In this document: positions 1 through 64,000 of the stretch, piece by piece
Position numbering within the stretch: position 1 is the first letter of the stretch
Layout of the letters: the number at the start of each line of letters is the position of its first letter
From: Desulfonatronospira thiodismutans ASO3-1
GTDB taxonomy: Bacteria > Desulfobacterota > Desulfovibrionia > Desulfovibrionales > Desulfonatronovibrionaceae
NCBI RefSeq assembly: GCF_000174435.1
Contig: NZ_ACJN02000002.1
Coordinates: forward strand, 558,001-622,000
DNA length: 64,000 bases
Direction of reading: 5' to 3'
Notes under the pieces: generated by a model
The model's input: only the letters and a program-made list of their open reading frames with translations
Told to the model about the DNA's origin: nothing
Databases searched by the model: none
Position numbers and translations under genes: made by a program

Positions 1-137
1 GTCCCCCGCTAAGTATCGGCTGTGTTTGTACACAAAACTTCGCGTCTGTAATTTTTGTAATTGTGCGTAAAAGGTGTCGCGGGGACTGTCCCCTGGTCAC
101 GCCAGAGGCGTGATTCAGGCATCCCCTGAATGGTTAC
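1..137. repeat. Family B palindromic element (right part, cut by window edge)
   Basis: The right end of a dispersed element closes with the 15 bp terminal repeat CCCCTGAATGGTTAC at 123-137. The inside closely matches the copy at 60008-60210: the CGCTAAGTA block, the stretch around GCGTCTGTAATTTTTGTA, the GGGGACTGTCCCC palindrome near 96-108, and the CGCCAGAGGCGTG block. No reading frame of interest is seen. The left end lies outside the window. Confidence 0.85.
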
Positions 138-162
138 TATCAGTAACGCCGCTGCTTATAAG

Positions 163-195
163 AAAAAGGCCCGGTCAACCATGGGCTGCCGGGCC
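163..195 (-). terminator. Rho-independent terminator of the VWA-OmpA gene
   Basis: On the minus strand a stem of GGCCCGG (189-195) pairs with CCGGGCC (168-174) and is followed by a run of five T. It lies 9 bases downstream of the stop codon at 204. Confidence 0.85.
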
Positions 196-203
196 GTTAC
201 TGC

Positions 204-1283
204 TTATTCCAGACGCATTTCAACACGCCGGTTGAGCTGGCGTCCTTCCCTGGTATCGTTGTCAAACTCAGGCCTGGTCAAGCCATGGGCCTCGGTATCG
301 ATGGCATCTTCGTCAACGCCCTGTTCCACAAGATAATCCGCCACAGAGTCAGCCCGTCTCTGGGACAGTTCCATGTTGTAATCTTCCGGGCCGATGTTGC
401 AGGTATGGCCTTCGACCACCACGTGGGGGTCGGTGCGGTCCTGGATCTGCCTGGCGGCTTCATTCAGGATCTCGGCGTATTCATCCTTGATGGCTGCGCT
501 GTCAAAGTCAAACTGGATGTTGGAGAAAACAATAACCTCTTCCTCGGGCTCAACTTCAGGAGCAGGTTCAGGCTCCGGTTCAGGAGCGGGAGTGACGGTT
601 TCCTCACGTTCAGTGTAGAAAACTTCGCGTATAAAGTCGGCGCGCACAAACTCCTTCTGCAGTTCGTCAGCATCGATTTTTACTGAACAGGGGTTGATTC
701 CGGCCCAATCCTGCACATTACTTCTTTCAGCATCACTCTGGGCAAGGCTGATGAAATGAAAGCAGATCCTGTCCCCGTATTCCTGGTACATCTCTTCCAT
801 TACCCGGCCGGGTCTGGGTCCTATATTGGACTCCCCGTCAGTAACAGCTATCACGGCAATATCACCCTGCAGCTCTGCCAGCTCATCCGAAACCTGGATG
901 AGATCACGGCCCATGGGAGTACGGCGTCCGAAAATTTCGAATTCCACGGGAATGGACTCAAAGGCTTCGGCTACTGCGGACTCATTGTAGGAGGAAGGGC
1001 TTAGAAATTCGTTGTACGGACCATAGGTATACACCCCGAAATTGACATCCAGCTCAGGTATTTCCTGGTTCAGCTGCAAAAGAGTGTCCCTGGCCACCAC
1101 GCTTTTATCTTTTCCCAGCTCCTCGTAGTCAAACATCATGGATCCGGAATTGTCCACATAAAAAATAAAGTTGTCAGCCCTGGGCTCGAGAATGGTCCTG
1201 GTCTCTGCCATGGCATGCTGAGCTCCCATAAGAACTGCAGCAACAAACATAATCAGGAAAGATCCCCTCACCGATTTAAACAT
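204..1283 (-). CDS. VWA domain / OmpA C-terminal domain envelope protein
   Basis: A 359-residue exported protein. Residues 1-26 form a signal peptide (hydrophobic core, cleavage after AMA). Residues about 37-215 form a von Willebrand factor A domain with the metal-binding MIDAS motif DNSGSM at 44-49 and a TDGES stretch. A linker rich in Pro and Glu (about 232-250) leads to an OmpA-like peptidoglycan-binding domain (about 252-359) with the VVVEGHT and RADSV stretches of that family. It is probably a periplasmic or outer-membrane-associated protein anchored to peptidoglycan, perhaps with a metal-dependent adhesion role. The exact function is unknown. The gene stands alone and has its own terminator. 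Confidence 0.9.
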   Translation of the reverse strand: MFKSVRGSFLIMFVAAVLMGAQHAMAETRTILEPRADNFIFYVDNSGSMMFDYEELGKDKSVVARDTLLQLNQEIPELDVNFGVYTYGPYNEFLSPSSYNESAVAEAFESIPVEFEIFGRRTPMGRDLIQVSDELAELQGDIAVIAVTDGESNIGPRPGRVMEEMYQEYGDRICFHFISLAQSDAERSNVQDWAGINPCSVKIDADELQKEFVRADFIREVFYTEREETVTPAPEPEPEPAPEVEPEEEVIVFSNIQFDFDSAAIKDEYAEILNEAARQIQDRTDPHVVVEGHTCNIGPEDYNMELSQRRADSVADYLVEQGVDEDAIDTEAHGLTRPEFDNDTREGRQLNRRVEMRLE

Positions 1284-1477
1284 AGTCCAAGCCTCCTTGA
1301 AGTTAGACGGTTAAACATCAGCAAAATTTATCAGTAAAGCGCCTTGCATATGCCGGGGCTGCGGCCCGGAGGCTTACAGCCCACAGGGAGTCCGCCCCCG
1401 TCATTTCATGAAAGCGCCAGTCTGAAATAGTAAGCATAATATTTTGAAATGCAAGCTACAAAAAGCAAAAAAGCAGT

Positions 1478-2212
1478 TCAATTCCAACTGGACTTTTTGA
1501 AAGGAATCTTAAGTTCAAACCAGGTTTCATCCTGTTTGTTCCTGAGCTCCACCTCCCAGCCCATACAGTTGCATATGTACTCCACCACAGGCAGTCCCAT
1601 GCCCAGGTGATCCGGCTTGCTGCTGGAGCCCTCTTTCCAGGGTTCCGGCTCACGCAGTTCTGACTGCGAAACTATCCGGAAAAAAGCCCCTTTATCACCA
1701 GAAGATTCTGCATGCAGGGCCAGAGAACGCTCCTGATCCGGATAAAGCAGTGTATAATCCTCTACTGCATTTCTTATTCCCTGTTCCAGGCAAAGAGTCA
1801 AGCAGAAAGGTGGAAGCTCCAGATTGATATCCCGGCTCTGCACCTGTACAGTACAGTTTACCCTGTGCTTGAAGTACGGGTTGTTACGCCAGAAATTCAT
1901 CAGCCAGTCCACGTACTGGCCCATGTTGACCTGCGCCTGGTCCTTTCTGGTATAGTAAACATGCTCAGCGTTTGTATGCACATTCTCAGCCAGGCCCGTG
2001 ATCTCCCTGGAAAAATGTTCAATTTTCTGTGCATACTCCTGGATGGGAGTCTGGGGGCCTGATTCCAGCCTGCTCTTGAGCATGGAGTGCTGCATTTCCA
2101 GGATCTGCACATGGTTGTTCAGGTTGTGCAGCATTCCGGAAAACATCTCCCCCACACCTGCCAGCATGTACTTTTCAGCCAGTGCCGGATATTTATCCTG
2201 GCTCATTCTCAT
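1478..2212 (-). CDS. Soluble sensor-less histidine kinase-like protein
   Basis: Residues 1-110 form a dimerisation/phosphoacceptor-like helix pair with the H-box-like HNLNNHV. The rest resembles a HATPase_c domain: an N-box-like GIRNAVEDY and a G-box-like DHLGMGLPVVEYI. No membrane segment, PAS or GAF input domain is present. The frame extends upstream to 2335, but the family-like sequence begins at the ATG of 2212 (or 2206), so this start is chosen; it overlaps the end of the PilZ gene by about 20 bases. The context, next to a c-di-GMP-binding PilZ protein and a NIL ferredoxin, suggests a signalling unit with input from another protein. A canonical DxGxG box is not evident, so kinase activity is uncertain. 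Confidence 0.75.
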   Translation of the reverse strand: MRMSQDKYPALAEKYMLAGVGEMFSGMLHNLNNHVQILEMQHSMLKSRLESGPQTPIQEYAQKIEHFSREITGLAENVHTNAEHVYYTRKDQAQVNMGQYVDWLMNFWRNNPYFKHRVNCTVQVQSRDINLELPPFCLTLCLEQGIRNAVEDYTLLYPDQERSLALHAESSGDKGAFFRIVSQSELREPEPWKEGSSSKPDHLGMGLPVVEYICNCMGWEVELRNKQDETWFELKIPFKKSSWN

Positions 2213-2735
2213 TTTTTCTGCCCCGGATATGCTCTCTTTGTTCCTGGAATACGAACTGGACGATCTTTTCCCTGTCCACATCACGAATGCTGGCATACTG
2301 CACCGCCCATACAGGCACACCCTGGACTTTTTCACACCGGTGGATACGCCCCACCATTCCTACGATCCGCAGGGGGACCTGGGACAGAAGCAGTACCATT
2401 TCCATATTCTCGCCTTCTTCAAAGTCTTCCTGGGAAGTAAATTTGAGTCCGGCCCCGCTTATTTCCAGGACCTCACCCTGCAGGGGAAAGTCAGCCTGGA
2501 TGGTCTCCCGGTTGATGAGGCTTAAGATCATGTTCACCTTTTCATCCATCTGCTGCAGAAAATTGATAAGCTCCCTGGGCAGATGCGAACCGTAGAGATT
2601 TTTTACCGCATGATCATCCGTGTCTCCAACCAGGGTACTGCTGAAAAGGGGAAGAGAGTCGTCAAAGACCGTGCGGCGCATATAGGCCTTGATCCTGGTA
2701 TTCACCCGGGAATACTTCCTGTCCTGAGTTTTCAT
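2193..2735 (-). CDS. PilZ domain protein (c-di-GMP effector candidate)
   Basis: A 180-residue soluble protein. The c-di-GMP-binding signature of PilZ domains is visible in two parts: RKYSR at residues 6-10 (RxxxR motif) and the SGAG turn near 92-95 (D/NxSxxG motif, with the first residue replaced by I or E). Between them lies a helical insertion of about 65 residues (about 28-80) that ordinary short PilZ proteins lack. The C-terminal half has the beta-barrel pattern. It overlaps the histidine kinase-like gene downstream and lies 20 bases after the NIL-ferredoxin gene ends, so it is probably in the same transcript. Its partner is not known. Confidence 0.8.
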   Translation of the reverse strand: MKTQDRKYSRVNTRIKAYMRRTVFDDSLPLFSSTLVGDTDDHAVKNLYGSHLPRELINFLQQMDEKVNMILSLINRETIQADFPLQGEVLEISGAGLKFTSQEDFEEGENMEMVLLLSQVPLRIVGMVGRIHRCEKVQGVPVWAVQYASIRDVDREKIVQFVFQEQREHIRGRKNENEPG

Positions 2736-2755
2736 GGATAATTATCCTCCCTTTC

Positions 2756-3190
2756 TCAGAAATCCCCGTTGGACTCCACCTGCATCGCCCCCACCGGGCA
2801 TATGCGGGTGCAGTTGCTGCAGGCGGTACACTTGTCTTCGTCGAAGAGTATCTTCCTGGTAGCCTTATCTAACCTGAGGGCCCTGTTGAAACAAAGGGCC
2901 GTGCATACCCCGCAGTGAGTGCACAGGCTTTCGTCCCGGGTCATGGACTGAGCCACGTCCCTGATACTTATTCCGTGCTCCTGCAGATATGAAACCCCTT
3001 TTTTGTAATCCTCAAGGTCGCCGGAAAGCTCCAGGATCATATGCCCCTCTTCCCTGGGGCTGATTTTGGCCTTGAGGATATTAAAGGTCAGGTCAAACTT
3101 CTTGGCCAGGTTGTACATCATGGGCTTGCGCACCACTTCTGGCGAAAAGTGCAGGGAAATTATCTTGGAAAATTCTTCAGCTGTCTGCAT
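2756..3190 (-). CDS. NIL domain / 2x[4Fe-4S] ferredoxin
   Basis: A 144-residue protein. Residues about 10-75 match the NIL domain, a ferredoxin-like fold also found at the C-terminus of methionine ABC transporter ATPases. Residues 90-100 and 111-121 carry two CxxCxxCxxxC clusters; the second is followed by the usual Pro, the first by Phe. Eight cysteines fit two [4Fe-4S] clusters. The start at 3190 is chosen because upstream sequence in this frame lies in the ybgF gene and is not family-like. In sulfate reducers and methanogens, NIL-ferredoxins have been tied to homocysteine synthesis from aspartate semialdehyde. That role is family knowledge; the sequence here does not prove it. Confidence 0.88.
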   Translation of the reverse strand: MQTAEEFSKIISLHFSPEVVRKPMMYNLAKKFDLTFNILKAKISPREEGHMILELSGDLEDYKKGVSYLQEHGISIRDVAQSMTRDESLCTHCGVCTALCFNRALRLDKATRKILFDEDKCTACSNCTRICPVGAMQVESNGDF

Positions 3191-3209
3191 ATTCAACACT
3201 CTTTGCAGG

Positions 3210-4088
3210 TTACAGGTCTTCTTCAGATATAAAAGCCCTGGCCCTTCTGGCTTCTGCGCTGTCCGGGTACTCTTCCAGGAGCTCATTGAGCACCAGCTGC
3301 CCGGCTTCCTCCCTGCCCAGCTCAATAAAGGACATGCCCTGTTTGAGCATGCTGGCGGTAATCTTGTTGCTGTCAGGATAATTGGAAATGACTTCCTGGT
3401 AGGCCAGGGCGGCCTCGGCGTACTCCTGCATCTGATAAAACGACTCCCCCTGCCAGAAATAGGCATTGGAAATCAGGTCATGTTCGGGATAATTTTCAGC
3501 GAATTCTTCCCACAATGACTGGGCACGCTCGTACTCCCGGTCATAAAACGAGTCCAGAGCCCGCTGATAAAGGGCCCTGGCGGTCTGGGGGTCACCGACA
3601 GGTTCAAGATCGGGATCATCGGAAATGGCCGCTGTTTCCACCTCGTCCTGAAGATCCACGCCCAGCTGGCTGGCCATGGTCTGCAGGTGCCTGTCCAGTT
3701 TTTGTGTCCTTTGCTGCAGGGCCTTGACCTCTTCTGGAATATCCTGGTCCTCTCCCATCCGGAATACCTTCCTCTCCAGTGCATCCAGGTTGCCGCTCAT
3801 GGTGGCTACTTGAACCCGGAGGGATTCCAGCTCGGCCCACAGGTGGGCCTGGCTTGCCTGTACCGGGCCTCCGGCCTCGGCCACCTTTTCTTCCAGGGCT
3901 TTTGTGGCGGCAGCCAGTTCTTCCTGGTGTCTCTCAAGTTCCTGTTCCATTTCCTGGCGGTCCTCGTGCTGCTGGCGCTCCAGGTTTCTTATCTGCATCT
4001 GCATGCGGTCAACCCCTGACTGCCCGGTTACGCAGGCACTAAGAACAAAGACGGCCACCGCGAGCAAAAAGGTTTTGACAATCAGCAT
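3210..4088 (-). CDS. ybgF: Tol-Pal system protein YbgF/CpoB-like lipoprotein
   Basis: A 292-residue protein with a lipobox (LSAC, Cys19) after a hydrophobic signal. A coiled coil rich in Glu, Gln and Arg (about 28-85) follows. The C-terminal 120 residues carry three TPR-like repeats with the YbgF pattern (YQRALDSFYDREYERA, YFWQGESFYQMQEYAEA). E. coli CpoB is periplasmic and coordinates peptidoglycan synthesis with outer-membrane constriction. Here the protein would be lipid-anchored, which is common outside enterics. It overlaps the upstream membrane-protein gene by 7 bases and is 20 bases upstream of the NIL-ferredoxin start. No tolQRAB or pal gene is in the window. Confidence 0.88.
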   Translation of the reverse strand: MLIVKTFLLAVAVFVLSACVTGQSGVDRMQMQIRNLERQQHEDRQEMEQELERHQEELAAATKALEEKVAEAGGPVQASQAHLWAELESLRVQVATMSGNLDALERKVFRMGEDQDIPEEVKALQQRTQKLDRHLQTMASQLGVDLQDEVETAAISDDPDLEPVGDPQTARALYQRALDSFYDREYERAQSLWEEFAENYPEHDLISNAYFWQGESFYQMQEYAEAALAYQEVISNYPDSNKITASMLKQGMSFIELGREEAGQLVLNELLEEYPDSAEARRARAFISEEDL

Positions 4089-4309
4089 ACTTTAGTCCCT
4101 CTTCTTCGCCCCACAAAAAGGTACAAAAGCCCCCCGATAAAGGGAATGAATACGGACAGGCCCAGCCAGGCCAGTTTTTCCTGGGCTGTATCGAAATCGC
4201 AGCGGAATATGTGCAGGATGGCCCATAAATTGGGCAGAATGGGAACAATAAGTATCAATAAAGCCCAGGGGCTGGCCCTGAAAATCTCGACTACTGGTAT
4301 TTCAAACAT
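4082..4309 (-). CDS. PLDc_N-like small membrane protein
   Basis: A 75-residue protein with two hydrophobic segments (about 12-33 and 48-66) and a basic tail. The pattern, including an internal PFIGGLLYLFVGRR stretch, fits the PLDc_N (cardiolipin synthase N-terminal) family of stand-alone small membrane proteins, for which no enzyme activity is established. Its stop overlaps the start of ybgF, so the two are probably co-transcribed. Confidence 0.8.
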   Translation of the reverse strand: MFEIPVVEIFRASPWALLILIVPILPNLWAILHIFRCDFDTAQEKLAWLGLSVFIPFIGGLLYLFVGRRRGTKVC

Positions 4310-4420
4310 GAGTATTCCTGGTAACTTGAGAGTTAAAAGCGTCTCACCCGGGCACGCCCGGAATCAAACCTGTGAGCAGCCTGAATAAGGAAGTGATCCC
4401 TTAGAACGAACCACCCCCAG

Positions 4421-4442
4421 CCCCTCCTTAACCAAGGAGGGG
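4421..4442. repeat. Perfect short hairpin, 9 bp stem
   Basis: CCCCTCCTT and AAGGAGGGG flank a 4-base loop in the gap between lgt and the small membrane protein gene. There is no T-run on either side, so it is more likely a REP-like hairpin or transcript-end stabiliser than a classical terminator. Confidence 0.6.
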
Positions 4443-4547
4443 AACGGTCCTTGTTGTACACATAAAATAACAAACTTGTATGACAGCAACATGCTGAATA
4501 AATTACACCTACGCTTGAAGTTACTTGTAAGCCCTGAACAGTTATGG

Positions 4548-5294
4548 TTAAGCTTTCTTATGCACAAAAAGGGCCAGACCCACAACCAGCAAGACCATAC
4601 TCACAGCCTGGACAGGGCTGAAAATCCACAGCATGGCTTCATATTCATAACGGAAAAAATCCACCGCCATGGTGCTTACAGCATACAGCATCAGAAAAAG
4701 TCCTGCAACCTGTCCTTTTGATTTCAGTCTGCCCCGCAGGCCGAGAAGTACAATAAAGATTACCAGGGAGGCCAGGGCATGGTACAGTTGAGCCGGATGC
4801 AGACTGACAAAAAGCGGGCCAAGGGAATCGGGATGGGTATAGGTTACCGCCCAGGGAACTTGGCTGGGGCGGCCGTAGCCGCAGCCGGCGAACATGCAGC
4901 CCATCCAGCCCACTACCAGCCCCAGAGCGGTGGCAGGGGCCAGGGCATCAAGCCAGGCCCTGATATCCTGCTTTTTAAGACTCAGGTAAAACATGAGGGC
5001 TACGGCCCCGGTTATCCCGCCGCCTATGAGCACCAGACCTCCGTCCCAGAAGGTAAGTACCCTGATCAGGGAGCCTTCAAACTCGCCTGGATACAATAGA
5101 AAATAAAAAAGCCTGGAACCGGCCAGCCCGGCTATGAGCACATAAAAGCCGAATTCAAGGACCATCCCCCGGTCCAGTCCTTTGCGCCCGGCCTCGCGCA
5201 TGCCCCAGGCCATGGCCAGCAGATAGGCGGCGGCCATGAAAACACCGAAAGCATAGATGCTTAAGCCCCCTATATCAATCAGAATCGGCTTCAT
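4548..5294 (-). CDS. lgt: Prolipoprotein diacylglyceryl transferase
   Basis: A 248-residue inner-membrane protein with about seven membrane segments. It transfers diacylglycerol from phosphatidylglycerol to the lipobox Cys of prolipoproteins. Family landmarks are the FWDGGLVLIGGG block (82-93), the LHPAQLYHA block and the signature region GWMGCMFAGCGYGRP (129-143). In most Lgt proteins of this type the signature starts G-R-x-G; here the Arg is Trp130. That Arg (Arg143 in E. coli numbering, from memory) is reported as essential, so the change is unusual. The gene overlaps lspA by 20 bases, coupling the first two steps of lipoprotein maturation. Confidence 0.93.
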   Translation of the reverse strand: MKPILIDIGGLSIYAFGVFMAAAYLLAMAWGMREAGRKGLDRGMVLEFGFYVLIAGLAGSRLFYFLLYPGEFEGSLIRVLTFWDGGLVLIGGGITGAVALMFYLSLKKQDIRAWLDALAPATALGLVVGWMGCMFAGCGYGRPSQVPWAVTYTHPDSLGPLFVSLHPAQLYHALASLVIFIVLLGLRGRLKSKGQVAGLFLMLYAVSTMAVDFFRYEYEAMLWIFSPVQAVSMVLLVVGLALFVHKKA

Positions 5295-5769
5295 GGCGCT
5301 TTTTCTTGTAAAAAGAGACTATAAGCAGAACCGCTCCAACAGAGATTGCAATATCTGCAACGTTGAAAGCCGGCCAGTGATGGCTGCCTAAGTGAAAATC
5401 CAGAAAATCAATGACCATACCCAGCCGGATGCGGTCAATCATGTTCCCCAGGGCCCCGCCCAGGATAAGGCCCAGGGCTGTGAACAGATAATAATCCTGG
5501 CGCTGTACCGTTCTAAGTAGATGAATTATGAGCACCACAGCCAGACCGGTGGCCCCCAGGAAAAAATAGGTCCTCAGGCTGCCTTCCAGGTCCGCCAGAA
5601 ATCCAAAGGCTGCACCAGGGTTGAGGACAAAAACTAAGTTGAAAAAACCCGGAATGACAGTTCTTGTCTCTCCCAGAGCCAGGCTGCTCTCGACCCATAT
5701 CTTGGTCATCTGATCCAGCACCAGGATGGCGGCAGACAAAATTATAACCAGCTTGTATCTGTCCGGCAC
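5275..5769 (-). CDS. lspA: Lipoprotein signal peptidase (signal peptidase II)
   Basis: A 164-residue aspartic protease of the inner membrane with four membrane segments. It cleaves the signal peptide of diacylglyceryl-modified prolipoproteins. Both family motifs are present: GNMIDR...VIDF with the catalytic Asp at about 121, and FNVAD with the second catalytic Asp at about 139. The length is normal. It directly precedes and overlaps lgt. A B-like palindromic region separates it from ileS, so it may have its own promoter or be read from ileS. Confidence 0.96.
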   Translation of the reverse strand: MPDRYKLVIILSAAILVLDQMTKIWVESSLALGETRTVIPGFFNLVFVLNPGAAFGFLADLEGSLRTYFFLGATGLAVVLIIHLLRTVQRQDYYLFTALGLILGGALGNMIDRIRLGMVIDFLDFHLGSHHWPAFNVADIAISVGAVLLIVSFYKKKRHEADSD

Positions 5770-5782
5770 TTGCTACCTCCTT

Positions 5783-5884
5783 GGGGTCAGTCCCCGCAAG
5801 CTGCTACCTGCTTGAGTCAAATCATATACAAACGCAAGCGGGTTGCATTTGTCAAAATCAGTACATAGCGGGGGACAGTCCCCC
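5783..5884. repeat. Paired GGGGAC-GTCCCC palindromes (degenerate family B interior)
   Basis: GGGGTCAGTCCCC at 5783-5795 and GGGGGACAGTCCCCC at 5870-5884 bracket the ileS-lspA gap. The second is preceded by AGTACATAGCG, nearly the same block that precedes the palindrome in the family B copies at 24112 and, reversed, at 1 and 60008. The 15 bp termini of family B are absent. Confidence 0.7.
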
Positions 5885-5927
5885 TGTGCCTTAGGGCCGA
5901 AAGGGTCGAGCGCCTGTCTGAGCTCAA

Positions 5928-8741
5928 TTATTCACCGCCCACTACCTGGCTGCACCTGGGGCACACTGCATCAGCATCCGCATCCGGTCCCAGATCCTCG
6001 CTGTAGACCCAGCAGCGGGGACATTTGTTGCCCGGGGCTCTGCGGACCTCTATGCGCAGGCCTTCCTCTTCCTGGGCGGCAATACTGTCCTGGCCGGCCT
6101 CTTCCAGAGGCCTGATCCCGGCCTTGGACACTATGAACACATCCCTTAAATGCTCCTGCACCTGCCCAAGTAGTTTGAGCTTGTCTTTTTCCAGGTAGAG
6201 TATCACGTGACTGTCCAGGGAATGCCCCAGTTCCTTGGATTTCCTTAAAGGCTCTATGGCCCTGGTCACTTCCTGGCGTACGCGGCCCACCATGTCCCAG
6301 AGTTCCTTTTCCTCCGGCTCAATGGGGCCCACACCATCAAGGGCGGGCCTCCAGCCGAACACTGTATCCGAATCTCCCTGCAGCTTTTCCGGCAGGTGGC
6401 GGTATATCTCTTCAGCGGTAAAGCTGAGTATGGGCAGCATGTTTTTAAGAAGCACCTGCAGTACGTGATACAGAACACTCTGGGCCGATTTTCTCTCCAG
6501 GCTTTCCGGTGCGGGGACGTACAGCCTGTCTTTGATGATATCCAGGTAAAATGACGACAGCTCCAGCACACAAAGGTTGTGCAGGTTGTGATAAACCTTG
6601 TGAAACTCAAAGCGCTCATAAGCCCTGTGCATGGCCTGGTCCTTTTCCATGACCAGGTGCAGGGTATAGCGATCCAGGGGATGCATCCGCCCGAAATCCA
6701 CCATGTCCTTTTGAGGGTCAAAATCATACAGATTGCTCAGTACATAGCGGCAGGTGTTTCTGATTCTGCGGTAGGCATCCACCAGCCGGGTGAGGATCTC
6801 CTGGGAAATGCGCACGTCTTCCTGGTAGTCCACGGCCGATACCCAGATACGCAGGATCTCGGCCCCGTACTTGTCGATAATCTCCTGGGGGGCGATGACG
6901 TTGCCGATGGACTTGGACATCTTGCGCCCTTCCCCGTCCACCACGTAACCGTGGGTGAGAACAGTTTTATACGGAGGACTGCCCCTGGTTCCCATGGAGG
7001 CCAGCAGTGAACTGTGAAACCATCCCCGGTGCTGATCCGTTCCCTCCAGATACATATCCGCAGGAAAAGAGCATTCCGGGCGCTTTTCCAGTACTGCAGC
7101 AAAGCTGGTCCCGGAATCAAACCACACATCCAGGATATCATCCTCTTTCTGCCACTCCTGCGAGCCGCATTCAGGGCAGCTGAGCCCCTGGGGAACCACT
7201 TCCTCCAGTTCCGCCTCGAACCAGTAATCGCAGCCCCGCTCATGCTTTTCAAAGCGCTCCACTATGGAAAAGAACCACTCCGGGTCTGTATAGGCATGAT
7301 CGCATTTGCCGCAGATCAGGGCCACAATGGGCACCCCCCAGTTCCTCTGCCTGGAGATGCACCAGTCCGGGCGGTGCTCAATCATGGAGTAGATTCTTTC
7401 CCGTCCCCAGGCCGGAATCCACTGCACCTGCTCCTTGATGGCTTCCAGGGCCTTGTGCCGCAGAGAATTGGCCTCCATGGTGATAAACCACTGGGTGGTG
7501 GCCCGGAAAATTACCGGCTGCTTGCAGCGCCAGCAGTGGGGGTAGGAATGGGTCATCTTTTTTTGTGCCGGAAGAAGTCCCTGTTCCTCAAGCCTGGACA
7601 CAACCAGTGGATTGGCTTCATGAACATTTTTGCCGGCAAGAAAGGGCACGGAATCATCGAAACGGCCATGGTCATCCAGGGGGGACAGCACTTCCAGGCC
7701 GTATTTAAGGCCTGTTTCATAGTCCTCGCGCCCGTGCCCTGGAGCAGTGTGTACAAGCCCTGTACCGCTTTCCAGGCTTACGTACCCGGCCAGGACAAAG
7801 GGAGAACTGCGCTCCAGGAAAGGATGCCGGGCCTGCAGGCCCTCCAGCTCGCTTCCCCTGACCCGGCCCATGTCGGTATAATCCTGCCACCCGAAAATGC
7901 CGGCCGCGGTTTCCACCAGTTCGCCGGCCAGGATATAAAATGCCCCGTCCACCTGCACCAGGGAGTACTCCAGGTCCGGATGGGCGGCTATGGCCTTGTT
8001 GCCGGGCAGGGTCCAGGGGGTGGTGGTCCAGATGAGGGCGTATGTCTTATCCGGATCAACCTGGGGAAAAATCTTCTGCAGGCCTGTGTCCTTTACCGGA
8101 AAGGCCACATAGATGGAGGGGGAGGTATGCTGGTCGTATTCCACCTCGGCCTCGGCCAGTGCGGTGCGGCAGTCAATGCACCAGTAAATGGGCTTCTTGC
8201 CGCGTATGACCTGGCCGTTCTGGATGAAACGCCCAAGCTCCCTGGCTGTGGCTGCCTCGTATTGGGGATGCATGGTCTGGTAGGGATCATCCCAGACTCC
8301 CAAGACACCCAGGCGTTTGAATTCCTTGCGCTGAATCCCCAGGTACTTTGTTGCATATTCGCGGCACAGCCGGCGCACCGTCAGGGGCGGGACTTCCTTG
8401 CCCTTGGCCCGGAGCTGCTGGTCCACCTTGTGTTCTATGGGCAGGCCGTGACAGTCCCATCCCGGGACGTATTCGGCCAGGTAACCGTTAAAGTTTTTGG
8501 ATTTGACGATTATATCCTTGAGGATTTTGTTCATGGCCGTGCCCATGTGGATATTGCCGTTGGCGTATGGGGGACCGTCGTGCAGGACATAACGGGGTGC
8601 TTCCCCACCCGCTTGGATCATCTGTTTGTAAGCGTCTGTTTCTTCCCAGAACTTCAGGGTTCCGGGCTCATTCTGGGTCAGGTTGGCCCGCATGGGAAAA
8701 GTTGTCTGGGGGAGGTTCAAAGTCTTTTTGTAGTTGGTCAT
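5928..8741 (-). CDS. ileS: Isoleucyl-tRNA synthetase
   Basis: A 937-residue class Ia aminoacyl-tRNA synthetase charging tRNA-Ile. HMGT at about 65-68 is the HIGH-type ATP motif and [10 protein letters not shown] carries the KMSKS loop. The CP1 editing region with [10 protein letters not shown] lies between them. The C-terminal Cys pairs (CPRCW and CPRC) match the zinc finger of bacterial IleRS. The start at 8741 is chosen because [13 protein letters not shown] is the usual N-terminus; the frame runs open a further 72 bases. It is transcribed divergently from the Fe-S protein gene and toward lspA. Confidence 0.97.
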
Positions 8742-8862
8742 GGGTCTGCCTTTATTTTTTATTTGCTTCCAGGTATCAGTTGGATTAGATTTGATACAGC
8801 ATGAAAAGGACATTTTTTAAATAACCCTGATCTCAGGATAAATAAACGAAAATTTTGTACCA

Positions 8863-8891
8863 TTGCAGGGCTGAAGTCAAGATTTTATATA
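8863..8891 (+). promoter_or_regulatory. Candidate sigma-70 promoter for the Fe-S protein gene
   Basis: TTGCAG (8863-8868) and TATATA (8886-8891) are separated by 17 bases. The predicted transcript would have a leader of only about ten bases and no clear Shine-Dalgarno sequence before the ATG at 8908. Confidence 0.4.
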
Positions 8892-8907
8892 TGGTCCTGC
8901 ACATACT

Positions 8908-10035
8908 ATGAACATACCAGTAAGCCCGGAAAAAGACCACCCGTCCTGTATTCTTTGCGGCAGGTGCCTGGAAGTCTGCCCCCTTTTCAAGGTCACTGCC
9001 CACGAGGAAATGAGCCCCAGGGGCAAGGCCTTCCTGGTGCAGCACTTTTCCTCCAAGGATATCAGCCTGAAAGAGGCATCAAAGCTGGCCGGACTTTGCG
9101 CCGGCTGCAACAGGTGCACCACGGTCTGCCCCCAGGGCATTGACCTGCCCCGGCTCATCTCCAGTCTCAAGAGCAGGCACCCGGGCTGGAAAAACTGGCT
9201 TTTCTCCCGGATGCTTACCAACGGTGCTTTTTTTCTGCCCCTGATAAACCTTGGTGGACGTCTGCTTCCCCAAGGCGGCAGCGCCAAGGTTTTCAGCCCG
9301 CCCCGCAGTTCCATAACCCCGCTTTTCAAGACCAGGGTCTCCAGGAAGCACTCGGGCCGGGCCGTGATTTTTCCTGGATGCTTTGGACGTTACCTGCGCC
9401 GGAATCTGACAGAAAAGGCCGTCCATATCCTCGGCAGCACCGGCATGGAAATTCTGCCCACCCCGGCCTGGAAATGCTGCGGCTTCCCTTTGGGTCAGGC
9501 GGGATTTCTCCAGGAAAAGCAGGCCTGCATGCAGGCCAACATAAAAATGTGGCAGGAGCTGGGCAGGCCCCGGGTGTACACCTTCTGCGCCACCTGCCGG
9601 GCCGGACTGACCTCAGACGATTCCCCTGAACAGCTTTCTGCTGCCATGCGCATGCTTGCCCGGCACACATTTTCCCTGTCCAGCATTCTGCCGGATTTAA
9701 GCATCGAGCCTTTGTCCCATGCAGGCCCGCAGCAATTTATCTGGCACGAGCCCTGCCACGGTGCACAGGCAACAGCCCCGGCCCTGCAGGAAATCCTCGG
9801 GGCAGAAAATCATGGACTAAAAGTCCCGGCTGGGCAGTGCTGCGGCCTGGGTGGAGCCTTTCGCCTGCAGTCGCCCAGGCTTAGCCTGCAGGTGGCCCAT
9901 GACCTGTGGGAGCATCTGTCCCCCCAGGCATCAGACCTGTGTCTTACCGAATGCGCGGGCTGCATGATGCAGCTGGCCTCCACCGCTCCCCGGGGGACGA
10001 AAACGGCCCACTGGCTGGATCTTTTCCAGAAGTGA
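8908..10035 (+). CDS. CCG-domain Fe-S oxidoreductase subunit (GlcF/LutA-like)
   Basis: A 375-residue soluble protein. Two ferredoxin-type clusters lie at the N-terminus (CILCGRCLEVCP near 14-25 and CAGCNRCTTVCP near 64-75). Two cysteine-rich CCG domains follow, with signatures KCCGFPLG and QCCGLGG. This is the layout of the iron-sulfur subunits of glycolate and lactate oxidases and of GlpC-type quinone-reducing proteins. No FAD-linked dehydrogenase subunit is adjacent, so the substrate cannot be named. In sulfate reducers such proteins usually partner D-lactate dehydrogenase or other two-electron donors. The next gene, coaX, is separated by 157 bases and is probably independent. Confidence 0.85.
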   Translation: MNIPVSPEKDHPSCILCGRCLEVCPLFKVTAHEEMSPRGKAFLVQHFSSKDISLKEASKLAGLCAGCNRCTTVCPQGIDLPRLISSLKSRHPGWKNWLFSRMLTNGAFFLPLINLGGRLLPQGGSAKVFSPPRSSITPLFKTRVSRKHSGRAVIFPGCFGRYLRRNLTEKAVHILGSTGMEILPTPAWKCCGFPLGQAGFLQEKQACMQANIKMWQELGRPRVYTFCATCRAGLTSDDSPEQLSAAMRMLARHTFSLSSILPDLSIEPLSHAGPQQFIWHEPCHGAQATAPALQEILGAENHGLKVPAGQCCGLGGAFRLQSPRLSLQVAHDLWEHLSPQASDLCLTECAGCMMQLASTAPRGTKTAHWLDLFQK

Positions 10036-10192
10036 GCCACTAAAGCATTTGACTAAATCCCGGTCAGTTTATATTCAGCCTAAATATACTTTTGCTGCAG
10101 CACTGGTCCACTTGGGCCGGCCTGATCCCCTGTTCCGGCTTTAAACGGACCGGCTTTTTTCTACAAACTTCAACCCCGGAGGAAACTGGGTC

Positions 10193-12287
<2,095 letters not shown>

Positions 12288-12291
12288 CCAG

Positions 12292-12428
12292 ACAGTGACT
12301 TGCGGGCGTGCGGCACGAGTGGCGTTTAGAGTGGCAGGCTGCAAGCAGACAGTACTGAAATTCAGGCATTAAGGCCTGGTGCTTGTTTACGTCTCTTTGC
12401 AGCTGCCACCCTGCATCCGCAAGACTGT
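12292..12428. repeat. Large imperfect inverted repeat directly after eno
   Basis: Arm 1 (12292-12350) pairs with arm 2 (12391-12428) in two blocks: ACAGT..CTTGCGG with CCGCAAG.ACTGT, and GTGGCAGGCTGCAAGCAGAC with GTCTCTTTGCAGCTGCCAC. The 40-base loop contains a smaller CAGGC/GCCTG hairpin at 12363-12378. It starts 5 bases after the eno stop codon. It lacks a T-run, so it is probably an inserted palindromic element that may end or stabilise the eno transcript. The rest of the gap, 12429-12618, shows nothing I can name. Confidence 0.6.
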
Positions 12429-12618
12429 TCTTTCCGGATGCAGAACCCATGGGCCTTCTCTACAGAACCAGGCGCATTATTTCAGCGTGGTGCATGCCGC
12501 ATGGTGCCGCATAAAGACAGGCTTTCCTGAAAGGTACTGAGTATAATGGACCTCAACACCAGACAACAACTGCCTGGGCCTCACAGCTTTTCTAAATAGC
12601 GCTGCGCTTGCTCTTTCT

Positions 12619-12659
12619 GCCTTTTTCCCCTTGCACTGCCTGTCAAAAGAGAAAAAGGC
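12619..12659 (+). promoter_or_regulatory. Hairpin masking the ribosome binding site of the GAF gene
   Basis: GCCTTTTTC at 12619-12627 can pair perfectly with GAAAAAGGC at 12651-12659. The second arm contains the AAAAAGG that would serve as Shine-Dalgarno for the ATG at 12666. This could lower or regulate translation; the idea rests on pairing alone. Confidence 0.4.
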
Positions 12660-12665
12660 GTGTTT

Positions 12666-13661
12666 ATGCCTGAATGCAAAGCTCAAAATGGAAAATATCC
12701 CCCGATGAACAATGATAAATGGCTAAGCAGGATACTGGGACTGGTATGCAGTGTTTTTGACGGCTATTCCACTGTCCTTTTTCTGCGTGATCCGGGCCGG
12801 GATATTTGCCGGATAGCTGCAAGCTTCAGCCTGGGCGATTCCATAAGTACCGGGTACGAGATCAAAACAGGGACCGGCCTGGTGGGGTGGATCGCCAAAA
12901 ACGACAAGCCCCTGCTGATAAACAACTTCGACCGGGACGAGGGCTGTCTTGGTTATTACCCGAGGGAGAGCGAGTCCAAGATCAAGGCATTCATGGGTTG
13001 TCCCCTGCCCCAGGAGGCGGGAGTGCTCTGCGTGGACAGCAAAAAAACCTATTCTTTCAGTGACAAGGATCAAAAAATCCTTTATCAGTTCGCCCAGCTT
13101 GTCCAGGATATCCGCCAGGGCTTGATGCAGGCGGATCACAGCCTTAAGAGCCGGGAATATTACAGATACCTGGCCCTTATCCAGGAACTGAGGCAAAGGG
13201 TGCCTAAGTGGAGATCCTTTCTGCAGCAGCTCCTGGAACTGCTCAGTCAATCCACCGGTTTTTCCCACTGTTTCATGGCGGCCAGGGATGAACGGGGGGA
13301 AGGCTACTTCATTGAGGGCCTGCAGCAGGAGATACTGCCCAGGGTCAACCTGAAGGAACACAAGTTCAATATCGATTCCGGGCTGCTGGGGTGGGCCTTT
13401 AAGCACGGTTCACCGGTTTTTTCCGGCCTGCATGAAGGACCGGCGGGCCTGCCTCTTTTCGGCAAGGAAGTCCCTGCCAAGCAGTTCAAGTCGGTTATCT
13501 GCCTGCCCCTGGTGGTGCACAGAAAGACCAGGGGACTTCTGGTACTGGCTGATACCGGGGCCCTGCCCATAGATGAAGAGCTAAAGGGATTTGTATACAT
13601 GGTTGGCGATTACCTGGGTCTGTTCCTGGAAAACCTGTATCTCAAAAGCCGCATAAGCTGA
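12666..13661 (+). CDS. Tandem GAF domain protein
   Basis: About 331 residues with no membrane segment. Two GAF-like sensor domains can be traced: residues about 10-155 (GYEIKTGTGLVGWIAKN...GVLCVDSKKTYSFSDKD) and about 180-325 (FNIDSGLLGWAFKHG...LLVLADTGALPIDEE). No output domain is present, so it probably acts through protein contacts. Start choice: ATG 12666 with AAAAGG upstream; GTG 12660 and ATG 12705 are alternatives. It lies 26 bases upstream of mreB, which suggests co-transcription; whether it acts on cell shape is unknown. Confidence 0.8.
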   Translation: MPECKAQNGKYPPMNNDKWLSRILGLVCSVFDGYSTVLFLRDPGRDICRIAASFSLGDSISTGYEIKTGTGLVGWIAKNDKPLLINNFDRDEGCLGYYPRESESKIKAFMGCPLPQEAGVLCVDSKKTYSFSDKDQKILYQFAQLVQDIRQGLMQADHSLKSREYYRYLALIQELRQRVPKWRSFLQQLLELLSQSTGFSHCFMAARDERGEGYFIEGLQQEILPRVNLKEHKFNIDSGLLGWAFKHGSPVFSGLHEGPAGLPLFGKEVPAKQFKSVICLPLVVHRKTRGLLVLADTGALPIDEELKGFVYMVGDYLGLFLENLYLKSRIS

Positions 13662-13687
13662 ACATTAATCCTTAGTGAGGCCTGTTG

Positions 13688-14713
13688 ATGTTTATTTCCA
13701 AGCTGTTTTCCCTCTTCGGCAAGAGCCTGGCCATGGACCTGGGTACAGCCAATACTTTGATGTATACACCCAGGGACGGTATTGTCCTCAATGAACCTTC
13801 TGTGGTGGCCCTGGATTCCAGGGACGGCAAAGTGCTTGCCGTAGGTCGCGAAGCCAAGGAGTTTCTGGGACGCACTCCCCAGAGAATAGTGGCTATAAGA
13901 CCCATGAAGGACGGGGTCATCGCTGATTTCGAAGTCACCAATGCCATGATCTCCTTTTTCATCAAGAAGGTTATCCACGGGTTCAACCTGGTCAAACCCA
14001 AAATGGTCATCTGCGTTCCCACCGGTATAACTCAGGTGGAGAAAAGGGCGGTCATCGAGTCCGGGCTGCAGTCCGGGGCCCGGGAGGTGAGGTTGGTGGA
14101 AGAGCCCATGGCGGCGGCCATCGGAGCAGGCATGAGCATCGAGGAGCCCCTGGGCAACCTGGTTGTGGACATAGGAGGCGGGACCACAGAAGTGGCAGTG
14201 ATTTCCCTGTCTGCAGTGGCTTATTCCGAGTCTGTCCGGGTGGCCGGAGACGAGATGAACGAGGCCATTCAGCGTTTTATCCAGGAAGAGTTTCAGCTCC
14301 TGGTGGGGGAGAACATGGCGGAAAATATCAAAATGAACATAGGCACGGCTTATCCCCCGCCGGAACCCATGACCTTCAGGGTGCAGGGCAAGAGAATCGT
14401 GGACGGCAACCCGGCTGCAGTGGAGATAAACGACGCACAGGTACGCGAGGCTATACAGGAGCCTGTGCGGGCCATTGTCCACGCCGTGCATCAGGCCATG
14501 GAGAAGACTCCGCCGGAACTGGTTTCCGATATTGCTGACAATGGCATTCTTCTGGCTGGAGGCGGCGCCCTGCTCAAGGGGCTGGACCAGCTCATAAGCA
14601 AAGAGGTCCAGGTAAGGGTGCAGGTGGACGAGGAGCCCCTGACCACTGTACTCAGGGGCACGGGAAAGGCCCTGACCCAGGAAAAAAAGTATTCTTACGT
14701 TTTTATTAATTAG
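13688..14713 (+). CDS. mreB: Rod shape-determining protein MreB
   Basis: A 341-residue bacterial actin homologue that directs lateral wall synthesis in rod-shaped cells. Visible motifs are the phosphate-binding MDLGTANT loop, VDIGGGTTEVA and LAGGGALLKGLD of the actin ATPase fold. The N-terminus MFISKLFSLFG fits the membrane-binding amphipathic helix. ATG 13688 is preferred over TTG 13685. mreC, mreD and pbp2, often downstream, are absent here; a palindromic element begins one base after the stop codon. Confidence 0.96.
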   Translation: MFISKLFSLFGKSLAMDLGTANTLMYTPRDGIVLNEPSVVALDSRDGKVLAVGREAKEFLGRTPQRIVAIRPMKDGVIADFEVTNAMISFFIKKVIHGFNLVKPKMVICVPTGITQVEKRAVIESGLQSGAREVRLVEEPMAAAIGAGMSIEEPLGNLVVDIGGGTTEVAVISLSAVAYSESVRVAGDEMNEAIQRFIQEEFQLLVGENMAENIKMNIGTAYPPPEPMTFRVQGKRIVDGNPAAVEINDAQVREAIQEPVRAIVHAVHQAMEKTPPELVSDIADNGILLAGGGALLKGLDQLISKEVQVRVQVDEEPLTTVLRGTGKALTQEKKYSYVFIN

Positions 14714-14870
14714 CACTACAGCGAAACTTATAAAATTTTTCAACCTGTCTAAACTGGGGACAGTCCCGCACCTACTTGATTTCTCAACAAGATTTAGTGA
14801 TTTCATGAAATCATTCCCAAGTAGGTGCGGGATAGTCCCCGGAGGTCAATAAATAAGTTTCGCTGTAGTG
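14714..14870. repeat. Family A palindromic element, full-length copy
   Basis: A 157 bp element. The terminal inverted repeats are CACTACAGCGAAACTTAT at 14714-14731 and its complement at 14853-14870. Inside, a second pair of arms (GGGGACAGTCCCGCACCTACTT and its near complement with GATAGTCCCC) lies around a GATTTCATGAAATC palindrome, so the whole element can fold back on itself. It starts one base after the mreB stop and may act as its transcript end. Related copies are at 45416, 53267 and, partial, 19399. Confidence 0.9.
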
Positions 14871-14900
14871 TTAACCTGTTTGTCGTGATGTATTCAGAGC

Positions 14901-15419
14901 TTACCTGAAAAAAAGTCCAAGTCTCCAGAGGTAGACCAGCCAGGGGGTCACGGTCTCCGGGTTCTCCTGGATAAGCATGGAAAGCTCCCGGGAGTCCAGG
15001 AGCAGGCCATCCCGGTTTTTTTTAAGGCTTAAGACCCTTAACTTACGGATCCTTCCAGCGTTGAAGACATATACAAACTCGTAGTTTGTTTCCCTGCGGC
15101 CGTCTACAAGGGATACCAGCCTGAAGCCAGCCAGCCTGAGACCGGTTCTCTCCCTTAGTTCCCTGCTGGCTGCTTCCTGCACCGCTTCCCCTGCCAGTAC
15201 ATGCCCTGAGGCCGGCAGATCCCACCTGCCACAGTAGGGTGGTTCGGACTCAGTTCGTTTTTGAAGGTATATCAGGCCTTGCCGGTCATAGAGGGCCACG
15301 GCTACGGACCGGTGGTGCAGACCGTGAAAGTGCACCTGGCTTTCCGGGAAAACACCCAGGGGGCGATTTTTTCCATCCACCACTTCCAGAATATTCCGGC
15401 TTGTTGTCGTAGAAAGCAT
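14901..15419 (-). CDS. Nudix hydrolase (YfcD/IPP-isomerase-like)
   Basis: A 172-residue cytosolic protein. The N-terminal pattern EVVDGKNRPLGVFPESQVHF followed by LQKRTE is that of YfcD-like Nudix proteins related to isopentenyl diphosphate isomerase. The Nudix box reads G-HVLAG-E-AVQEAAS-RELRERTGL, matching Gx5Ex7REUxEExGU except that the last Glu of the EE pair is Arg. That Glu normally binds a catalytic metal, so activity may be altered. The substrate is unknown. It is convergent with mreB. Confidence 0.82.
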   Translation of the reverse strand: MLSTTTSRNILEVVDGKNRPLGVFPESQVHFHGLHHRSVAVALYDRQGLIYLQKRTESEPPYCGRWDLPASGHVLAGEAVQEAASRELRERTGLRLAGFRLVSLVDGRRETNYEFVYVFNAGRIRKLRVLSLKKNRDGLLLDSRELSMLIQENPETVTPWLVYLWRLGLFFR

Positions 15420-15795
15420 GCTGGTCCTTTCTGTTTTCTGTTTGCATCAGACCACAGGATCCATCCCTTTTCAGGAAGAGCTATACCTGATAGTACACCT
15501 GTCGTGCACAACTGTCACCCGGCTTTTGACCGCAGCCTTCCTGGAGATGACAGAGGACAGTGAGGAGCTCGGGTGTTTTTTTGTGCAGGCAGCTATTGGT
15601 CAAAACTAAAGACAACAGGTGCATTGAGGTTTTTGGCCCGGTTCAGAAGGATGCTGATCCGGGATGATCCATTATCTTTTTGAAAGTGATATTGACGCAG
15701 GTGCTGATTGTATTAATTATCAATAGTGAAATGGTTTGCAGGTAGCAAAATGTTTAACCTCTGAACCCAATTCAGGGTGAGCAAAGAAGGAGAGA
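15420..15795. other. Intergenic region with a weak candidate promoter
   Basis: This 376-base stretch separates the divergent Nudix and methyltransferase genes. TTGACG at 15692-15697 and AATTAT at 15715-15720 with a 17-base spacer could be a sigma-70 promoter for the methyltransferase gene. No repeat of the named families, RNA gene or convincing small ORF was seen. Confidence 0.35.
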
Positions 15796-17001
15796 ATGAA
15801 AAGACTGGATATGGACTGTCTGGCGGCAATCAACTTTGAAATCAGGTGGAGCAGCCCCGAGGCCGTGCATCGTGAGCATTTCATGGCCAGGAAGGCTAAC
15901 ATGTGGCGCGATATTTTCCCGGCAGACTTGAAAGAGGCTCTCATGGGGCAGCCAGCGGGGGGCGAGGCGGTTGTTTCGTGCCGGCCTGGAGAGGCTGTGC
16001 CCGCCCGCTCCGGACAGGATATTCTGTCCACCAGGCCGCAGAATTTTATGCGCCGCGAGTTCCTTGGCCGGTATGTAGAGCCGGCCAGGGGCCGGTTTTA
16101 CCCCAGGGGTATGCTTGCCGGAGCTGGTTTTTTCAGTACGGATATGCGGCCCTGCCGCATAACTGCCCTGGACGAAAAAGAATTAAGAGTTGACTGCGCA
16201 CATCCCTTAAGCGACTACAATGTGGAAGTAAGGGCCAGGCTGGAAGACCTGGCCACCAAGGAATGCGAGATCGGGGGGAGGATGAATCACTGGATGGAAG
16301 AAATCCTGGGCAGCGGCCCTGGAATGCAGGCCAGGACGGGGAATGCCCCCACGCAATTCGCCCATGCCCATGGATTTGAGAGAAACGACTCCATGGACGA
16401 TGCCCGGTTTTATTCTTCCCCGCGCTTTATTGACCATATAGATGCCCGGGCCCGTGGTTTTCTGGCCGGAGAGTATGCCCGGGAACTTGAGCCGGATATG
16501 AAGGTCCTGGATCTCATGAGCAGTGTAACCTCCCACGTGCCGCAGGACATGCAGCTCCAGGTGACCGGCCTGGGCCTGAATCCGGAGGAAATGCAGGCCA
16601 ACCCGGTTCTGGATTCTCACGTGGTTCACGACCTGAACCGGTACCAGGAACTACCATTTAACGATGAATCGTATGATGCTGTCCTGTGCAGCCTGTCCGT
16701 GGAGTATCTGACCAGTCCCTGGGCCGTTGCCCGGGAGGTGGCCAGGGTCTTGAGGTCCGGGGGGATATTCATGGCGGGCTTTTCCAACCGATGGTTTCCT
16801 CCCAAGGTTGTCCGCCTGTGGCAGGAACTGCACGAATTTGAAAGAAGCGGATTCGTCCTGGATCTTTTGCTGCAGACCAATAGTTTCAAGGACCTGGAAA
16901 GCATAAGTATCCGCAACTGGTGGCGTCCGGAGGATGACCCCCACACCGGGCAGACCTGGGTCAGCGACCCGGTTTATGTGGTCAAGGGACGAAAGATCTA
17001 A
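15796..17001 (+). CDS. SlyD/FKBP-like region fused to a class I methyltransferase
   Basis: A 401-residue soluble protein. Residues about 35-155 resemble a SlyD-type FKBP segment: GRFYPRGM, then RITALDEKELRVDCAHPL followed by VEVRARLEDL, close to the HPLAGxxLxFxVxV pattern. Residues about 215-400 are a SAM-dependent methyltransferase: motif I region KVLDLMSSVTSHVP (an atypical glycine-poor loop), PFNDESYDAVLCSLSVEYL and EVARVLRSGGIF. The altered motif I makes SAM binding less certain. GGAG precedes the ATG. No partner is suggested by the neighbours. The domain reading of the N-terminal part is inference from pattern. Confidence 0.72.
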   Translation: MKRLDMDCLAAINFEIRWSSPEAVHREHFMARKANMWRDIFPADLKEALMGQPAGGEAVVSCRPGEAVPARSGQDILSTRPQNFMRREFLGRYVEPARGRFYPRGMLAGAGFFSTDMRPCRITALDEKELRVDCAHPLSDYNVEVRARLEDLATKECEIGGRMNHWMEEILGSGPGMQARTGNAPTQFAHAHGFERNDSMDDARFYSSPRFIDHIDARARGFLAGEYARELEPDMKVLDLMSSVTSHVPQDMQLQVTGLGLNPEEMQANPVLDSHVVHDLNRYQELPFNDESYDAVLCSLSVEYLTSPWAVAREVARVLRSGGIFMAGFSNRWFPPKVVRLWQELHEFERSGFVLDLLLQTNSFKDLESISIRNWWRPEDDPHTGQTWVSDPVYVVKGRKI

Positions 17002-17042
17002 GGCGGGCCATGTCCGCAACCCAGGTTGAAAGGTTGCACCAA

Positions 17043-17098
17043 GAAGGGCATGAAGATCTCAGGGAAAAAACCTTCGGGTCTTGAACTACATGCCCTTC
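17043..17098. repeat. Hairpin with 10 bp perfect arms
   Basis: GAAGGGCATG at 17043-17052 pairs with CATGCCCTTC at 17089-17098. It lies between the convergent methyltransferase and histidine kinase genes, with a second hairpin next to it. Confidence 0.6.
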
Positions 17099-17114
17099 AC
17101 CTGTCCCATGAAAT

Positions 17115-17181
17115 ACCCAGCACTCACTTTAAAGATTTTGGTCTCAGCATAAGCAAAATAATGGGAAAGTGAGTGCTGGGT
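17115..17181. repeat. Hairpin with 16 bp perfect arms
   Basis: ACCCAGCACTCACTTT at 17115-17130 pairs with its exact complement at 17166-17181 across a 35-base loop. With the preceding hairpin it fills a convergent gene junction. No T-run follows on either strand, so a bidirectional terminator is possible but unproven. Confidence 0.65.
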
Positions 17182-17254
17182 CCAGCTCAGCTGGATTTCA
17201 TCGGGATGCTCTTCATGGTTGATATGCAGAAAAACAGCTGGTCTTTTATCAGGG

Positions 17255-18766
17255 TCAAGCCAGGGGCACTGTAAAGCTAAAGGTGCTGCCCTTACCGGGT
17301 GTACTGTTTACCCGGATTTTTCCGCCCTGCATTTCAACAAATTCCTTACAGAGCAAAAGTCCCAGGCCGGTTCCCTTTTCTCCCCCGGTGCCTTTTCTGG
17401 AAGTGGTTCTGTCCAGGACAAACAGCCCGGACAGGGTCTGTTCGTCCATTCCAGTGCCGGTGTCTTCTACGTGTACACTGCACTCGGAGTTTTCTATTTC
17501 TGCCGAGATCCTGATTCGTCCCCCGGCAGGGGTGAATTTGACTGCATTGGACAGAAGGTTTCTAATTACCGTGTCCAGCATACGCCTGTCTGCGTAAACC
17601 ATCAAACCGGAATCAACTTCGGACTCAATGCTGATATCCTTGTTCCCGGCGGGTGTCTTGACCATGCGTATGCTTTTATCCGCTGCACCGGCAAGGGAGA
17701 CATCTTCAGGTTCACATTCAATGGCCCCTTTCTGTATGCTGGCCCATTGCAGCAGGTTTTCCAGAAGGTCCTGCAGATTTTCTGTGGCCTTGTGCATCTC
17801 TTCAGCCACTTCCCTTAGATCCTGCTGGGAGAACTGATCCACTTCTTCAGCCAGCATGCGGGTAAACCCCATAACTCCTGTGAGAGGAGACCTTAGGTCA
17901 TGGGCAATTATGGAAAAGAACCTGTCCTTTTCATCCAGCAACTGCTGCAATTGTTCATTTTTACGGTTTATTTCCTGCTCAGCCAGCACTCTGCCAGTTA
18001 TTCCCCCCAGGTGCCTGGCTATTGCATGCAAAAGCCTCCACTCTTCCTGGAGAAAAGGTCCGTGGTCAGCGCGGGGTTTTTCCTGCAGGTAGGCCACGGT
18101 TATATCCCCCAGGGTCTGAGCCCCAGTGGTGAATTCAACGCTCATCTGCCACGGGGTTTCCTGGAAGCCTGGAGTAGAAAATACTTTCCCCCCGAAAGTT
18201 ATGCGGGCGGCAGTGTCTTCGGGGTACTGCCATCCCGGGGGTATGGCTTCCACTGCCTGCTGCAGGAACGTATCCAGGGTGGTATCCTTTTTAAAGGCAC
18301 TGGAAATTTGATAAAGACACTGCTGCTCCTTGACCCTTTCCTGTAGCCTGACCTCAGCATCTTTTTTAGCGGTAATGTCCGTGACAAAGCCCTGATAATA
18401 GATGACATCACCCTTTTCATCCCTGACTGCGCGCACATTCCTGGATACCCAGAACATGCTGCCATCAGGGCGTCTGAAAAGGGACTCGTAATTTTTGACC
18501 TCTCCGCGGCTCTCCAGGACCCGCTTGAATTCTTCCCTTTCTTCAGGATAGACGTAAACTTGGGAGGCGATATCATTTACCTCAGTGATGAGCTCTTCAG
18601 AGGTGTTGAAGCCGTGCATCCTGGCCAGGGTGGTATTGGCTGTAAGATAGCGTCCATCAGGAGTGACGGTGAAAATTCCTATGGGAGCCTGTTCAATGGT
18701 GTCCTGGTAAAACCTGATCAGATCCTGCTGATCCTGGCTCAGGGAACCGGGGTTGTGCTGGTGCAT
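17255..18766 (-). CDS. PAS-domain sensor histidine kinase
   Basis: A 503-residue cytosolic kinase. Residues about 15-135 form a PAS domain with its PAC end (YYQGFVTDITAKKDAE). A GAF-like region follows (about 150-265) and then a coiled-coil linker. The HisKA box FFSIIAHDLRSPLTG and a HATPase domain with NLLSNAVKFTPAGG, DTGTGM and GTGLGLLL complete it. No receiver domain and no adjacent response regulator gene are present, so it is an orphan kinase. GGAG precedes the ATG. No membrane segment is seen, so it senses an internal cue. Confidence 0.9.
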   Translation of the reverse strand: MHQHNPGSLSQDQQDLIRFYQDTIEQAPIGIFTVTPDGRYLTANTTLARMHGFNTSEELITEVNDIASQVYVYPEEREEFKRVLESRGEVKNYESLFRRPDGSMFWVSRNVRAVRDEKGDVIYYQGFVTDITAKKDAEVRLQERVKEQQCLYQISSAFKKDTTLDTFLQQAVEAIPPGWQYPEDTAARITFGGKVFSTPGFQETPWQMSVEFTTGAQTLGDITVAYLQEKPRADHGPFLQEEWRLLHAIARHLGGITGRVLAEQEINRKNEQLQQLLDEKDRFFSIIAHDLRSPLTGVMGFTRMLAEEVDQFSQQDLREVAEEMHKATENLQDLLENLLQWASIQKGAIECEPEDVSLAGAADKSIRMVKTPAGNKDISIESEVDSGLMVYADRRMLDTVIRNLLSNAVKFTPAGGRIRISAEIENSECSVHVEDTGTGMDEQTLSGLFVLDRTTSRKGTGGEKGTGLGLLLCKEFVEMQGGKIRVNSTPGKGSTFSFTVPLA

Positions 18767-19133
18767 TTTTTCTCCGAGAACTGCCCAGCCATGCTCAAGC
18801 CATGGTCTGGATAATTCGTTTACATATCAGCCTGCAGGGGCGTTGCCGTTTTTTCCGGGCACGCCTGCCCTGATTTTAAACCCGGGTACAGACTGGTGGA
18901 GTTGAGCGCTCATGAGCTGATGCAGGTCTTTGAACCTGCCTGACTCCAGCTTTTATTTATACTTTTTAAAACCGCCAAAAAGACCGTCTGCCAGAATACA
19001 AGGAAAAAATCAATTCCTGCATCCGGGGGTATGGCAGGTGCGGGTAACCATTCGGGGGTGGGTGTCTGCAATCGCCACAGAGGATAGACTTGATGCGTAC
19101 TCCGCAACCGTGAGGGGCAAAGCCGCCCGCCTG

Positions 19134-19178
19134 TCCCGTGAAACAAACGTAGTTTCAGCGTAGCTGGTTTCACTGGGA
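19134..19178. repeat. Family C hairpin, copy 1
   Basis: TCCCGTGAAAC (19134-19144) pairs with GTTTCAC-T-GGGA (19167-19178). Read on the minus strand, the loop CAGCTACGCTG resembles that of the copy at 30447. Confidence 0.65.
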
Positions 19179-19241
19179 TGTGCAACGAAGTTGCCCGTGC
19201 CAAAAAAATCTTCTCCGGCACGGGAAGCCTTCAGCTTCACA

Positions 19242-19284
19242 CCCGACTAAAATGCGCTTTGCTGTCCTGCGGAATTTTAGCGGG
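19242..19284. repeat. Family C hairpin, copy 2
   Basis: CCCGACTAAAAT pairs with ATTTTAG-CGGG. The loop GCGCTTTGCTGTCCTGCGGA matches the loop of the copy at 30447, while the stem bases differ but still pair. It is followed by CAGGCGGG, as in copy 1 on the other strand. Confidence 0.65.
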
Positions 19285-19398
19285 CAGGCGGGTGCTCCGC
19301 ACACACGGTTTTTAAGCATAAAGAGTTCTGGAAAGATTTTCCTGCCTGTCACTCAGGATGCTTTGCATGCTTCCTGCTACCCTGAAGGGTTACGATGC

Positions 19399-19440
19399 GG
19401 GGCAGTCCCCGGATTTTAAAAAAACAGGTTGCGCTGTAGT
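19399..19440. repeat. Family A element, right-end fragment
   Basis: GGGGCAGTCCCCGGA is followed by a short A/T-rich stretch and AGGTTGCGCTGTAGT. This is the order seen at the right ends of the copies at 14714 and 45416. The left arm is missing. Confidence 0.65.
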
Positions 19441-19466
19441 TTTAAGACTTTTGTCATTTCTGCATG

Positions 19467-19495
19467 TTGAATTCTGCGGCAGAATGTTTTATTTT
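19467..19495 (+). promoter_or_regulatory. Candidate pgk promoter with internal palindromic operator
   Basis: TTGAAT (19467-19472) and TATTTT (19490-19495) are 17 bases apart. The spacer is almost filled by the perfect palindrome ATTCTGC-G-GCAGAAT (19471-19485), a position where a bound repressor would block RNA polymerase. The regulator is unknown. Confidence 0.45.
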
Positions 19496-19551
19496 TTTAA
19501 AATAAACGCTGATTAGATTGACAGTTGATGAATAAAGCCAAGGAGTGGAAA

Positions 19552-20736
19552 ATGCAATTTATTGACGATCTGGATGTTTCCGGGAAAACAATCCTTATGC
19601 GGGTGGACTACAATGTTCCTTTAAAAGACGGCCGGGTTCAGGACGATTCCAGGATCCAGGCTTCTATTCCCACCATTGAATATGCTTTGCGCCAGAATGC
19701 CAGGATTGTGCTCTGCTCCCACCTGGGCAAGCCCAAGGGCCAGGTCAGGTCAGAGCTGTCCCTGGCACCTGCTGCAGAGAGGCTAAGTGCCATCCTGGGC
19801 AGAGACGTTGCCCTGGCTCCGGACTGCATCGGGGAAAAGGCTCTGGAAATGGTGCGCTCCCTTGAACCGGGGCAGATACTCATGCTGGAGAACCTGCGCT
19901 TTCACCCCGGCGAAGAAAAAAACGACGATGAATTCAGCCGAGAACTGGCCAGGATGGGTGATATTTACGTCAATGACGCCTTTGGTGTGAGTCACAGGGC
20001 TCATGCTTCGGTGGTGGGGGTAACCCGGCACGCACCTTCCTGCTCAGGGGGACTGCTTCTAAAAAAAGAATGGGAATATCTTTCCAAGGTTGGCGATCCG
20101 GCCAGGCCATTCGTGCTTATAGCCGGGGGAGCCAAGGTATCCTCCAAGCTGGGGGTCCTGGAAAACCTCATGCACAAAGTGGATACCATGCTCATCGGCG
20201 GGGCCATGGCCAACACTTTTATCAAGGCTCAGGGTTATTCAGTGGGCACTTCAAAAGTGGAGGATGATCTCCTGGACAAGGCCCGGGAAATCATGCAGAA
20301 AGCCATAGAGAACAAGGTGCAGTTTTACCTGCCCGTGGATTTCATGCTGGGTGAGGGTCCTGATGCTGAATCAGCAGAGGGGGTCTGCCCTTTCCAGGGA
20401 ATACCTGGGCATCTCATGGCCCTGGATATAGGACCTGCCACATGCACCCTTTTCTCCGAAGTCCTGCACAAGGCCAGCACTGTTATCTGGAACGGCCCCA
20501 TGGGCGCATTTGAAAACCGCCCCTTTTCCCAGGGTTCCAGAAATATCGCGGAGCTGGTCTCCGGGCTGAAGGCCACCACCATGGTCGGTGGCGGGGATAC
20601 CGACTCCCTGATCCACGAACTGATGCTGCAGGACAAATTCAGCTTTATCTCCACCGGGGGCGGATCTTTCATGGAATTTCTCGAAGGCAAGACTCTCCCC
20701 GGCTTCAAGGCCCTGGAAGAGTGCAGCAGCAAATAG
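19552..20736 (+). CDS. pgk: Phosphoglycerate kinase
   Basis: A 394-residue glycolytic enzyme (1,3-bisphosphoglycerate + ADP to 3-phosphoglycerate + ATP). Landmarks are MRVDYNVPLKDG near the N-terminus, SHLGKPKGQ, the hinge region, and TMVGGGDTDSL with the STGGGSFMEFLEG end that binds nucleotide. The start at 19552 has AAGGAG six bases upstream (19540-19545), clearly better than ATG 19528 or TTG 19525. It is the first gene of a pgk-tpiA-secG run. Confidence 0.97.
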   Translation: MQFIDDLDVSGKTILMRVDYNVPLKDGRVQDDSRIQASIPTIEYALRQNARIVLCSHLGKPKGQVRSELSLAPAAERLSAILGRDVALAPDCIGEKALEMVRSLEPGQILMLENLRFHPGEEKNDDEFSRELARMGDIYVNDAFGVSHRAHASVVGVTRHAPSCSGGLLLKKEWEYLSKVGDPARPFVLIAGGAKVSSKLGVLENLMHKVDTMLIGGAMANTFIKAQGYSVGTSKVEDDLLDKAREIMQKAIENKVQFYLPVDFMLGEGPDAESAEGVCPFQGIPGHLMALDIGPATCTLFSEVLHKASTVIWNGPMGAFENRPFSQGSRNIAELVSGLKATTMVGGGDTDSLIHELMLQDKFSFISTGGGSFMEFLEGKTLPGFKALEECSSK

Positions 20737-20748
20737 AAGGAGTAAGGT

Positions 20749-21504
20749 ATGCCCAAAAAACTCATGGCCGCCAACTGGAAGATGTTCAAAACCTGGGAGG
20801 AAGCCAGGCAGACCGCCAGGGAGCTGGTGGTAGCCGTCAGAAACGACCTGCCCGATGACCGGGAAGTCTTGCTCTGCCCGCCATTTACCGCTCTGCGGGG
20901 GGTCAGCGAGATGCTCATGCAGCAGGAAGGCTTTTATCTGGGCGGGCAGGATTTTTATCCAGCTGAGCAGGGAGCCTTTACCGGCGAAATAAACCCGGAC
21001 CAGCTCCTGGATGCCGGCTGCAGCTATGCCCTTGTCGGGCACTCGGAGCGCAGGCATGTACTCGGGGAAAAAGATGACTTCCTCGCTTCAAAAGTGGCCT
21101 TCGGCCTTCAGAAGGGACTGAAGGTCATCCTGTGCATAGGCGAGACTCTGCAGGAGCGCAAGCATGGACAGGTACAGGAGGTGCTTCATGCCCAACTGGA
21201 ACATGGGCTCAAGCATATTTCCACGGGTATTTCGGCAGAGCACCTGGCAGTGGCTTACGAACCTGTCTGGGCCATAGGCACCGGTGAAACCGCCGGCCCC
21301 CCGGAGATACAGGAAGCCCACGACCTGGTCCGGGAAAAGCTCAAAGGTATTCTCAAGCAGGGGGAGGCAATCCGCATTCTCTACGGCGGCAGCGTCAAGC
21401 CGGAAAATACCGCTTCCATAATATCCCTTGACAATGTAGAAGGGGTTCTGGTAGGTGGTGCAAGCTTAAACGCTGATAAATTTTCGCAAATAGTACTTGC
21501 GTAA
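20749..21504 (+). CDS. tpiA: Triosephosphate isomerase
   Basis: A 251-residue TIM-barrel enzyme interconverting dihydroxyacetone phosphate and glyceraldehyde 3-phosphate. Visible active-site parts: AANWKMFK (Asn, Lys), GHSERR (His), AYEPVWAIGTG (Glu) with its mobile loop, and LYGGSVKPEN for phosphate binding. AAGGAG lies 7 bases before the ATG. Spacing to pgk is 12 bases and to secG 18 bases, so one operon is likely. Confidence 0.97.
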   Translation: MPKKLMAANWKMFKTWEEARQTARELVVAVRNDLPDDREVLLCPPFTALRGVSEMLMQQEGFYLGGQDFYPAEQGAFTGEINPDQLLDAGCSYALVGHSERRHVLGEKDDFLASKVAFGLQKGLKVILCIGETLQERKHGQVQEVLHAQLEHGLKHISTGISAEHLAVAYEPVWAIGTGETAGPPEIQEAHDLVREKLKGILKQGEAIRILYGGSVKPENTASIISLDNVEGVLVGGASLNADKFSQIVLA

Positions 21505-21522
21505 GCATATGGAGGTAGTTCC

Positions 21523-21876
21523 TTGCAGACATTGATTGTAACTCTGCATCTTATATCCTGCGTGGTCCTGGTGGTCCTGGTTCTGCTGCAGTCCGGGCAG
21601 CAGGGCATGGGAGTCATATTCGGGGGAGGCGGCGGAAGTCTCTTCGGAAGCGGCGGCGCAGGCGGAATCCTGGCCAAGCTGACGGTAGCGGTGGCCATCA
21701 TATTTTTTTGCACATCCCTTACTTTTACATATATGACCGCCAAGCAGCATGAGACTCAACCCAGTGAAATTGTGCAGCAACATGAGGAGGAAAGTTCCCG
21801 GGATTTTCCTCTGCAGAGCATGAGACCGGACAGTGAAGACGGAAGGGAGACATCAGGCCCGGTTTCCAGTCAGTGA
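21523..21876 (+). CDS. secG: Preprotein translocase subunit SecG
   Basis: A 117-residue inner-membrane protein with two membrane segments (about 4-22 and 49-70) separated by the glycine-rich loop GVIFGGGGGSLFGSGGAGG that marks SecG. The acidic hydrophilic tail (about 75-117) is longer than in many SecG proteins. It starts with TTG after GGAGG. It is the last protein gene before tRNA-Leu(GAG), an arrangement common in Proteobacteria. Confidence 0.95.
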   Translation: MQTLIVTLHLISCVVLVVLVLLQSGQQGMGVIFGGGGGSLFGSGGAGGILAKLTVAVAIIFFCTSLTFTYMTAKQHETQPSEIVQQHEEESSRDFPLQSMRPDSEDGRETSGPVSSQ

Positions 21877-21903
21877 TCCCTGCAGCTTTTTAAATCGATA
21901 CAC

Positions 21904-21989
21904 GCCGAAGTGGTGGAACAGGTAGACACGCTATCTTGAGGGGGTAGTGGGCACCGCCCGTGGGGGTTCGAATCCCCCCTTCGGCACCA
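21904..21989 (+). tRNA. tRNA-Leu (anticodon GAG)
   Basis: The acceptor arm GCCGAAG pairs with CTTCGGC, and the 3' CCA is encoded (21987-21989). The anticodon stem CTATC/GGTAG encloses the loop TTGAGGG, giving anticodon GAG. A long variable arm (class II) and a GGTTCGAATCC T-arm are present. It lies 27 bases after secG and may share its transcript. Confidence 0.97.
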
Positions 21990-22043
21990 TCAACAAGTCC
22001 AGTCGAGTCAGACTGAATTAATAAAGTCAATAAATTCAGAGCT

Positions 22044-22076
22044 TAAGCCCGGGCATCCTGTCCGGGCTTATTTTTT
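22044..22076 (+). terminator. Rho-independent terminator after tRNA-Leu(GAG)
   Basis: TAAGCCCGG (22044-22052) pairs with CCGGGCTTA (22062-22070) and is followed by six T. Confidence 0.92.
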
Positions 22077-22179
22077 GGGTGCTGCCGGCTCTGGCCTTAG
22101 TCAAACCTGCATCAAAGCCGTGCAGAAGTTTTGAGCCTGGAGCAGTCTGTCATGCTGACCTTTCCCGCCCTGGCAGATT

Positions 22180-22217
22180 GTAACCATTCAGGGGGTCCTC
22201 GGTGTTGATTACTGGCC
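22180..22217. repeat. Family B left-end fragment
   Basis: GTAACCATTCAGGGG is followed by the internal block GGTGTTGATTACTGGC, the same order as at 60008. The rest of the element is missing. It lies just upstream of the RNA ligase partner gene. Confidence 0.75.
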
Positions 22218-22266
22218 TTTTGTAAGCCCTTCTTGACACCCGGCATGGTCATTTTATTTTTTGAGG

Positions 22267-22893
22267 ATGAAACAGAACATGACAGAAAAGGACATAAAAT
22301 CCAGCCGGAGCAGGGTTGTTCTGGACACAAGCATACTGACCAATCCTGAATCCAGGCAGTATTTCGGAGAAGATCTGCCCTCAGCCATTAAAAAGATATG
22401 TTTTCTGGTCCAGGAATGCGGTTTTGAGCTTTATATTCCTTCTTCGGTTTTCAAAGAGCTCTCCAACTTTGTGCCGGCAAAGGAATTGACAGGACTGCGT
22501 ATTCTTGCCGTTGTCCGCAATCCCGACCTGTACAATCTTCAGGTCCCGGCGGCCATATTCCATGCCTTTATCCACAAGCTGCGCCAAAGGGTGAACAAGG
22601 GCCTGCAGGTAGCGGAAAAGGCCATTGAAAGGGATAACCTCCCGGAAAACATCCGCTGGGTTCGGCAGCATTACCGTGAAGCCCTGCGCAGCGGAATTCT
22701 GGACAGTACAGAAGACCTGGAGGTAGTGCTTATGGCCAGGGAAGTTCAGGGACTGGTTCTCACCGAAGACCAGGGTATCTGCAGTATGGCTTCAGATCTG
22801 GGTCTGGAGGTTTTCAACGCTCTGGATTTTGTCCACTACTGTCAGGGCGTCATGAAGGAGGATGACTTTGCTCGACCAGGATCAAGGAATTGA
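22267..22893 (+). CDS. RNA ligase partner protein (PIN-like domain)
   Basis: About 208 residues. The sequence VVLDTSILTNPESRQYFG near the N-terminus and the acidic residues in STEDLEVVLMAREVQG and LTEDQGICSMA fit a PIN-like nuclease fold. The neighbour is an archaeal-type RNA ligase; this pairing is the known RNA ligase partner family. The biochemical role is not established; RNA end processing before ligation is a reasonable inference. Start: ATG 22267 (TTG 22261 and ATG 22279 are alternatives). Its 3' end overlaps the ligase gene by 26 bases and holds the ligase ribosome binding site. Confidence 0.85.
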   Translation: MKQNMTEKDIKSSRSRVVLDTSILTNPESRQYFGEDLPSAIKKICFLVQECGFELYIPSSVFKELSNFVPAKELTGLRILAVVRNPDLYNLQVPAAIFHAFIHKLRQRVNKGLQVAEKAIERDNLPENIRWVRQHYREALRSGILDSTEDLEVVLMAREVQGLVLTEDQGICSMASDLGLEVFNALDFVHYCQGVMKEDDFARPGSRN

Positions 22894-23953
22894 ACACAAT
22901 GAATACAACGGACTGGTTTATTCCAGGCAGAGAAAGGACAGTTCCTTCCCCCGGGGCACGGTACATCTATATAATGAGGATCAGAGCCGTCCAGGCAGAA
23001 GCATAACAGGGTTTCCGCACATCAAAAGGACTTACCACCTGCATGCCGGAATCAAAAGGCTTTTCAAAAACGATTCCTTTAAGGCCGAAGAAAAGCTGGA
23101 CGGATACAATCTGCGTGTATTCAGCCATGCAGGACGACTTCTGGCCGCCACCAGGGGAGGCTTTATCTGCCCTTTCAGCACCGAATGGGCCGGTATATGG
23201 GCTGAAGAATACGATCTGGATGGTTTTTTCAGAGATTATCCCGGGCACTATCTGTGCGGGGAGGTTCTAGGGGATAACCCTTACAACCGCCAGCGCGGCG
23301 TTGATCTGTCTCCGGGAGCCCATTTCTTTGTATTTGAGGTCTGCAAGCCCGACGGCACCTTTTTGCCTGTATCCACCAAAGAAGAACTGCTGCGTGAATA
23401 TGGACTGCCGGCAGTGAAAGAACTGGGCACCTTTAATGCGTTGCAGGGTGAAGAACTTTATGCTCTTCTTCGCGACCTCAACTCCCGGGGCAAGGAGGGC
23501 GTAGTGCTCAAGTCACCCGATTCCTCCAGGCGGATGAAGTTTGTCACTCCGGAATGCGATATCCAGGATATCAAGGACGGCCTCGAGGTCGGGTTTGATC
23601 TGGATATGGGTTTTTTTCAGAGCCGATACATGCGGGTTGTTTATTTTGTTCAGGAGCTCGGCCTGGATAAGGACGAATACTCCCGGAAGCTGGGGCGGGC
23701 ATTTATGGACGGCATTCCAGTATCAGAGAATTACCAGGGTGCCAGGGAAGAATACACCGTATATCTGTCCAGCCGTAACACCTGGCAGTCCTTGCTCAGC
23801 ATGCTCATAAGCCAGATCAAAATCAGGACGCTGGAAACATCCTGGCAGCATGTCCGGGGCAGGGAAATGCTCAAGGTGCGCTTTGCCAGGATTTATACCA
23901 GAAGCGGCAAACGTTATCAGAGGATGATCAAGGGTGTGCTGCACCAGGATTGA
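22868..23953 (+). CDS. ATP-dependent RNA ligase, archaeal Rnl3 (Pab1020) type
   Basis: A 361-residue nucleotidyltransferase that joins RNA ends through a covalent lysyl-AMP. Motif I is KLDGYN with Lys at about 76; motif III is FFVFEV, motif IV GKEGVVLKS and motif V the RRMKFV stretch. A C-terminal helical domain fits the dimerisation part of the Pab1020 family, whose archaeal members circularise RNA. I prefer TTG 22868, with AAGGAGG (22855-22861) six bases upstream, over ATG 22862, which abuts that site. The family is mainly archaeal with scattered bacterial members, suggesting past transfer. The substrate is unknown. Confidence 0.88.
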   Translation: MLDQDQGIEHNEYNGLVYSRQRKDSSFPRGTVHLYNEDQSRPGRSITGFPHIKRTYHLHAGIKRLFKNDSFKAEEKLDGYNLRVFSHAGRLLAATRGGFICPFSTEWAGIWAEEYDLDGFFRDYPGHYLCGEVLGDNPYNRQRGVDLSPGAHFFVFEVCKPDGTFLPVSTKEELLREYGLPAVKELGTFNALQGEELYALLRDLNSRGKEGVVLKSPDSSRRMKFVTPECDIQDIKDGLEVGFDLDMGFFQSRYMRVVYFVQELGLDKDEYSRKLGRAFMDGIPVSENYQGAREEYTVYLSSRNTWQSLLSMLISQIKIRTLETSWQHVRGREMLKVRFARIYTRSGKRYQRMIKGVLHQD

Positions 23954-24111
23954 TAAGTTCATAGAGGACAGAAGCAAGGTGGCATTAGTCTGTGCGTTGG
24001 TAGAGTTAAAAAATCAGTGCTGGGGGACTGTCCCCTGCTTTCCTTAAAAAGGGGGCTGAACTGTTACGTCTGATTGAAGCCGGAAGCCCGGACCGGCAGG
24101 ATACAAAGGAC
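23954..24111. other. Gap after the RNA ligase with a palindrome
   Basis: GGGGGACTGTCCCC at 24022-24035 is a stand-alone copy of the palindrome shared by families A and B. No gene is seen up to the family B element at 24112. Confidence 0.6.
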
Positions 24112-24286
24112 GTAACCATTCAGGGGGCAGGTACCGGCCAGTGGGACAGTCCCCGCGACACTTTTCCTTCACCAATACAAAAAGTACAGGCGCGAAATTA
24201 AGTGAAGCTGCATAGTCACTACTCAGCGGGGACAGTCCCCTGGCCTAATGCCATGAGTCACCACCGTGGACCCCCTGAATGGTTAC
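24112..24286. repeat. Family B palindromic element, complete copy (175 bp)
   Basis: GTAACCATTCAGGGG at 24112-24126 and CCCCTGAATGGTTAC at 24272-24286 are exact inverted repeats. The interior has GGGACAGTCCCC near the left end and CAGCGGGGACAGTCCCCTGG near the right. Its right third matches that of the copy ending at 30730. Confidence 0.9.
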
Positions 24287-24783
24287 CAAAGGACGAATCT
24301 TTGTTGATTCAGTAAAAAGGACATCCGGCTCAAGAGAGGGCAAATAAAAGACTGCAGCTTGCACACCATGTAACACCTTGATTTGTATGTTTTTTCTCCA
24401 TGGTTGACAATGCTTTTTGTTTACAGCTAAAGTTATTATCAAGGTCGAATTGCCGGCCATGATACCCTGAGAATGTTGCTGCAAAAAAGTCCAGAGCCAA
24501 GTGTAGTCAAAGTAAACTTGGCCACAGTATTAATCGGTTTCTATGTGTTTACTTTTCCATGATCCTTAAGCGGACTATTCTGAGCTGGCGGCAGAAATGG
24601 ATTTTTTACGGGGATATCATGCGAGGCTTGCCCAGCAGGATAATGTTTTTCTGTACATGCAAGCCCAACTGTTCTTATCAGGTTTGAGTTTAACAGCGGT
24701 TGCAGGTAATATGCCATATTTCTATCATAGCTTAAACCGCTGGCGAGCTTAATTTTTGCACCACAATCCAGGCGTTTCCTCCA
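24287..24783. other. Intergenic region upstream of the TPR gene
   Basis: This 497-base stretch is AT-rich around 24380-24450. A perfect TTGACA at 24404-24409 could be a -35 element, but no good -10 lies at the right distance. No RNA gene, repeat or convincing ORF was recognised. Confidence 0.4.
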
Positions 24784-25557
24784 ATGACACACCAGCAGTC
24801 CACTGCAGAAGTCCGGTCTCCCCAGATAAACGGGGTTTTTTCCTCTACTTCCAAAATAACGGTTGGATATGGGCATACCAAAAAGAAAACCACCCAGTAC
24901 ATACTCATCTACGCCACTGAAAGGGAAGACGGCAACATCAACATCCAGACCCTCAATGAAAAGTATGTGCCCACCGGAGCCTCCAGGGTCATCAGCAAGG
25001 ACAACCTCATGACCAACTACCTTCCGGAGCCGGAGCTGTATATGAACAAGGTCTATCCGGTTATCCGTGAACTCTCCAAGACTGTGGCCAGGGGTGAGAG
25101 GCACCTGCGCAACAGCGAGAATTACAGCGCCGAGATGGAATTCAAGAAGGCCCTGCGGGTGGATGAGGAAAATATCCGGGCCACATTCGGCCTTGGTCTG
25201 TCCTACCTCAGAAGAGGTGAGACCGACAACGGCAAAACCGTCTTTAAGAGACTGGTTTCTCTTAAAAATGCCTTTGAGCCTGAGCACAAGCACATGTTCA
25301 ACGAGTTCGGCATCCAGCTTCGCAAAAACAAGATGTTTGTGCAGGCCATCAAATATTACTCCCGGGCCATGCAATACAGCCAGCGTGATGAAAATCTTTA
25401 TTTCAACATGGCCAGGACCTATTATGAATACGGCAAGACTTCAATGGCGGTAAAATTTGTCCAGAAAGCACTGGAAATCAATCCGCAAATGTCCCAGGCA
25501 CTGGAGTTCAAATCCTATATCGTTAAAAAAATGCCCACCTATCATCTCAAGGCCTGA
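24784..25557 (+). CDS. TPR protein, Desulfovibrio type
   Basis: A 257-residue cytosolic protein. The N-terminal part (INGVFSSTSKITVGYGHTKKKTTQ and the NEKYVPTGASRVISKD stretch) followed by about four TPR units (from residue 110) is an arrangement I recognise from hypothetical proteins conserved in Desulfovibrionales. TPR modules bind proteins; the partner is unknown. A clear ribosome binding site is missing before the ATG at 24784. The next gene, a hybrid histidine kinase, begins 16 bases after the stop, so the TPR protein may serve the same signalling pathway. Confidence 0.82.
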   Translation: MTHQQSTAEVRSPQINGVFSSTSKITVGYGHTKKKTTQYILIYATEREDGNINIQTLNEKYVPTGASRVISKDNLMTNYLPEPELYMNKVYPVIRELSKTVARGERHLRNSENYSAEMEFKKALRVDEENIRATFGLGLSYLRRGETDNGKTVFKRLVSLKNAFEPEHKHMFNEFGIQLRKNKMFVQAIKYYSRAMQYSQRDENLYFNMARTYYEYGKTSMAVKFVQKALEINPQMSQALEFKSYIVKKMPTYHLKA

Positions 25558-25573
25558 TGCAGTGATTGAAGGA

Positions 25574-27994
25574 ATGAATAAGTACGCTGACAACCTGTGC
25601 TCCAGCGAAGAGCGTTATCGCAAACTCTTCGAGAATTCCCCCCTTGGCATTTTTCAAGCCGATGACAAAGGCATCATTGTCGACTGCAACGACAATTTCG
25701 TAAAGATCATAGGTTCGTCCCGCCAGGCCCTTATAGGCCTGAATATACATTCCCTGCCCGACACAAAGCTTGTAACGGAGTTCAAGAAGTCTTTGTCCGG
25801 AGAAGCAGGATTTTATGAAGATGTTTACCATTCGGTTTCAGTGGATAAGGCCACACCGGTCAAGGTGCATTTCGCTCCCATCTTTGCAGATAACGGCAGA
25901 ATCCAGGGATGCATGGGGATAGTCGAGGATGTTACCCAGAAAAAGTTAGACGAAGAAGAGATCCACAAAAACGCCAGACGCCTCTCAGAGATCAATCATT
26001 GCCTGCTTGGTCTGGGCCAGGACTTTGAGACCAATGTACAGCGGCTGACGGCTCTTTGCGGAGACCTGCTGGGAGCTGCGTGCGCCTTGTACAATCGCCT
26101 GGAATCAGGCCTTCTGTGTTCCATGGGGCAGTGGCAGGCTCCGGAAGACTACGATCCCAGGGACCATCCCCAGGGGCACATATGCTACGATGCCATAAAG
26201 CAGGGCCAAAACGAGACAATGGTGGTCACCGATCTGGACCAGACTGAGTATGCCCGTACAGACCCCAATGTCCGGCGGTACAACCTGAAGACCTATCTGG
26301 GGCACCCGGTGAAGTGCGGTGAAGACTTTGTAGGCACATTATGCGTGGTCTACCAGGAAAATAGAGTTCCTACAGAAGATGATAAAAAGGTGATAGGCAT
26401 TATCGCCTCCGCCCTGAGTGCTGAGGAAGACCGCAGGCAGGCCCGGGAAGACCTTGTCAGAAGTCAGGAGTCCTTCAAAAGGCTTGCTGAGCAGTGCCCC
26501 ATATCCATAATGCAGTTTGACAGCCAGGGCCGCCTTATCTTTGTCAATGAGTGGCACATGCAGCACTTTGCAGGCAACGCGGTGGACAAACAGAAACTTT
26601 TGGGCATGCATATTCAGGAACTGCCAGGCCTGGAAAAGGCTGGCATCAATGAACAGGTAAGCCAGATACTAAATGGTGAACACCTTGATGTTCCGGAAAT
26701 ATTTTTTCCAGAGTTCATAGGCGGCGGTTGCGGCTGGGTTTCCCTGCGCGGTGTGCCTCTAAAGGAAGGTGACAAAATCACCGGAGGCATTTTAATCCGC
26801 GAAGACCTTACCGCCTGGAAAAAGACAGAGCAGGAACTGGTCAAAGCCAGGCAGGAAGCAGAGGCGGCAAGCAGGGTCAAGACCGAGTTTCTGGCCAATA
26901 TGAGCCACGAGATAAGAACACCTCTAAACGGCATCGCCGGTATGCTGCAGCTGTTAAAAGAGACCAGCCTGGACATGGAACAAAAGGAGTATGTGGATCT
27001 GGGCATAAAATCCTCTCACCGGCTGACCAGGCTTTTATCGGACATCCTGGACCTCTCGCGCATCGAGGCCGGGCACATGACCATCCACCAGGAAGAATTC
27101 GACCCGCTGGAGCTTTGCAGTTCGGTAAACGAACTTTTTGCCGTCACCACCAGAAACAAACATCTGTCCCTGGAATGTATCTTCCAGGAGGGTTTTCCTT
27201 CCAGGCTTGTTGGAGACGAGGCCAGGATCCAGCAGATACTCTTCAACCTGGTGGGCAATGCCCTGAAATTCACCGAAAAAGGCGGGGTGCAGGTGTCCTG
27301 GTCTTTGTACGCCGGGGACGATACTGAACAGCAGGTGCGCATAACTGTCCAGGACACCGGGATAGGCATGGAGCAGGAGGTGCTTCAGGAGCTCTTCAAG
27401 CCATTTGTCCAGGCTGAAAACTCCTATACACGCAAGTATCAGGGTGCAGGACTGGGACTGTCCATAGTCAAGAGACTTGTGGAGCTCATGCACGGAAACA
27501 TAAGCGTTAAGAGCGTGCCCGGGCAGGGCAGCACGTTCTACGTGGACCTTCCTTTGAAAGCTGCAGAGGACAGTGACGTTTCCAGGCAGGAAGACAGTCA
27601 GGACAGTGAAAAAGCTCTAAGCGGGCTCCGGATCCTTCTGGTGGAAGATGATCCGGCCAACCGCTTCGCCATGCAGAAGCTTCTGCAAAAATCAGGTCAT
27701 CATGTGCAGACGGCCCAGAACGGCAGTCAGGCCGTGGAAGCCTTTGCCCACAGCCACTTTGACTGTATTTTCATGGACATTCATATGCCGGTTATGGACG
27801 GGGTGCAGGCCACCAGGAAAATCAGAAGCATGCAGGATTCAGGCATAGCCCCAAAAGTCCCCATTATAGCCCTGACCGCTTATACATTAAACGGGGACCG
27901 GGAAAAATTTCTGGAGTCCGGCATGGATGAATACCTGGGCAAGCCGGTACAGATGCAGGACATTGAAAACGTTCTAAAAAAGCTCTTGGGCTGA
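25574..27994 (+). CDS. Hybrid sensor histidine kinase (PAS-GAF-PAS-HisKA-HATPase-REC)
   Basis: About 806 residues, soluble. Domain order: PAS (about 10-130, YRKLFENSPLGIFQAD), GAF (about 145-310), PAS (about 325-430), HisKA with FLANMSHEIRTPLNG, HATPase_c with NLVGNALKFTEKGG, DTGIGM and GAGLGLSI, and a C-terminal receiver with ILLVEDD, FMDIHMPVMDG and the Lys of YLGKPVQ. All catalytic residues are present. No Hpt domain or separate regulator is adjacent. The start is uncertain: ATG 25574 with GAAGGA nearly touching it, or GTG 25562. It follows the TPR gene closely. Confidence 0.92.
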   Translation: MNKYADNLCSSEERYRKLFENSPLGIFQADDKGIIVDCNDNFVKIIGSSRQALIGLNIHSLPDTKLVTEFKKSLSGEAGFYEDVYHSVSVDKATPVKVHFAPIFADNGRIQGCMGIVEDVTQKKLDEEEIHKNARRLSEINHCLLGLGQDFETNVQRLTALCGDLLGAACALYNRLESGLLCSMGQWQAPEDYDPRDHPQGHICYDAIKQGQNETMVVTDLDQTEYARTDPNVRRYNLKTYLGHPVKCGEDFVGTLCVVYQENRVPTEDDKKVIGIIASALSAEEDRRQAREDLVRSQESFKRLAEQCPISIMQFDSQGRLIFVNEWHMQHFAGNAVDKQKLLGMHIQELPGLEKAGINEQVSQILNGEHLDVPEIFFPEFIGGGCGWVSLRGVPLKEGDKITGGILIREDLTAWKKTEQELVKARQEAEAASRVKTEFLANMSHEIRTPLNGIAGMLQLLKETSLDMEQKEYVDLGIKSSHRLTRLLSDILDLSRIEAGHMTIHQEEFDPLELCSSVNELFAVTTRNKHLSLECIFQEGFPSRLVGDEARIQQILFNLVGNALKFTEKGGVQVSWSLYAGDDTEQQVRITVQDTGIGMEQEVLQELFKPFVQAENSYTRKYQGAGLGLSIVKRLVELMHGNISVKSVPGQGSTFYVDLPLKAAEDSDVSRQEDSQDSEKALSGLRILLVEDDPANRFAMQKLLQKSGHHVQTAQNGSQAVEAFAHSHFDCIFMDIHMPVMDGVQATRKIRSMQDSGIAPKVPIIALTAYTLNGDREKFLESGMDEYLGKPVQMQDIENVLKKLLG

Positions 27995-28066
27995 TGCAGA
28001 GAACTTCCAGCATTCACCCCTGCCGACAGCAGTAATTCAACTCTTGTGTTGCCGGTAGTTCAGGTT

Positions 28067-28597
28067 TTAGCGGGATGACAGGCTGCTGGAGCATGTTGGA
28101 CATACGGTATAAACCACGGTCAGATTCAGGGGTTTTTCCTGTGTGCCCTGATCCGGTTCCTGCCACTGGTCTTTGCTCTTTACCCGGCCGCAGATGCTGC
28201 ACCTGCTGACCATATTCCGGGACATCTGATCCGAAGTCTTAAAATATACAGTGCGGTTTCGCTTCTCGGTGGAGACGACCCTGTGTTCTACTCTGAGCAC
28301 CCCGGGCTTTTCGGGGATTATCTTCATCTGCATGTATCTTCTGGTATCCGGTGAGTCACAGCGGTAAGGGCGCTCAACAGCATCCCCGGTGATTTCAGCC
28401 AGCTGCAGGAGGGTGTCCAGCCACATCCTGGTGGAGTCGTCCCGGATATATTTCCATACCGAGCTTCCCTTGACCTGCCTTGAAAACGCCTTGGAGGCGT
28501 CATTTTCCAGGGCGAAGCGGTCCCAGGCCCCTCCGACTTCAATTATGCTTCTTTTTCTGTCCAGCCAGTAAATGACCTTTTGAGAATCTGTGCTCAC
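28067..28597 (-). CDS. Unrecognised protein with PAS-like front and two Cys pairs
   Basis: A 176-residue soluble protein of a family I cannot name. Residues 1-105 have the length and pattern of a PAS-like sensor (IEVGGAWDRFALENDA, VWKYIRDDSTRMWLDTLLQLAE). Residues about 133-172 carry CSIC and CPTC, spaced to form a single zinc site. Such pairing suggests a small sensory or redox-responsive protein. It starts 34 bases after the chemoreceptor gene ends on the same strand, so the two are probably co-transcribed. It is convergent with the hybrid kinase gene. Confidence 0.7.
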   Translation of the reverse strand: MSTDSQKVIYWLDRKRSIIEVGGAWDRFALENDASKAFSRQVKGSSVWKYIRDDSTRMWLDTLLQLAEITGDAVERPYRCDSPDTRRYMQMKIIPEKPGVLRVEHRVVSTEKRNRTVYFKTSDQMSRNMVSRCSICGRVKSKDQWQEPDQGTQEKPLNLTVVYTVCPTCSSSLSSR

Positions 28598-28630
28598 GGA
28601 TTTACCCTGTCACTTTTTAACTTTCCAGCT

Positions 28631-30199
28631 TTACTTTTGACTAAGCTGCTGTACCAGGTCCTTTAATTCCTGGGCCTGACGGGAGAGTTCTGCAATTGAA
28701 CCGGAGGACTGGGTCATGACCTCGCTTGTTTCTCTGGAAATGCGGTTTACTTCCTCTATGTTGCGGTTGACCTCTTCACTGGCGGTGGACTGCTCTTCGG
28801 TTGCGGTGGCAATGGCCTGGACCTGTTCTGTTGCTTTCTGGACCCGCCTGACAATGTCCTCCAGGGCCTCCCCGGAGCGGTTGGCCAGGCTGTTGGCCTC
28901 ATCGATAAGCGCCGAAGCCTGGTCCATGCCCTGTATATTGCTATTGGCCCCCTCCTGAATGGATGAAACAGCCTGCCCCACTTCCCTGGTGGCCTTCATG
29001 GTCTTTTCGGCCAGTTTGCGCACTTCATCGGCCACTACGGCGAACCCTCGCCCTGCATCCCCGGCCCTGGCCGCCTCGATGGCTGCATTGAGGGCCAGAA
29101 GATTGGTCTGGTCCGCAATATCATCAATAACATTCATGATGTTGCCTATCTCCTGTGCCTGTTTGCCCAGGCTGTCCATGCTGGACTGCAGTTCCCTGGA
29201 TTTTCCGTGCACCTTGTTTATTGCCGCCACAGAGTCTTCCACGACTTTTGAGCCCTCCCGGGCCATATCCCGGGCCTGATCAGCCTCCTGGGCCGCAGCA
29301 GAGGCGTTTCGGGCCACTTCCATAACGGTGCTGTTCATTTCCTCCATGGAGGTGGCCGTCTGCCCGGCCAGGGAAGTCTGGGATTCGGCCCCCCGGCTGG
29401 CCTGTTCCACCTGGGCGGCCAGGTCCCTGGAGGATGAGGCCAGGGATTCGGAAATGCTGGTGGCCTGACTGGCATAGCTGGAGATTATGCGGTTCTGTTC
29501 CTTGATACGCGCCTCCGAGGCCCGAATTTCGCTTAGATCAGTGTATATGCAAAGCGAACCCATGAGCTTGCCCTCGATATCGTACAGGGGCGAGGCATCA
29601 ATATGGATGCTGCGCTTGCCCCCTTTACGTCCGGTGAATTCCACCTCCTTGCTGATCCAGCGGTTTTCCTGCATGGCTGTACCCAGTACGGTCTGCCTTT
29701 TTTCACCATAGAAAAAGACAGCCACGTTCTGGCCGTAAAAGTCTTCGGGCCTGCCCTCGTGTTCCAGCATGTCCACCAGTTTCTGGTTGCCGAAGATGAA
29801 GTTTTCCTCAGTGTCGGTAACCGCGCAGGGAGTGGCCATGCTGTGCATGATCCCACGGGAGAGGCTCAGTTCGTATTTGAGGTGCTCAAGCATTTCCCGC
29901 AGGGCCTCCTGGGACTGGCCCATGAGACCCTGGTCCGGGAGCTGTCTGAATGTGCTGGTGTAGTGTCCGGAAGCTATACTTTTGGCCTGGGTGATGTTGT
30001 CCTGCAGGGTGCGGGAGACGAGGCTGGTGAAAGTGATGACTGCCAGGATAATCAGCGCGCCTCCTGCGCAGATGGCGGCCAGGAGCAGGCCTTCCGGGGC
30101 CCTGAAATACACCATTAAAACCATAAGGGCTGCATAGACTGCCACCAGGGCCAGTACAGCCGTCCTGAAGCTTTCCAGGGAACCAAGTAATCTTTGCAT
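28631..30199 (-). CDS. Methyl-accepting chemotaxis protein with cytoplasmic PAS
   Basis: A 522-residue chemoreceptor. Two membrane segments (about 13-32 and 37-60) are joined by a few residues, so there is no periplasmic sensor. A HAMP-like linker, a PAS domain (about 115-235, ending YTDLSEI) and a long signalling coil follow. The hairpin tip that contacts CheA and CheW ([20 protein letters not shown] then [18 protein letters not shown]) is intact. It probably senses an internal signal such as redox state. No CheR-tethering pentapeptide ends the protein. No other che genes are nearby. Confidence 0.95.
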
Positions 30200-30407
30200 A
30201 TGCCCTCTCCTGTTGAATAGCTTTGTTCTGTATCGTCTTTTCTCCTGCCGGGCTTTACCGCCTGACAGAAAATGTAGTAACCATTCAGGGGGTGCCTCAA
30301 TCGGCCCGGGGACAGTCCCCGCACTTATTTTTTTCTGATGAACAATTTACAGATGTGAGCGTCAGTGACTTACCCCTGAAACCCCGTCATAAAAAACAAG
30401 AAACTTA

Positions 30408-30613
30408 GACAGGATTAACAGGATTGACAGGATAAGCAATCAGCGGCCCCGGTGAAATCAGCTGCGCTGTCCTTCGGAATTTCACAGGGCAAGCCGGAAG
30501 CCGCAGATTGCATTAGCCATCGCCATAGGCGAGTGATAACCTTTTGGCCTGGCTTCCGGCCAGGACAAAAATGTTTTTCTCTTAATCAATCTCTTAATCC
30601 TGTTAATCCTGTC
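30408..30613. repeat. Nested inverted-repeat element with strong internal folding
   Basis: An exact 18 bp inverted repeat, GACAGGATTAACAGGATT at 30408-30425 and its complement at 30596-30613, bounds 206 bp. Inside are a family C hairpin (30447-30489), a perfect stem GCCGGAAGCC (30493-30502) / GGCTTCCGGC (30551-30560), and a small TCGCC/GGCGA hairpin between them. No reading frame stands out. Confidence 0.7.
30447..30489. repeat. Family C hairpin, copy 3
   Basis: CCCCGGTGAAAT pairs with ATTTCAC-A-GGG around the loop CAGCTGCGCTGTCCTTCGGA. The loop matches the copy at 19242 although the stem differs. Confidence 0.7.
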
Positions 30614-30841
30614 AAAAAACTCTTTTATTTATTGGGTTGCGGGCATAGCCCGCCTTAGAAAAATGAGTGCGTGACAGTCCCCAGGGCCTGGTGCCAGTAA
30701 TCACCACCGAGAAATCCCCTGAATGGTTACAAAATGTATGTGCTAACAGGCCCGGGAATATAACTACAGGTGTTGTCGGCAGGTGATCCGTCTGCCGGGA
30801 TCAATACTGATAATCCGGCCCGGGCGCAACTTTTTTTGATG

Positions 30842-32626
30842 TCAGGAAATAATGTCCACCTGGTGCATGCCGCGGACACTGTTCATGAGAAAGACCCTTG
30901 GGCTGTCCAGTACGTCCTGGATGCTCAGCACACTTTCGCGGATGACGCCCTGCTCCAGCATAAGAGAACGGTACACTCCGGGCAGCAGGCCGCAGCTTAC
31001 CGGGGGGGTGAGCAGTTCCCCGTTTTTTTCTACTGCCAGGTTGGCAATGGTGGATTCGGTAGCCTGGCCGCGATGATTGTATAGAAGCACGTCCCGGCAG
31101 CCGGGCCTGGCAGCCAGGGCCTGATTGTACACTTCCCTGTTGGTGGTTTTGTGGTATAAGAACCTGTTGTCTGGATCCACCGCTGAGGCGGCCAGGGGCA
31201 GACGGGAAAAACCGGGATTCTGCGTATCAAGCTTCACTGCCTGCACCTTCACCGCACCCTTCCTGGATACCAGCAGGCGTATTTTGTGCGGCTCCTGGGG
31301 CAGGGCAGCACCCAGATCCTGCAACTCACTGTGCACTCGCTGCAGGTCCAGGGGAAAGTCAAAGTATTCAGCAGATTCCTGCAGGCGCTCGAGGTGCATG
31401 CTCAAATAGGGAAAGCCTTTTGAAGGCTGCCACAAAATGCTTTCCAAAAGATCGAAGCCAGGGCCTGGAGTGGCCAGGACCCTGGCCTTGACCCTGGACT
31501 CGTTCATTTCCATGTCCGTTCTGGAGTCCCAGACTATGCCTCCGCCGATGCCGTATTCGGCCAGGCTTTTTGTCTGGTCCAGAAGGAGGGTGCGGATGGC
31601 CACGTTGAACTGGGCCTGCCTGCCCGGAGCTACATAGCCCATGGCCCCGGTGTAGATGCGCCTGGGTGCGGTTTCCAGTTCAGCGATGATTTCCGTGGTT
31701 CTGATCTTGGGGGCTCCGGTAATGGAGGCAGGTGGGAAAAGAGATGAAAAAATCGCGTCCAGGGGAGCGGATGTAGAACTCTCTACCAGAGAAGTCATCT
31801 GCCAGACATCGAAATACTTTTCCACGGAAAACAGCTGCGGAACATGCACGCTTCCCGGATGGGCTATGCGGCCCATGTCGTTTCGGACCATGTCCACTAT
31901 CATGACGTTTTCGGCCCTGTCTTTTTCCGATTTTTCAAGCTCCCGGGCCGCATGCCGGTCCTGGATGTTGTCCAGGCCCCTGGCAGCGGTGCCTTTCATG
32001 GGCCTGGACCTCAGGGTCTGTCCCTTGAGGGTGAAAAACATCTCCGGGGAAAAGCTGCACAGGGCGAACTCTCCGGTATCAATGAAGGCTGCGTATGGAG
32101 GATCCTGAGAGCGGTAGATGGTGCAGAAGATGTCCAGGGGATCAAGGGAGCATTCAGCTCTTAACCTGTAGGTAAAATTGACCTGATAGGTATCTCCGGC
32201 CCGGATATATTCCCGGATGCGGTCCAGGGAACTGGAGTATTCCCCGGGGGTAATGGAGGGCGACCAGTTCAGGCCCTCCAGAGAAACCCGGGAGTCCGGG
32301 CGGGGCAGTTCTGTTTCCCGCATACCGGAAAAAAGTCCGAACCACAGAAGGGGAAAACCTGAATCGTCCGGGCGGACTTTTAAATAAGGATCAAAGGCCA
32401 AAGAGGCCTCGTAGGAGACAAACCCGGCAGCGAAAAGGCTGTGGCCTTCAACCTGCTGTTCCACCTGCTGCAGTGCGGGCAGGACCTCTTCGGCAGTATG
32501 AGCCTTGATTATGCCCTCAAGGCCGTCAAATGAAAGCAGTTTTCCTGAGCGGGCCTGTCGGACTAAGGCCCGGGGGGTCTTTATGCCTGAAGATTCAGGT
32601 TGCGAAAGTGCGGATCCAGGATCCAT
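30842..32626 (-). CDS. pabBC: Aminodeoxychorismate synthase component I / ADC lyase fusion
   Basis: A 594-residue bifunctional enzyme for p-aminobenzoate, a folate precursor. Residues 1-390 are the PabB chorismate-binding domain; RPMKGTAARG carries the Lys of the PIKGT motif that marks PabB rather than TrpE, and ASITGAPKIRTTEII and IGGGIVWDS follow. Residues about 400-594 are a PabC-like PLP lyase, with the PLP Lys probably in YHKTTNREVY and a LLPGVYRSLML stretch. The gene starts 10 bases after the greA stop codon. A pabA amidotransferase gene is not in the window. Confidence 0.93.
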   Translation of the reverse strand: MDPGSALSQPESSGIKTPRALVRQARSGKLLSFDGLEGIIKAHTAEEVLPALQQVEQQVEGHSLFAAGFVSYEASLAFDPYLKVRPDDSGFPLLWFGLFSGMRETELPRPDSRVSLEGLNWSPSITPGEYSSSLDRIREYIRAGDTYQVNFTYRLRAECSLDPLDIFCTIYRSQDPPYAAFIDTGEFALCSFSPEMFFTLKGQTLRSRPMKGTAARGLDNIQDRHAARELEKSEKDRAENVMIVDMVRNDMGRIAHPGSVHVPQLFSVEKYFDVWQMTSLVESSTSAPLDAIFSSLFPPASITGAPKIRTTEIIAELETAPRRIYTGAMGYVAPGRQAQFNVAIRTLLLDQTKSLAEYGIGGGIVWDSRTDMEMNESRVKARVLATPGPGFDLLESILWQPSKGFPYLSMHLERLQESAEYFDFPLDLQRVHSELQDLGAALPQEPHKIRLLVSRKGAVKVQAVKLDTQNPGFSRLPLAASAVDPDNRFLYHKTTNREVYNQALAARPGCRDVLLYNHRGQATESTIANLAVEKNGELLTPPVSCGLLPGVYRSLMLEQGVIRESVLSIQDVLDSPRVFLMNSVRGMHQVDIIS

Positions 32627-32635
32627 GATCCTGCC

Positions 32636-33133
32636 TTAGCCATCTTTGAAGATGGAGGAGCCGTAAAACTTGATATCCAGGATTTCGTACTCGATCTTGC
32701 CTTTGGGGGCGTTTACCACTGTTTCATCGCCCACCTCTCTGCCCATGAGGGCCCGGGCCAGGGGAGAAAAAACGGACAGAGAATCTGGAACAAAATCGGT
32801 CTCATCAGGGCCGAGCAGAGTATATTTTTTAACTTCGCCGGTGTCCACGTTTTCTATTTCCACTGTGGCCCCATAGCATACCTTGTTGCCATCCATGGTG
32901 TCCAGGTCGATGATGTTGAACATGGGCATACGTGAAGTTATCTGGGCAATCTTGGCCTCCAGAAGGCCCTGGCGTTCCCTGGCCGCGTCGTAGCCGGCGT
33001 TTTCTTTGAGATCGCCTTCCTCGCGGGCTTCCTTGATGGCCTGGATCACCTCGGGGCGTTCGGCCTGGAGTTTTTCCAGTTCTTGTTTAAGTCTTGCAAA
33101 ACCTTCCTCTGAAATGGGGATGCTGTCGCTCAT
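32636..33133 (-). CDS. greA: Transcription elongation factor GreA
   Basis: A 165-residue factor that stimulates RNA cleavage in backtracked RNA polymerase. The N-terminal coiled coil carries GDLKENAGYDAAR with Asp41 and Glu44 at its tip, the residues that complete the polymerase active site. The C-terminal FKBP-like domain ends IEYEILDIKF. The length is slightly above the usual 158. It precedes pabBC on the minus strand, with 9 bases between them. Confidence 0.97.
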   Translation of the reverse strand: MSDSIPISEEGFARLKQELEKLQAERPEVIQAIKEAREEGDLKENAGYDAARERQGLLEAKIAQITSRMPMFNIIDLDTMDGNKVCYGATVEIENVDTGEVKKYTLLGPDETDFVPDSLSVFSPLARALMGREVGDETVVNAPKGKIEYEILDIKFYGSSIFKDG

Positions 33134-33599
33134 ACCTGAATTCTCTCGTGTTTTGGGTTAGAAACAACTTAATCCCGCACACGTTTTAATCAAGCCTTTA
33201 CCTTTGCGTCTGATCCCGGGCATGCAGGGGTAAAGGGCTGAACCCACATCTCAGGCCGGTACAGGCAACTGAGGCCAGAACCTTGACCAGAGAGTGATTC
33301 AGCAAGACTTGAGAAAGCGTGTGCGGGATTATCTAAAGATTAATATCCTTAATATCCTGCCGGACTTTTTGTCCGGTGGTTTCCCGTACATGGCAAACAA
33401 TCTGATTTATGCATCATAGGTCATCCTCAGGGTCTGGTCAAGCCTCCGCCAGAAGTTTTCAGGCCGGTTTTTTGGTTTGGAAAATCCGGGGATTATTGTT
33501 AATATAGACGTAAGAATTAACCATAATGATTTGTGCTCCAGCTGTCCGGGAATGCAGGTCGGCAGAGCATGTAAACCGGAAAACAGGAGGTGCCGGGAT
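33134..33599. other. Intergenic region between greA and the macrodomain gene
   Basis: The divergent promoter region holds an inverted-repeat element (33170-33331), two direct copies of TTAATATCC near 33342-33356 and a CCGGAC/GTCCGG hairpin near 33361-33377. No gene is supported. Confidence 0.5.
33170..33331. repeat. Inverted-repeat element beside greA (162 bp)
   Basis: TAATCCCGCACACG at 33170-33183 and its exact complement at 33318-33331 bound the element. The bases just inside the arms continue to pair imperfectly (TTTTAATCAAG against CTTGAGAAAG). The ends begin with TA. It resembles a MITE. No second copy was found in the window. Confidence 0.65.
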
Positions 33600-34136
33600 A
33601 TGCACAAGGTAATTTCCAGGGTCAGGGTGGAATGCGTCCAGGGCGACATAGCCTCCCAGGAAGACATAACCGCAGTGGTAAATGCGGCAAACTCGCAGCT
33701 GAGGCCCGGCGGAGGCGTGGCCGGGGCCCTGCACCAGAAGGCCGGTCCCGGACTGGAAGAAGAATGCCGCCCCCTGGCGCCCATAAGGCCTGGAGAGGCG
33801 GTGCTTACCGGGGGACACAACCTGCCCAACAGGTACGTTATTCATTGCCTGGGGCCTGTTTACGGTGTGGACCGGCCCGAGGACGAACTACTGGCCAGGT
33901 GCTACAAAAGAGCCTTGAGCCTGGCTGAAGAGCACCATGTGGACTCCATAGCCTTTCCGGCCATTTCTTCGGGGGCCTTTGGTTTTCCCCTGGACAAGGC
34001 GGCGCAGGTGGCATTAAAAACAATTGCTGACGCGGCCACTGGACTGCGCCAGGTAAAAAAGATCAGGTTCGTCCTTTTCAGCCAGGAACAGAAGCAGGTG
34101 TTTGAACAGGCCCTGAGCAGCATCGAAAGCACGTAA
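33600..34136 (+). CDS. Macrodomain protein (ADP-ribose / O-acetyl-ADP-ribose type)
   Basis: A 178-residue single-domain protein. The ADP-ribose pocket is clear: VQGDIASQED (adenine-binding Asp), VVNAANSQLRPGGGVAGAL (NAAN and the glycine loop), and IAFPAISSGAFGFP. Relatives such as YmdB remove acetyl groups from O-acetyl-ADP-ribose or hydrolyse ADP-ribosyl esters. The start at 33600 has AGGAGG nine bases upstream; the frame is open earlier but not family-like. A 68-residue ORF follows 18 bases later and may be co-transcribed. Confidence 0.93.
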   Translation: MHKVISRVRVECVQGDIASQEDITAVVNAANSQLRPGGGVAGALHQKAGPGLEEECRPLAPIRPGEAVLTGGHNLPNRYVIHCLGPVYGVDRPEDELLARCYKRALSLAEEHHVDSIAFPAISSGAFGFPLDKAAQVALKTIADAATGLRQVKKIRFVLFSQEQKQVFEQALSSIEST

Positions 34137-34154
34137 AACCCAGTGAGGACTTAA

Positions 34155-34361
34155 ATGCCACAGGAAAAAACATACCTACAAAAGGCCATGGACAACCTTT
34201 ACGCTGCCCTGAGAGAGCAGCAGTCCGCAGACCCGGAATTGCGCAACAGGATTCAAAAATCAATCAATACCACTCAGTCGGCCCTGGATCTGGCCAAAGA
34301 GCGGGAAAAAGGCCGGGCCGGGGCTGCCGGGGTGGATGATGACGATCCCTGGCTGGGCTGA
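34155..34361 (+). CDS. Small hydrophilic protein of unknown function
   Basis: A 68-residue protein, highly charged and predicted helical (about 1-50), ending in an acidic DDDDPWLG tail. I do not recognise the family. GAGG lies 9 bases before the ATG, and the gene closely follows the macrodomain gene in the same direction. Both points support it being real. It is convergent with mrpE, 15 bases away. Confidence 0.6.
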   Translation: MPQEKTYLQKAMDNLYAALREQQSADPELRNRIQKSINTTQSALDLAKEREKGRAGAAGVDDDDPWLG

Positions 34362-34376
34362 TTTTTTCAGCCGGGG

Positions 34377-34916
34377 TCAAGTCCTGAACAGGGCCTGGAT
34401 TCTTTTTTCCAGGTCCTTCAGCCTGTCCTGGTGGGGCTGTGCAGCATCCAGGACATGAATGCGCAGGCTCTGGTCCACAAGCTGCACCGAGGCGGTACCG
34501 GGAAGCAGGCTGACTACCCAGACAAAAAGCACCCTGGCAGTGGGATGTTCAAGCTGGACCCTGTGCATGATTATGCCGGTCTTAAGGGGCATTGACGGCC
34601 TGAAGGCCCTGGAGGTGACATCAAGACCCCCCAGCAGGGACAGGTGCAAAAAGAAAGGGATAAAACCCGGAAGACCCGGCAGCCGGAGGTTCTGCCCGGG
34701 CACAAGGAACATGCTGCTCACCGCCGCTGCAAGGACGAAGAACAGCCCCAGAGGCCAGTCCTGCAAACTGCCTCCGGCCAGGCCCCACCAGATAACCCCG
34801 AAAAGGGCCAGGCGAAAGGCAAAGCACCTTGCCCCGGCAATAACTCCCGGCCGTGGACTTCTTTTTGCCTGATTTCCCGGCTCATTTACCATGTGTAGAT
34901 TCCGCCTTTCTTTCAT
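34377..34916 (-). CDS. mrpE: Mrp antiporter subunit E
   Basis: A 179-residue membrane protein of the MnhE/MrpE family with two or three membrane segments at the N-terminal half. It has the conserved HLSLLGGLDVTSRAF stretch and the soluble end in which GIIMHRVQLEHPTARVLFVWVVSLLPGTASV is typical of the family. MrpE is needed for full complex assembly. The start at 34916 shares a base with the stop of the upstream gene (TGATG), implying translational coupling. It is the last gene of the eight-gene operon. Confidence 0.9.
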   Translation of the reverse strand: MKERRNLHMVNEPGNQAKRSPRPGVIAGARCFAFRLALFGVIWWGLAGGSLQDWPLGLFFVLAAAVSSMFLVPGQNLRLPGLPGFIPFFLHLSLLGGLDVTSRAFRPSMPLKTGIIMHRVQLEHPTARVLFVWVVSLLPGTASVQLVDQSLRIHVLDAAQPHQDRLKDLEKRIQALFRT

Positions 34917-36643
34917 CAGATCATCATCCCCAAGCCTGCCAGAAGCAGGGTCAGAACTACAAATAAAAATCCGGCCACAGGCCACTGCCTGAGCCTGAAT
35001 TCAATGCTGCAGGGGGTTTCCATGCTTTTGCGGCCGTAAATATATCTGTCCAGCATGTATACAAAATTTATCTGTCCGCAGGTGGGGTCGCAAAGCGGGC
35101 TGCTGCGCCACCTGGCATAAGAAAGACGCCAGATTCTTTCCGTTAATTCCACGGTGTCCGGCCAGGAATGCAAAGCGGCCTGCAAGGGGACCCAGAATTT
35201 GATTGCCGGATAAATAAGCACACCAAGCATTACCGGCCACAGTCCCCCCCAGATAAAACCCGTATCCGCCTGCCAGGCCGCCGGGAGCATTTCGAATGTA
35301 TGCACGGATACAAAGGGCAGGCCGGTGCTTGCAGCCACCATGACCAGCCAGACCAGGGCCTGATCCCGGGGGTACGCCTTGTCCGCAGGTTTCATGGCCT
35401 GAAAAATCCGGTAGAGAAAATGCGCCATGAGCAGGGTTGTGCCCAGGGAGGAAAGGGGCAGAAGAAGCCCTGTAACAGAGTACATGGGGCCCATGGAAGC
35501 CAGGTCCTTCATGAGGTACTTGACCTGTATCCCGGAGGTAAGCGGAGCTCCGGCCAGGGCCAGGGCCGGCAGGGCCAGGGCCGCCAGCAGAAGAAAAGTG
35601 CCGGCCCCCTGCCCCCTGGCGTATTTGGTGGCTCCCACCCCGATGAACAGGGCTGCCTTGGCCAGTCCGTGGTGCATGACAAACATCAGGATTCCTGGCA
35701 GGGCCGTTTTTGCCAGTGCGGCATCAAAAAGGGCCAGCCCCAGGAGAAAGGCCATGAGTCCCATCTGGCTGATGCTGGAATAGGCCAGGACGGTTTTGGG
35801 GTCCTTTTCCAGAAGTCCGGCCAGAACTCCGAAAAAAGCCCCCAGAAGTCCCAGGCACATGAAAAATGCTCCCCAGGAGGGCATGGAGGCTGACTCCACC
35901 GGAAAAAAGTAAAGCCAGCCCAGAAGTCCGGCCTTGATCATGGCTCCGCTCAGTACTGCGCTGGCCGGGGTGGGAGCGGCCGGATGAGCCAGGGGCAGCC
36001 AGTAGTGCAGGCCCAGGATCCCGGCTTTGATGCCGAAGCCTGCAAACAGCAGAAAAAACATGGGATGAGCCGGGGAGAGTCCTGCAGCGGCCCGGGAAAT
36101 ATCCATAAACATGACGCTGTCGGCTACGTGCACCGAAATCATCAGCCCGGCGGTAAGCATCCCCTCCCCCAGCACAGCAGTGACCATGTATACATGCCCG
36201 GCCTTCCAGGCTGAGGGGGTGTCGTTGTGGATGACCAGGCTGTAGGCGGTAAAGGTCATAAGCGAGAAGAAAGCGTAAAAGGTGACTACGTCCTTGGCCA
36301 CTGCCAGACCCAGTGTGCCGCACATGGCCAGCAGAAACAAGATGGTATAGGAGCGCCGGTCGGGGTCATTGTGCATGCTGCAGGCGGAAAAAAAGCCTGC
36401 CCCGGTCCAGACCATGGCCATGAGAAGCAGGAAATACCTGCCGTATTCCCCGAAACCCAGATGCATGCCGAGTAAAAAACTGGGCATCTCCAGAGGGGCC
36501 GTATCGGATCCAAAAACAGCCAGACCCAGAGCCGGAAGAGGTCCCAGGACTGCAAGCCGGCCCCAGTATTTGTCCTGAATTTTTGAGATCAGGCACAGGC
36601 CCGCCAGAAGCAGGGGGAAAAAAACAGCCAGAACCCATATCAT
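34916..36643 (-). CDS. Mrp antiporter NuoL/M/N-like subunit (third copy)
   Basis: A 575-residue protein with about 14 membrane segments, homologous to the proton-pumping subunits of complex I. FGIKAGILGLHYWLPLAHPAAPTPASA contains the Lys and the LPxAHPxAP loop of the ion channel; SSISQMGLMAFLLGLAL and MHHGLAKAALF hold further conserved polar residues. It is longer than the two upstream copies by a C-terminal extension (about 500-575) with a cytosolic stretch containing CDPTCGQINFVYMLDRYIYGRK. The start at 36643 overlaps the preceding stop (ATGA). It may stand in for the NuoL part of MrpA. Confidence 0.9.
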   Translation of the reverse strand: MIWVLAVFFPLLLAGLCLISKIQDKYWGRLAVLGPLPALGLAVFGSDTAPLEMPSFLLGMHLGFGEYGRYFLLLMAMVWTGAGFFSACSMHNDPDRRSYTILFLLAMCGTLGLAVAKDVVTFYAFFSLMTFTAYSLVIHNDTPSAWKAGHVYMVTAVLGEGMLTAGLMISVHVADSVMFMDISRAAAGLSPAHPMFFLLFAGFGIKAGILGLHYWLPLAHPAAPTPASAVLSGAMIKAGLLGWLYFFPVESASMPSWGAFFMCLGLLGAFFGVLAGLLEKDPKTVLAYSSISQMGLMAFLLGLALFDAALAKTALPGILMFVMHHGLAKAALFIGVGATKYARGQGAGTFLLLAALALPALALAGAPLTSGIQVKYLMKDLASMGPMYSVTGLLLPLSSLGTTLLMAHFLYRIFQAMKPADKAYPRDQALVWLVMVAASTGLPFVSVHTFEMLPAAWQADTGFIWGGLWPVMLGVLIYPAIKFWVPLQAALHSWPDTVELTERIWRLSYARWRSSPLCDPTCGQINFVYMLDRYIYGRKSMETPCSIEFRLRQWPVAGFLFVVLTLLLAGLGMMI

Positions 36644-38139
36644 GGCAGGGCCCCCATTCCAGTGGCTATCTGTTTTGCAATACCCAGGGGACTCCAGGTC
36701 CACCCGGCCCAGAGTCCGGCCAACAGCGACATGGAGGCTGTTGCCAGGGCGGGCAGCAGCAGGGTCAGGGGGGCTTCAAAACGGCTTACGCGCTGTATCT
36801 TCCATTTTTTCTGCGGAGTCTTGAACCAGATGGTTTTGACAACTGGCAGAAAATAGGCCGCATTGAGCATGCTGCTAAGGACCATGATCCCCACCACCCA
36901 TTCCCGGCCGGCGTCCATGCCCCCGAGTCCCAGGTACCATTTGCTCACGAACCCGGCCACTGGAGGCACTCCAATCATGCCGAAGGCCGCAACAGTAAAA
37001 CAGATGGCGGTAACCGGCATACGCCGGCCCACCCCGCCCAGGTCTTTGATGCTGTGCAGTCCCAGGGTCTCGGCGATGTTGCCGGCGCAGAAGAACAGGG
37101 TGATCTTCATGATGCCCTGGTGTACCAGGTGCACGATGGCCGCCACAGTGGAAAAGGGAGCCAGGATGGCCACCCCGAGAGTAATGTAGGAAACCTGGCT
37201 CACGGTTGAATAAGCCAGTCGCTTCTTGAGATCCGTCTGCATCAGGGCCCGCACCGACCCGAAAACTATGGTCACTGCAGCCACTAAGGCCAGGGGCTCC
37301 AGAAGTCCCAGGCCTGCTGCAAACTCCCTGTCATACACGTCAAATACCACCCGGACTATGCCGAAGGCTCCGGCCTTGACCACGGCTACAGCGTGCAGCA
37401 AAGCCGAAACCGGGGCCGGGGCTATCATGGCCACCGGAAGCCAGCCGTGCAGAGGCACCAGAGCCGCCTTGACTCCCAGCCCGGCGATGAGCAGGGCGAA
37501 TATTATTATCAGGGTGCTGTAATGAGCCGGGTCCAGAGCCTCAAGCACCCCGGTGTCGGTGAAATCGAAGGGTCCGGCCAGGACATGCAGCCAGACAATA
37601 CCCACAAACAATACTGAACCGCCGCCGATGGTGTACCACAGGTAGTTGCGCCCGGCTTCCAGGGCCTGCCTGGTTTCGCGGTGCACCACCAGGGGGTAGG
37701 TGGTCAGGGTCAGAAATTCATAAAAGATAAAGAAGGTGATCAGGTTGCCGGCCATGGCGATGCCGGTACTGGCGGTGACGCACAGGCTGAAAAAACCAAA
37801 AAAACGGCTGCGGTTGGGCGAGCCCTCCAGGTAGCCCACGGCGTACAGGGTGGTCACCAGCCACAGGTTGCTGGACAGGGCCAGAAACATGAGGGACAGA
37901 AAATCCACCTTGAGCAGGAACTCAAAGCCAAGCCCCATGCTGAATCCCACCTCATGCACTTCCCCATGCACCAGCAGCCTGTAGGCCATGTAGTGCACCG
38001 CCACCACCTTGAAGGCCGCGGCAAAGAGGTTCAGGGCTGTGCGCAGCCTGCTGCGGCTTTCATCAAGCATGAAGATTATAAGCCCGGCAAACAAAGAGCT
38101 GGCCAGGACCAGCAGGGGCAGCCAGACGTTCAGGTTCAT
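36640..38139 (-). CDS. mrpD: Mrp antiporter NuoL/M/N-like subunit (second copy)
   Basis: A 499-residue protein with about 14 membrane segments. LGVKAALVPLHGWLPVAMIAPAPVSALLHAVAVVKAG carries the channel Lys residues and the LPxAxxxAPxPVSALLHA signature of this family; STVSQVSYITLGVAIL and HGIMKITLFFCAGNI-like segments follow (the actual residues are HQGIMKITLFFCAG). The start at 38139 overlaps the preceding stop (ATGA). Of the three copies this one looks most like MrpD/MnhD. Confidence 0.92.
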   Translation of the reverse strand: MNLNVWLPLLVLASSLFAGLIIFMLDESRSRLRTALNLFAAAFKVVAVHYMAYRLLVHGEVHEVGFSMGLGFEFLLKVDFLSLMFLALSSNLWLVTTLYAVGYLEGSPNRSRFFGFFSLCVTASTGIAMAGNLITFFIFYEFLTLTTYPLVVHRETRQALEAGRNYLWYTIGGGSVLFVGIVWLHVLAGPFDFTDTGVLEALDPAHYSTLIIIFALLIAGLGVKAALVPLHGWLPVAMIAPAPVSALLHAVAVVKAGAFGIVRVVFDVYDREFAAGLGLLEPLALVAAVTIVFGSVRALMQTDLKKRLAYSTVSQVSYITLGVAILAPFSTVAAIVHLVHQGIMKITLFFCAGNIAETLGLHSIKDLGGVGRRMPVTAICFTVAAFGMIGVPPVAGFVSKWYLGLGGMDAGREWVVGIMVLSSMLNAAYFLPVVKTIWFKTPQKKWKIQRVSRFEAPLTLLLPALATASMSLLAGLWAGWTWSPLGIAKQIATGMGALP

Positions 38140-39596
38140 GGTCCGTCCTCCCACTCAACCGTCCAGAGCATGTGCTCCTGCAGCATAAAAATGACTTCCT
38201 CGGCCCGGAAACCTATGAGGATGGAAGCCAGGGCCAGGATCAGAGGAATTTTTTCCAGGACAAAGGGCACAGGAAGCATGCGCGCCTCTTTTTCCGCCAG
38301 CAGAAAGGCATGCCCAAGAATCCTGAAGACATACCCGGCGGTGAGCAGCCCCCCCAGGACCGGGGCAACCGCCCACCACCACTGCCCGCTTTCCAGGATG
38401 GCCTGCATGAACATCCACTTGGCCACGAAGCCCCCGCTGGGAGGCAGGCCCATGAGGCTTATGCCGGCCAGGCCCAGGGTAAAGGTGGTCATGGGCAGGC
38501 GCGAGGCGATGTTTTTCATGTAATGGATCCTGTCGGTGCCTGTGGACAGAATCAGGTTGCCCGCGGCCAGGAAAAGGGCGGCCTTGGCCAGGCCGTGGGA
38601 GATGGCCTGGTAAGTGCCTCCGGCCCAGGCCTTTTCAGCCCAGGGGGCCTCGGGCACTGTGCACAGAAGGGGGAACATGAGAAAAAGATAGCCCACCTGG
38701 GCCACGCTGGAATAGGCGATGATAAGCTTGAGCCTGGCCTGAATCAGGGCCTGATAGGAGCCCCAGAGCACCGCCAGCACGCCCAGGCAGCCCAGAACGT
38801 AGGCCCCGTGATATGTGAGCCCGGCTGGTTCAAAAACTCCCACCCACAGGCGCAGGAGAAGAAAAAAAGAACCCTTGATGACCAGGGCTGAGAGAAGAGC
38901 GCTGACAGGAGCAGGAGCCTCGCCGTGGGCCGGGGGCAGCCAGAAGTGAAAGGGCAGCAGGGCTGATTTCATGATAAGCCCCGCAGTCATGAGCCCGAAG
39001 GCTGCTGCTGTAACAGGTCCGCCCTGCAGACCACCGGACTGCATGAACATGTCCAGCATGCCGGTCTCGGCGTACAAAAAGCCTACTCCCATGAGAAAAG
39101 CCAGGGAGCCGGCCATGGCCACCAGGAGATAGCGCAGGCCCGCCTGCAAAGATTCTGTCTTACCCGAGAGCACGGCCAGAGCTGCGGCGCAGATGGTGAC
39201 CAGCTCCAGCACCACATAGGCGTTGAAGACGTCAGAGACCATGAACAGACTGTTGAGCCCGGCCCACATGAGAAGCCATAAGGGCCAGAAGTGGCGGGCG
39301 CTTTCCCTGTCAAAGAAAAAGGTGCTGTAAATACTGACAAGGGCTCCTACAAGGGCGGTCATGAGCAGAAAAATCACACTCAGTCCGTCCATATGCAGGT
39401 GGATACCCAGGGGTTCCGCCCAGCCCCCCAGGGAAACACGCCTGGCCCCGTGGTGGTAGACGTCCAGGGCAAGGCCTGTGGCCAGGGCGGGAATAACAAG
39501 GGATGTGAGAAATCCCCAGGATGCGATACCCCGGCCCGGAGCCAGGAAAGAGCCCATGGCTGCGGCCAGGGGTACCAGGACCAGCAGGCTTTCCAT
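38136..39596 (-). CDS. mrpD: Mrp antiporter NuoL/M/N-like subunit (first copy)
   Basis: A 486-residue protein with about 14 membrane segments. GLIMKSALLPFHFWLPPAHGEAPAPVSALLSALVIKG is the ion-channel signature; SSVAQVGYLFLMFPL and HGLAKAALFLAAGNL follow. The ATG at 39596 shares a base with the mrpC stop codon, so translation is coupled. Each of the three copies keeps the buried Lys residues expected for cation/proton exchange. Confidence 0.92.
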   Translation of the reverse strand: MESLLVLVPLAAAMGSFLAPGRGIASWGFLTSLVIPALATGLALDVYHHGARRVSLGGWAEPLGIHLHMDGLSVIFLLMTALVGALVSIYSTFFFDRESARHFWPLWLLMWAGLNSLFMVSDVFNAYVVLELVTICAAALAVLSGKTESLQAGLRYLLVAMAGSLAFLMGVGFLYAETGMLDMFMQSGGLQGGPVTAAAFGLMTAGLIMKSALLPFHFWLPPAHGEAPAPVSALLSALVIKGSFFLLLRLWVGVFEPAGLTYHGAYVLGCLGVLAVLWGSYQALIQARLKLIIAYSSVAQVGYLFLMFPLLCTVPEAPWAEKAWAGGTYQAISHGLAKAALFLAAGNLILSTGTDRIHYMKNIASRLPMTTFTLGLAGISLMGLPPSGGFVAKWMFMQAILESGQWWWAVAPVLGGLLTAGYVFRILGHAFLLAEKEARMLPVPFVLEKIPLILALASILIGFRAEEVIFMLQEHMLWTVEWEDGP

Positions 39597-39919
39597 TACC
39601 CTTCCTCATCCTCTATGCTGCAGGAGGTGTCCAGCTCGGCATGCCCGGTTTTTTCATGAATACGCCGGGTAAGGAAGAGGGCAAAGGCGGTGAGGCTGAT
39701 GGCCACCACGATACCGGTTAAAACCATGGCCTGGGGCACGGGGTCCACTTGGCCGGACTGGTCCGGATTGGCAATGCTTATGAATAAAAGAAACACGCCC
39801 CCGGCCATGACGTTTAAGGCCACGATCTTGCGCAAAAGGTTTTTGTGAGAAGCAAGCCCCCACAGCCCCAGGCAGAACAGAAGCATTGCCGTTACTGCGT
39901 ATATGTAAAAACCATGCAT
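39596..39919 (-). CDS. mrpC: Mrp antiporter subunit C (NuoK-like)
   Basis: A 107-residue protein with three membrane segments, homologous to NuoK. The AMVLTGIVVAISLTAFALFLTRRI stretch is the family signature, including the helix that carries transport residues. The acidic tail ELDTSCSIEDEEG extends past the usual end. It overlaps the next gene by one base. Confidence 0.92.
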   Translation of the reverse strand: MHGFYIYAVTAMLLFCLGLWGLASHKNLLRKIVALNVMAGGVFLLFISIANPDQSGQVDPVPQAMVLTGIVVAISLTAFALFLTRRIHEKTGHAELDTSCSIEDEEG

Positions 39920-39944
39920 GACTTTATCCGCTTGTACTATGTTA

Positions 39945-40035
39945 TCGGTTATCAGTTATTTGTTATTTGTTATTTGTTATCTGACTTCTGATTTCTGCCC
40001 CCTGACTCCTGCCCCCTGACCCTTGTCCCCTGACT
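39945..40035. repeat. Short tandem and degenerate heptad repeats
   Basis: TTATTTG-type units repeat at about 39955-39981 in the mrpB-mrpC gap. They pass into degenerate TGACTTC / CCCCTGAC units at about 39980-40035, which are read as the last 20 or so residues of the MrpB fusion. A similar TGACCTC run is at 57544-57575. Confidence 0.65.
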
Positions 40036-40927
40036 TCTGTCCACCAATAGTCAGGCTGGTCAGGCATACCGCAATGGACAGGGCTGCAGCATATTCTACA
40101 GCCAGGATCCAGGCCTTGGCCTGGGGGTGGGTGAGCATTGGTTCATTTCGAAACAGGGCCGCTGCCGCCAGAAGCCAGAAAAGGGCAAAGCCCAGCACCG
40201 CGCTTATGCGCCACAGGCTTACCGGCAAAGCTCCCAGGGATGGGTGCCCGGCCTGCCAGAGAAGCACTCCGCCCGCAGCCCAGACAACTCCGGCCTGAAA
40301 TGCCCCTCCCGGGGCAAAAGCCCCCAGCCAGAGGAGAAAACCTCCCACCAGGAGGATAAGAGGCAAGAGGATACTTATGAGCCAGCGCCCCACCGGTTCG
40401 GCCGGGGCAGGCAGCAGGGGGGAGCGGATACTTTCTTTACGGCGTACGCACAGAAGCCCCATGACCGCTGCCAGCAATACCCCCAGTTCCAGCCAGGTAT
40501 CGTAGCCCCTGAAATCCAGAAGTACAGCCGTGACCGGGTATTCCAGGCTGGTGGCCTGCATGCCTGCCTCCACCGCCCGGATCAGCCCCTGGGAGTCAGG
40601 CTCAATGTGTATGATGGACAGGGAAAGAAGACCAGCAAGAAGCAGGCAGGGCAAAAGCAGCCAGGAAAAATGCGCCCCGGTTTTGACTTTGCCCGGCTGG
40701 GCCACGGCCCGCAGGGTATCTAAAAGCAGCACCCCGGCCAGACCCGCACCCACGGCGGCCTCGGCCAGGGCGATGTCCGGAGAATTCAGCCTGGCCCAGG
40801 CCAGGGACAAAAGAAGCCCGAAGGTGATAAAGAGCACCACTGCCTGGAAGTGGCCCGGAGCGCGCATTATCCTCCAGGCGGTGGCCACCAGGGCGAAGGC
40901 CACCAGAACGTCCAGAAACAGAGCCAA
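39977..40927 (-). CDS. mrpB: Fused MrpA C-terminal region (MbhD/MbhE) and MrpB
   Basis: A 316-residue membrane protein with about 8-9 segments. Residues 1-70 match the MbhD/DUF4040 domain (SPDIALAEAAVGAGL). Residues about 125-165 match the MbhE-like part (YPVTAVLLDFRGYDTWLELGVL). Residues about 185-295 are the MnhB domain (LGAFAPGGAFQAGVVWAAG). In a standard Mrp complex the first two belong to the C-terminus of MrpA and the third is MrpB. The last 20 residues (KSGDKGQGAGVRGQKSEVR) come from degenerate heptad repeats and are probably a late extension. It begins one base after the mrpG stop. Confidence 0.88.
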   Translation of the reverse strand: MALFLDVLVAFALVATAWRIMRAPGHFQAVVLFITFGLLLSLAWARLNSPDIALAEAAVGAGLAGVLLLDTLRAVAQPGKVKTGAHFSWLLLPCLLLAGLLSLSIIHIEPDSQGLIRAVEAGMQATSLEYPVTAVLLDFRGYDTWLELGVLLAAVMGLLCVRRKESIRSPLLPAPAEPVGRWLISILLPLILLVGGFLLWLGAFAPGGAFQAGVVWAAGGVLLWQAGHPSLGALPVSLWRISAVLGFALFWLLAAAALFRNEPMLTHPQAKAWILAVEYAAALSIAVCLTSLTIGGQKSGDKGQGAGVRGQKSEVR

Positions 40928-41221
40928 TTACTCCTCCTCCTGCGAGGGCATATGATAAATATAATTGCCGATGAAGTAACAGGCACTGGAACTGCCCACC
41001 AGGGCCAGAAGCCAGATGAGCCCCAGCTTGATTATTTCAGGCAGGGAGGCACTGGCAAACATAAGCCCCAGTACGATGAATCCCAGGCCCAGGTTGTCCG
41101 CTTTGGTCAGGGCATGCAGGCGGCTGTAGGTGTCCGGAAAGCGCAGGAGCCCCACAGTGCCCCCCAGAAAAAAGAAGGCCCCGGCCAGGCACAGGATAAT
41201 GCTGAAAATATCGAATATCAT
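40928..41221 (-). CDS. mrpG: Mrp antiporter subunit G
   Basis: A 97-residue protein with three membrane segments. The GGTVGLLRFPDTYSRLHALTKADNLG block is the signature of the PhaG/MnhG family. It overlaps mrpF by 4 bases at its start and abuts the MrpB fusion. Confidence 0.95.
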   Translation of the reverse strand: MIFDIFSIILCLAGAFFFLGGTVGLLRFPDTYSRLHALTKADNLGLGFIVLGLMFASASLPEIIKLGLIWLLALVGSSSACYFIGNYIYHMPSQEEE

Positions 41222-41496
41222 TTTTCATCTCCTGTCTGGCTTTGCTGCGGGGCTGTTTTGCGCACAAAGGATAAAACGGCCATGATCATGAGCAGGGCAA
41301 AAAGCAGGGCTGCATTGCGGATATAGGGTGCTTCAAGGGCCTGGGCCAGGACCAGCAGTATGGCCACCCCGGTGGTGCCGAAGAGCTGCGCCGATACCAT
41401 GCGGTCAGCCGGGGTCGGACCCTGAATGACCCTCCACAGTCCAGCCAGTATGTTCAAGATAAGAAAAGAGGCCAGGGCCAGGTAAAATATCTGCAT
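41218..41496 (-). CDS. mrpF: Mrp antiporter subunit F
   Basis: A 92-residue protein with three membrane segments and the conserved VIQGPTPADRMVSAQLFGT stretch of the MnhF family. GGAGGAG precedes its ATG. It is the first gene of the operon F-G-(A'B)-C-D-D-D-E, and its promoter must lie in 41497-41897 or further upstream. Confidence 0.95.
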   Translation of the reverse strand: MQIFYLALASFLILNILAGLWRVIQGPTPADRMVSAQLFGTTGVAILLVLAQALEAPYIRNAALLFALLMIMAVLSFVRKTAPQQSQTGDEK

Positions 41497-41897
41497 CAGG
41501 CTCCTCCAGCCGGCATGTTTTGTGACAGGTCAAAGCACTGGGCTGTACAAAAATATTGACAGCAGTACACCGCACGGCCGGGGCATACTTTTTCAGGAGC
41601 ATGCCCCCTGCCTTTGGACTTGGACTGGACAGTGGTCTACTCTGGTTCTTTAGTACAGGTTTTCAGGGATAGTCAACACGGGGCTGAATGTTGCCGGAGG
41701 CAGGTTTACGCAGAAGATGTTCTGAAGTCTTTCCTGAACGGATTCAAGGAGCACAGGCCGGCCCTGCCCGGGACCGGCAATGACGGGCGGCAGATGGAAG
41801 TAGACCTGGTTAACCCTGGCTATACGCTAAAGGGGTGAGAGGCAGGGTGTGAGAAATCTGGTTGCCAGCATGTTGTTCCAAAATTAGTGCTGAGGGC
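41497..41897. other. Intergenic region upstream of the Mrp operon
   Basis: This 401-base stretch holds no element of families A-C. A 74-codon plus-strand frame at 41614-41838 has protein-like composition near its end, but no ribosome binding site or recognised family, so I leave it unannotated. No convincing promoter for mrpF was found. Confidence 0.4.
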
Positions 41898-42698
41898 CTA
41901 ACTCACAACCACTCCGGCATACCCCACCACCTGGGAATAATCCCCTATTGCGTCTCCTGATGTGGCATAGTCAATGAATTCAGTGCTCCTGGCCCCCATT
42001 TCCCTGACACAGGCCAGCCCCAGGGTCGTGGGCATGACTCCGCACATGGAAATTCTGTTCTGCTTTACCACCTGGTGCAGTCCCTGAGGATCCAGGTCCA
42101 GGATTCTTTCAATGGCCATGTGATCCAGCCTCCTGGCTTGTTCCTGGGGTACAAAGTGGCTCATGTCCGTACTTACCACCAGGGAAACATCCAGGGCCAG
42201 GTCCCTGATGGTCCGGGCCAGGTCCTCGCCGGCCCGCATCAGCACCTGGAGATCCGGCTCAGCTACGGATATGGGGACTATTTTACATCCTGGAACAGCC
42301 CTGGCCAGAAAAGGCAGGATCACTTCCAGGGAATGCTCCCTCAGGTGGGCCTGGTAATCAAAAGAGTAACCAGGCAGCTTGCCTATGACCGAAGCTGTAT
42401 CCTCGTCTACCATGACCTCACCACCCGGAAGCCTCCAGCTTCCATCTCCCCAGACCGCTATTCTCTGTCCCTGTCCGGTGTGGTTGGGTCCAAGAAGAAT
42501 GATCCTTGAGGCCAGATTGGAGCGGGCCAGCACCTTGCCCGCCACAGGCCCGGAAAAAGGATACCCGGCATGGGGTACCATGGCCAGCAGGGTTCTGGCG
42601 CTGGCCTGTTCTCCCTGCAAGTACCTGCTCAACTTTTCATCCAGGGCTGCTGCCGAACCTGGATAAAACTGTCCTGCAACAACCGGTTCTCTGTCCAT
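41898..42698 (-). CDS. MEMO1 / AmmeMemoRadiSam system protein B family
   Basis: A 266-residue cytosolic protein. It has the family pattern REPVVAGQFYPG at the N-terminus, VPHAGYPFSGPVAGK (metal-ligand His), LLGPNHTG, LREHSLEVILPFL, STDMSHF and the YATSGD end. Its fold is that of class III extradiol dioxygenases. AmmeMemoRadiSam partners (AMMECR1 and a radical SAM enzyme) are not in the window. The start at 42698 follows GGAGG by five bases; ATG 42710 is less likely. It lies 46 bases after the TPR gene on the same strand. Confidence 0.9.
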   Translation of the reverse strand: MDREPVVAGQFYPGSAAALDEKLSRYLQGEQASARTLLAMVPHAGYPFSGPVAGKVLARSNLASRIILLGPNHTGQGQRIAVWGDGSWRLPGGEVMVDEDTASVIGKLPGYSFDYQAHLREHSLEVILPFLARAVPGCKIVPISVAEPDLQVLMRAGEDLARTIRDLALDVSLVVSTDMSHFVPQEQARRLDHMAIERILDLDPQGLHQVVKQNRISMCGVMPTTLGLACVREMGARSTEFIDYATSGDAIGDYSQVVGYAGVVVS

Positions 42699-42743
42699 AA
42701 ACACCTCCATCTAATTTCTTTTCATCAATTTAACACTCACTTA

Positions 42744-45368
42744 TTACTGCCTGAAGCGGTCCACTTCCCTGTCCAGTCTCTGGGCGTTTAAGTCCAGTTC
42801 AGCCATGCGTCCGTGCAGATCCTGGGGATAGTCCTCTGCCAGTTCCTGTAAAATCCTCTCCCAGCGCTGGTGCTCTCCATTGAGGCGATACAGGTTCGCC
42901 AGGCGGTAACGATACGCAGGCCAGTCCGGATCATCCTCTTCTATATAGTCCTCGAACTCCAGGGCCCAGCCCAGGGCCTCCCTGTGCCTGCCTGTGTATG
43001 CAGTGGCATCCATGAGAAACTCCAGGTTGGACCTGATCCTGGACACATCCGGATCATCCTGGTCCCGGAAAAGGGCAAGGGATTCCTGGGCAAATACATA
43101 CGCATTTTCATACTCCTCCCTCTGAATGGAGTGTTCGGCCATGAAAAACAGGGCAAAGGCCCTTTGCCTGTCCGGCAGATCAGTTTCCACGGCAAGCTCT
43201 CTCCACAGAGGCCGGGCTTCGTCTTCCAGGCCCTGGTTCTGCTTGGCCAGGGCGGTTGCATACTTGAGCTGCAGCTCCTTGTTTTCCGGCAGGTCCCAGC
43301 CTTCCACCTGGTCCGCCAGGTCCAGTATTCGTTCCCAGTCCCTGGTATCCAGAGCAATGGTCAACATCAAAGACAGGGCAGCTATATTGTGCTCATCTAT
43401 TTTGTCCATGTCCAGAAAAGGTTCAGCCAGGCGCAGGGACTCCTGCATATTTTCCATGTCCCAGTAGGCCGAGGCCAGGGCCAGAAGGGCCTCGCGATCC
43501 AGCATATCCTTATTTTCATTCAAATAATCATGCCTCTCCCAGGCATCAATTATGTCGTCGTATTCCTGATCTGGAAAATTTTCCGCCACCAGGCTCTCAA
43601 AGGCGTCCACCCCGGTCTGCAGGGCCCTTGGCCACATCTCCCGGTGAGAATACCTGTCATAAAAATCTTCCACATTATCCATGGCCTCATCATATAACCC
43701 GTTGTCCAGATTCCAGTCAGCCAGGCGCAAAAGGGCCACTGGAGCAAGAGGGCTGTCCGGAAACTCTTCGCTGATACGCTCATATAAAAGCCTGGGCCTG
43801 ATGGTCTCGTCCCCGAATCTGTCTGCAAGGCGCATCTGGGCTATCAATCCTCCTTCGTCATCAGAATATTGCCTTGCAGTCTGTTCATACATCTCCCGGG
43901 CCGAATCCTCATGCCCCTGCTGATAAAGAATGTCTCCCACCCTGGCCATGGAAACGTCCACCTGGTCTCCGTCCGGAAGCAGGTTGATGTAGTGCATGAA
44001 TTTTTCCCTGGCGTCCTGGTAATCTTCATTGCGGTAGAGGATATTGCCGGCAAGGACCAGGAAGTCCGGGTCATCCAGGTGATATCTCGGCCAGCGGTTG
44101 TCGATATACTCCAGCATATCCCCGGCCTGCTCATCAAGGTTCAGCTCATTGAGCACCCTGGTCAGGGCCACCGCCGCGGGCTTGACCAGGTCATCCTGGG
44201 GGTATTCCTGCACAACCTCTTCGAACTCGTCGGCTGCTTCCTCGTATCGTTCCCGGTCCTTGTAATGCTCGCCCATGTAGTAATGGGTGGCCGGTACAGC
44301 CTCATGCTCCGGAAACCTGTCCCTCAAAAGATCAAAGTATCCTCTGGCTTCGGGCTCATTACCCACCTGCAGATGGATATAGCCCATATTCAAAAGGGCT
44401 TCCGGCAGCCTGTCAGAGCCGGGATTGGCGCTTACAGCCCGTTCAAAGGGCCTTAAGACATCCTGGAAGTTGCCCGGAATATCATGGCTGTGCTCCTGGA
44501 AATTCGCCTGGGCGTATGAGTAGAGTACTTCTTCGGTATGTTCTTCCGGCAGTTGGGGATCATTTTTGAGTTCCTCAAAGATATCCGCTGCAATGGCGTA
44601 CTCGGCCCCGGACATGGCCATCTGGCCGGCCGCAATCATTTCCTCGTACCTGTCCATTTCAGCAGGAGGCGGCTCCTCCTGCAGTTCCGCAGGGGTCACC
44701 CCGGGGTCATCCGGCTCCCTGTCCGGCACCTCCGGGGGATCAAACAGTTCTTCAGTCTCCTGCGGGGCTTCCACCCTGTCTGCATCGGCCTCGTGAAGGA
44801 CAAGACCCGCTTCTTCCGGACCCACCCTCTGCACCTGCTGTCTCATACGGTGTCCCGGTTCCGGCTCAAGACCGGGATCATCCAGTGCATCCTCTTCAGG
44901 GGCAGGTGGTTCTTCCGGCTCCTCGGGCTGTCGGCGGGCTTCATCAGCCAGTTCGGGAAACTCCACAGGAGCTTCCCATTTATCTCCAAGGCGGTCTTCA
45001 AAGATGTCCAGGACTATCTTATTTTCTTCGGGTATGGTAAATGAAATGAAACCAAATTCTGCAGAACCGGTGTAGATCTGGATCCGGTGATCAAGAAACT
45101 GCACATTCTGGATAAGGTCCGCTGCGGAGAAATCCACTTCCTCAGGAATCCGGATGTGTTGCCGGATATCCTCCGGCAGTACAACATCTATCCTCTCTCT
45201 GGCGCTTCTGAAGGCACTGTAGTCGGGCATCTCCTCCTGGAACTCGAAGACAATCCTCTCGTGGTCCGGATGACTGCCCCAATAATATTCCATGGCCCCG
45301 GCCAGGCCGTGCATAAGGCAAAGCTGGACCAGAAACAGGAGGATAGCTGTCAGATATTTAAACTTCAT
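42744..45368 (-). CDS. Large acidic exported TPR protein
   Basis: An 874-residue protein. Residues 1-25 form a signal peptide. Residues 26-130 form a beta-rich domain (WGSHPDHERIVFEFQEE...) that may be AMIN-like. A Pro/Glu-rich linker (about 145-235) follows, then some 14 TPR-like repeats to the end. The protein is strongly acidic, as expected for an extracytoplasmic protein of a halophile. Similar proteins are found beside sigma-54 activators in Desulfovibrionales, which is the arrangement here. It probably organises envelope or surface machinery; the partners are unknown. A family A element lies just upstream. Confidence 0.8.
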   Translation of the reverse strand: MKFKYLTAILLFLVQLCLMHGLAGAMEYYWGSHPDHERIVFEFQEEMPDYSAFRSARERIDVVLPEDIRQHIRIPEEVDFSAADLIQNVQFLDHRIQIYTGSAEFGFISFTIPEENKIVLDIFEDRLGDKWEAPVEFPELADEARRQPEEPEEPPAPEEDALDDPGLEPEPGHRMRQQVQRVGPEEAGLVLHEADADRVEAPQETEELFDPPEVPDREPDDPGVTPAELQEEPPPAEMDRYEEMIAAGQMAMSGAEYAIAADIFEELKNDPQLPEEHTEEVLYSYAQANFQEHSHDIPGNFQDVLRPFERAVSANPGSDRLPEALLNMGYIHLQVGNEPEARGYFDLLRDRFPEHEAVPATHYYMGEHYKDRERYEEAADEFEEVVQEYPQDDLVKPAAVALTRVLNELNLDEQAGDMLEYIDNRWPRYHLDDPDFLVLAGNILYRNEDYQDAREKFMHYINLLPDGDQVDVSMARVGDILYQQGHEDSAREMYEQTARQYSDDEGGLIAQMRLADRFGDETIRPRLLYERISEEFPDSPLAPVALLRLADWNLDNGLYDEAMDNVEDFYDRYSHREMWPRALQTGVDAFESLVAENFPDQEYDDIIDAWERHDYLNENKDMLDREALLALASAYWDMENMQESLRLAEPFLDMDKIDEHNIAALSLMLTIALDTRDWERILDLADQVEGWDLPENKELQLKYATALAKQNQGLEDEARPLWRELAVETDLPDRQRAFALFFMAEHSIQREEYENAYVFAQESLALFRDQDDPDVSRIRSNLEFLMDATAYTGRHREALGWALEFEDYIEEDDPDWPAYRYRLANLYRLNGEHQRWERILQELAEDYPQDLHGRMAELDLNAQRLDREVDRFRQ

Positions 45369-45415
45369 ATGGTGGCCGCTGCAACCAGACCCTGATAAAA
45401 AATTTACAGAACAAC

Positions 45416-45570
45416 CCTACAGCAAAGCTTATAAAATATAATATTGTGCCTCAACCGGGGACAGTCCCGCATCTGCTTGGTTGCCAGGCAAGTTCCAGTA
45501 ATTTCAGGAAATTGACCCCAGGCAGATACGGGACTGTCCCCGGAGGTTAATCACAGGTTTCGCTGTAGTG
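45416..45570. repeat. Family A palindromic element, second full copy
   Basis: A 155 bp element. The left end CTACAGCAAAGCTTAT and right end GGTTTCGCTGTAGTG are imperfect versions of the terminal repeats at 14714. Inner arms GGGGACAGTCCCGCATCTGCTT and AGGCAGATACGGGACTGTCCCC pair closely. It lies between the sigma-54 activator and the TPR gene and could reduce read-through. The rest of the gap (45571-45643) shows nothing notable. Confidence 0.88.
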
Positions 45571-45643
45571 ATAAACATCAACTTCATAATTCCTAATCGT
45601 CTCTCCCGCCTCAAAAGATTAACCATCATAAAGCCAGGCATTA

Positions 45644-46666
45644 TCATTTATCTATCTGGGTGGACGATCCTGGCGCAAGATCCTTTTTTTTAAGTTTTTC
45701 AATCAGAGTGGTCCTCTTGATGCCCAGGACCTCGGCAGCCTGGTTCTTCACCCATTCAGAATTTTCCAGGGCCTCCAGAAGCAGCCTGTCCTCGATATTC
45801 TCCAGAAAATCCTTGAGATCCAGACCGCTTTCCTGCATATCTTTCAGGCTGGGCCACTTAAAACCATCCCCTTGGTCCGGCCTGAACTCCGGTTCTATTC
45901 CCCCGGCCTGGAGCACTTTCTCCGGCAGATCTGCAGGCTTTATTTCATTGTTGTCACACAGAATACTCATGCGCTCCATGAAATTTTCCAGTTCCCGCAC
46001 ATTGCCCGGCCAGGGATAGTTGAGCAGCAGATCCCTTGCCCCGGAGGAAATGCCCAGGGGCTTGCTTCCGCGGCTGTATTTGTCCAGAAAGTGTTCAGCC
46101 AGAAGCAGGACATCGTCGCCCCGCCTGCGCAGGGGAGGCAGTTCTATGGGAATCACGTTCAAACGGTAGAACAGGTCCTCTCGAAAACACCCGGATTTTA
46201 CCTCTTCCTCCAGATTCCTGTTGGTGGCGGCTATCACACGAACGTCAGCCTTGATGCTTTTGGAACCGCCTACCCTTTCAAACTCCTTTTCCTGCAGAAA
46301 ACGCAATATCTTGACCTGCAGGCTCATATCCAGTTCGCCTATTTCGTCCAGGAAAAGAGTCCCGCCTTCTGCCATTTCAAAACGTCCCGCCCTTGAGCGC
46401 ACTGCATGCGTGAATGCCCCCTTTTCATGCCCGAAAAGCTCGGACTCCAGAAGCTCCTTGGGAATAGCCCCGCAATTAACCGGAACCATGGGTTTATCCC
46501 GGCGCTGACTATTCCTGTGCAGGGCGCGTACCAATAACTCCTTGCCTGTGCCCGACTCCCCGGCAACCAGAACCGTTGTCTCAGTAGGCGCAACCTTGGC
46601 CAGCATATTAAACACATCCCTCAACACCCTGCTCTTCCCGATAATATCTGAAGTATCAACGCTCAT
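45644..46666 (-). CDS. Sigma-54-dependent transcriptional activator without receiver
   Basis: A 340-residue AAA+ activator. Walker A is GESGTGKE, Walker B GTLFLDEIGE, and the arginine-finger region FREDLFYRLNVIPIELPPLRRR is standard. A C-terminal Fis-type helix-turn-helix (NQAAEVLGIKRTTLIEKLKK) binds DNA. There is no receiver or sensor domain, as in FleQ/FlrA-like proteins reduced to their core. The sigma-54 contact loop reads GAFTHA instead of the usual GAFTGA. ATG 46666 is chosen, with GAGG upstream; ATG 46705 is possible. The downstream TPR gene is a likely neighbour in function. Confidence 0.92.
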   Translation of the reverse strand: MSVDTSDIIGKSRVLRDVFNMLAKVAPTETTVLVAGESGTGKELLVRALHRNSQRRDKPMVPVNCGAIPKELLESELFGHEKGAFTHAVRSRAGRFEMAEGGTLFLDEIGELDMSLQVKILRFLQEKEFERVGGSKSIKADVRVIAATNRNLEEEVKSGCFREDLFYRLNVIPIELPPLRRRGDDVLLLAEHFLDKYSRGSKPLGISSGARDLLLNYPWPGNVRELENFMERMSILCDNNEIKPADLPEKVLQAGGIEPEFRPDQGDGFKWPSLKDMQESGLDLKDFLENIEDRLLLEALENSEWVKNQAAEVLGIKRTTLIEKLKKKDLAPGSSTQIDK

Positions 46667-46908
46667 GGCAACCCTCGCGATTCTATTTTTACCCTGTACT
46701 GTCAAAACTATGACGGAAAGTCAATACATATTGGCATGGAAATTAAAAAACTGTATTTTTTAGAGCTTCCTGCCTACAATGGATAAACGCGGTCGGCACA
46801 GGCAGTCCGGCCGGCTTGAATCCAACGTCTGGATGCTTTTTTGTTTCCTGTACGCCGTATCCCGGCTACCAAAGGCGTCAGTTCAGCCAGGAAATCCAGA
46901 CCGCAAAG

Positions 46909-47634
46909 ATGAGCAGTTCCATGCAGAGAAGTAAGCATAATACCGTTTTTCTTGACACGAGTTGTGTGCAGGCGGTTTTTCAATCCAGGGAAAAACGCTT
47001 CACCGTCCATGGACTTATAAACGGCGCTGCTGTTGCCGCACACACCAACAACTCCGGTTCCATGATGGGCCTTTTGCGGCCGGGCCGGGATATCCTGCTC
47101 TCCCCTGCAGCAAATCCGGCCCGCAAGCTGCCCTACACGCTGGAAATGGTGCACACTGGCCAATTCTGGGTGGGGGTCAATACACACACTCCCAACCGTA
47201 TGCTCAGGCTGGCCTGGCAGAACAGCCTGATCCCTGAACTCAAGGGCTTTGAACATTTCCGCTCCGAAGCCGTGATCGGGGACAGCCGTCTGGATGCAGT
47301 CCTGCACGGAACCGGTGGGCGACTGTGGATTGAAGCCAAGAATGTGACTCTCATGGAGGAAGAAAAGGCATATTTTCCGGATGCGGTGAGCAAGAGAGCA
47401 TCAAAGCACATGCAGGAGCTTATGCTCATGGCTGAGGCGGGTTATCAGACAGCCTGTTTTTACTTAGTGCAAAGGCCCGATTGCCGCTGCTTCGGCCCGG
47501 CCGACTTTATCGACCCGGAGTTTGCGGATGTTTTTAGACAGGCAGTCCGGCAGGGCCTTATGGTCCTGGCCTACGATACAATAATCGACCCGGAGGGAAT
47601 CACCCTCTACAGGCCATTGCCTCTGAAATTTTGA
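46909..47634 (+). CDS. sfsA: SfsA family protein
   Basis: About 241 residues. The fold combines an OB-like N-terminus (KRFTVHGLINGAAVAAHTNNSG) with a nuclease-like domain bearing SRLDAVL...LWIEAKNVTL and EKAYFPDAVSKRASKHMQEL, as in E. coli SfsA. The E. coli gene was found as a stimulator of sugar fermentation; its molecular role (nucleic acid binding or a PD-(D/E)XK-like nuclease) is not settled. The usual HCPNTG motif reads HTNNSG. The start is uncertain; ATG 46909 or 46921 fits the family alignment better than the open frame from 46816. Confidence 0.88.
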   Translation: MSSSMQRSKHNTVFLDTSCVQAVFQSREKRFTVHGLINGAAVAAHTNNSGSMMGLLRPGRDILLSPAANPARKLPYTLEMVHTGQFWVGVNTHTPNRMLRLAWQNSLIPELKGFEHFRSEAVIGDSRLDAVLHGTGGRLWIEAKNVTLMEEEKAYFPDAVSKRASKHMQELMLMAEAGYQTACFYLVQRPDCRCFGPADFIDPEFADVFRQAVRQGLMVLAYDTIIDPEGITLYRPLPLKF

Positions 47635-47940
47635 TGTGATTTTTTTACTGATTTGGTTCTAATTCTAGATTGCTATCAAAATGATTTTAATCAGCGTAGA
47701 TCAGTTTACCCCGTGAAATCTCTTATTATTTCACTGGGGCGAGATCAGCGGCTAACATCTTTCTTCTTCATGCAACTGATAACATCAAAGGCAAAGAATC
47801 TTGGCCGCTGATTGCGCAGATCTCCGCAGATAAGAAAAGCATTGCCAAAGGGTTTGTAGTGATAAACATTAAGATCATCTTGAGTACAAATTGTAATAAG
47901 CAGCTTTCGATTTGAAACCAGCCAGACAGGAAAAGGGCAC
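47635..47940. other. Intergenic region with family C hairpin
   Basis: Apart from the hairpin at 47709-47739, the stretch contains GATCAGCGGC and CCGCTGATTGCGCAGATC near 47741-47825, which form an imperfect inverted repeat around an AT-rich centre. No gene is supported. Confidence 0.5.
47709..47739. repeat. Family C hairpin, copy 4
   Basis: CCCCGTGAAAT pairs with ATTTCAC-T-GGGG around the 8-base loop CTCTTATT. The stem matches copies 1 and 3; the loop is shorter. Confidence 0.65.
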
Positions 47941-47971
47941 AAAAAAAGCTTCGATCAATAAGAATCGAAGC
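47941..47971 (-). terminator. Rho-independent terminator after tRNA-Leu(CAG)
   Basis: On the minus strand GCTTCGAT (47964-47971) pairs with ATCGAAGC (47948-47955) and is followed by seven T. Confidence 0.93.
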
Positions 47972-47988
47972 CTTGATTATTATAAGGA

Positions 47989-48075
47989 TGGTGCCGAGGG
48001 GGAGACTCGAACTCCCACGGGGTGTTCCCCACTAGACCCTGAACCTAGCGTGTCTACCAATTCCACCACCTCGGC
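47989..48075 (-). tRNA. tRNA-Leu (anticodon CAG)
   Basis: Read on the minus strand, the acceptor GCCGAGG pairs with CCTCGGC and CCA is encoded. The anticodon stem CTAGG/TCTAG encloses TTCAGGG, giving anticodon CAG. A long variable arm and the T-arm GAGTTCGAGTC are present. The first 24 bases are nearly the same as in tRNA-Leu(GAG) at 21904. Confidence 0.97.
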
Positions 48076-48087
48076 ATGTCTTTTTGA

Positions 48088-48116
48088 AATATAATTTATT
48101 CCCCCTCCTTTGACAA
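48088..48116 (-). promoter_or_regulatory. Promoter of tRNA-Leu(CAG)
   Basis: On the minus strand TTGTCA (48111-48116) and TATATT (48088-48093) are separated by exactly 17 bases. The -10 element ends 12 bases before the tRNA 5' end. Confidence 0.75.
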
Positions 48117-48326
48117 CCCCCTTTTTCATGGAATTTTTCAAAAGAAGTAAAAAGCAGGGCCGGCCGCATCTTGACTGCCGTTTTAAAAGATTTCACCATG
48201 CAGACAGGCTGGATTAGTTTTCATCCGGAAACGGTTCTTTTCCCTAAAGAAAACAAACAGCTTCAACATCCGGAAAGAAAGACTTTCCGGATGGAAGCAA
48301 ATTAAAGCATAAAGGAGCTGTCCCGC

Positions 48327-50135
48327 TTGCAGATAAAAAAACAGGCCTCGAACATCATATCAGACCTTGGGCGCTGCTTCCGGCCCCTTTTTATATATCA
48401 CATTTTTTTCAGCATTCTGGCTGTCATGCTGCTGGCACCCGCCTCGGCCTGGATCACTACCAAAGTCCTGACAACCACCGGCCACCCCATGATCAGCCAC
48501 CAGGAGATGCTGGATTTTTTCCTGTCCCCTGCAGGACTGGCCTGGGTGCTGGCCGGGGGCACTCTGACAGTGCTTATAGTCTTCATACACCATGCCGGGA
48601 TGATCTACATCTCCTCCAGGTCCTGCAGCGGTCGCTACCGCCTGGCATCCTCGGCCCTTGTCCGGGTGGGGCGCAATCTGCCCTCACTATTGGCCCTGGC
48701 ACTCATCCAGGTGGCGGCACACCTGCTCATTGCGGCCCCATTCATAATCGTCATGGGCCTGGCCTGGCTCATTTTGCTGGGGGACTATGACCCGTACTTC
48801 CTTATCTCCCAGAAGCCGCCCATTTTCTGGATATATTGCGCTGTATGTACTCCAGTAGCCCTTGGCATGCTTGTCTGCAACGGCATTCTTTATCTTCGCT
48901 GGTTCATGGCCCTGCCAATAGTTCTGCTGGAAGGAGCCGGCCCCTGGAATGCCTTGCGGCGAAGCTCCGGACTGGCCAGGGGCTGGATCAAACCTGTGGC
49001 GGTTCTTGTGCTTGGCCTGGCCCTTTTGATTTTGACCCTGCCAGGCATTATAGCTGTCCTTTTTGATACTCTGGGCGGGCTCTTCCTGGGGCTTCTGCCG
49101 GAAAATTTCACTGTTCTGGTGCCTGCAGTACTCTTTTTCACCAGCTTTTACATCGTCCTGGCCGTAATGCTCAGTTTTGCCGGCACAGCGGCCAACAGCC
49201 TGCTCGTATTCAACGTCTACAAAGATACAACCGGTTTTGAACCTTTCCGGGAAAGCGTCTTTGCTCCGAGACGAAGCAGAATACTGGCCTGGAGCGCTGA
49301 ACTCGTCCTCCTGGTATTTGCACTGGTCCAGGCCGGCTTCATAGTGCACTCTTTTTTCGATTTCCAGGACCACGTCTACATAAGCGCCCACAGGGGCAGC
49401 TCCATGCTGGCCCCGGAAAACACCATCCCGGCCATTGAAAGGGCAATTGTGGACGGTGCGGATTATGTGGAAATTGATGTCCGCCTTACTGCTGACAAAG
49501 TGCCCGTACTTCTGCACGACCGTGATTTACGCCGGGTGGCGGGCAAACCGGTCCCTATCTGGGAGCTGGACCTCAAAGAAGTACAGCGCCTGGACGCCGG
49601 CTCCTGGTTTCATCCCAGGTTTGCAGGGGTGGGCATCCCCACCCTGGAGGAAGTCATCGAGGTAGTGGGGGACCGGGCCAGAATCTACCTGGAAATAAAG
49701 CCCAGCCGGCACACCCCGGATCTGACCCGTATCGTGGTGGAGCTTTTGCAGGAAAAGGACTACGTAGACCAGGTCCTTCTGGGGGCAATGGATCCCGAGG
49801 TCCTGAAAGAAGCCAGAAATCTCGAGCCTGAGCTTAGAACTTCCCTTTTTGTACATACAGCCATTGGCGAGCCGGATCGCAGCCTCCTGGACGCCCTGGG
49901 TCTGCGCGCGGCCATTACCACGGTGGAGGATATCCAGAGGGCCCACCGGCACGGCCATGAACTGCACGTCTGGACAGTGAACGACAGGCGGGAGATGTCC
50001 AGGTTCATAGACATGGGCGTGGACAATATCATTACCGACCGACCAGAGGTCCTGGCCGAACTGCTCCGGGAGCGGGCAGAACTGTCCAATGCCGAACTTC
50101 TTCTGGTGAAGCTGCGCCACTGGCTCAGGGACTAA
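48327..50135 (+). CDS. Membrane-anchored glycerophosphodiester phosphodiesterase
   Basis: A 602-residue protein. Residues 1-335 form a domain with about 7-8 membrane segments, as in GDPD-linked membrane domains of YhdW/GdpP-unrelated phosphodiesterases. Residues about 345-590 are the GDPD TIM barrel. Active-site residues are visible: AHRGSS (His), APENT (Glu), VEIDVRLTADKVPVLLHD (Glu, Asp, His) and YLEIKP. It likely hydrolyses glycerophosphodiesters released from phospholipids. It starts with TTG at 48327, nine bases after AAAGGAG. Confidence 0.93.
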   Translation: MQIKKQASNIISDLGRCFRPLFIYHIFFSILAVMLLAPASAWITTKVLTTTGHPMISHQEMLDFFLSPAGLAWVLAGGTLTVLIVFIHHAGMIYISSRSCSGRYRLASSALVRVGRNLPSLLALALIQVAAHLLIAAPFIIVMGLAWLILLGDYDPYFLISQKPPIFWIYCAVCTPVALGMLVCNGILYLRWFMALPIVLLEGAGPWNALRRSSGLARGWIKPVAVLVLGLALLILTLPGIIAVLFDTLGGLFLGLLPENFTVLVPAVLFFTSFYIVLAVMLSFAGTAANSLLVFNVYKDTTGFEPFRESVFAPRRSRILAWSAELVLLVFALVQAGFIVHSFFDFQDHVYISAHRGSSMLAPENTIPAIERAIVDGADYVEIDVRLTADKVPVLLHDRDLRRVAGKPVPIWELDLKEVQRLDAGSWFHPRFAGVGIPTLEEVIEVVGDRARIYLEIKPSRHTPDLTRIVVELLQEKDYVDQVLLGAMDPEVLKEARNLEPELRTSLFVHTAIGEPDRSLLDALGLRAAITTVEDIQRAHRHGHELHVWTVNDRREMSRFIDMGVDNIITDRPEVLAELLRERAELSNAELLLVKLRHWLRD

Positions 50136-50776
50136 AACCGGTTTTTTTGCATCAGGACCACGTTGGGGACAGGTATCTCGCAGCTCCAGCCGAACATCCC
50201 GGCCAGGAGGTGAAATGTCTGCGGCTGGTAAAAGACCACATGGGTGGGGTCCCGGCGGTAATGCCACTGCCCGAAATCATGTCCGGGCAGAAAAAAACAG
50301 GTCATGATCCCCAGCCATCCGCCGGGGCAGAGCATTTTATCCAGGCGGACAAATTCCTCATAAGGGCGGTGAAAATGCTCGACCACCTCGCTGCAGGTGA
50401 TAAAGCTGTATTTCTGCTCCAGGACTATTTTGTCCGGGTAAAAAAATGGGTCGTAAAGCTCCACGCGGTGCCCGGCTTTTTTGAGTATCACGGACAGGGC
50501 CGGTCCGGGGCCGCACCCGTAGTCCAGACCAAGGCTCCGGCCGGGAATCTTCTGCAGCAGGGGACTTGCCAGCCTGTTCAAAAAATTCCTGTAACCGGCA
50601 TCGACCGGGTAATTGTTGTGCTCCTGGTAGCGCTTTAATTCCTCGTGCGCATCCGGCAGCTTTTTTTCATCAAGCAGGACCGCCTGACAACTGGAACAGC
50701 TCCAGTATACAAGATCTTCCTGCCGATAAAAAAAGTCCAGTTCTTTTCCAAGGCAGACCCGGCAATGAGTACCCAT
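50132..50776 (-). CDS. Class I SAM methyltransferase with N-terminal Cys pairs
   Basis: A 214-residue protein. The N-terminal 35 residues carry CRVC and CSSC, a likely zinc knuckle. A Methyltransf_23-type domain follows: LGLDYGCGPGPAL is motif I, VELYDPFF motif II, FITCSEVVEHFHRP and MLCPGGWLGIMTCF later motifs. Such small zinc-plus-methyltransferase proteins often modify small molecules or ribosomal parts; the substrate is unknown. The start at 50776 is chosen because sequence upstream in frame overlaps the divergent kinase-like gene. Its end overlaps the GDPD gene by 4 bases, tail to tail. Confidence 0.85.
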   Translation of the reverse strand: MGTHCRVCLGKELDFFYRQEDLVYWSCSSCQAVLLDEKKLPDAHEELKRYQEHNNYPVDAGYRNFLNRLASPLLQKIPGRSLGLDYGCGPGPALSVILKKAGHRVELYDPFFYPDKIVLEQKYSFITCSEVVEHFHRPYEEFVRLDKMLCPGGWLGIMTCFFLPGHDFGQWHYRRDPTHVVFYQPQTFHLLAGMFGWSCEIPVPNVVLMQKNRF

Positions 50777-50838
50777 TTGACTTTGCTCCCCGTTTCTGTG
50801 ACCAGTACCTGAAATTGCTACCAGGAAAATATACACAT

Positions 50839-51486
50839 ATGCCTGACCCACAAAAACACGACATGCACGGCCGGCATGACTCAGGATTTCTACCCTTAAG
50901 GCGCGAACTGATGCGCAAGTCCCTGCATGTTCTGGCACTTGTAATTCCGGCCGCCATGCTCCTGCTGGGCAAGCCGCCTTCTATAGTGATATTCGGAGGC
51001 CTTGCTTTTCTGGGTATTGTACTTGATATAATCAGGGCCGGCAAAGCCCCCTTGAACTACTGGATTGTGAATTTTTTCGGCTCTCTTATGCGCCCCAGGG
51101 AAAAAGAACTGCCGCAGGGCAGGGTGGTTGTCAACGGTGCAACCTGGGCCATGCTCTCGGCCTTTCTTCTGGTCCTCTTTTTTCCCGTACAGGTGGCGGC
51201 ATTCGCCTTTACCATATTCATGCTGGGAGACGCTGCCGCCGCCCTGGCCGGACGCCGTATGGGCCGCATCCGCCTGGGCAAAAGCCCCAAGACTCTGGAA
51301 GGATCCCTGGCCTTTCTGGCGACCGCCCTGCTCATCTCACTGGTGTTTCCGGGAATATACTTCTGGCATGGCGCAGCTTCTTCCCTGGCCGCCTGCATTG
51401 CTGAAGCCGCACCACTTCCCCTGGACGACAACCTGCGGGTCCCCCTGGTTGCGGCCCTGACAATGCTGGCTGTACAGCATTTGTAA
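50839..51486 (+). CDS. Dolichol kinase / phosphatidate cytidylyltransferase-like protein
   Basis: A 215-residue inner-membrane protein with about six segments. RRELMRKSLHVLALVIP, then NGATWAMLSAFLLVLFFP, MLGDAAAALAGRRMGRIRLGKSPKTLEGSLAF and a final hydrophobic part match the CTP-dependent dolichol/phytol/diacylglycerol kinase branch. It probably phosphorylates a lipid alcohol with CTP; the substrate cannot be read from the sequence. The frame is open upstream to 50566, but that part covers the divergent methyltransferase gene; ATG 50839 gives the family N-terminus. Confidence 0.86.
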   Translation: MPDPQKHDMHGRHDSGFLPLRRELMRKSLHVLALVIPAAMLLLGKPPSIVIFGGLAFLGIVLDIIRAGKAPLNYWIVNFFGSLMRPREKELPQGRVVVNGATWAMLSAFLLVLFFPVQVAAFAFTIFMLGDAAAALAGRRMGRIRLGKSPKTLEGSLAFLATALLISLVFPGIYFWHGAASSLAACIAEAAPLPLDDNLRVPLVAALTMLAVQHL

Positions 51487-51698
51487 ACAACACCCCGCTC
51501 TGTAATCACCTGGTCCGCCGGTATCTGTTCAGCGCTTTTAAGTAAAGCAGGGTATCAGGCATCCCCGTACTTATTTTTCTCAAGGATGATTGACATGTTA
51601 AAAAATAAATGCACGGAGATCAACTTCCCATGCCAACAACCAAAGCAAAAAAGATACATCCGCCGAAATTTTAACCAGGAAACTTCTCCTGTTCAAGC

Positions 51699-51728
51699 TT
51701 GCATTTGAAAGCTCATTAAGGTTATAAT
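51699..51728 (+). promoter_or_regulatory. Promoter of the L,D-transpeptidase / lipoprotein pair
   Basis: TTGCAT (51699-51704) and a perfect TATAAT (51723-51728) are separated by 18 bases. It lies 33 bases before the ATG at 51762. The rest of the gap from 51487 shows no gene. Confidence 0.65.
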
Positions 51729-51761
51729 TATTTCAAAGCTGAATTTTTCACAGAGCTTTCT

Positions 51762-52817
51762 ATGACTTTGGGGCTTTATTTTCTGCAATATTTAATATGC
51801 ACGGCGTCAGCAATGAAAATTTTCTTGTGGCTGATGATCTTGCTTGTAGCGGGGTCAGGCTTTAATATTAACCAGGATGGTGTGTATGGCGCTGCGTATC
51901 CATACAGACCGCTGGATCAATCCGGCGGGCAATCCAGTCTTTCCCCTGTAATAGGGTTCATGCAGTCTCACAGAATAGAACAGGGAGAAACTCTGCTGGA
52001 TATTGCCAGAAAATACGGCCTGGGTTATAATGAAATTTCCCTGAAGCATCCAGAACTGGATCCCTGGGTGCCGGAGGAAGGCCTGAAAATCGATATTCCC
52101 ACCACATGGATTCTTCCTCCCACCAGGCATGGGGAAATCGTGATCAACCTTCCAGAAATGCGCCTATACCGGTTTTACAGGGATATCGACATGGTCAGAA
52201 CTTACCCGGTGGGCATAGGCCGGGATGGATTTGAGACTCCGCCCGGGGATGCCAGGGTACAAAAACGAGTTGAAGACCCCTCCTGGACAGTGCCGCCTTC
52301 TGCCAGGGAGGGCTTTAGCAGAGTGGTGGTTCCGCCGGGACCGGACAACCCCCTGGGTGGGTACTGGATAGGACTTTCCAGGGACAGCCTGGGCATCCAC
52401 GGGACCAACTTTCCCTGGGGGGTGGGACGAAAGGTCAGCCGGGGATGCATCCGATTGTATCCGGAACATATCCAGCAGTTTTTTTACGATGTTGAGGCTG
52501 GGGCAAAGGTGGAGATCATTTATGAACCGGTCAAGTTGGGCCTTAGAGGAGGTGATATCTTTCTGGAGGTGCACCCCGATGTATACGGCAAAATAGCGGA
52601 TATGCATTCCCATGTCTGGGATCTGCTTCAGGCCAGCGGACTCGCCCCCTGGGTGGATCTGAGCGAGGCGGGACGGGTGCTCGAGGAAAAAAAGGGGGTG
52701 CCTGCAGTTGTTACCAACAGCGATATGCCGGGCTTTATTCCTGGTGATGAATGGTGTTTAATACTTTCTTCAACAATACAGATAAAAGGAGGTTGTATAT
52801 GTTCAGAAAATTTTTGA
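51762..52817 (+). CDS. L,D-transpeptidase (YkuD domain, LysM-like front)
   Basis: A 351-residue protein (334 if ATG 51813 is used, which gives a cleaner signal peptide). Residues about 68-112 resemble a LysM peptidoglycan-binding motif (HRIEQGETLLDIARKYGL). Residues about 124-255 form the YkuD catalytic domain with GIHGTN and KVSRGCIRL, which hold the His and catalytic Cys. E. coli relatives ErfK, YbiS and YcfS link Braun lipoprotein to peptidoglycan; YnhG makes 3-3 cross-links. The overlap with a Lpp-like gene points to the first role. The C-terminal tail after 300 is not family-like. Confidence 0.92.
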   Translation: MTLGLYFLQYLICTASAMKIFLWLMILLVAGSGFNINQDGVYGAAYPYRPLDQSGGQSSLSPVIGFMQSHRIEQGETLLDIARKYGLGYNEISLKHPELDPWVPEEGLKIDIPTTWILPPTRHGEIVINLPEMRLYRFYRDIDMVRTYPVGIGRDGFETPPGDARVQKRVEDPSWTVPPSAREGFSRVVVPPGPDNPLGGYWIGLSRDSLGIHGTNFPWGVGRKVSRGCIRLYPEHIQQFFYDVEAGAKVEIIYEPVKLGLRGGDIFLEVHPDVYGKIADMHSHVWDLLQASGLAPWVDLSEAGRVLEEKKGVPAVVTNSDMPGFIPGDEWCLILSSTIQIKGGCICSENF

Positions 52818-53131
52818 TCCCGCTTTTTTGTATGCTTTGTCTCGTTGGTCTGACCTTTATGGGCGGTTGCGCAACCAAGAGTCAGCTGGAAGAAGTCAGG
52901 ACACAGGCCGAGCAGGCCGAAACCAGGGCGGATGAGGCTCACACCCGGGCGGACGAAGCCTGGAACAAGGCTGATGAGGCAGAGGTGAAAGCCGGAGAGG
53001 CTGTTGGAATTGCCGAGGAGTGCTGCAAGGACCTTGATGCCATGCTCCAGGAAGTAAAGGACGCGGCGGAAAGGGCTGAACAGGCAGCTGAAAAATCCGA
53101 GAGGATTTTTGACAAGATGCTGCAAAAATAA
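52799..53131 (+). CDS. Braun-type (Lpp/OprI-like) outer-membrane lipoprotein
   Basis: A 110-residue protein. A lipoprotein signal ends in the lipobox MGGC. The mature part is a single helix with heptads rich in Ala, Glu and Arg (repeated RADEAxxxADEAxxKA units), as in Lpp and OprI. The last residue is Lys, the position that L,D-transpeptidases join to peptidoglycan in E. coli Lpp. AAAGGAGG lies 6 bases before ATG 52799. The start overlaps the end of the L,D-transpeptidase gene by 19 bases. It is a probable covalent tether between outer membrane and wall. Confidence 0.9.
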   Translation: MFRKFLIPLFCMLCLVGLTFMGGCATKSQLEEVRTQAEQAETRADEAHTRADEAWNKADEAEVKAGEAVGIAEECCKDLDAMLQEVKDAAERAEQAAEKSERIFDKMLQK

Positions 53132-53139
53132 ACCGGAAC

Positions 53140-53170
53140 ACCTGCCGGCATCTCCTGGGTGCCGGCAGGT
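53140..53170 (+). terminator. Hairpin after the lipoprotein gene
   Basis: ACCTGCCGGCA pairs perfectly with TGCCGGCAGGT across 9 bases, 8 bases after the stop codon. There is no T-run, so it may stabilise the abundant lipoprotein transcript instead of, or as well as, ending it. Confidence 0.65.
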
Positions 53171-53266
53171 TGCTGAGACCATGTTCTCAACCTGCCTCAC
53201 ATTTGACAATCCCGGCCCGGGTTATTTCCTGCCCGTTGAGTAAGCATGCTTACAAACAGACATTAT

Positions 53267-53327
53267 CACTACAGCGAAACTTATGACTTTAGACAGGTTG
53301 AAAAATTTTATAAGTTTCGCTGTAGTG
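53267..53327. repeat. Family A element, internally deleted copy (61 bp)
   Basis: The terminal repeats CACTACAGCGAAACTTAT (53267-53284) and its complement (53310-53327) are perfect. Only 25 bases separate them, and these match, reversed, the left inner flank of the copy at 14714. The GGGGACAGTCCCC core is missing. 53328-53574 shows no gene. Confidence 0.88.
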
Positions 53328-53574
53328 TTATGCTGCAGCATGAAATAAGCAGTACAATTAATGTTGACATTGTAAATCATACAGCATAATTATAAAATAA
53401 AAAATGGTTTGAAAGTGTAGGTGACAAAATAATTTTTCAAGCCCGGGTCATCCATGGAACACTTCGTTTTTTTAAGGCAGGGCATCCAGGACAGAACACT
53501 TTTACTTATGAAAGCCTTGCTGCTACACCCCCTTAAAATGAACCGGGGCTTGCCGTCTTGCTTGTGCATGGACA

Positions 53575-54132
53575 ATGTCCTGGCCTCAGGAAATGGAAAA
53601 ACTTGATGCTGCAGCGGGGGATAAGCCTGCCGGGAGCTGGTCCGGTCAAGCCATGCACGGGACAGACGGCAGCAGAATCAAAGAGTTATTAAGTCAAGTC
53701 AAAATGCCGAATCCCATTTTTCAACTTTTTGCAGGTGCATCATGGGAGGGGATGCCGGAGCTTGTGCCGTTTGAAGATTCTGACCGCTGGAAACGGCTGA
53801 AAAACCACGTTGTTACATACCTGGAAAGAAACCTTGAGGAACTGACGAGCCTTGAAGACCTTTCCACGTTTCATGCCTTTGAAAAATTATCAGCGTTTAG
53901 ATCCTCCAATCTGCTCAATTTTTCTGAACCTGTCCCCGATGCATACACATGCGTGGATACTTCCAGGAGATACTGCGAAAATCCCGGGGGTTCCTGTCAG
54001 AGATTCTTCCTGAAGTCTTACTGCAAAAAACATCACCGTCCGGAGCATAAAACCCCTGGAACACCCTGTCTGCACGGATATTTTACAGCTGCTGACAGGT
54101 TGGACATCATAACCCGGCGCACAGACTTGTAA
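53575..54132 (+). CDS. Unrecognised Cys-rich protein, possibly a remnant
   Basis: A 185-residue frame of unknown family. The middle (IFQLFAGASWEGMPELVPF, ERNLEELTSLEDLSTFHAFEKL) has protein-like composition and predicted helices. The end carries five cysteines (CVDTSRRYC, GSC, SYCKKHH, TPC) that could bind a metal. No clear ribosome binding site or conserved neighbour supports it, and the surrounding DNA is element-rich. It may be a real accessory gene or a decayed one. Confidence 0.4.
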   Translation: MSWPQEMEKLDAAAGDKPAGSWSGQAMHGTDGSRIKELLSQVKMPNPIFQLFAGASWEGMPELVPFEDSDRWKRLKNHVVTYLERNLEELTSLEDLSTFHAFEKLSAFRSSNLLNFSEPVPDAYTCVDTSRRYCENPGGSCQRFFLKSYCKKHHRPEHKTPGTPCLHGYFTAADRLDIITRRTDL

Positions 54133-54376
54133 ATCATGGTCACTGGCGGGGCTTATTATAGGCTTAAACCATTCAGGTTAAATGGCCGGGCTTGTTTTCC
54201 AGCGCAAGCAAGTGCACGGCGCTGGATGGACCCGATGAAACCCTCCCGGTCATTTCCGGGCTGGAGAATAAAGCAGCAAATTCTTTAATTTTACTGGCCC
54301 ATTAAATCTCAGTACGGTTACAGGCGGATCTGCTGAGTGCCTGGCCAGGCGCCTCTCAGGGCAAAGGGACTTATTG

Positions 54377-56101
54377 ATGCAAAAATGGTACGACTACTTC
54401 CTTGAAGCCGATGCCTACGACTGGTCCGACCAGAAGATCCCTGTGCCCAGGTTCAGACTGAACAGCCTGCTTAGTCTGAAAAAATACCTGGACCTGATAC
54501 ATATCCGCCAGTGCCTTATCCGGCCCTTCCTGAAAACTGATAATTATCCCCTGGTGGAAGCCAGGGAACTTCTTCCCTCCTTCGAGTCGGACCTCTACGA
54601 GTATGAAGACCTGCCGGGATTCAGCCTGGTGGCCCTGGCCCGCCCCCTGGAATACTTCAACGAAATATTTCAGTTCGACATCCTGCACAGCAGGTGGGCA
54701 AAAATCATCACCACCCATGGCGAGGCCTGTCCTGTGCCGGACACCATCAGCCATACCAATGTCTCCACATTTCAGAGCCGTCTTCCCAAAAATATCCAGG
54801 AGCGCTTCAAGGACGAACTGGGCGGAACTGATATTGCCGAACTGTACAATTATCCCCGGGTGCTGAATTTTATCCTGAACATGGACCGGGGGCACGTAAT
54901 GAGCATGGACACCAGAAACGAATTTTATCTTTCGGGGGTCTATGCGTCTTTCCCGTCCTACCTGGACCCTGAACTCAAACGCTTCGGTCTGCAGATCAAG
55001 AAGTTCAAGCCCAACGACAACCTGCGTTACGAACTGAACCGCAATTTTGTCTACCAGTTTCTTATGGAGCTTTACGGCTACCCGGTGGTGTCCGAACGCA
55101 GGACTTCGGCAGCCCTGTTTTCCAGGCGGCTGTTCAAGATGGGTGAGAGGTTTCTCATACGGGCCCTGGGTCAGACCGACCGTACCATTACCACTCTTTA
55201 TAATACAGGGGACTGCAAATTCTATCCAGCCCTGGAAAAGGTGGCCCTGGCCAGGGTGGAAACCAAAAAAAAGGATGTCTTGAAATTTCTCAAGGAAAAC
55301 GGATACTTTCTGGACGAGGAGAAAAAGGCGGTCATTTTGAGGGTCAGGTACAAGCAGCACCAGTATGATCCGGACAATATCCGGGAGGAAAGGGCCCTGT
55401 CCGTGCTCAGGCAGGAGGTGATCCATCCCCGCACCGGTGAAGTCTGTTCTCAACTGAATATCATAAAAGACACCTTTTTCATGACCTTGAAACTAAACGA
55501 TATAGTCAAGGGTGAGTTTTCCGGCAGAATCAAATACAAGCGCGAGATCATTGAAAACACCGACACTCACGAAAAAAGGCTCAAGTTTTTGTACGCCTGG
55601 CTCAGCAAGCACCAGCGAAGGATCATCGGATATTCCGACGAATTTTATGCCGGAGTGACCAAAGTCCTGGACAACTATCTGCTGAACCCTGAGCTTTTCG
55701 AGGATTTTCAGGCCCTGAACGACCTGTACCAGGAGGTATGGCAGAAATACAGCTACATCAGGCAGGCCAGAAAAATACGCATCCTGCAGGATATTCTTGA
55801 AAGAAGGTATGAGGACAAAAAAATCAATTACCTGCAGATGCTGGAGCACAGCAACAGCGTGCTGGAAGAACTGAAATTCGAGACGGGAAACTATTTCCCG
55901 GACATCATTACCCGGGCCATAGCCACAGTGGAAAAGATAGCCAATGACCGCTATCTGCTGCGCAATTACGTGAACAGGGAGGAAAACAGTCTTACCCAGT
56001 ATGGGCAGGAGGTAAGGGAAAGATACTTCCGCATGAACTTTCTTCTCAATGAACTCAAAACCATCCGCAGGGTCAAACGCGAGCCGATTTCCTACAATTA
56101 G
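54377..56101 (+). CDS. Large unrecognised soluble protein (574 residues)
   Basis: A 574-residue protein without signal peptide or convincing membrane segments. It is rich in Tyr, Arg and acidic residues and predicted mostly helical, with a coiled-coil-like end (about 470-570, RKIRILQDILERRYEDKK). I recognise no catalytic motif or named domain. Codon use resembles its neighbours, and the frame is long and intact, so the gene is certainly real. It stands alone: a 244-base gap precedes it and metK converges on it. ATG 54377 is preferred over TTG 54374. Confidence 0.85.
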   Translation: MQKWYDYFLEADAYDWSDQKIPVPRFRLNSLLSLKKYLDLIHIRQCLIRPFLKTDNYPLVEARELLPSFESDLYEYEDLPGFSLVALARPLEYFNEIFQFDILHSRWAKIITTHGEACPVPDTISHTNVSTFQSRLPKNIQERFKDELGGTDIAELYNYPRVLNFILNMDRGHVMSMDTRNEFYLSGVYASFPSYLDPELKRFGLQIKKFKPNDNLRYELNRNFVYQFLMELYGYPVVSERRTSAALFSRRLFKMGERFLIRALGQTDRTITTLYNTGDCKFYPALEKVALARVETKKKDVLKFLKENGYFLDEEKKAVILRVRYKQHQYDPDNIREERALSVLRQEVIHPRTGEVCSQLNIIKDTFFMTLKLNDIVKGEFSGRIKYKREIIENTDTHEKRLKFLYAWLSKHQRRIIGYSDEFYAGVTKVLDNYLLNPELFEDFQALNDLYQEVWQKYSYIRQARKIRILQDILERRYEDKKINYLQMLEHSNSVLEELKFETGNYFPDIITRAIATVEKIANDRYLLRNYVNREENSLTQYGQEVRERYFRMNFLLNELKTIRRVKREPISYN

Positions 56102-56127
56102 TTTTCATCCGCAAAATGAATAAAAAT

Positions 56128-56157
56128 CCCCCGGCACAGCCATGGCTGTGCCGGGGG
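56128..56157 (-). terminator. Perfect 30 bp palindrome, metK terminator
   Basis: CCCCCGGCACAGCCATGGCTGTGCC followed by GGGGG is fully self-complementary. On the minus strand it is followed by ATTTTTATTC, so it is a terminator for metK. On the plus strand no T-run follows, but the hairpin could still mark the end of the convergent gene. Confidence 0.85.
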
Positions 56158-56167
56158 AACGTGAATT

Positions 56168-57337
56168 CTACAACTTGCAGGCGGTTTTGAGATCCGCTGC
56201 CGCATCTGTTTTTTCCCAGGTGAATTCCGGCTTTTCCCGGCCGAAATGACCATAGTTGGTGGTCATCTGGTAGATGGGACGCTTAAGGTCCAGTCGCTTG
56301 CTGATGAAGTAGGGGCGCAGGTCGAATACCTCGCGCACCGCCTTTGTCAGGGTCTCGTCATCCACCTGCCCGGTGCCCATGGAGGTGGCCAGTACCGAGA
56401 CAGGCTCGGCCAGGCCGATGCAGTAGGCTATCTGCACCTGGCAGCGCTCGGCCAGGCCGGCGGCCACCACATTCTTGGCCACGTAGCGGGCCATGTAGGC
56501 CCCGGAACGGTCCACCTTGGAAGGATCCTTGCCCGAAAAAGCTCCCCCGCCGTGTGCGGCCATGCCGCCGTAGGTGTCGTTTATTATCTTGCGTCCGCAA
56601 AGGCCGCAGTCCCCCATGGGACCTCCCACCACGAAGCGCCCGGTGGTATTGATGTATATCTTGGTCTTCTCATCCATAAGCTCCGGGGGCAGGGTGTGAA
56701 AAATCACTTCCTTCTTGATGGCATCGGACAGGTCCTGGTAGGCGATGTTGGGGTCATGCTGGGCTGAGACCACCACGTTGTCGATGCGCTTGGGCCTGCC
56801 GTTTTCATACTCCAGGCCCACCTGGGTCTTGCCGTCGGGACGCAGAAAGTCCAGGACTTTTTTCTTGCGCACAAAGGCCAGCCTGCGGCTCAGTTTGTGA
56901 GCGTAGTGAATGGGCGCAGGCATGAGAGCGTCGGTTTCGGTGCAGGCATAGCCAAACATCATGCCCTGGTCTCCCGCCCCCTGCTCCTCGGGGGATTTTC
57001 TCTCCACGCCCTGGGCGATGTCCGGGGACTGCTTGTCTATGGATGAGATAACCGCGCAGGTCTCCCAGTCAAAACCCATGTCCGAGCTGTTGTAGCCGAT
57101 GTCCTTGACCGTCTCCCGGACAATGCCTGGCAGATCGGCGTAGCCCTGGGAGGTGATCTCCCCGGCGATGAAGACCATGCCGGTGGTGACCAGGGTCTCG
57201 CAGGCCACCCTGGATTCGGAGTCATTCTCCAGAAGGGCGTCCAGGACCGCATCCGATATATAGTCGGATACCTTGTCCGGATGTCCCTCGGATACTGACT
57301 CCGAGGTGAAAAAATACTTGCCTTGTGATCCTATCAT
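56168..57337 (-). CDS. metK: S-adenosylmethionine synthetase
   Basis: A 389-residue enzyme forming SAM from methionine and ATP. Signatures are [16 protein letters not shown] near the N-terminus, [12 protein letters not shown] and [19 protein letters not shown]. The length and ends are normal. AGGAG precedes ATG 57337. It follows ahcY by 240 bases on the same strand; with sahR upstream the three form a methyl-cycle unit. No SAM riboswitch-like structure was seen in that gap. Confidence 0.97.
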
Positions 57338-57404
57338 GGCATCTTCTCCTTGCTGTTAAAAACTTATTCGAGGTATCTGTTCAGTGTTTTTGCATGCGGC
57401 CGGG

Positions 57405-57575
57405 GGACTGTCTTCCTTTAGCGACTCAAGCGAACTTGTCACTCAACTTGAGCTGCCGGTCCTGCCAAACTCGGCCTGCGGCCCAGAGGGGCCTGCGCCC
57501 CGAGGACTAAACCACTCGCTCAAGTCAAGTGCTGGACGAGGTCCCCTGACCTCTGATCTCTGACTTCCGACCTCT
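57405..57575. repeat. Degenerate palindromic element and heptad repeats between ahcY and metK
   Basis: GGGGACTGTC at 57406 and GGTCCCC ending near 57546 form outer arms; ACTTGAGC and GCTCAAGT lie inside, with GGGGCC/GGGC-rich stretches in the loop. This looks like a worn copy of the palindromic elements elsewhere. A run of degenerate TGACCTC/TGATCTC/TGACTTC units follows at 57544-57575, up to the ahcY stop. Confidence 0.5.
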
Positions 57576-57577
57576 GC

Positions 57578-58840
57578 TTACGTGCCTTCTTCCCAGGAAT
57601 CCAGGTAGTCTTTCTGTTCCTGAGTCAATTCATCAATCTCAATGCCCATGGCAGTAAGCTGCAGCCCGGAAATGTCGTCATCGAGCTCCACCGGCAGCTG
57701 CAGTACCTTGTTTTCCATTTTGCCCCTGTTCTGTACACCGTATTCGCAGGCCAGGGCCTGTCCGCAGAAGGAGGTGGACATTACTTCGCTGGGATGGCCT
57801 TCGGCAGCAGCAAGGTTGACCAGACGGCCTTCACCCAGAACAAAGATCTTTTTGCCGCCAACGATATACTCATCCATGGAGGTACGCACCTCTCTTTTGG
57901 ACTCGGCTCCCTTTTCCAGTGCCGGAATATCGATTTCGTTGTCGAAATGTCCGGAATTGCAAAGGATGGAACCGTTTTTCATATTCTTTACATGCTCCAT
58001 GCGGATGACATGCTTGTTGCCGGTGACTGTGCAGTAGATATCTCCAATCTTGGCTGCATCCTCCATCCTCATTACCTTGTAACCGTCGTAAGCAGCCTGC
58101 AGGGCGCAGAACTGATCCACTTCCGTGACGATGACGTTGGCTCCCATGGCCTGGGCTCTTTTGGCCACGCCCTTGCCGCAGCTGCCATAGCCGGCAACCA
58201 CGAAGTTCTTGCCTGCCAGCAGTACGTTGGTGGCCCGCAGGATTCCGTCCACAGTGGACTGGCCTGTGCCGTAGTAATTGTCCACCAGGTGCTTGGTCAT
58301 GTTGTCATTGACCGCAATCATGGGATACTTCAGGGCGTTGTCCTTTTCCATGGCCTTGAGCCGGATAATGCCGGTAGTGGTTTCTTCGCAGCCGCAGATG
58401 ATATCCGGGATCAGATGGGCATGGTTCTTATGTATTTCGGAAACCAGGTCGCAGCCGTCATCAATGGTGATATGCGGCTTGAACTCGATAATCTTGTTGA
58501 TATAGCGGTAATAGTCTTCCTTGGTTTCGCCCTTGTAGGCCCAGACCTTGACCCCTTCATCAGCCAGGGCAGCAGCCACGTCATCCTGGGTGGACAAGGG
58601 GTTGCAGCCGGTGATGGCCACATCTGCGCCGCCGGCGATGAGGGTGCGCACCAGAATGGCGGTTTCCTTGGTCACGTGCAGGGCCAGTCCTATGCGGATA
58701 TCTTTCAGGGGCTTTTCCTTGGCAAAGCGCTCCCTGACCTTGAGCAGGGCTCCCATGTTGAGTTCGGCAAGTTCCAGGTTCTTATGGCCCTGGGATGCCA
58801 GAGACATGTCTTTGACTTCGTAATGATTTCCTTTGTCCAT
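57578..58840 (-). CDS. ahcY: S-adenosylhomocysteine hydrolase
   Basis: A 420-residue NAD-dependent enzyme splitting SAH to adenosine and homocysteine. VAGYGSCGKGVAKRAQAMGA is the NAD-binding loop; GCNPLSTQDDVAAAL, NDNMTKHLVDN and LCNSGHFDNEIDI hold substrate residues. It lacks the insertion of about 40 residues found in many bacterial and eukaryotic enzymes, and the usual end with PDHYRY is replaced by YLDSWEEGT, so it belongs to the short archaeal/Thermotoga-like type. It lies 45 bases after sahR. Confidence 0.96.
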   Translation of the reverse strand: MDKGNHYEVKDMSLASQGHKNLELAELNMGALLKVRERFAKEKPLKDIRIGLALHVTKETAILVRTLIAGGADVAITGCNPLSTQDDVAAALADEGVKVWAYKGETKEDYYRYINKIIEFKPHITIDDGCDLVSEIHKNHAHLIPDIICGCEETTTGIIRLKAMEKDNALKYPMIAVNDNMTKHLVDNYYGTGQSTVDGILRATNVLLAGKNFVVAGYGSCGKGVAKRAQAMGANVIVTEVDQFCALQAAYDGYKVMRMEDAAKIGDIYCTVTGNKHVIRMEHVKNMKNGSILCNSGHFDNEIDIPALEKGAESKREVRTSMDEYIVGGKKIFVLGEGRLVNLAAAEGHPSEVMSTSFCGQALACEYGVQNRGKMENKVLQLPVELDDDISGLQLTAMGIEIDELTQEQKDYLDSWEEGT

Positions 58841-58885
58841 TTTTGTTTTCTCCTTGTTTAGGTTTGGTGTTATGTAATTTTTTGT

Positions 58886-59833
58886 TTACCCTGTAAAAAC
58901 TTCTTTCCCGGAAGGACCTTGCGGCTTGACAGCCAGGCATACATTAACGCCTAGTCCCTGCTGCACCCAGTGCTGTTCCAGCTGCAGAAGGTCCAGCCCG
59001 GCCTGCTGCAGCCACTGCCTGAGCTGCTCCCTGTCGAAGCCTGCCCAGACCCCGCCATACCTGTAGCGGATCTCTTCTTGGTCGTGCCGGTCAAAGTCGG
59101 CCATGATAAACCGCCCTCCCGGTTCCAGGACCCTGCTGACCTCTTTTATCCCTTCTAAGGGAACTGCTACATGACGCAGGACCATCTCCATGACCACCAG
59201 GTCGGTTTCTCCGTTTCTGATAGGCAGGTGCTCCAGTTCCCCCAGCCGCAGGTCTGCATTTACCCCTGACCCGGAAAGCCTTTGCCTGGACTTTTCCAGC
59301 ATTCCGGCGGAACTGTCTACTCCAATGACCCGCTGGGCATGCCTGCCCAGCTCCAAAAGCATTTCCCCGGTGCCGCACCCGAGATCCGCTGCCGTATTTG
59401 CTCCCTGGGCCTCCCGGGCTACGATGCGCTTTAAGCTGAAGTCCCCGAGCACTTCCTGCTTTAAAAGATCCCAGTCATCCACAAGGCTGTTGAAAAAAGT
59501 CTTGACCCTGTGCTTGCGCTCATCCAGCAGTTCCTGAGTCTTTTCCAGGTCAGCAGCAAAATCCTGCCGTGATCCGCCGGCCTGAATTATAAAGTCAGTG
59601 AGATGAGCAAGATCCGCACCCCCGGCCCTTGTGTAATATATGTAGCTGCCGTCTCGCCTGGACTGCAGAAGCCCGGAGTCCGCCAGGATCTTCAGGTGCC
59701 TGGAAATGCGGGACTGACCCATGTCCATGATGCGAACCAGCTCGTTCACATTCAGCTCATGGTGCAGCAGCAGGTGCAGCAGACGCAGCCTGGTTTCATC
59801 GCCCAGGGATTTAAACAGTCTAACGATATCCAA
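58886..59833 (-). CDS. sahR: SahR-like ArsR-family regulator with methyltransferase-type domain
   Basis: A 315-residue protein. Residues 1-90 form an ArsR winged helix (LFKSLGDETRLRLLHLLL, DMGQSRISRHLKILADSGLL); residues about 140-300 form a SAM-binding fold (TAADLGCGTGEMLLELGRHA, VIGVDSSAGML, LVVMEMVLRHV). From memory, SahR of Desulfovibrionales is an ArsR-type regulator of the SAM cycle that responds to SAH. The neighbours ahcY and metK fit exactly. No Cys pair of metal-sensing ArsR proteins is seen. It starts with TTG at 59833; a palindromic operator candidate lies just upstream. Confidence 0.88.
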   Translation of the reverse strand: MDIVRLFKSLGDETRLRLLHLLLHHELNVNELVRIMDMGQSRISRHLKILADSGLLQSRRDGSYIYYTRAGGADLAHLTDFIIQAGGSRQDFAADLEKTQELLDERKHRVKTFFNSLVDDWDLLKQEVLGDFSLKRIVAREAQGANTAADLGCGTGEMLLELGRHAQRVIGVDSSAGMLEKSRQRLSGSGVNADLRLGELEHLPIRNGETDLVVMEMVLRHVAVPLEGIKEVSRVLEPGGRFIMADFDRHDQEEIRYRYGGVWAGFDREQLRQWLQQAGLDLLQLEQHWVQQGLGVNVCLAVKPQGPSGKEVFTG

Positions 59834-59842
59834 CTTATTTCC

Positions 59843-59862
59843 ATATAAAGATATTTTGATAT
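59843..59862 (-). promoter_or_regulatory. Candidate SahR operator
   Basis: The 20-base sequence reads ATATCAAAATATCTTTATAT on the minus strand, an imperfect palindrome (half sites ATATCAAAA and ATATAAAGA, 7 of 9 matching). It lies 9 bases upstream of the sahR start and downstream of a perfect -35 box TTGACA (59900-59905), a place where a repressor would block its own operon. A matching -10 box is weak. Confidence 0.5.
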
Positions 59863-60007
59863 GTGCGTTGCGAGATAACTAAGTGAATACGGCAACCCCT
59901 GTCAAGGATAATTTTCAAAAAAATATCGATTTTCATCCAACATATTGTTATAATTAAAAATAAACTTCCTCTGACATCCTGGCAGCATACAATTCCTCTG
60001 CAATGTC
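59863..60007. other. AT-rich divergent region upstream of sahR
   Basis: Besides the TTGACA on the minus strand at 59900-59905, this stretch is AT-rich with no recognisable gene. Confidence 0.4.
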
Positions 60008-60210
60008 GTAACCATTCAGGGGATCATGGGTGTTGATTACTGGCACTCACGCCTCTGGCGTGAGTGGGGACTGTCCCTCGCTAAGTACTAAATGTGCAGG
60101 TTCACAAAAACTCGCGTCTGTAATTTTTGTATTTGTGAGGAGAAAAGGTGTCGCGGGGACTGTCCCCAGTCATGCCAGAGGCGTGTTTCCGGCATCCCCT
60201 GAATGGTTAC
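60008..60210. repeat. Family B palindromic element, longest complete copy (203 bp)
   Basis: GTAACCATTCAGGGG at 60008-60022 and CCCCTGAATGGTTAC at 60196-60210 are exact inverted repeats. Inside are CACGCCTCTGGCGTG near the left and CATGCCAGAGGCGTG near the right (a second inverted pair), and two GGGGACTGTCCC palindromes. It is the best reference copy for the one cut at the window start. Confidence 0.92.
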
Positions 60211-60326
60211 GTAATGTCCAGGACCACAGGCCGGGAAATAAAGTTGCCCTGCAGGGCAGGCCCTGATAAGCTGAACAACATAAATGCATCTGAAACTTTT
60301 CAAAAGCCAAGGGGGGGTTCAGGCTC

Positions 60327-60980
60327 ATGCAGACACTTGCCGCTGTCGCAACAGGCCTTTTTTGTGCAGCATCCTGGCTGAATGGAAATACAGGCAGAGA
60401 TCCGCAACAACCCGGAACAGTCATCTGGTTTACCGGGCTGCCCGGATGTGGCAAAAGCAGCATCTGCGATTTCGTTTTGTCCATGCTCCGGGACAAAGGC
60501 TTTGACCCGGTTCTGCTTCGCATGGATGACCGGCGCAAGCAATATTTTCCAAGGCCCGAATACACCAGGGAGGAACGGGAAAAGGCTTACGGGCTTTTTG
60601 CCAGGGAAGCAGTAGAGTACGCCCGGCAGGGCCGCCTGGTGCTTATGGACGCCACCGCCCCCAGGCTTGAAATGCGCAAAAGAGTTCGAGACCGGGTCCC
60701 TGTTTTTGCTGAAATTCATATCTACTGCACCCTGGACACAGCCATGCACAGGGAGCGCTCCAGGCCCGGTGGGCAGGTCATGGCCGAGCTTTATGACAAA
60801 GCCCTGGAGAGGAAAAAAACCGGCCGGGATTTTCCCGGACTGGGTATGGTCATCGGTGTGGACCAGGAGTTCGAGGTGGACCCGGAAGCCGAAATGACCC
60901 TGGAAAACGACCACCTGAGCCTGCAGGAAGCCGGACAGAAGGTGAGTAACTTCATCCTGGAAAACATTCTTTGCAAGTAA
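60327..60980 (+). CDS. APS kinase-like P-loop kinase
   Basis: A 217-residue protein. The Walker A loop GLPGCGKSS near residue 37-45 follows VIWFTG, as in adenylylsulfate kinase (CysC). The next family motif, DGDxxR, is changed to RMDDRRKQYFP, and the ISPY/R segment reads ATAPRLEMRKRVRD. True CysC substrate specificity is therefore doubtful; a related small-molecule or nucleotide kinase is possible. In a sulfate reducer PAPS is only needed for sulfonation. The start is uncertain: residues 1-28 precede the family core. rsmE follows 19 bases later. Confidence 0.75.
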   Translation: MQTLAAVATGLFCAASWLNGNTGRDPQQPGTVIWFTGLPGCGKSSICDFVLSMLRDKGFDPVLLRMDDRRKQYFPRPEYTREEREKAYGLFAREAVEYARQGRLVLMDATAPRLEMRKRVRDRVPVFAEIHIYCTLDTAMHRERSRPGGQVMAELYDKALERKKTGRDFPGLGMVIGVDQEFEVDPEAEMTLENDHLSLQEAGQKVSNFILENILCK

Positions 60981-60999
60981 CAACCAAGCCCTACTGTCA

Positions 61000-61731
61000 A
61001 TGCACACCTTTTATCTACCCCCGGAAAAGTGGCAGGAGCCTTATTGCCTGGAGTCTGATGAAGCACACCATTTAAGCCGGGTGCTGCGCATTAGTGCCGG
61101 TGAAAAGATCCGTGTCCTGGATGGGCGGGGCAGACTGGGTATTTTCGAGGTCCGTACCAGCAGCAGGAAAGAAGCCGGTTTGTTTCCGGAAAATATCTGG
61201 AGGGTGCCAAAACCGCAGACCAGGTTGCACCTGGCTCTGGGCTGGAACAAAAGTTCCCGCCGCTCCTGGCTTCTGGAAAAGGCGGTGGAGCTTGGAGTAT
61301 GGAGGCTTGTTTTCTGGACCGGCAAAAACAGCCAGGGCAGGATGGACAATGCCAGTTACCAAAACTGGCATAAAAAAATAGTCACGGCGGCCAAACAAAG
61401 CCGCAACCCCTGGTTCCCTGAGCCTGTGTTTCTTTCCGGGAATGTGCAGGAACTGGTGCAATACGCCCGTAATATACCTGTAAGAATCGCCCTGTGGGAG
61501 CAGGAATGCCAGGACGACCTAGTGAGTCTTTACCAGGCAGGCCCAGAACCGGACAGGGTGGTGGCCATCGGACCTGAAGGAGGACTTACACAGGAAGAAC
61601 TGCAGGTGCTCATGCAGGCCGGCTTCAAGCCCGCTTCCCTTGGCCCCCGTGTGCTTCGCTGGGAAACGGCGGCCCTTAGCGTTTTATGCCTGGACATGTT
61701 CTTCAGGCACAGGGAAGAAGGTAAACATTGA
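61000..61731 (+). CDS. rsmE: 16S rRNA m3U1498 methyltransferase RsmE
   Basis: A 243-residue SPOUT methyltransferase that methylates U1498 of 16S rRNA. The N-terminal PUA-like domain has HHLSRVLRISAGEKIRVLDG; the C-terminal knotted domain has AIGPEGGLTQEEL and LGPRVLRWETAAL, the SAM-binding signatures. The length is normal. It is convergent with the DUF4139 gene, 12 bases apart. Confidence 0.96.
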   Translation: MHTFYLPPEKWQEPYCLESDEAHHLSRVLRISAGEKIRVLDGRGRLGIFEVRTSSRKEAGLFPENIWRVPKPQTRLHLALGWNKSSRRSWLLEKAVELGVWRLVFWTGKNSQGRMDNASYQNWHKKIVTAAKQSRNPWFPEPVFLSGNVQELVQYARNIPVRIALWEQECQDDLVSLYQAGPEPDRVVAIGPEGGLTQEELQVLMQAGFKPASLGPRVLRWETAALSVLCLDMFFRHREEGKH

Positions 61732-61743
61732 GACCGAAAACAG

Positions 61744-63285
61744 CTACCTGCTTCTCCAGCCCCAGTCCACATCCATATCCCCGGGTGCCTGAATCTGCAT
61801 CTGCAGATCCACCTCGCCCTTTTCTCCCCCGCCCAGATCCATTTCCCAGATGAACAAGGACTCTGTTTCTTCCGACGGTTCAGGGGTCAGGTCGAATGAT
61901 GCCTGCATATTGTCGTCACCGAGAACCGGTCTTGGTTCCTCCAGCCTGATGCGCACGGGATGGTCGTGATGGTTGTGCACATTCACCAGGAAATGCCACC
62001 TGTAGGTCTGGCGCTCCCGGATAATCCCCCTGGTACCTGAGGCACTGGCTTTGGTGATGGTCTCTGCAGTAACAAAGGGATCCTCGCCGAAATAAATCTC
62101 TTTCTCCGCTCCAGTAAAACTAAAATCCCGGCGGCCCACCATGGCCTGGTCATGAAAAAACACGGCCTCGCCTGGCGGAATGTTCTGAACCTTATCCAGA
62201 TCCAACTGTGCCCGCAAAAAAGCATTGTTGCTTCTGCTGGGGCGCAGCAGACGTACAAACTCTGCAGGCCAGGTCTCCTCGTGGATCTTTATCCTGGGCC
62301 TTTCCCCGGCTGCCAGATCCTGCTCTCCCAGATGCCAGACGGAAAACTGTCCCCGGCGCTCCTGGACCGGTGCTTTATCCGCGGCAGCCTCCATTACAGA
62401 CATCCTGACGTCCCTGGGTCCGGGCAGGCCTGCTTCCGGTATTGGGCGGACAATCCAGTCCGGAATCCGGGGAGGGTCCAGGTCAGTCTGCGGCTCCAGG
62501 GTGGCCAGACTGATGCGGGTATCCTGCCAGTCATGGCCGCTGCTCTGCCAGACCCTGGCATTCCAGGTAAATTGCACCCCGCCCTCGGCGGAATCCGCCT
62601 GCAGCCGGTATTCAGGCTCCCATCCGCACCCGGACAGAATATAATCAAAGGCTATACCTGCAGCTTCCAAGCTGTCTGCACCTTCCAGAAACACCAGCAC
62701 TTCCCAGGTCTTGTGCTCGGGACCCGTAATTTCCCTCAGTCTGTCCTGCAGCTCCTGGATTCTTTTTTCAATCTCCTCCAGTTCATTCCCAGCCTCGGAC
62801 TTCTCCAGATAAGCAAGCTTCAAAGCTTCAAAGATTTTGGCAGCCGCCTGGTCCATCCGGTCTGCTTCCTCATGGTGATCCCTGCGGGATTCCCAGAAGG
62901 CTGTCCGGGCTTGGTAAGCCTTCAGGACAGCTTCCTGCTTCTGTCTGCTGCTTTCATGCTCCTGGAGCTTTTGTCTAAGCTCCCGGACCCGCCTGGAATC
63001 TTCCGGGTCTGTCCTGGACCACTGCACATCTGCCACTGAAAGATCTTCCGGAGCTTCAGGGCGCACCAGCAGAGTGGAAGGATCAGCCTGGGCCGGGAGC
63101 TCCAGCCTCACTGCTGTCCGGCCTTCTCTTTCCTGCACTTCAAACTTCCCGGCATCCCAGACCCGGGCGGAATCGGGAAAGATCAGAACCTCCCTGGGAG
63201 ATGCCTGGGCCTTGAAGGATGCCACAAGACTTATTCCCACCAGTGCCGTCAGACAAAGCATAAACTTTTTTAACTTAGCAGACAT
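61744..63285 (-). CDS. Exported DUF4139 (mucoidy inhibitor A-like) protein
   Basis: A 513-residue protein with a signal peptide (about 1-29, cleavage after AQAS or nearby). Residues 30-100 fit DUF4140, a long coiled coil (about 98-190, rich in Glu, Gln, Arg) follows, and the DUF4139 beta-rich domain covers about 210-505, with the WEPEYRL start and the HNHHDHPVRIRLEEPRPV stretch. Related proteins are named mucoidy inhibitor A, but their activity is not known. It is probably periplasmic. The histidine kinase gene upstream lies 69 bases away on the same strand. Confidence 0.85.
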   Translation of the reverse strand: MSAKLKKFMLCLTALVGISLVASFKAQASPREVLIFPDSARVWDAGKFEVQEREGRTAVRLELPAQADPSTLLVRPEAPEDLSVADVQWSRTDPEDSRRVRELRQKLQEHESSRQKQEAVLKAYQARTAFWESRRDHHEEADRMDQAAAKIFEALKLAYLEKSEAGNELEEIEKRIQELQDRLREITGPEHKTWEVLVFLEGADSLEAAGIAFDYILSGCGWEPEYRLQADSAEGGVQFTWNARVWQSSGHDWQDTRISLATLEPQTDLDPPRIPDWIVRPIPEAGLPGPRDVRMSVMEAAADKAPVQERRGQFSVWHLGEQDLAAGERPRIKIHEETWPAEFVRLLRPSRSNNAFLRAQLDLDKVQNIPPGEAVFFHDQAMVGRRDFSFTGAEKEIYFGEDPFVTAETITKASASGTRGIIRERQTYRWHFLVNVHNHHDHPVRIRLEEPRPVLGDDNMQASFDLTPEPSEETESLFIWEMDLGGGEKGEVDLQMQIQAPGDMDVDWGWRSR

Positions 63286-63354
63286 TGCCGACTCCTTGGA
63301 CTATAATCAGACATGTTCCGGCAACTGCCGGGCAGGAACACTTCACAGGACAGA

Positions 63355-64000
63355 CTATTTCTCATCCTCGGGCATGGCCGGGAACAGGGGCAGACGAATG
63401 GTTATGCTTGTTCCCTGTCCTTCCAGGCTGAGCACATCTATCTTTCCGCCCATGTCATCCAGAATTTTCTTGGTCATGGCCAGGCCCAGACCTGCTCCTG
63501 AATTCTCTTTGGTGGAATAGAAGGGGTTAAAAATCTTGTCCCGTATTTCCTTGGAAATGCCCTTACCGGTATCGCTCACCTCAATCACCACGAACTCCCA
63601 CTCCACAAAAGTCTCCAGGCCTAATGTACCTCCCTCGGGCATGGCTTCCAGGGCATTCTTCACCAGATTAATAATGCACTGCTTGAGCAGTTCCGGGTCT
63701 CCCCTGGCTTTGGCCATATTCGGGGGCATTTCCATTTCAATGCTTACATCCTGCTCCTTGCAGGTTAAGTTAAAAAGCTGCATGACCTCCTGGACCACCC
63801 CGTTTACATCTACTTCCTGCTGAACAGGCTCAGTTGGGCGGGCAAAGTTGATTATGCTCTTGAGAATCCTGTCCAGGCGCTTTGATTCCTGCAGAATTAT
63901 GTTGACCTTGTCCCTGGAAACCGCGTCCAGATCAGGATTTCTGAGCACTGCATTGGCAAAACCTCCAATGGCAAAAAGAGGGTTTCTGATTTCATGAGCG
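63355..64000 (-). CDS. Sensor histidine kinase, C-terminal part (cut by window edge)
   Basis: The reading frame enters from the right edge of the window with the H-box AHEIRNPLFAIGGFANAV (phospho-acceptor His) and runs through a four-helix HisKA region. The HATPase_c domain carries NLVKNALEAMPEGG (N-box), DTGKGI and GAGLGLAMTKKI (G boxes). It is typical of NtrB/ZraS-like kinases that pair with sigma-54 activators. The sensor part lies outside the window, so input and full length are unknown. Confidence 0.9.
   Translation of the reverse strand, partial: AHEIRNPLFAIGGFANAVLRNPDLDAVSRDKVNIILQESKRLDRILKSIINFARPTEPVQQEVDVNGVVQEVMQLFNLTCKEQDVSIEMEMPPNMAKARGDPELLKQCIINLVKNALEAMPEGGTLGLETFVEWEFVVIEVSDTGKGISKEIRDKIFNPFYSTKENSGAGLGLAMTKKILDDMGGKIDVLSLEGQGTSITIRLPLFPAMPEDEK

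Follow-up and report, generated by a model that had tools for sequence, protein, structure and literature searches.

Tandem genes for a HARP nuclease and an Rnl3 RNA ligase in Desulfonatronospira thiodismutans belong to a separate group of such pairs from several bacterial phyla

Two overlapping plus-strand genes in a stretch of 64,000 nucleotides from Desulfonatronospira thiodismutans (hereafter the window) encode a nuclease of the HARP family and an archaeal-type RNA ligase of the Rnl3 family. Judged by sequence, they belong to a separate group of tandem HARP-Rnl3 pairs present in several unrelated bacterial phyla, and it is this group that is new here. The ligase-partner pair noticed in a first-pass annotation of the window is real, but the HARP-Rnl3 link was already in print: Seshadri and Gopalan (2025; PMC12153264) report that 89% of HARP-positive genomes also have Rnl3, often next to HARP, and the main text of their paper names as co-linear only the pairs of Sulfolobales genera and that of D. 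thiodismutans, the sole bacterium. With moderate confidence, we read the locus as a translation-coupled, horizontally moved unit of two enzymes which would cut and seal a common RNA.

The upstream gene occupies positions 22267-22893 of the plus strand (208 aa if translation begins at ATG 22267, with TTG 22261 and ATG 22279 as further candidate starts). Its product scores 154.6 bits against the TIGR03875 'RNA ligase partner' profile (cut-off 95.3) and 159.3 bits against Pfam PIN_5 (1.1e-46; cut-off 27), and its best solved sequence relatives (7e8j, 7e8k, 7f3e, 8kd9, 7og5) are all 'RNA-free ribonuclease P'. The AlphaFold model (pLDDT 89.9) and its structure matches display a PIN fold with a protruding pair of spike helices (residues 95-121 and 126-141); the model matches 8kd9 with Z 21.3 (rmsd 2.9, 183 residues) and 7e8o with Z 20.8, VapC structures being found at Z 9-12. 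A PIN-fold nuclease had been proposed for this partner and the fold is borne out, but the known family was missed: by profile and modelled structure the protein is HARP, a homolog of Aquifex RNase P from the protein-only RNase P family. Lack of an acidic cluster, set out beforehand as grounds for refutation, is not what the partner shows. Aspartates D20, D146, D150 and D168, which align with the catalytic D7, D138, D142 and D161 of Aq880 (PMC8266387), are present in 83 of 83 aligned HARPs including that of the window, and the window model aligns with solved HARPs at Z 20-21.

Residues contacting tRNA are retained in part. In PbHARP, R116, R123, R138 and R142 touch tRNA; alanine mutants R116A, R123A and R142A cut cleavage strongly and R138A abolishes it (PMC9051087). 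A single numbering offset fits all four arginines and D151/D155 consistently to the window alignment, where R138 and R142 are kept as R133 and R137, R116 is replaced by Q114 and R123 by E121. Glutamine at position 114 occurs only in the window and in its relative L005, the other 81 of the 83 aligned HARPs having arginine there, and with Q114 the window HARP may cleave weakly or in an altered manner. E121 counts less, since the position of R123 varies in other HARPs too. The spike segment (window residues 100-150) is 51 residues long in all 13 pairs, the commonest length, found in most others, being 54; it is not unique to the pairs, because lengths of 50-53 residues occur in some archaea and Verrucomicrobia.

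The downstream gene (22868-23953, plus strand; 361 aa from TTG 22868, or 363 aa from the alternative start ATG 22862) encodes a protein scoring 234.3 bits against TIGR01209 (cut-off 136.9) and 3.8e-22 against Pfam RNA_ligase; Pfam Lig_C alone gives 19.7, under its cut-off of 25. Its solved sequence relatives are the archaeal RNA ligases 8uce and 2vug, and the AlphaFold model (pLDDT 93.4) matches 8ucf (Z 41.6, rmsd 2.2, 350 residues) and 2vug (Z 41.2) over the whole length, C-terminal region included. Identity to solved Rnl3 enzymes amounts to 29-34%. In the 363-aa numbering, the protein carries the nucleotidyltransferase motifs E77-K78-x-D80-G81, E212-G213, K217 and K226, with K78 as the adenylation lysine. 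Almost all of 37 homologs retain K78-x-D80-G81, E212-G213, K217 and K226, in agreement with the initial description of these motifs as intact. The TIGR01209 match upholds the archaeal type of the ligase, which we assign to Rnl3, and TIGR03875, TIGR01209 and PIN_5 scores far over their cut-offs mark both open reading frames as real genes.

AAGGAGG (22855-22861, plus strand), read from the sequence, probably serves the ligase gene as ribosome binding site and lies inside the HARP reading frame, where it had been placed before. TTG 22868 is located 6 nt after this motif, whereas ATG 22862 directly abuts it. The two genes overlap by 26 bases if counted from TTG 22868 and by 32 if counted from ATG 22862. 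The former value, also given at first, is the better reading because of the spacing of TTG and because the N-terminus starting there has the same length as in homologs such as MPDVERGVEQREYNGL. With the overlap and a binding site inside HARP, the claim that the two genes are translationally coupled appears right.

Relatives were sought by running a HARP alignment against 84,980 species genomes, and the best 80 of 548 loci were kept; a contig scan with the ligase alone as query gave no matches, but the HARP-alignment scan did. Among these 80 loci, twelve bacterial HARPs are 43-56% identical to that of the window, the next below reaching 36-43%. They come from Spirochaetota (L005, L008, L010, L012), Dadabacteria (L006, L007), HR37 (L009), a 'Deltaproteobacterium' (L011) and Chloroflexota (L013-L016). 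In all 12 of these nearest bacterial relatives the ligase lies directly 3' of HARP on the same strand. The genes overlap by 4 nt in L009, L010, L012, L014, L015 and L016 and by 8 nt in L005, or are separated by 6-18 nt in L006, L007 and L011 and by 51 nt in L013; in L008 the junction has no clear common start codon nearby. Outside this clade, the ligase is on the opposite strand in 28 of the 29 loci having one in the flank (again within the best 80 of 548), the single same-strand case being L042 (Heimdallarchaeum). In Heimdallarchaeota, HARP adjoins the ligase in both L042 and L017, on the same strand in the former and on opposite strands in the latter.

In trees of HARP (47 rows) and of the ligase (37 rows), a single branch separates the 13 co-linear pairs from the remaining rows (100/100 for HARP, 100/99 for the ligase). 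Four identical subgroups are recovered in the two trees, each of which places the window next to L005 as its sister (HARP 100/98, ligase 100/99). Phylogeny of both proteins, which the first-pass annotation had put forward as a check of shared transfer, thus returns one clade with the same internal grouping, and HARP and ligase have evidently travelled together. Beyond these two, no third conserved gene is common to the neighbourhoods of all four subgroups; smaller gene clusters that span subgroups are overlaps with the HARP-ligase pair in other frames.

In D. thiodismutans, the pair is situated in a segment (22003-30857, about 8.9 kb) missing at the same site in two congeners (L128, L130). These are about 86-92% identical to the window on the left of the segment and have the same tRNA-Leu gene, followed by 64-132 bp and then by the sequence of window 30847-30858. 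The left edge is formed by tRNA-Leu(GAG) with encoded CCA (21904-21989, plus strand), and a terminator-like hairpin (22044-22070, plus strand) stands between this gene and HARP. The segment contains HARP, the ligase, a TPR protein, a hybrid histidine kinase, a PAS-MCP protein and others; no integrase was seen in it, and a k-mer check found no tRNA-end repeat at its right edge. Among 297 genomes from the order, only 1 has HARP and ligase above cut-off, and none of 6 congeners does; for the class to which the Spirochaetaceae genome belongs, the figure is 1 of 248. Absence from two congeners and rarity in the order point to gain of the segment by the host, loss in the congeners being the alternative.

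Several further observations concern the surroundings. The right edge of the segment falls where a minus-strand gene has its 3' end (ORF of 594 aa, 30842-32626). The 'family B fragment' that had been remarked upstream of the pair (22180-22219, plus strand) turned out to belong to an inverted-repeat element of about 175 bp that is scattered over the genome, and to represent one of its ends; a full copy occupies 24112-24286. The element has inverted ends GTAACCATTCAGGGG(G/A) and occurs also at window positions 122, 30277, 30715, 60008 and 60195; genome-wide, its end motif was counted 167 times in forward and 170 times in reverse orientation (at most one mismatch; control 0). Another inverted repeat of 43 nt, 98% complementary, has its arms at 14711-14753 and 53288-53330, 38.5 kb apart, and a shorter piece of it lies near the tRNA-Leu gene of congener locus L129. 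A promoter-like site at 22233-22260 does not exceed chance expectation (1 found against 1.9) and was discarded. Phage or virus origin was likewise set aside, with no ligase match in phage records and no HARP relative in viral contigs, and so was a defence system, PADLOC giving no match for HARP or ligase and weak generic matches only for the kinase, TPR and MCP proteins encoded nearby.

The host genome contains RNase P RNA (RF00010, 342 bits), as do 11 of 12 genomes of the clade, four of these (Chloroflexota) with matches only under the family cut-off. HARP is therefore not needed as the sole RNase P, and tRNA 5' maturation in the host is already covered. CCA is encoded by every tRNA gene read (30 loci, about 32 distinct genes), and no fibrillarin was found in the host genome (97.7% completeness), archaeal controls having matched. 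Taken together, RNase P RNA, CCA-encoding tRNA genes and lack of fibrillarin make both housekeeping tRNA processing and circularisation of C/D-box RNAs unlikely tasks of the pair.

The products of RNase P bear 5'-phosphate and 3'-OH ends (PMC10652100), and these are the ends which MthRnl is reported to join (PMC5599603), so that HARP and Rnl3 could act in sequence without end healing. In the cut-and-seal reading, HARP, as a metal-dependent PIN nuclease, would cut a structured RNA precursor to leave 5'-phosphate and 3'-OH ends. Rnl3, produced from the same message, would then join these ends at the expense of ATP, closing a single RNA into a circle or connecting two pieces, as in repair, and no healing of ends would be required. 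The trimming and sealing or circularising of RNA ends supposed at the outset is in this respect possible. We infer that both enzymes act on one RNA and that the job of HARP is not mainly tRNA 5' maturation. They could also serve separate jobs; as the Palaeococcus ligase shows strong adenylation and weak ligation according to PMC12153264, sealing may not be the main act of the ligase. A more specific proposal is put forward tentatively: the bacterial co-linear pairs may be a distinct module, moved between phyla by gene transfer, which would cut and then circularise or repair a specific bacterial RNA other than C/D-box RNA, the Arg-to-Gln change in the window and L005 being a shift away from tRNA.

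The main rival, which we consider rather unlikely, takes HARP for a back-up or stress RNase P acting on pre-tRNAs and the ligase for an enzyme repairing broken RNA, the two being kept together for alkaline, saline stress and not for a common RNA ('independent retention' in PMC12153264). Retention of the HARP fold and catalytic residues counts in its favour. The nearest relative, L005, presumably comes from soda lake sediment, as we take its sample name to say. More broadly, PMC12153264 describes HARP hosts as mostly from saline, alkaline or hot places. However, the coupling of HARP with the ligase and their joint inheritance across the clade argue against independent roles, and the host already has its RNase P RNA. 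All tRNA genes read encode CCA, which is reported to slow Hydrogenobacter HARP about 10-fold (PMC12153264), and Q114 stands at the position of PbHARP R116, whose alanine mutant cleaves pre-tRNA far less (PMC9051087).

A toxin-antitoxin-like or tRNA-restriction pair, with HARP as a VapC-like RNA-cutting toxin and the ligase reversing or restraining it, is a weak alternative of low probability. The idea is raised in PMC12153264, and the PIN fold with its VapC matches, the two overlapping genes, their sporadic presence and their position inside a segment that congeners lack would all suit it. Against it, the ligase differs from VapB-type antitoxins in being a complete enzyme whose catalytic residues are conserved, no PADLOC defence model is matched by either protein, and a Thermococcus kodakarensis ligase knockout is reported to be without growth defect (PMC12153264). 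That the pair would mature and circularise C/D-box-like guide RNAs is very improbable here because the host is without fibrillarin, and the window contains no Rfam family except tRNA. Such a role has been put forward for archaea, where Rnl3 circularises C/D box sRNAs (PMC9014305) and HARP is the proposed 5' trimming enzyme (PMC12153264).

These findings touch the question why some microbes keep a protein-only RNase P in addition to the RNA-based one, and why an RNA ligase accompanies it. The bacterial clade, where the pair is packed and co-inherited in hosts with RNase P RNA, offers a cleaner place than archaea to find a shared substrate, and it argues against C/D-box circularisation as the general answer.

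Compared with the pair of Seshadri and Gopalan (PMC12153264), the window contains the same two families in adjacent position; to the one co-linear bacterium of that paper's main text, twelve more are added, from other phyla and in one clade with the window, and in these bacterial hosts the C/D-box circularisation discussed there is an unlikely role. The window HARP resembles Aquifex Aq_880, PbHARP and Hhal2243 in its PIN_5 fold, spike helices and four catalytic aspartates, and PbHARP also in the arginines aligned with R138 and R142, but differs from the latter by Q114 and E121 at R116 and R123. Unlike most HARPs, it has a spike segment of 51 and not 54 residues, and its host possesses RNase P RNA as well. 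The ligase shares with the Rnl3 enzymes PAB1020, MthRnl and the Palaeococcus ligase its length, its fold including the C-terminal region, the adenylation lysine and the nucleotidyltransferase motifs, whereas its identity to the solved enzymes is 29-34% and it resides in a bacterial host without fibrillarin.
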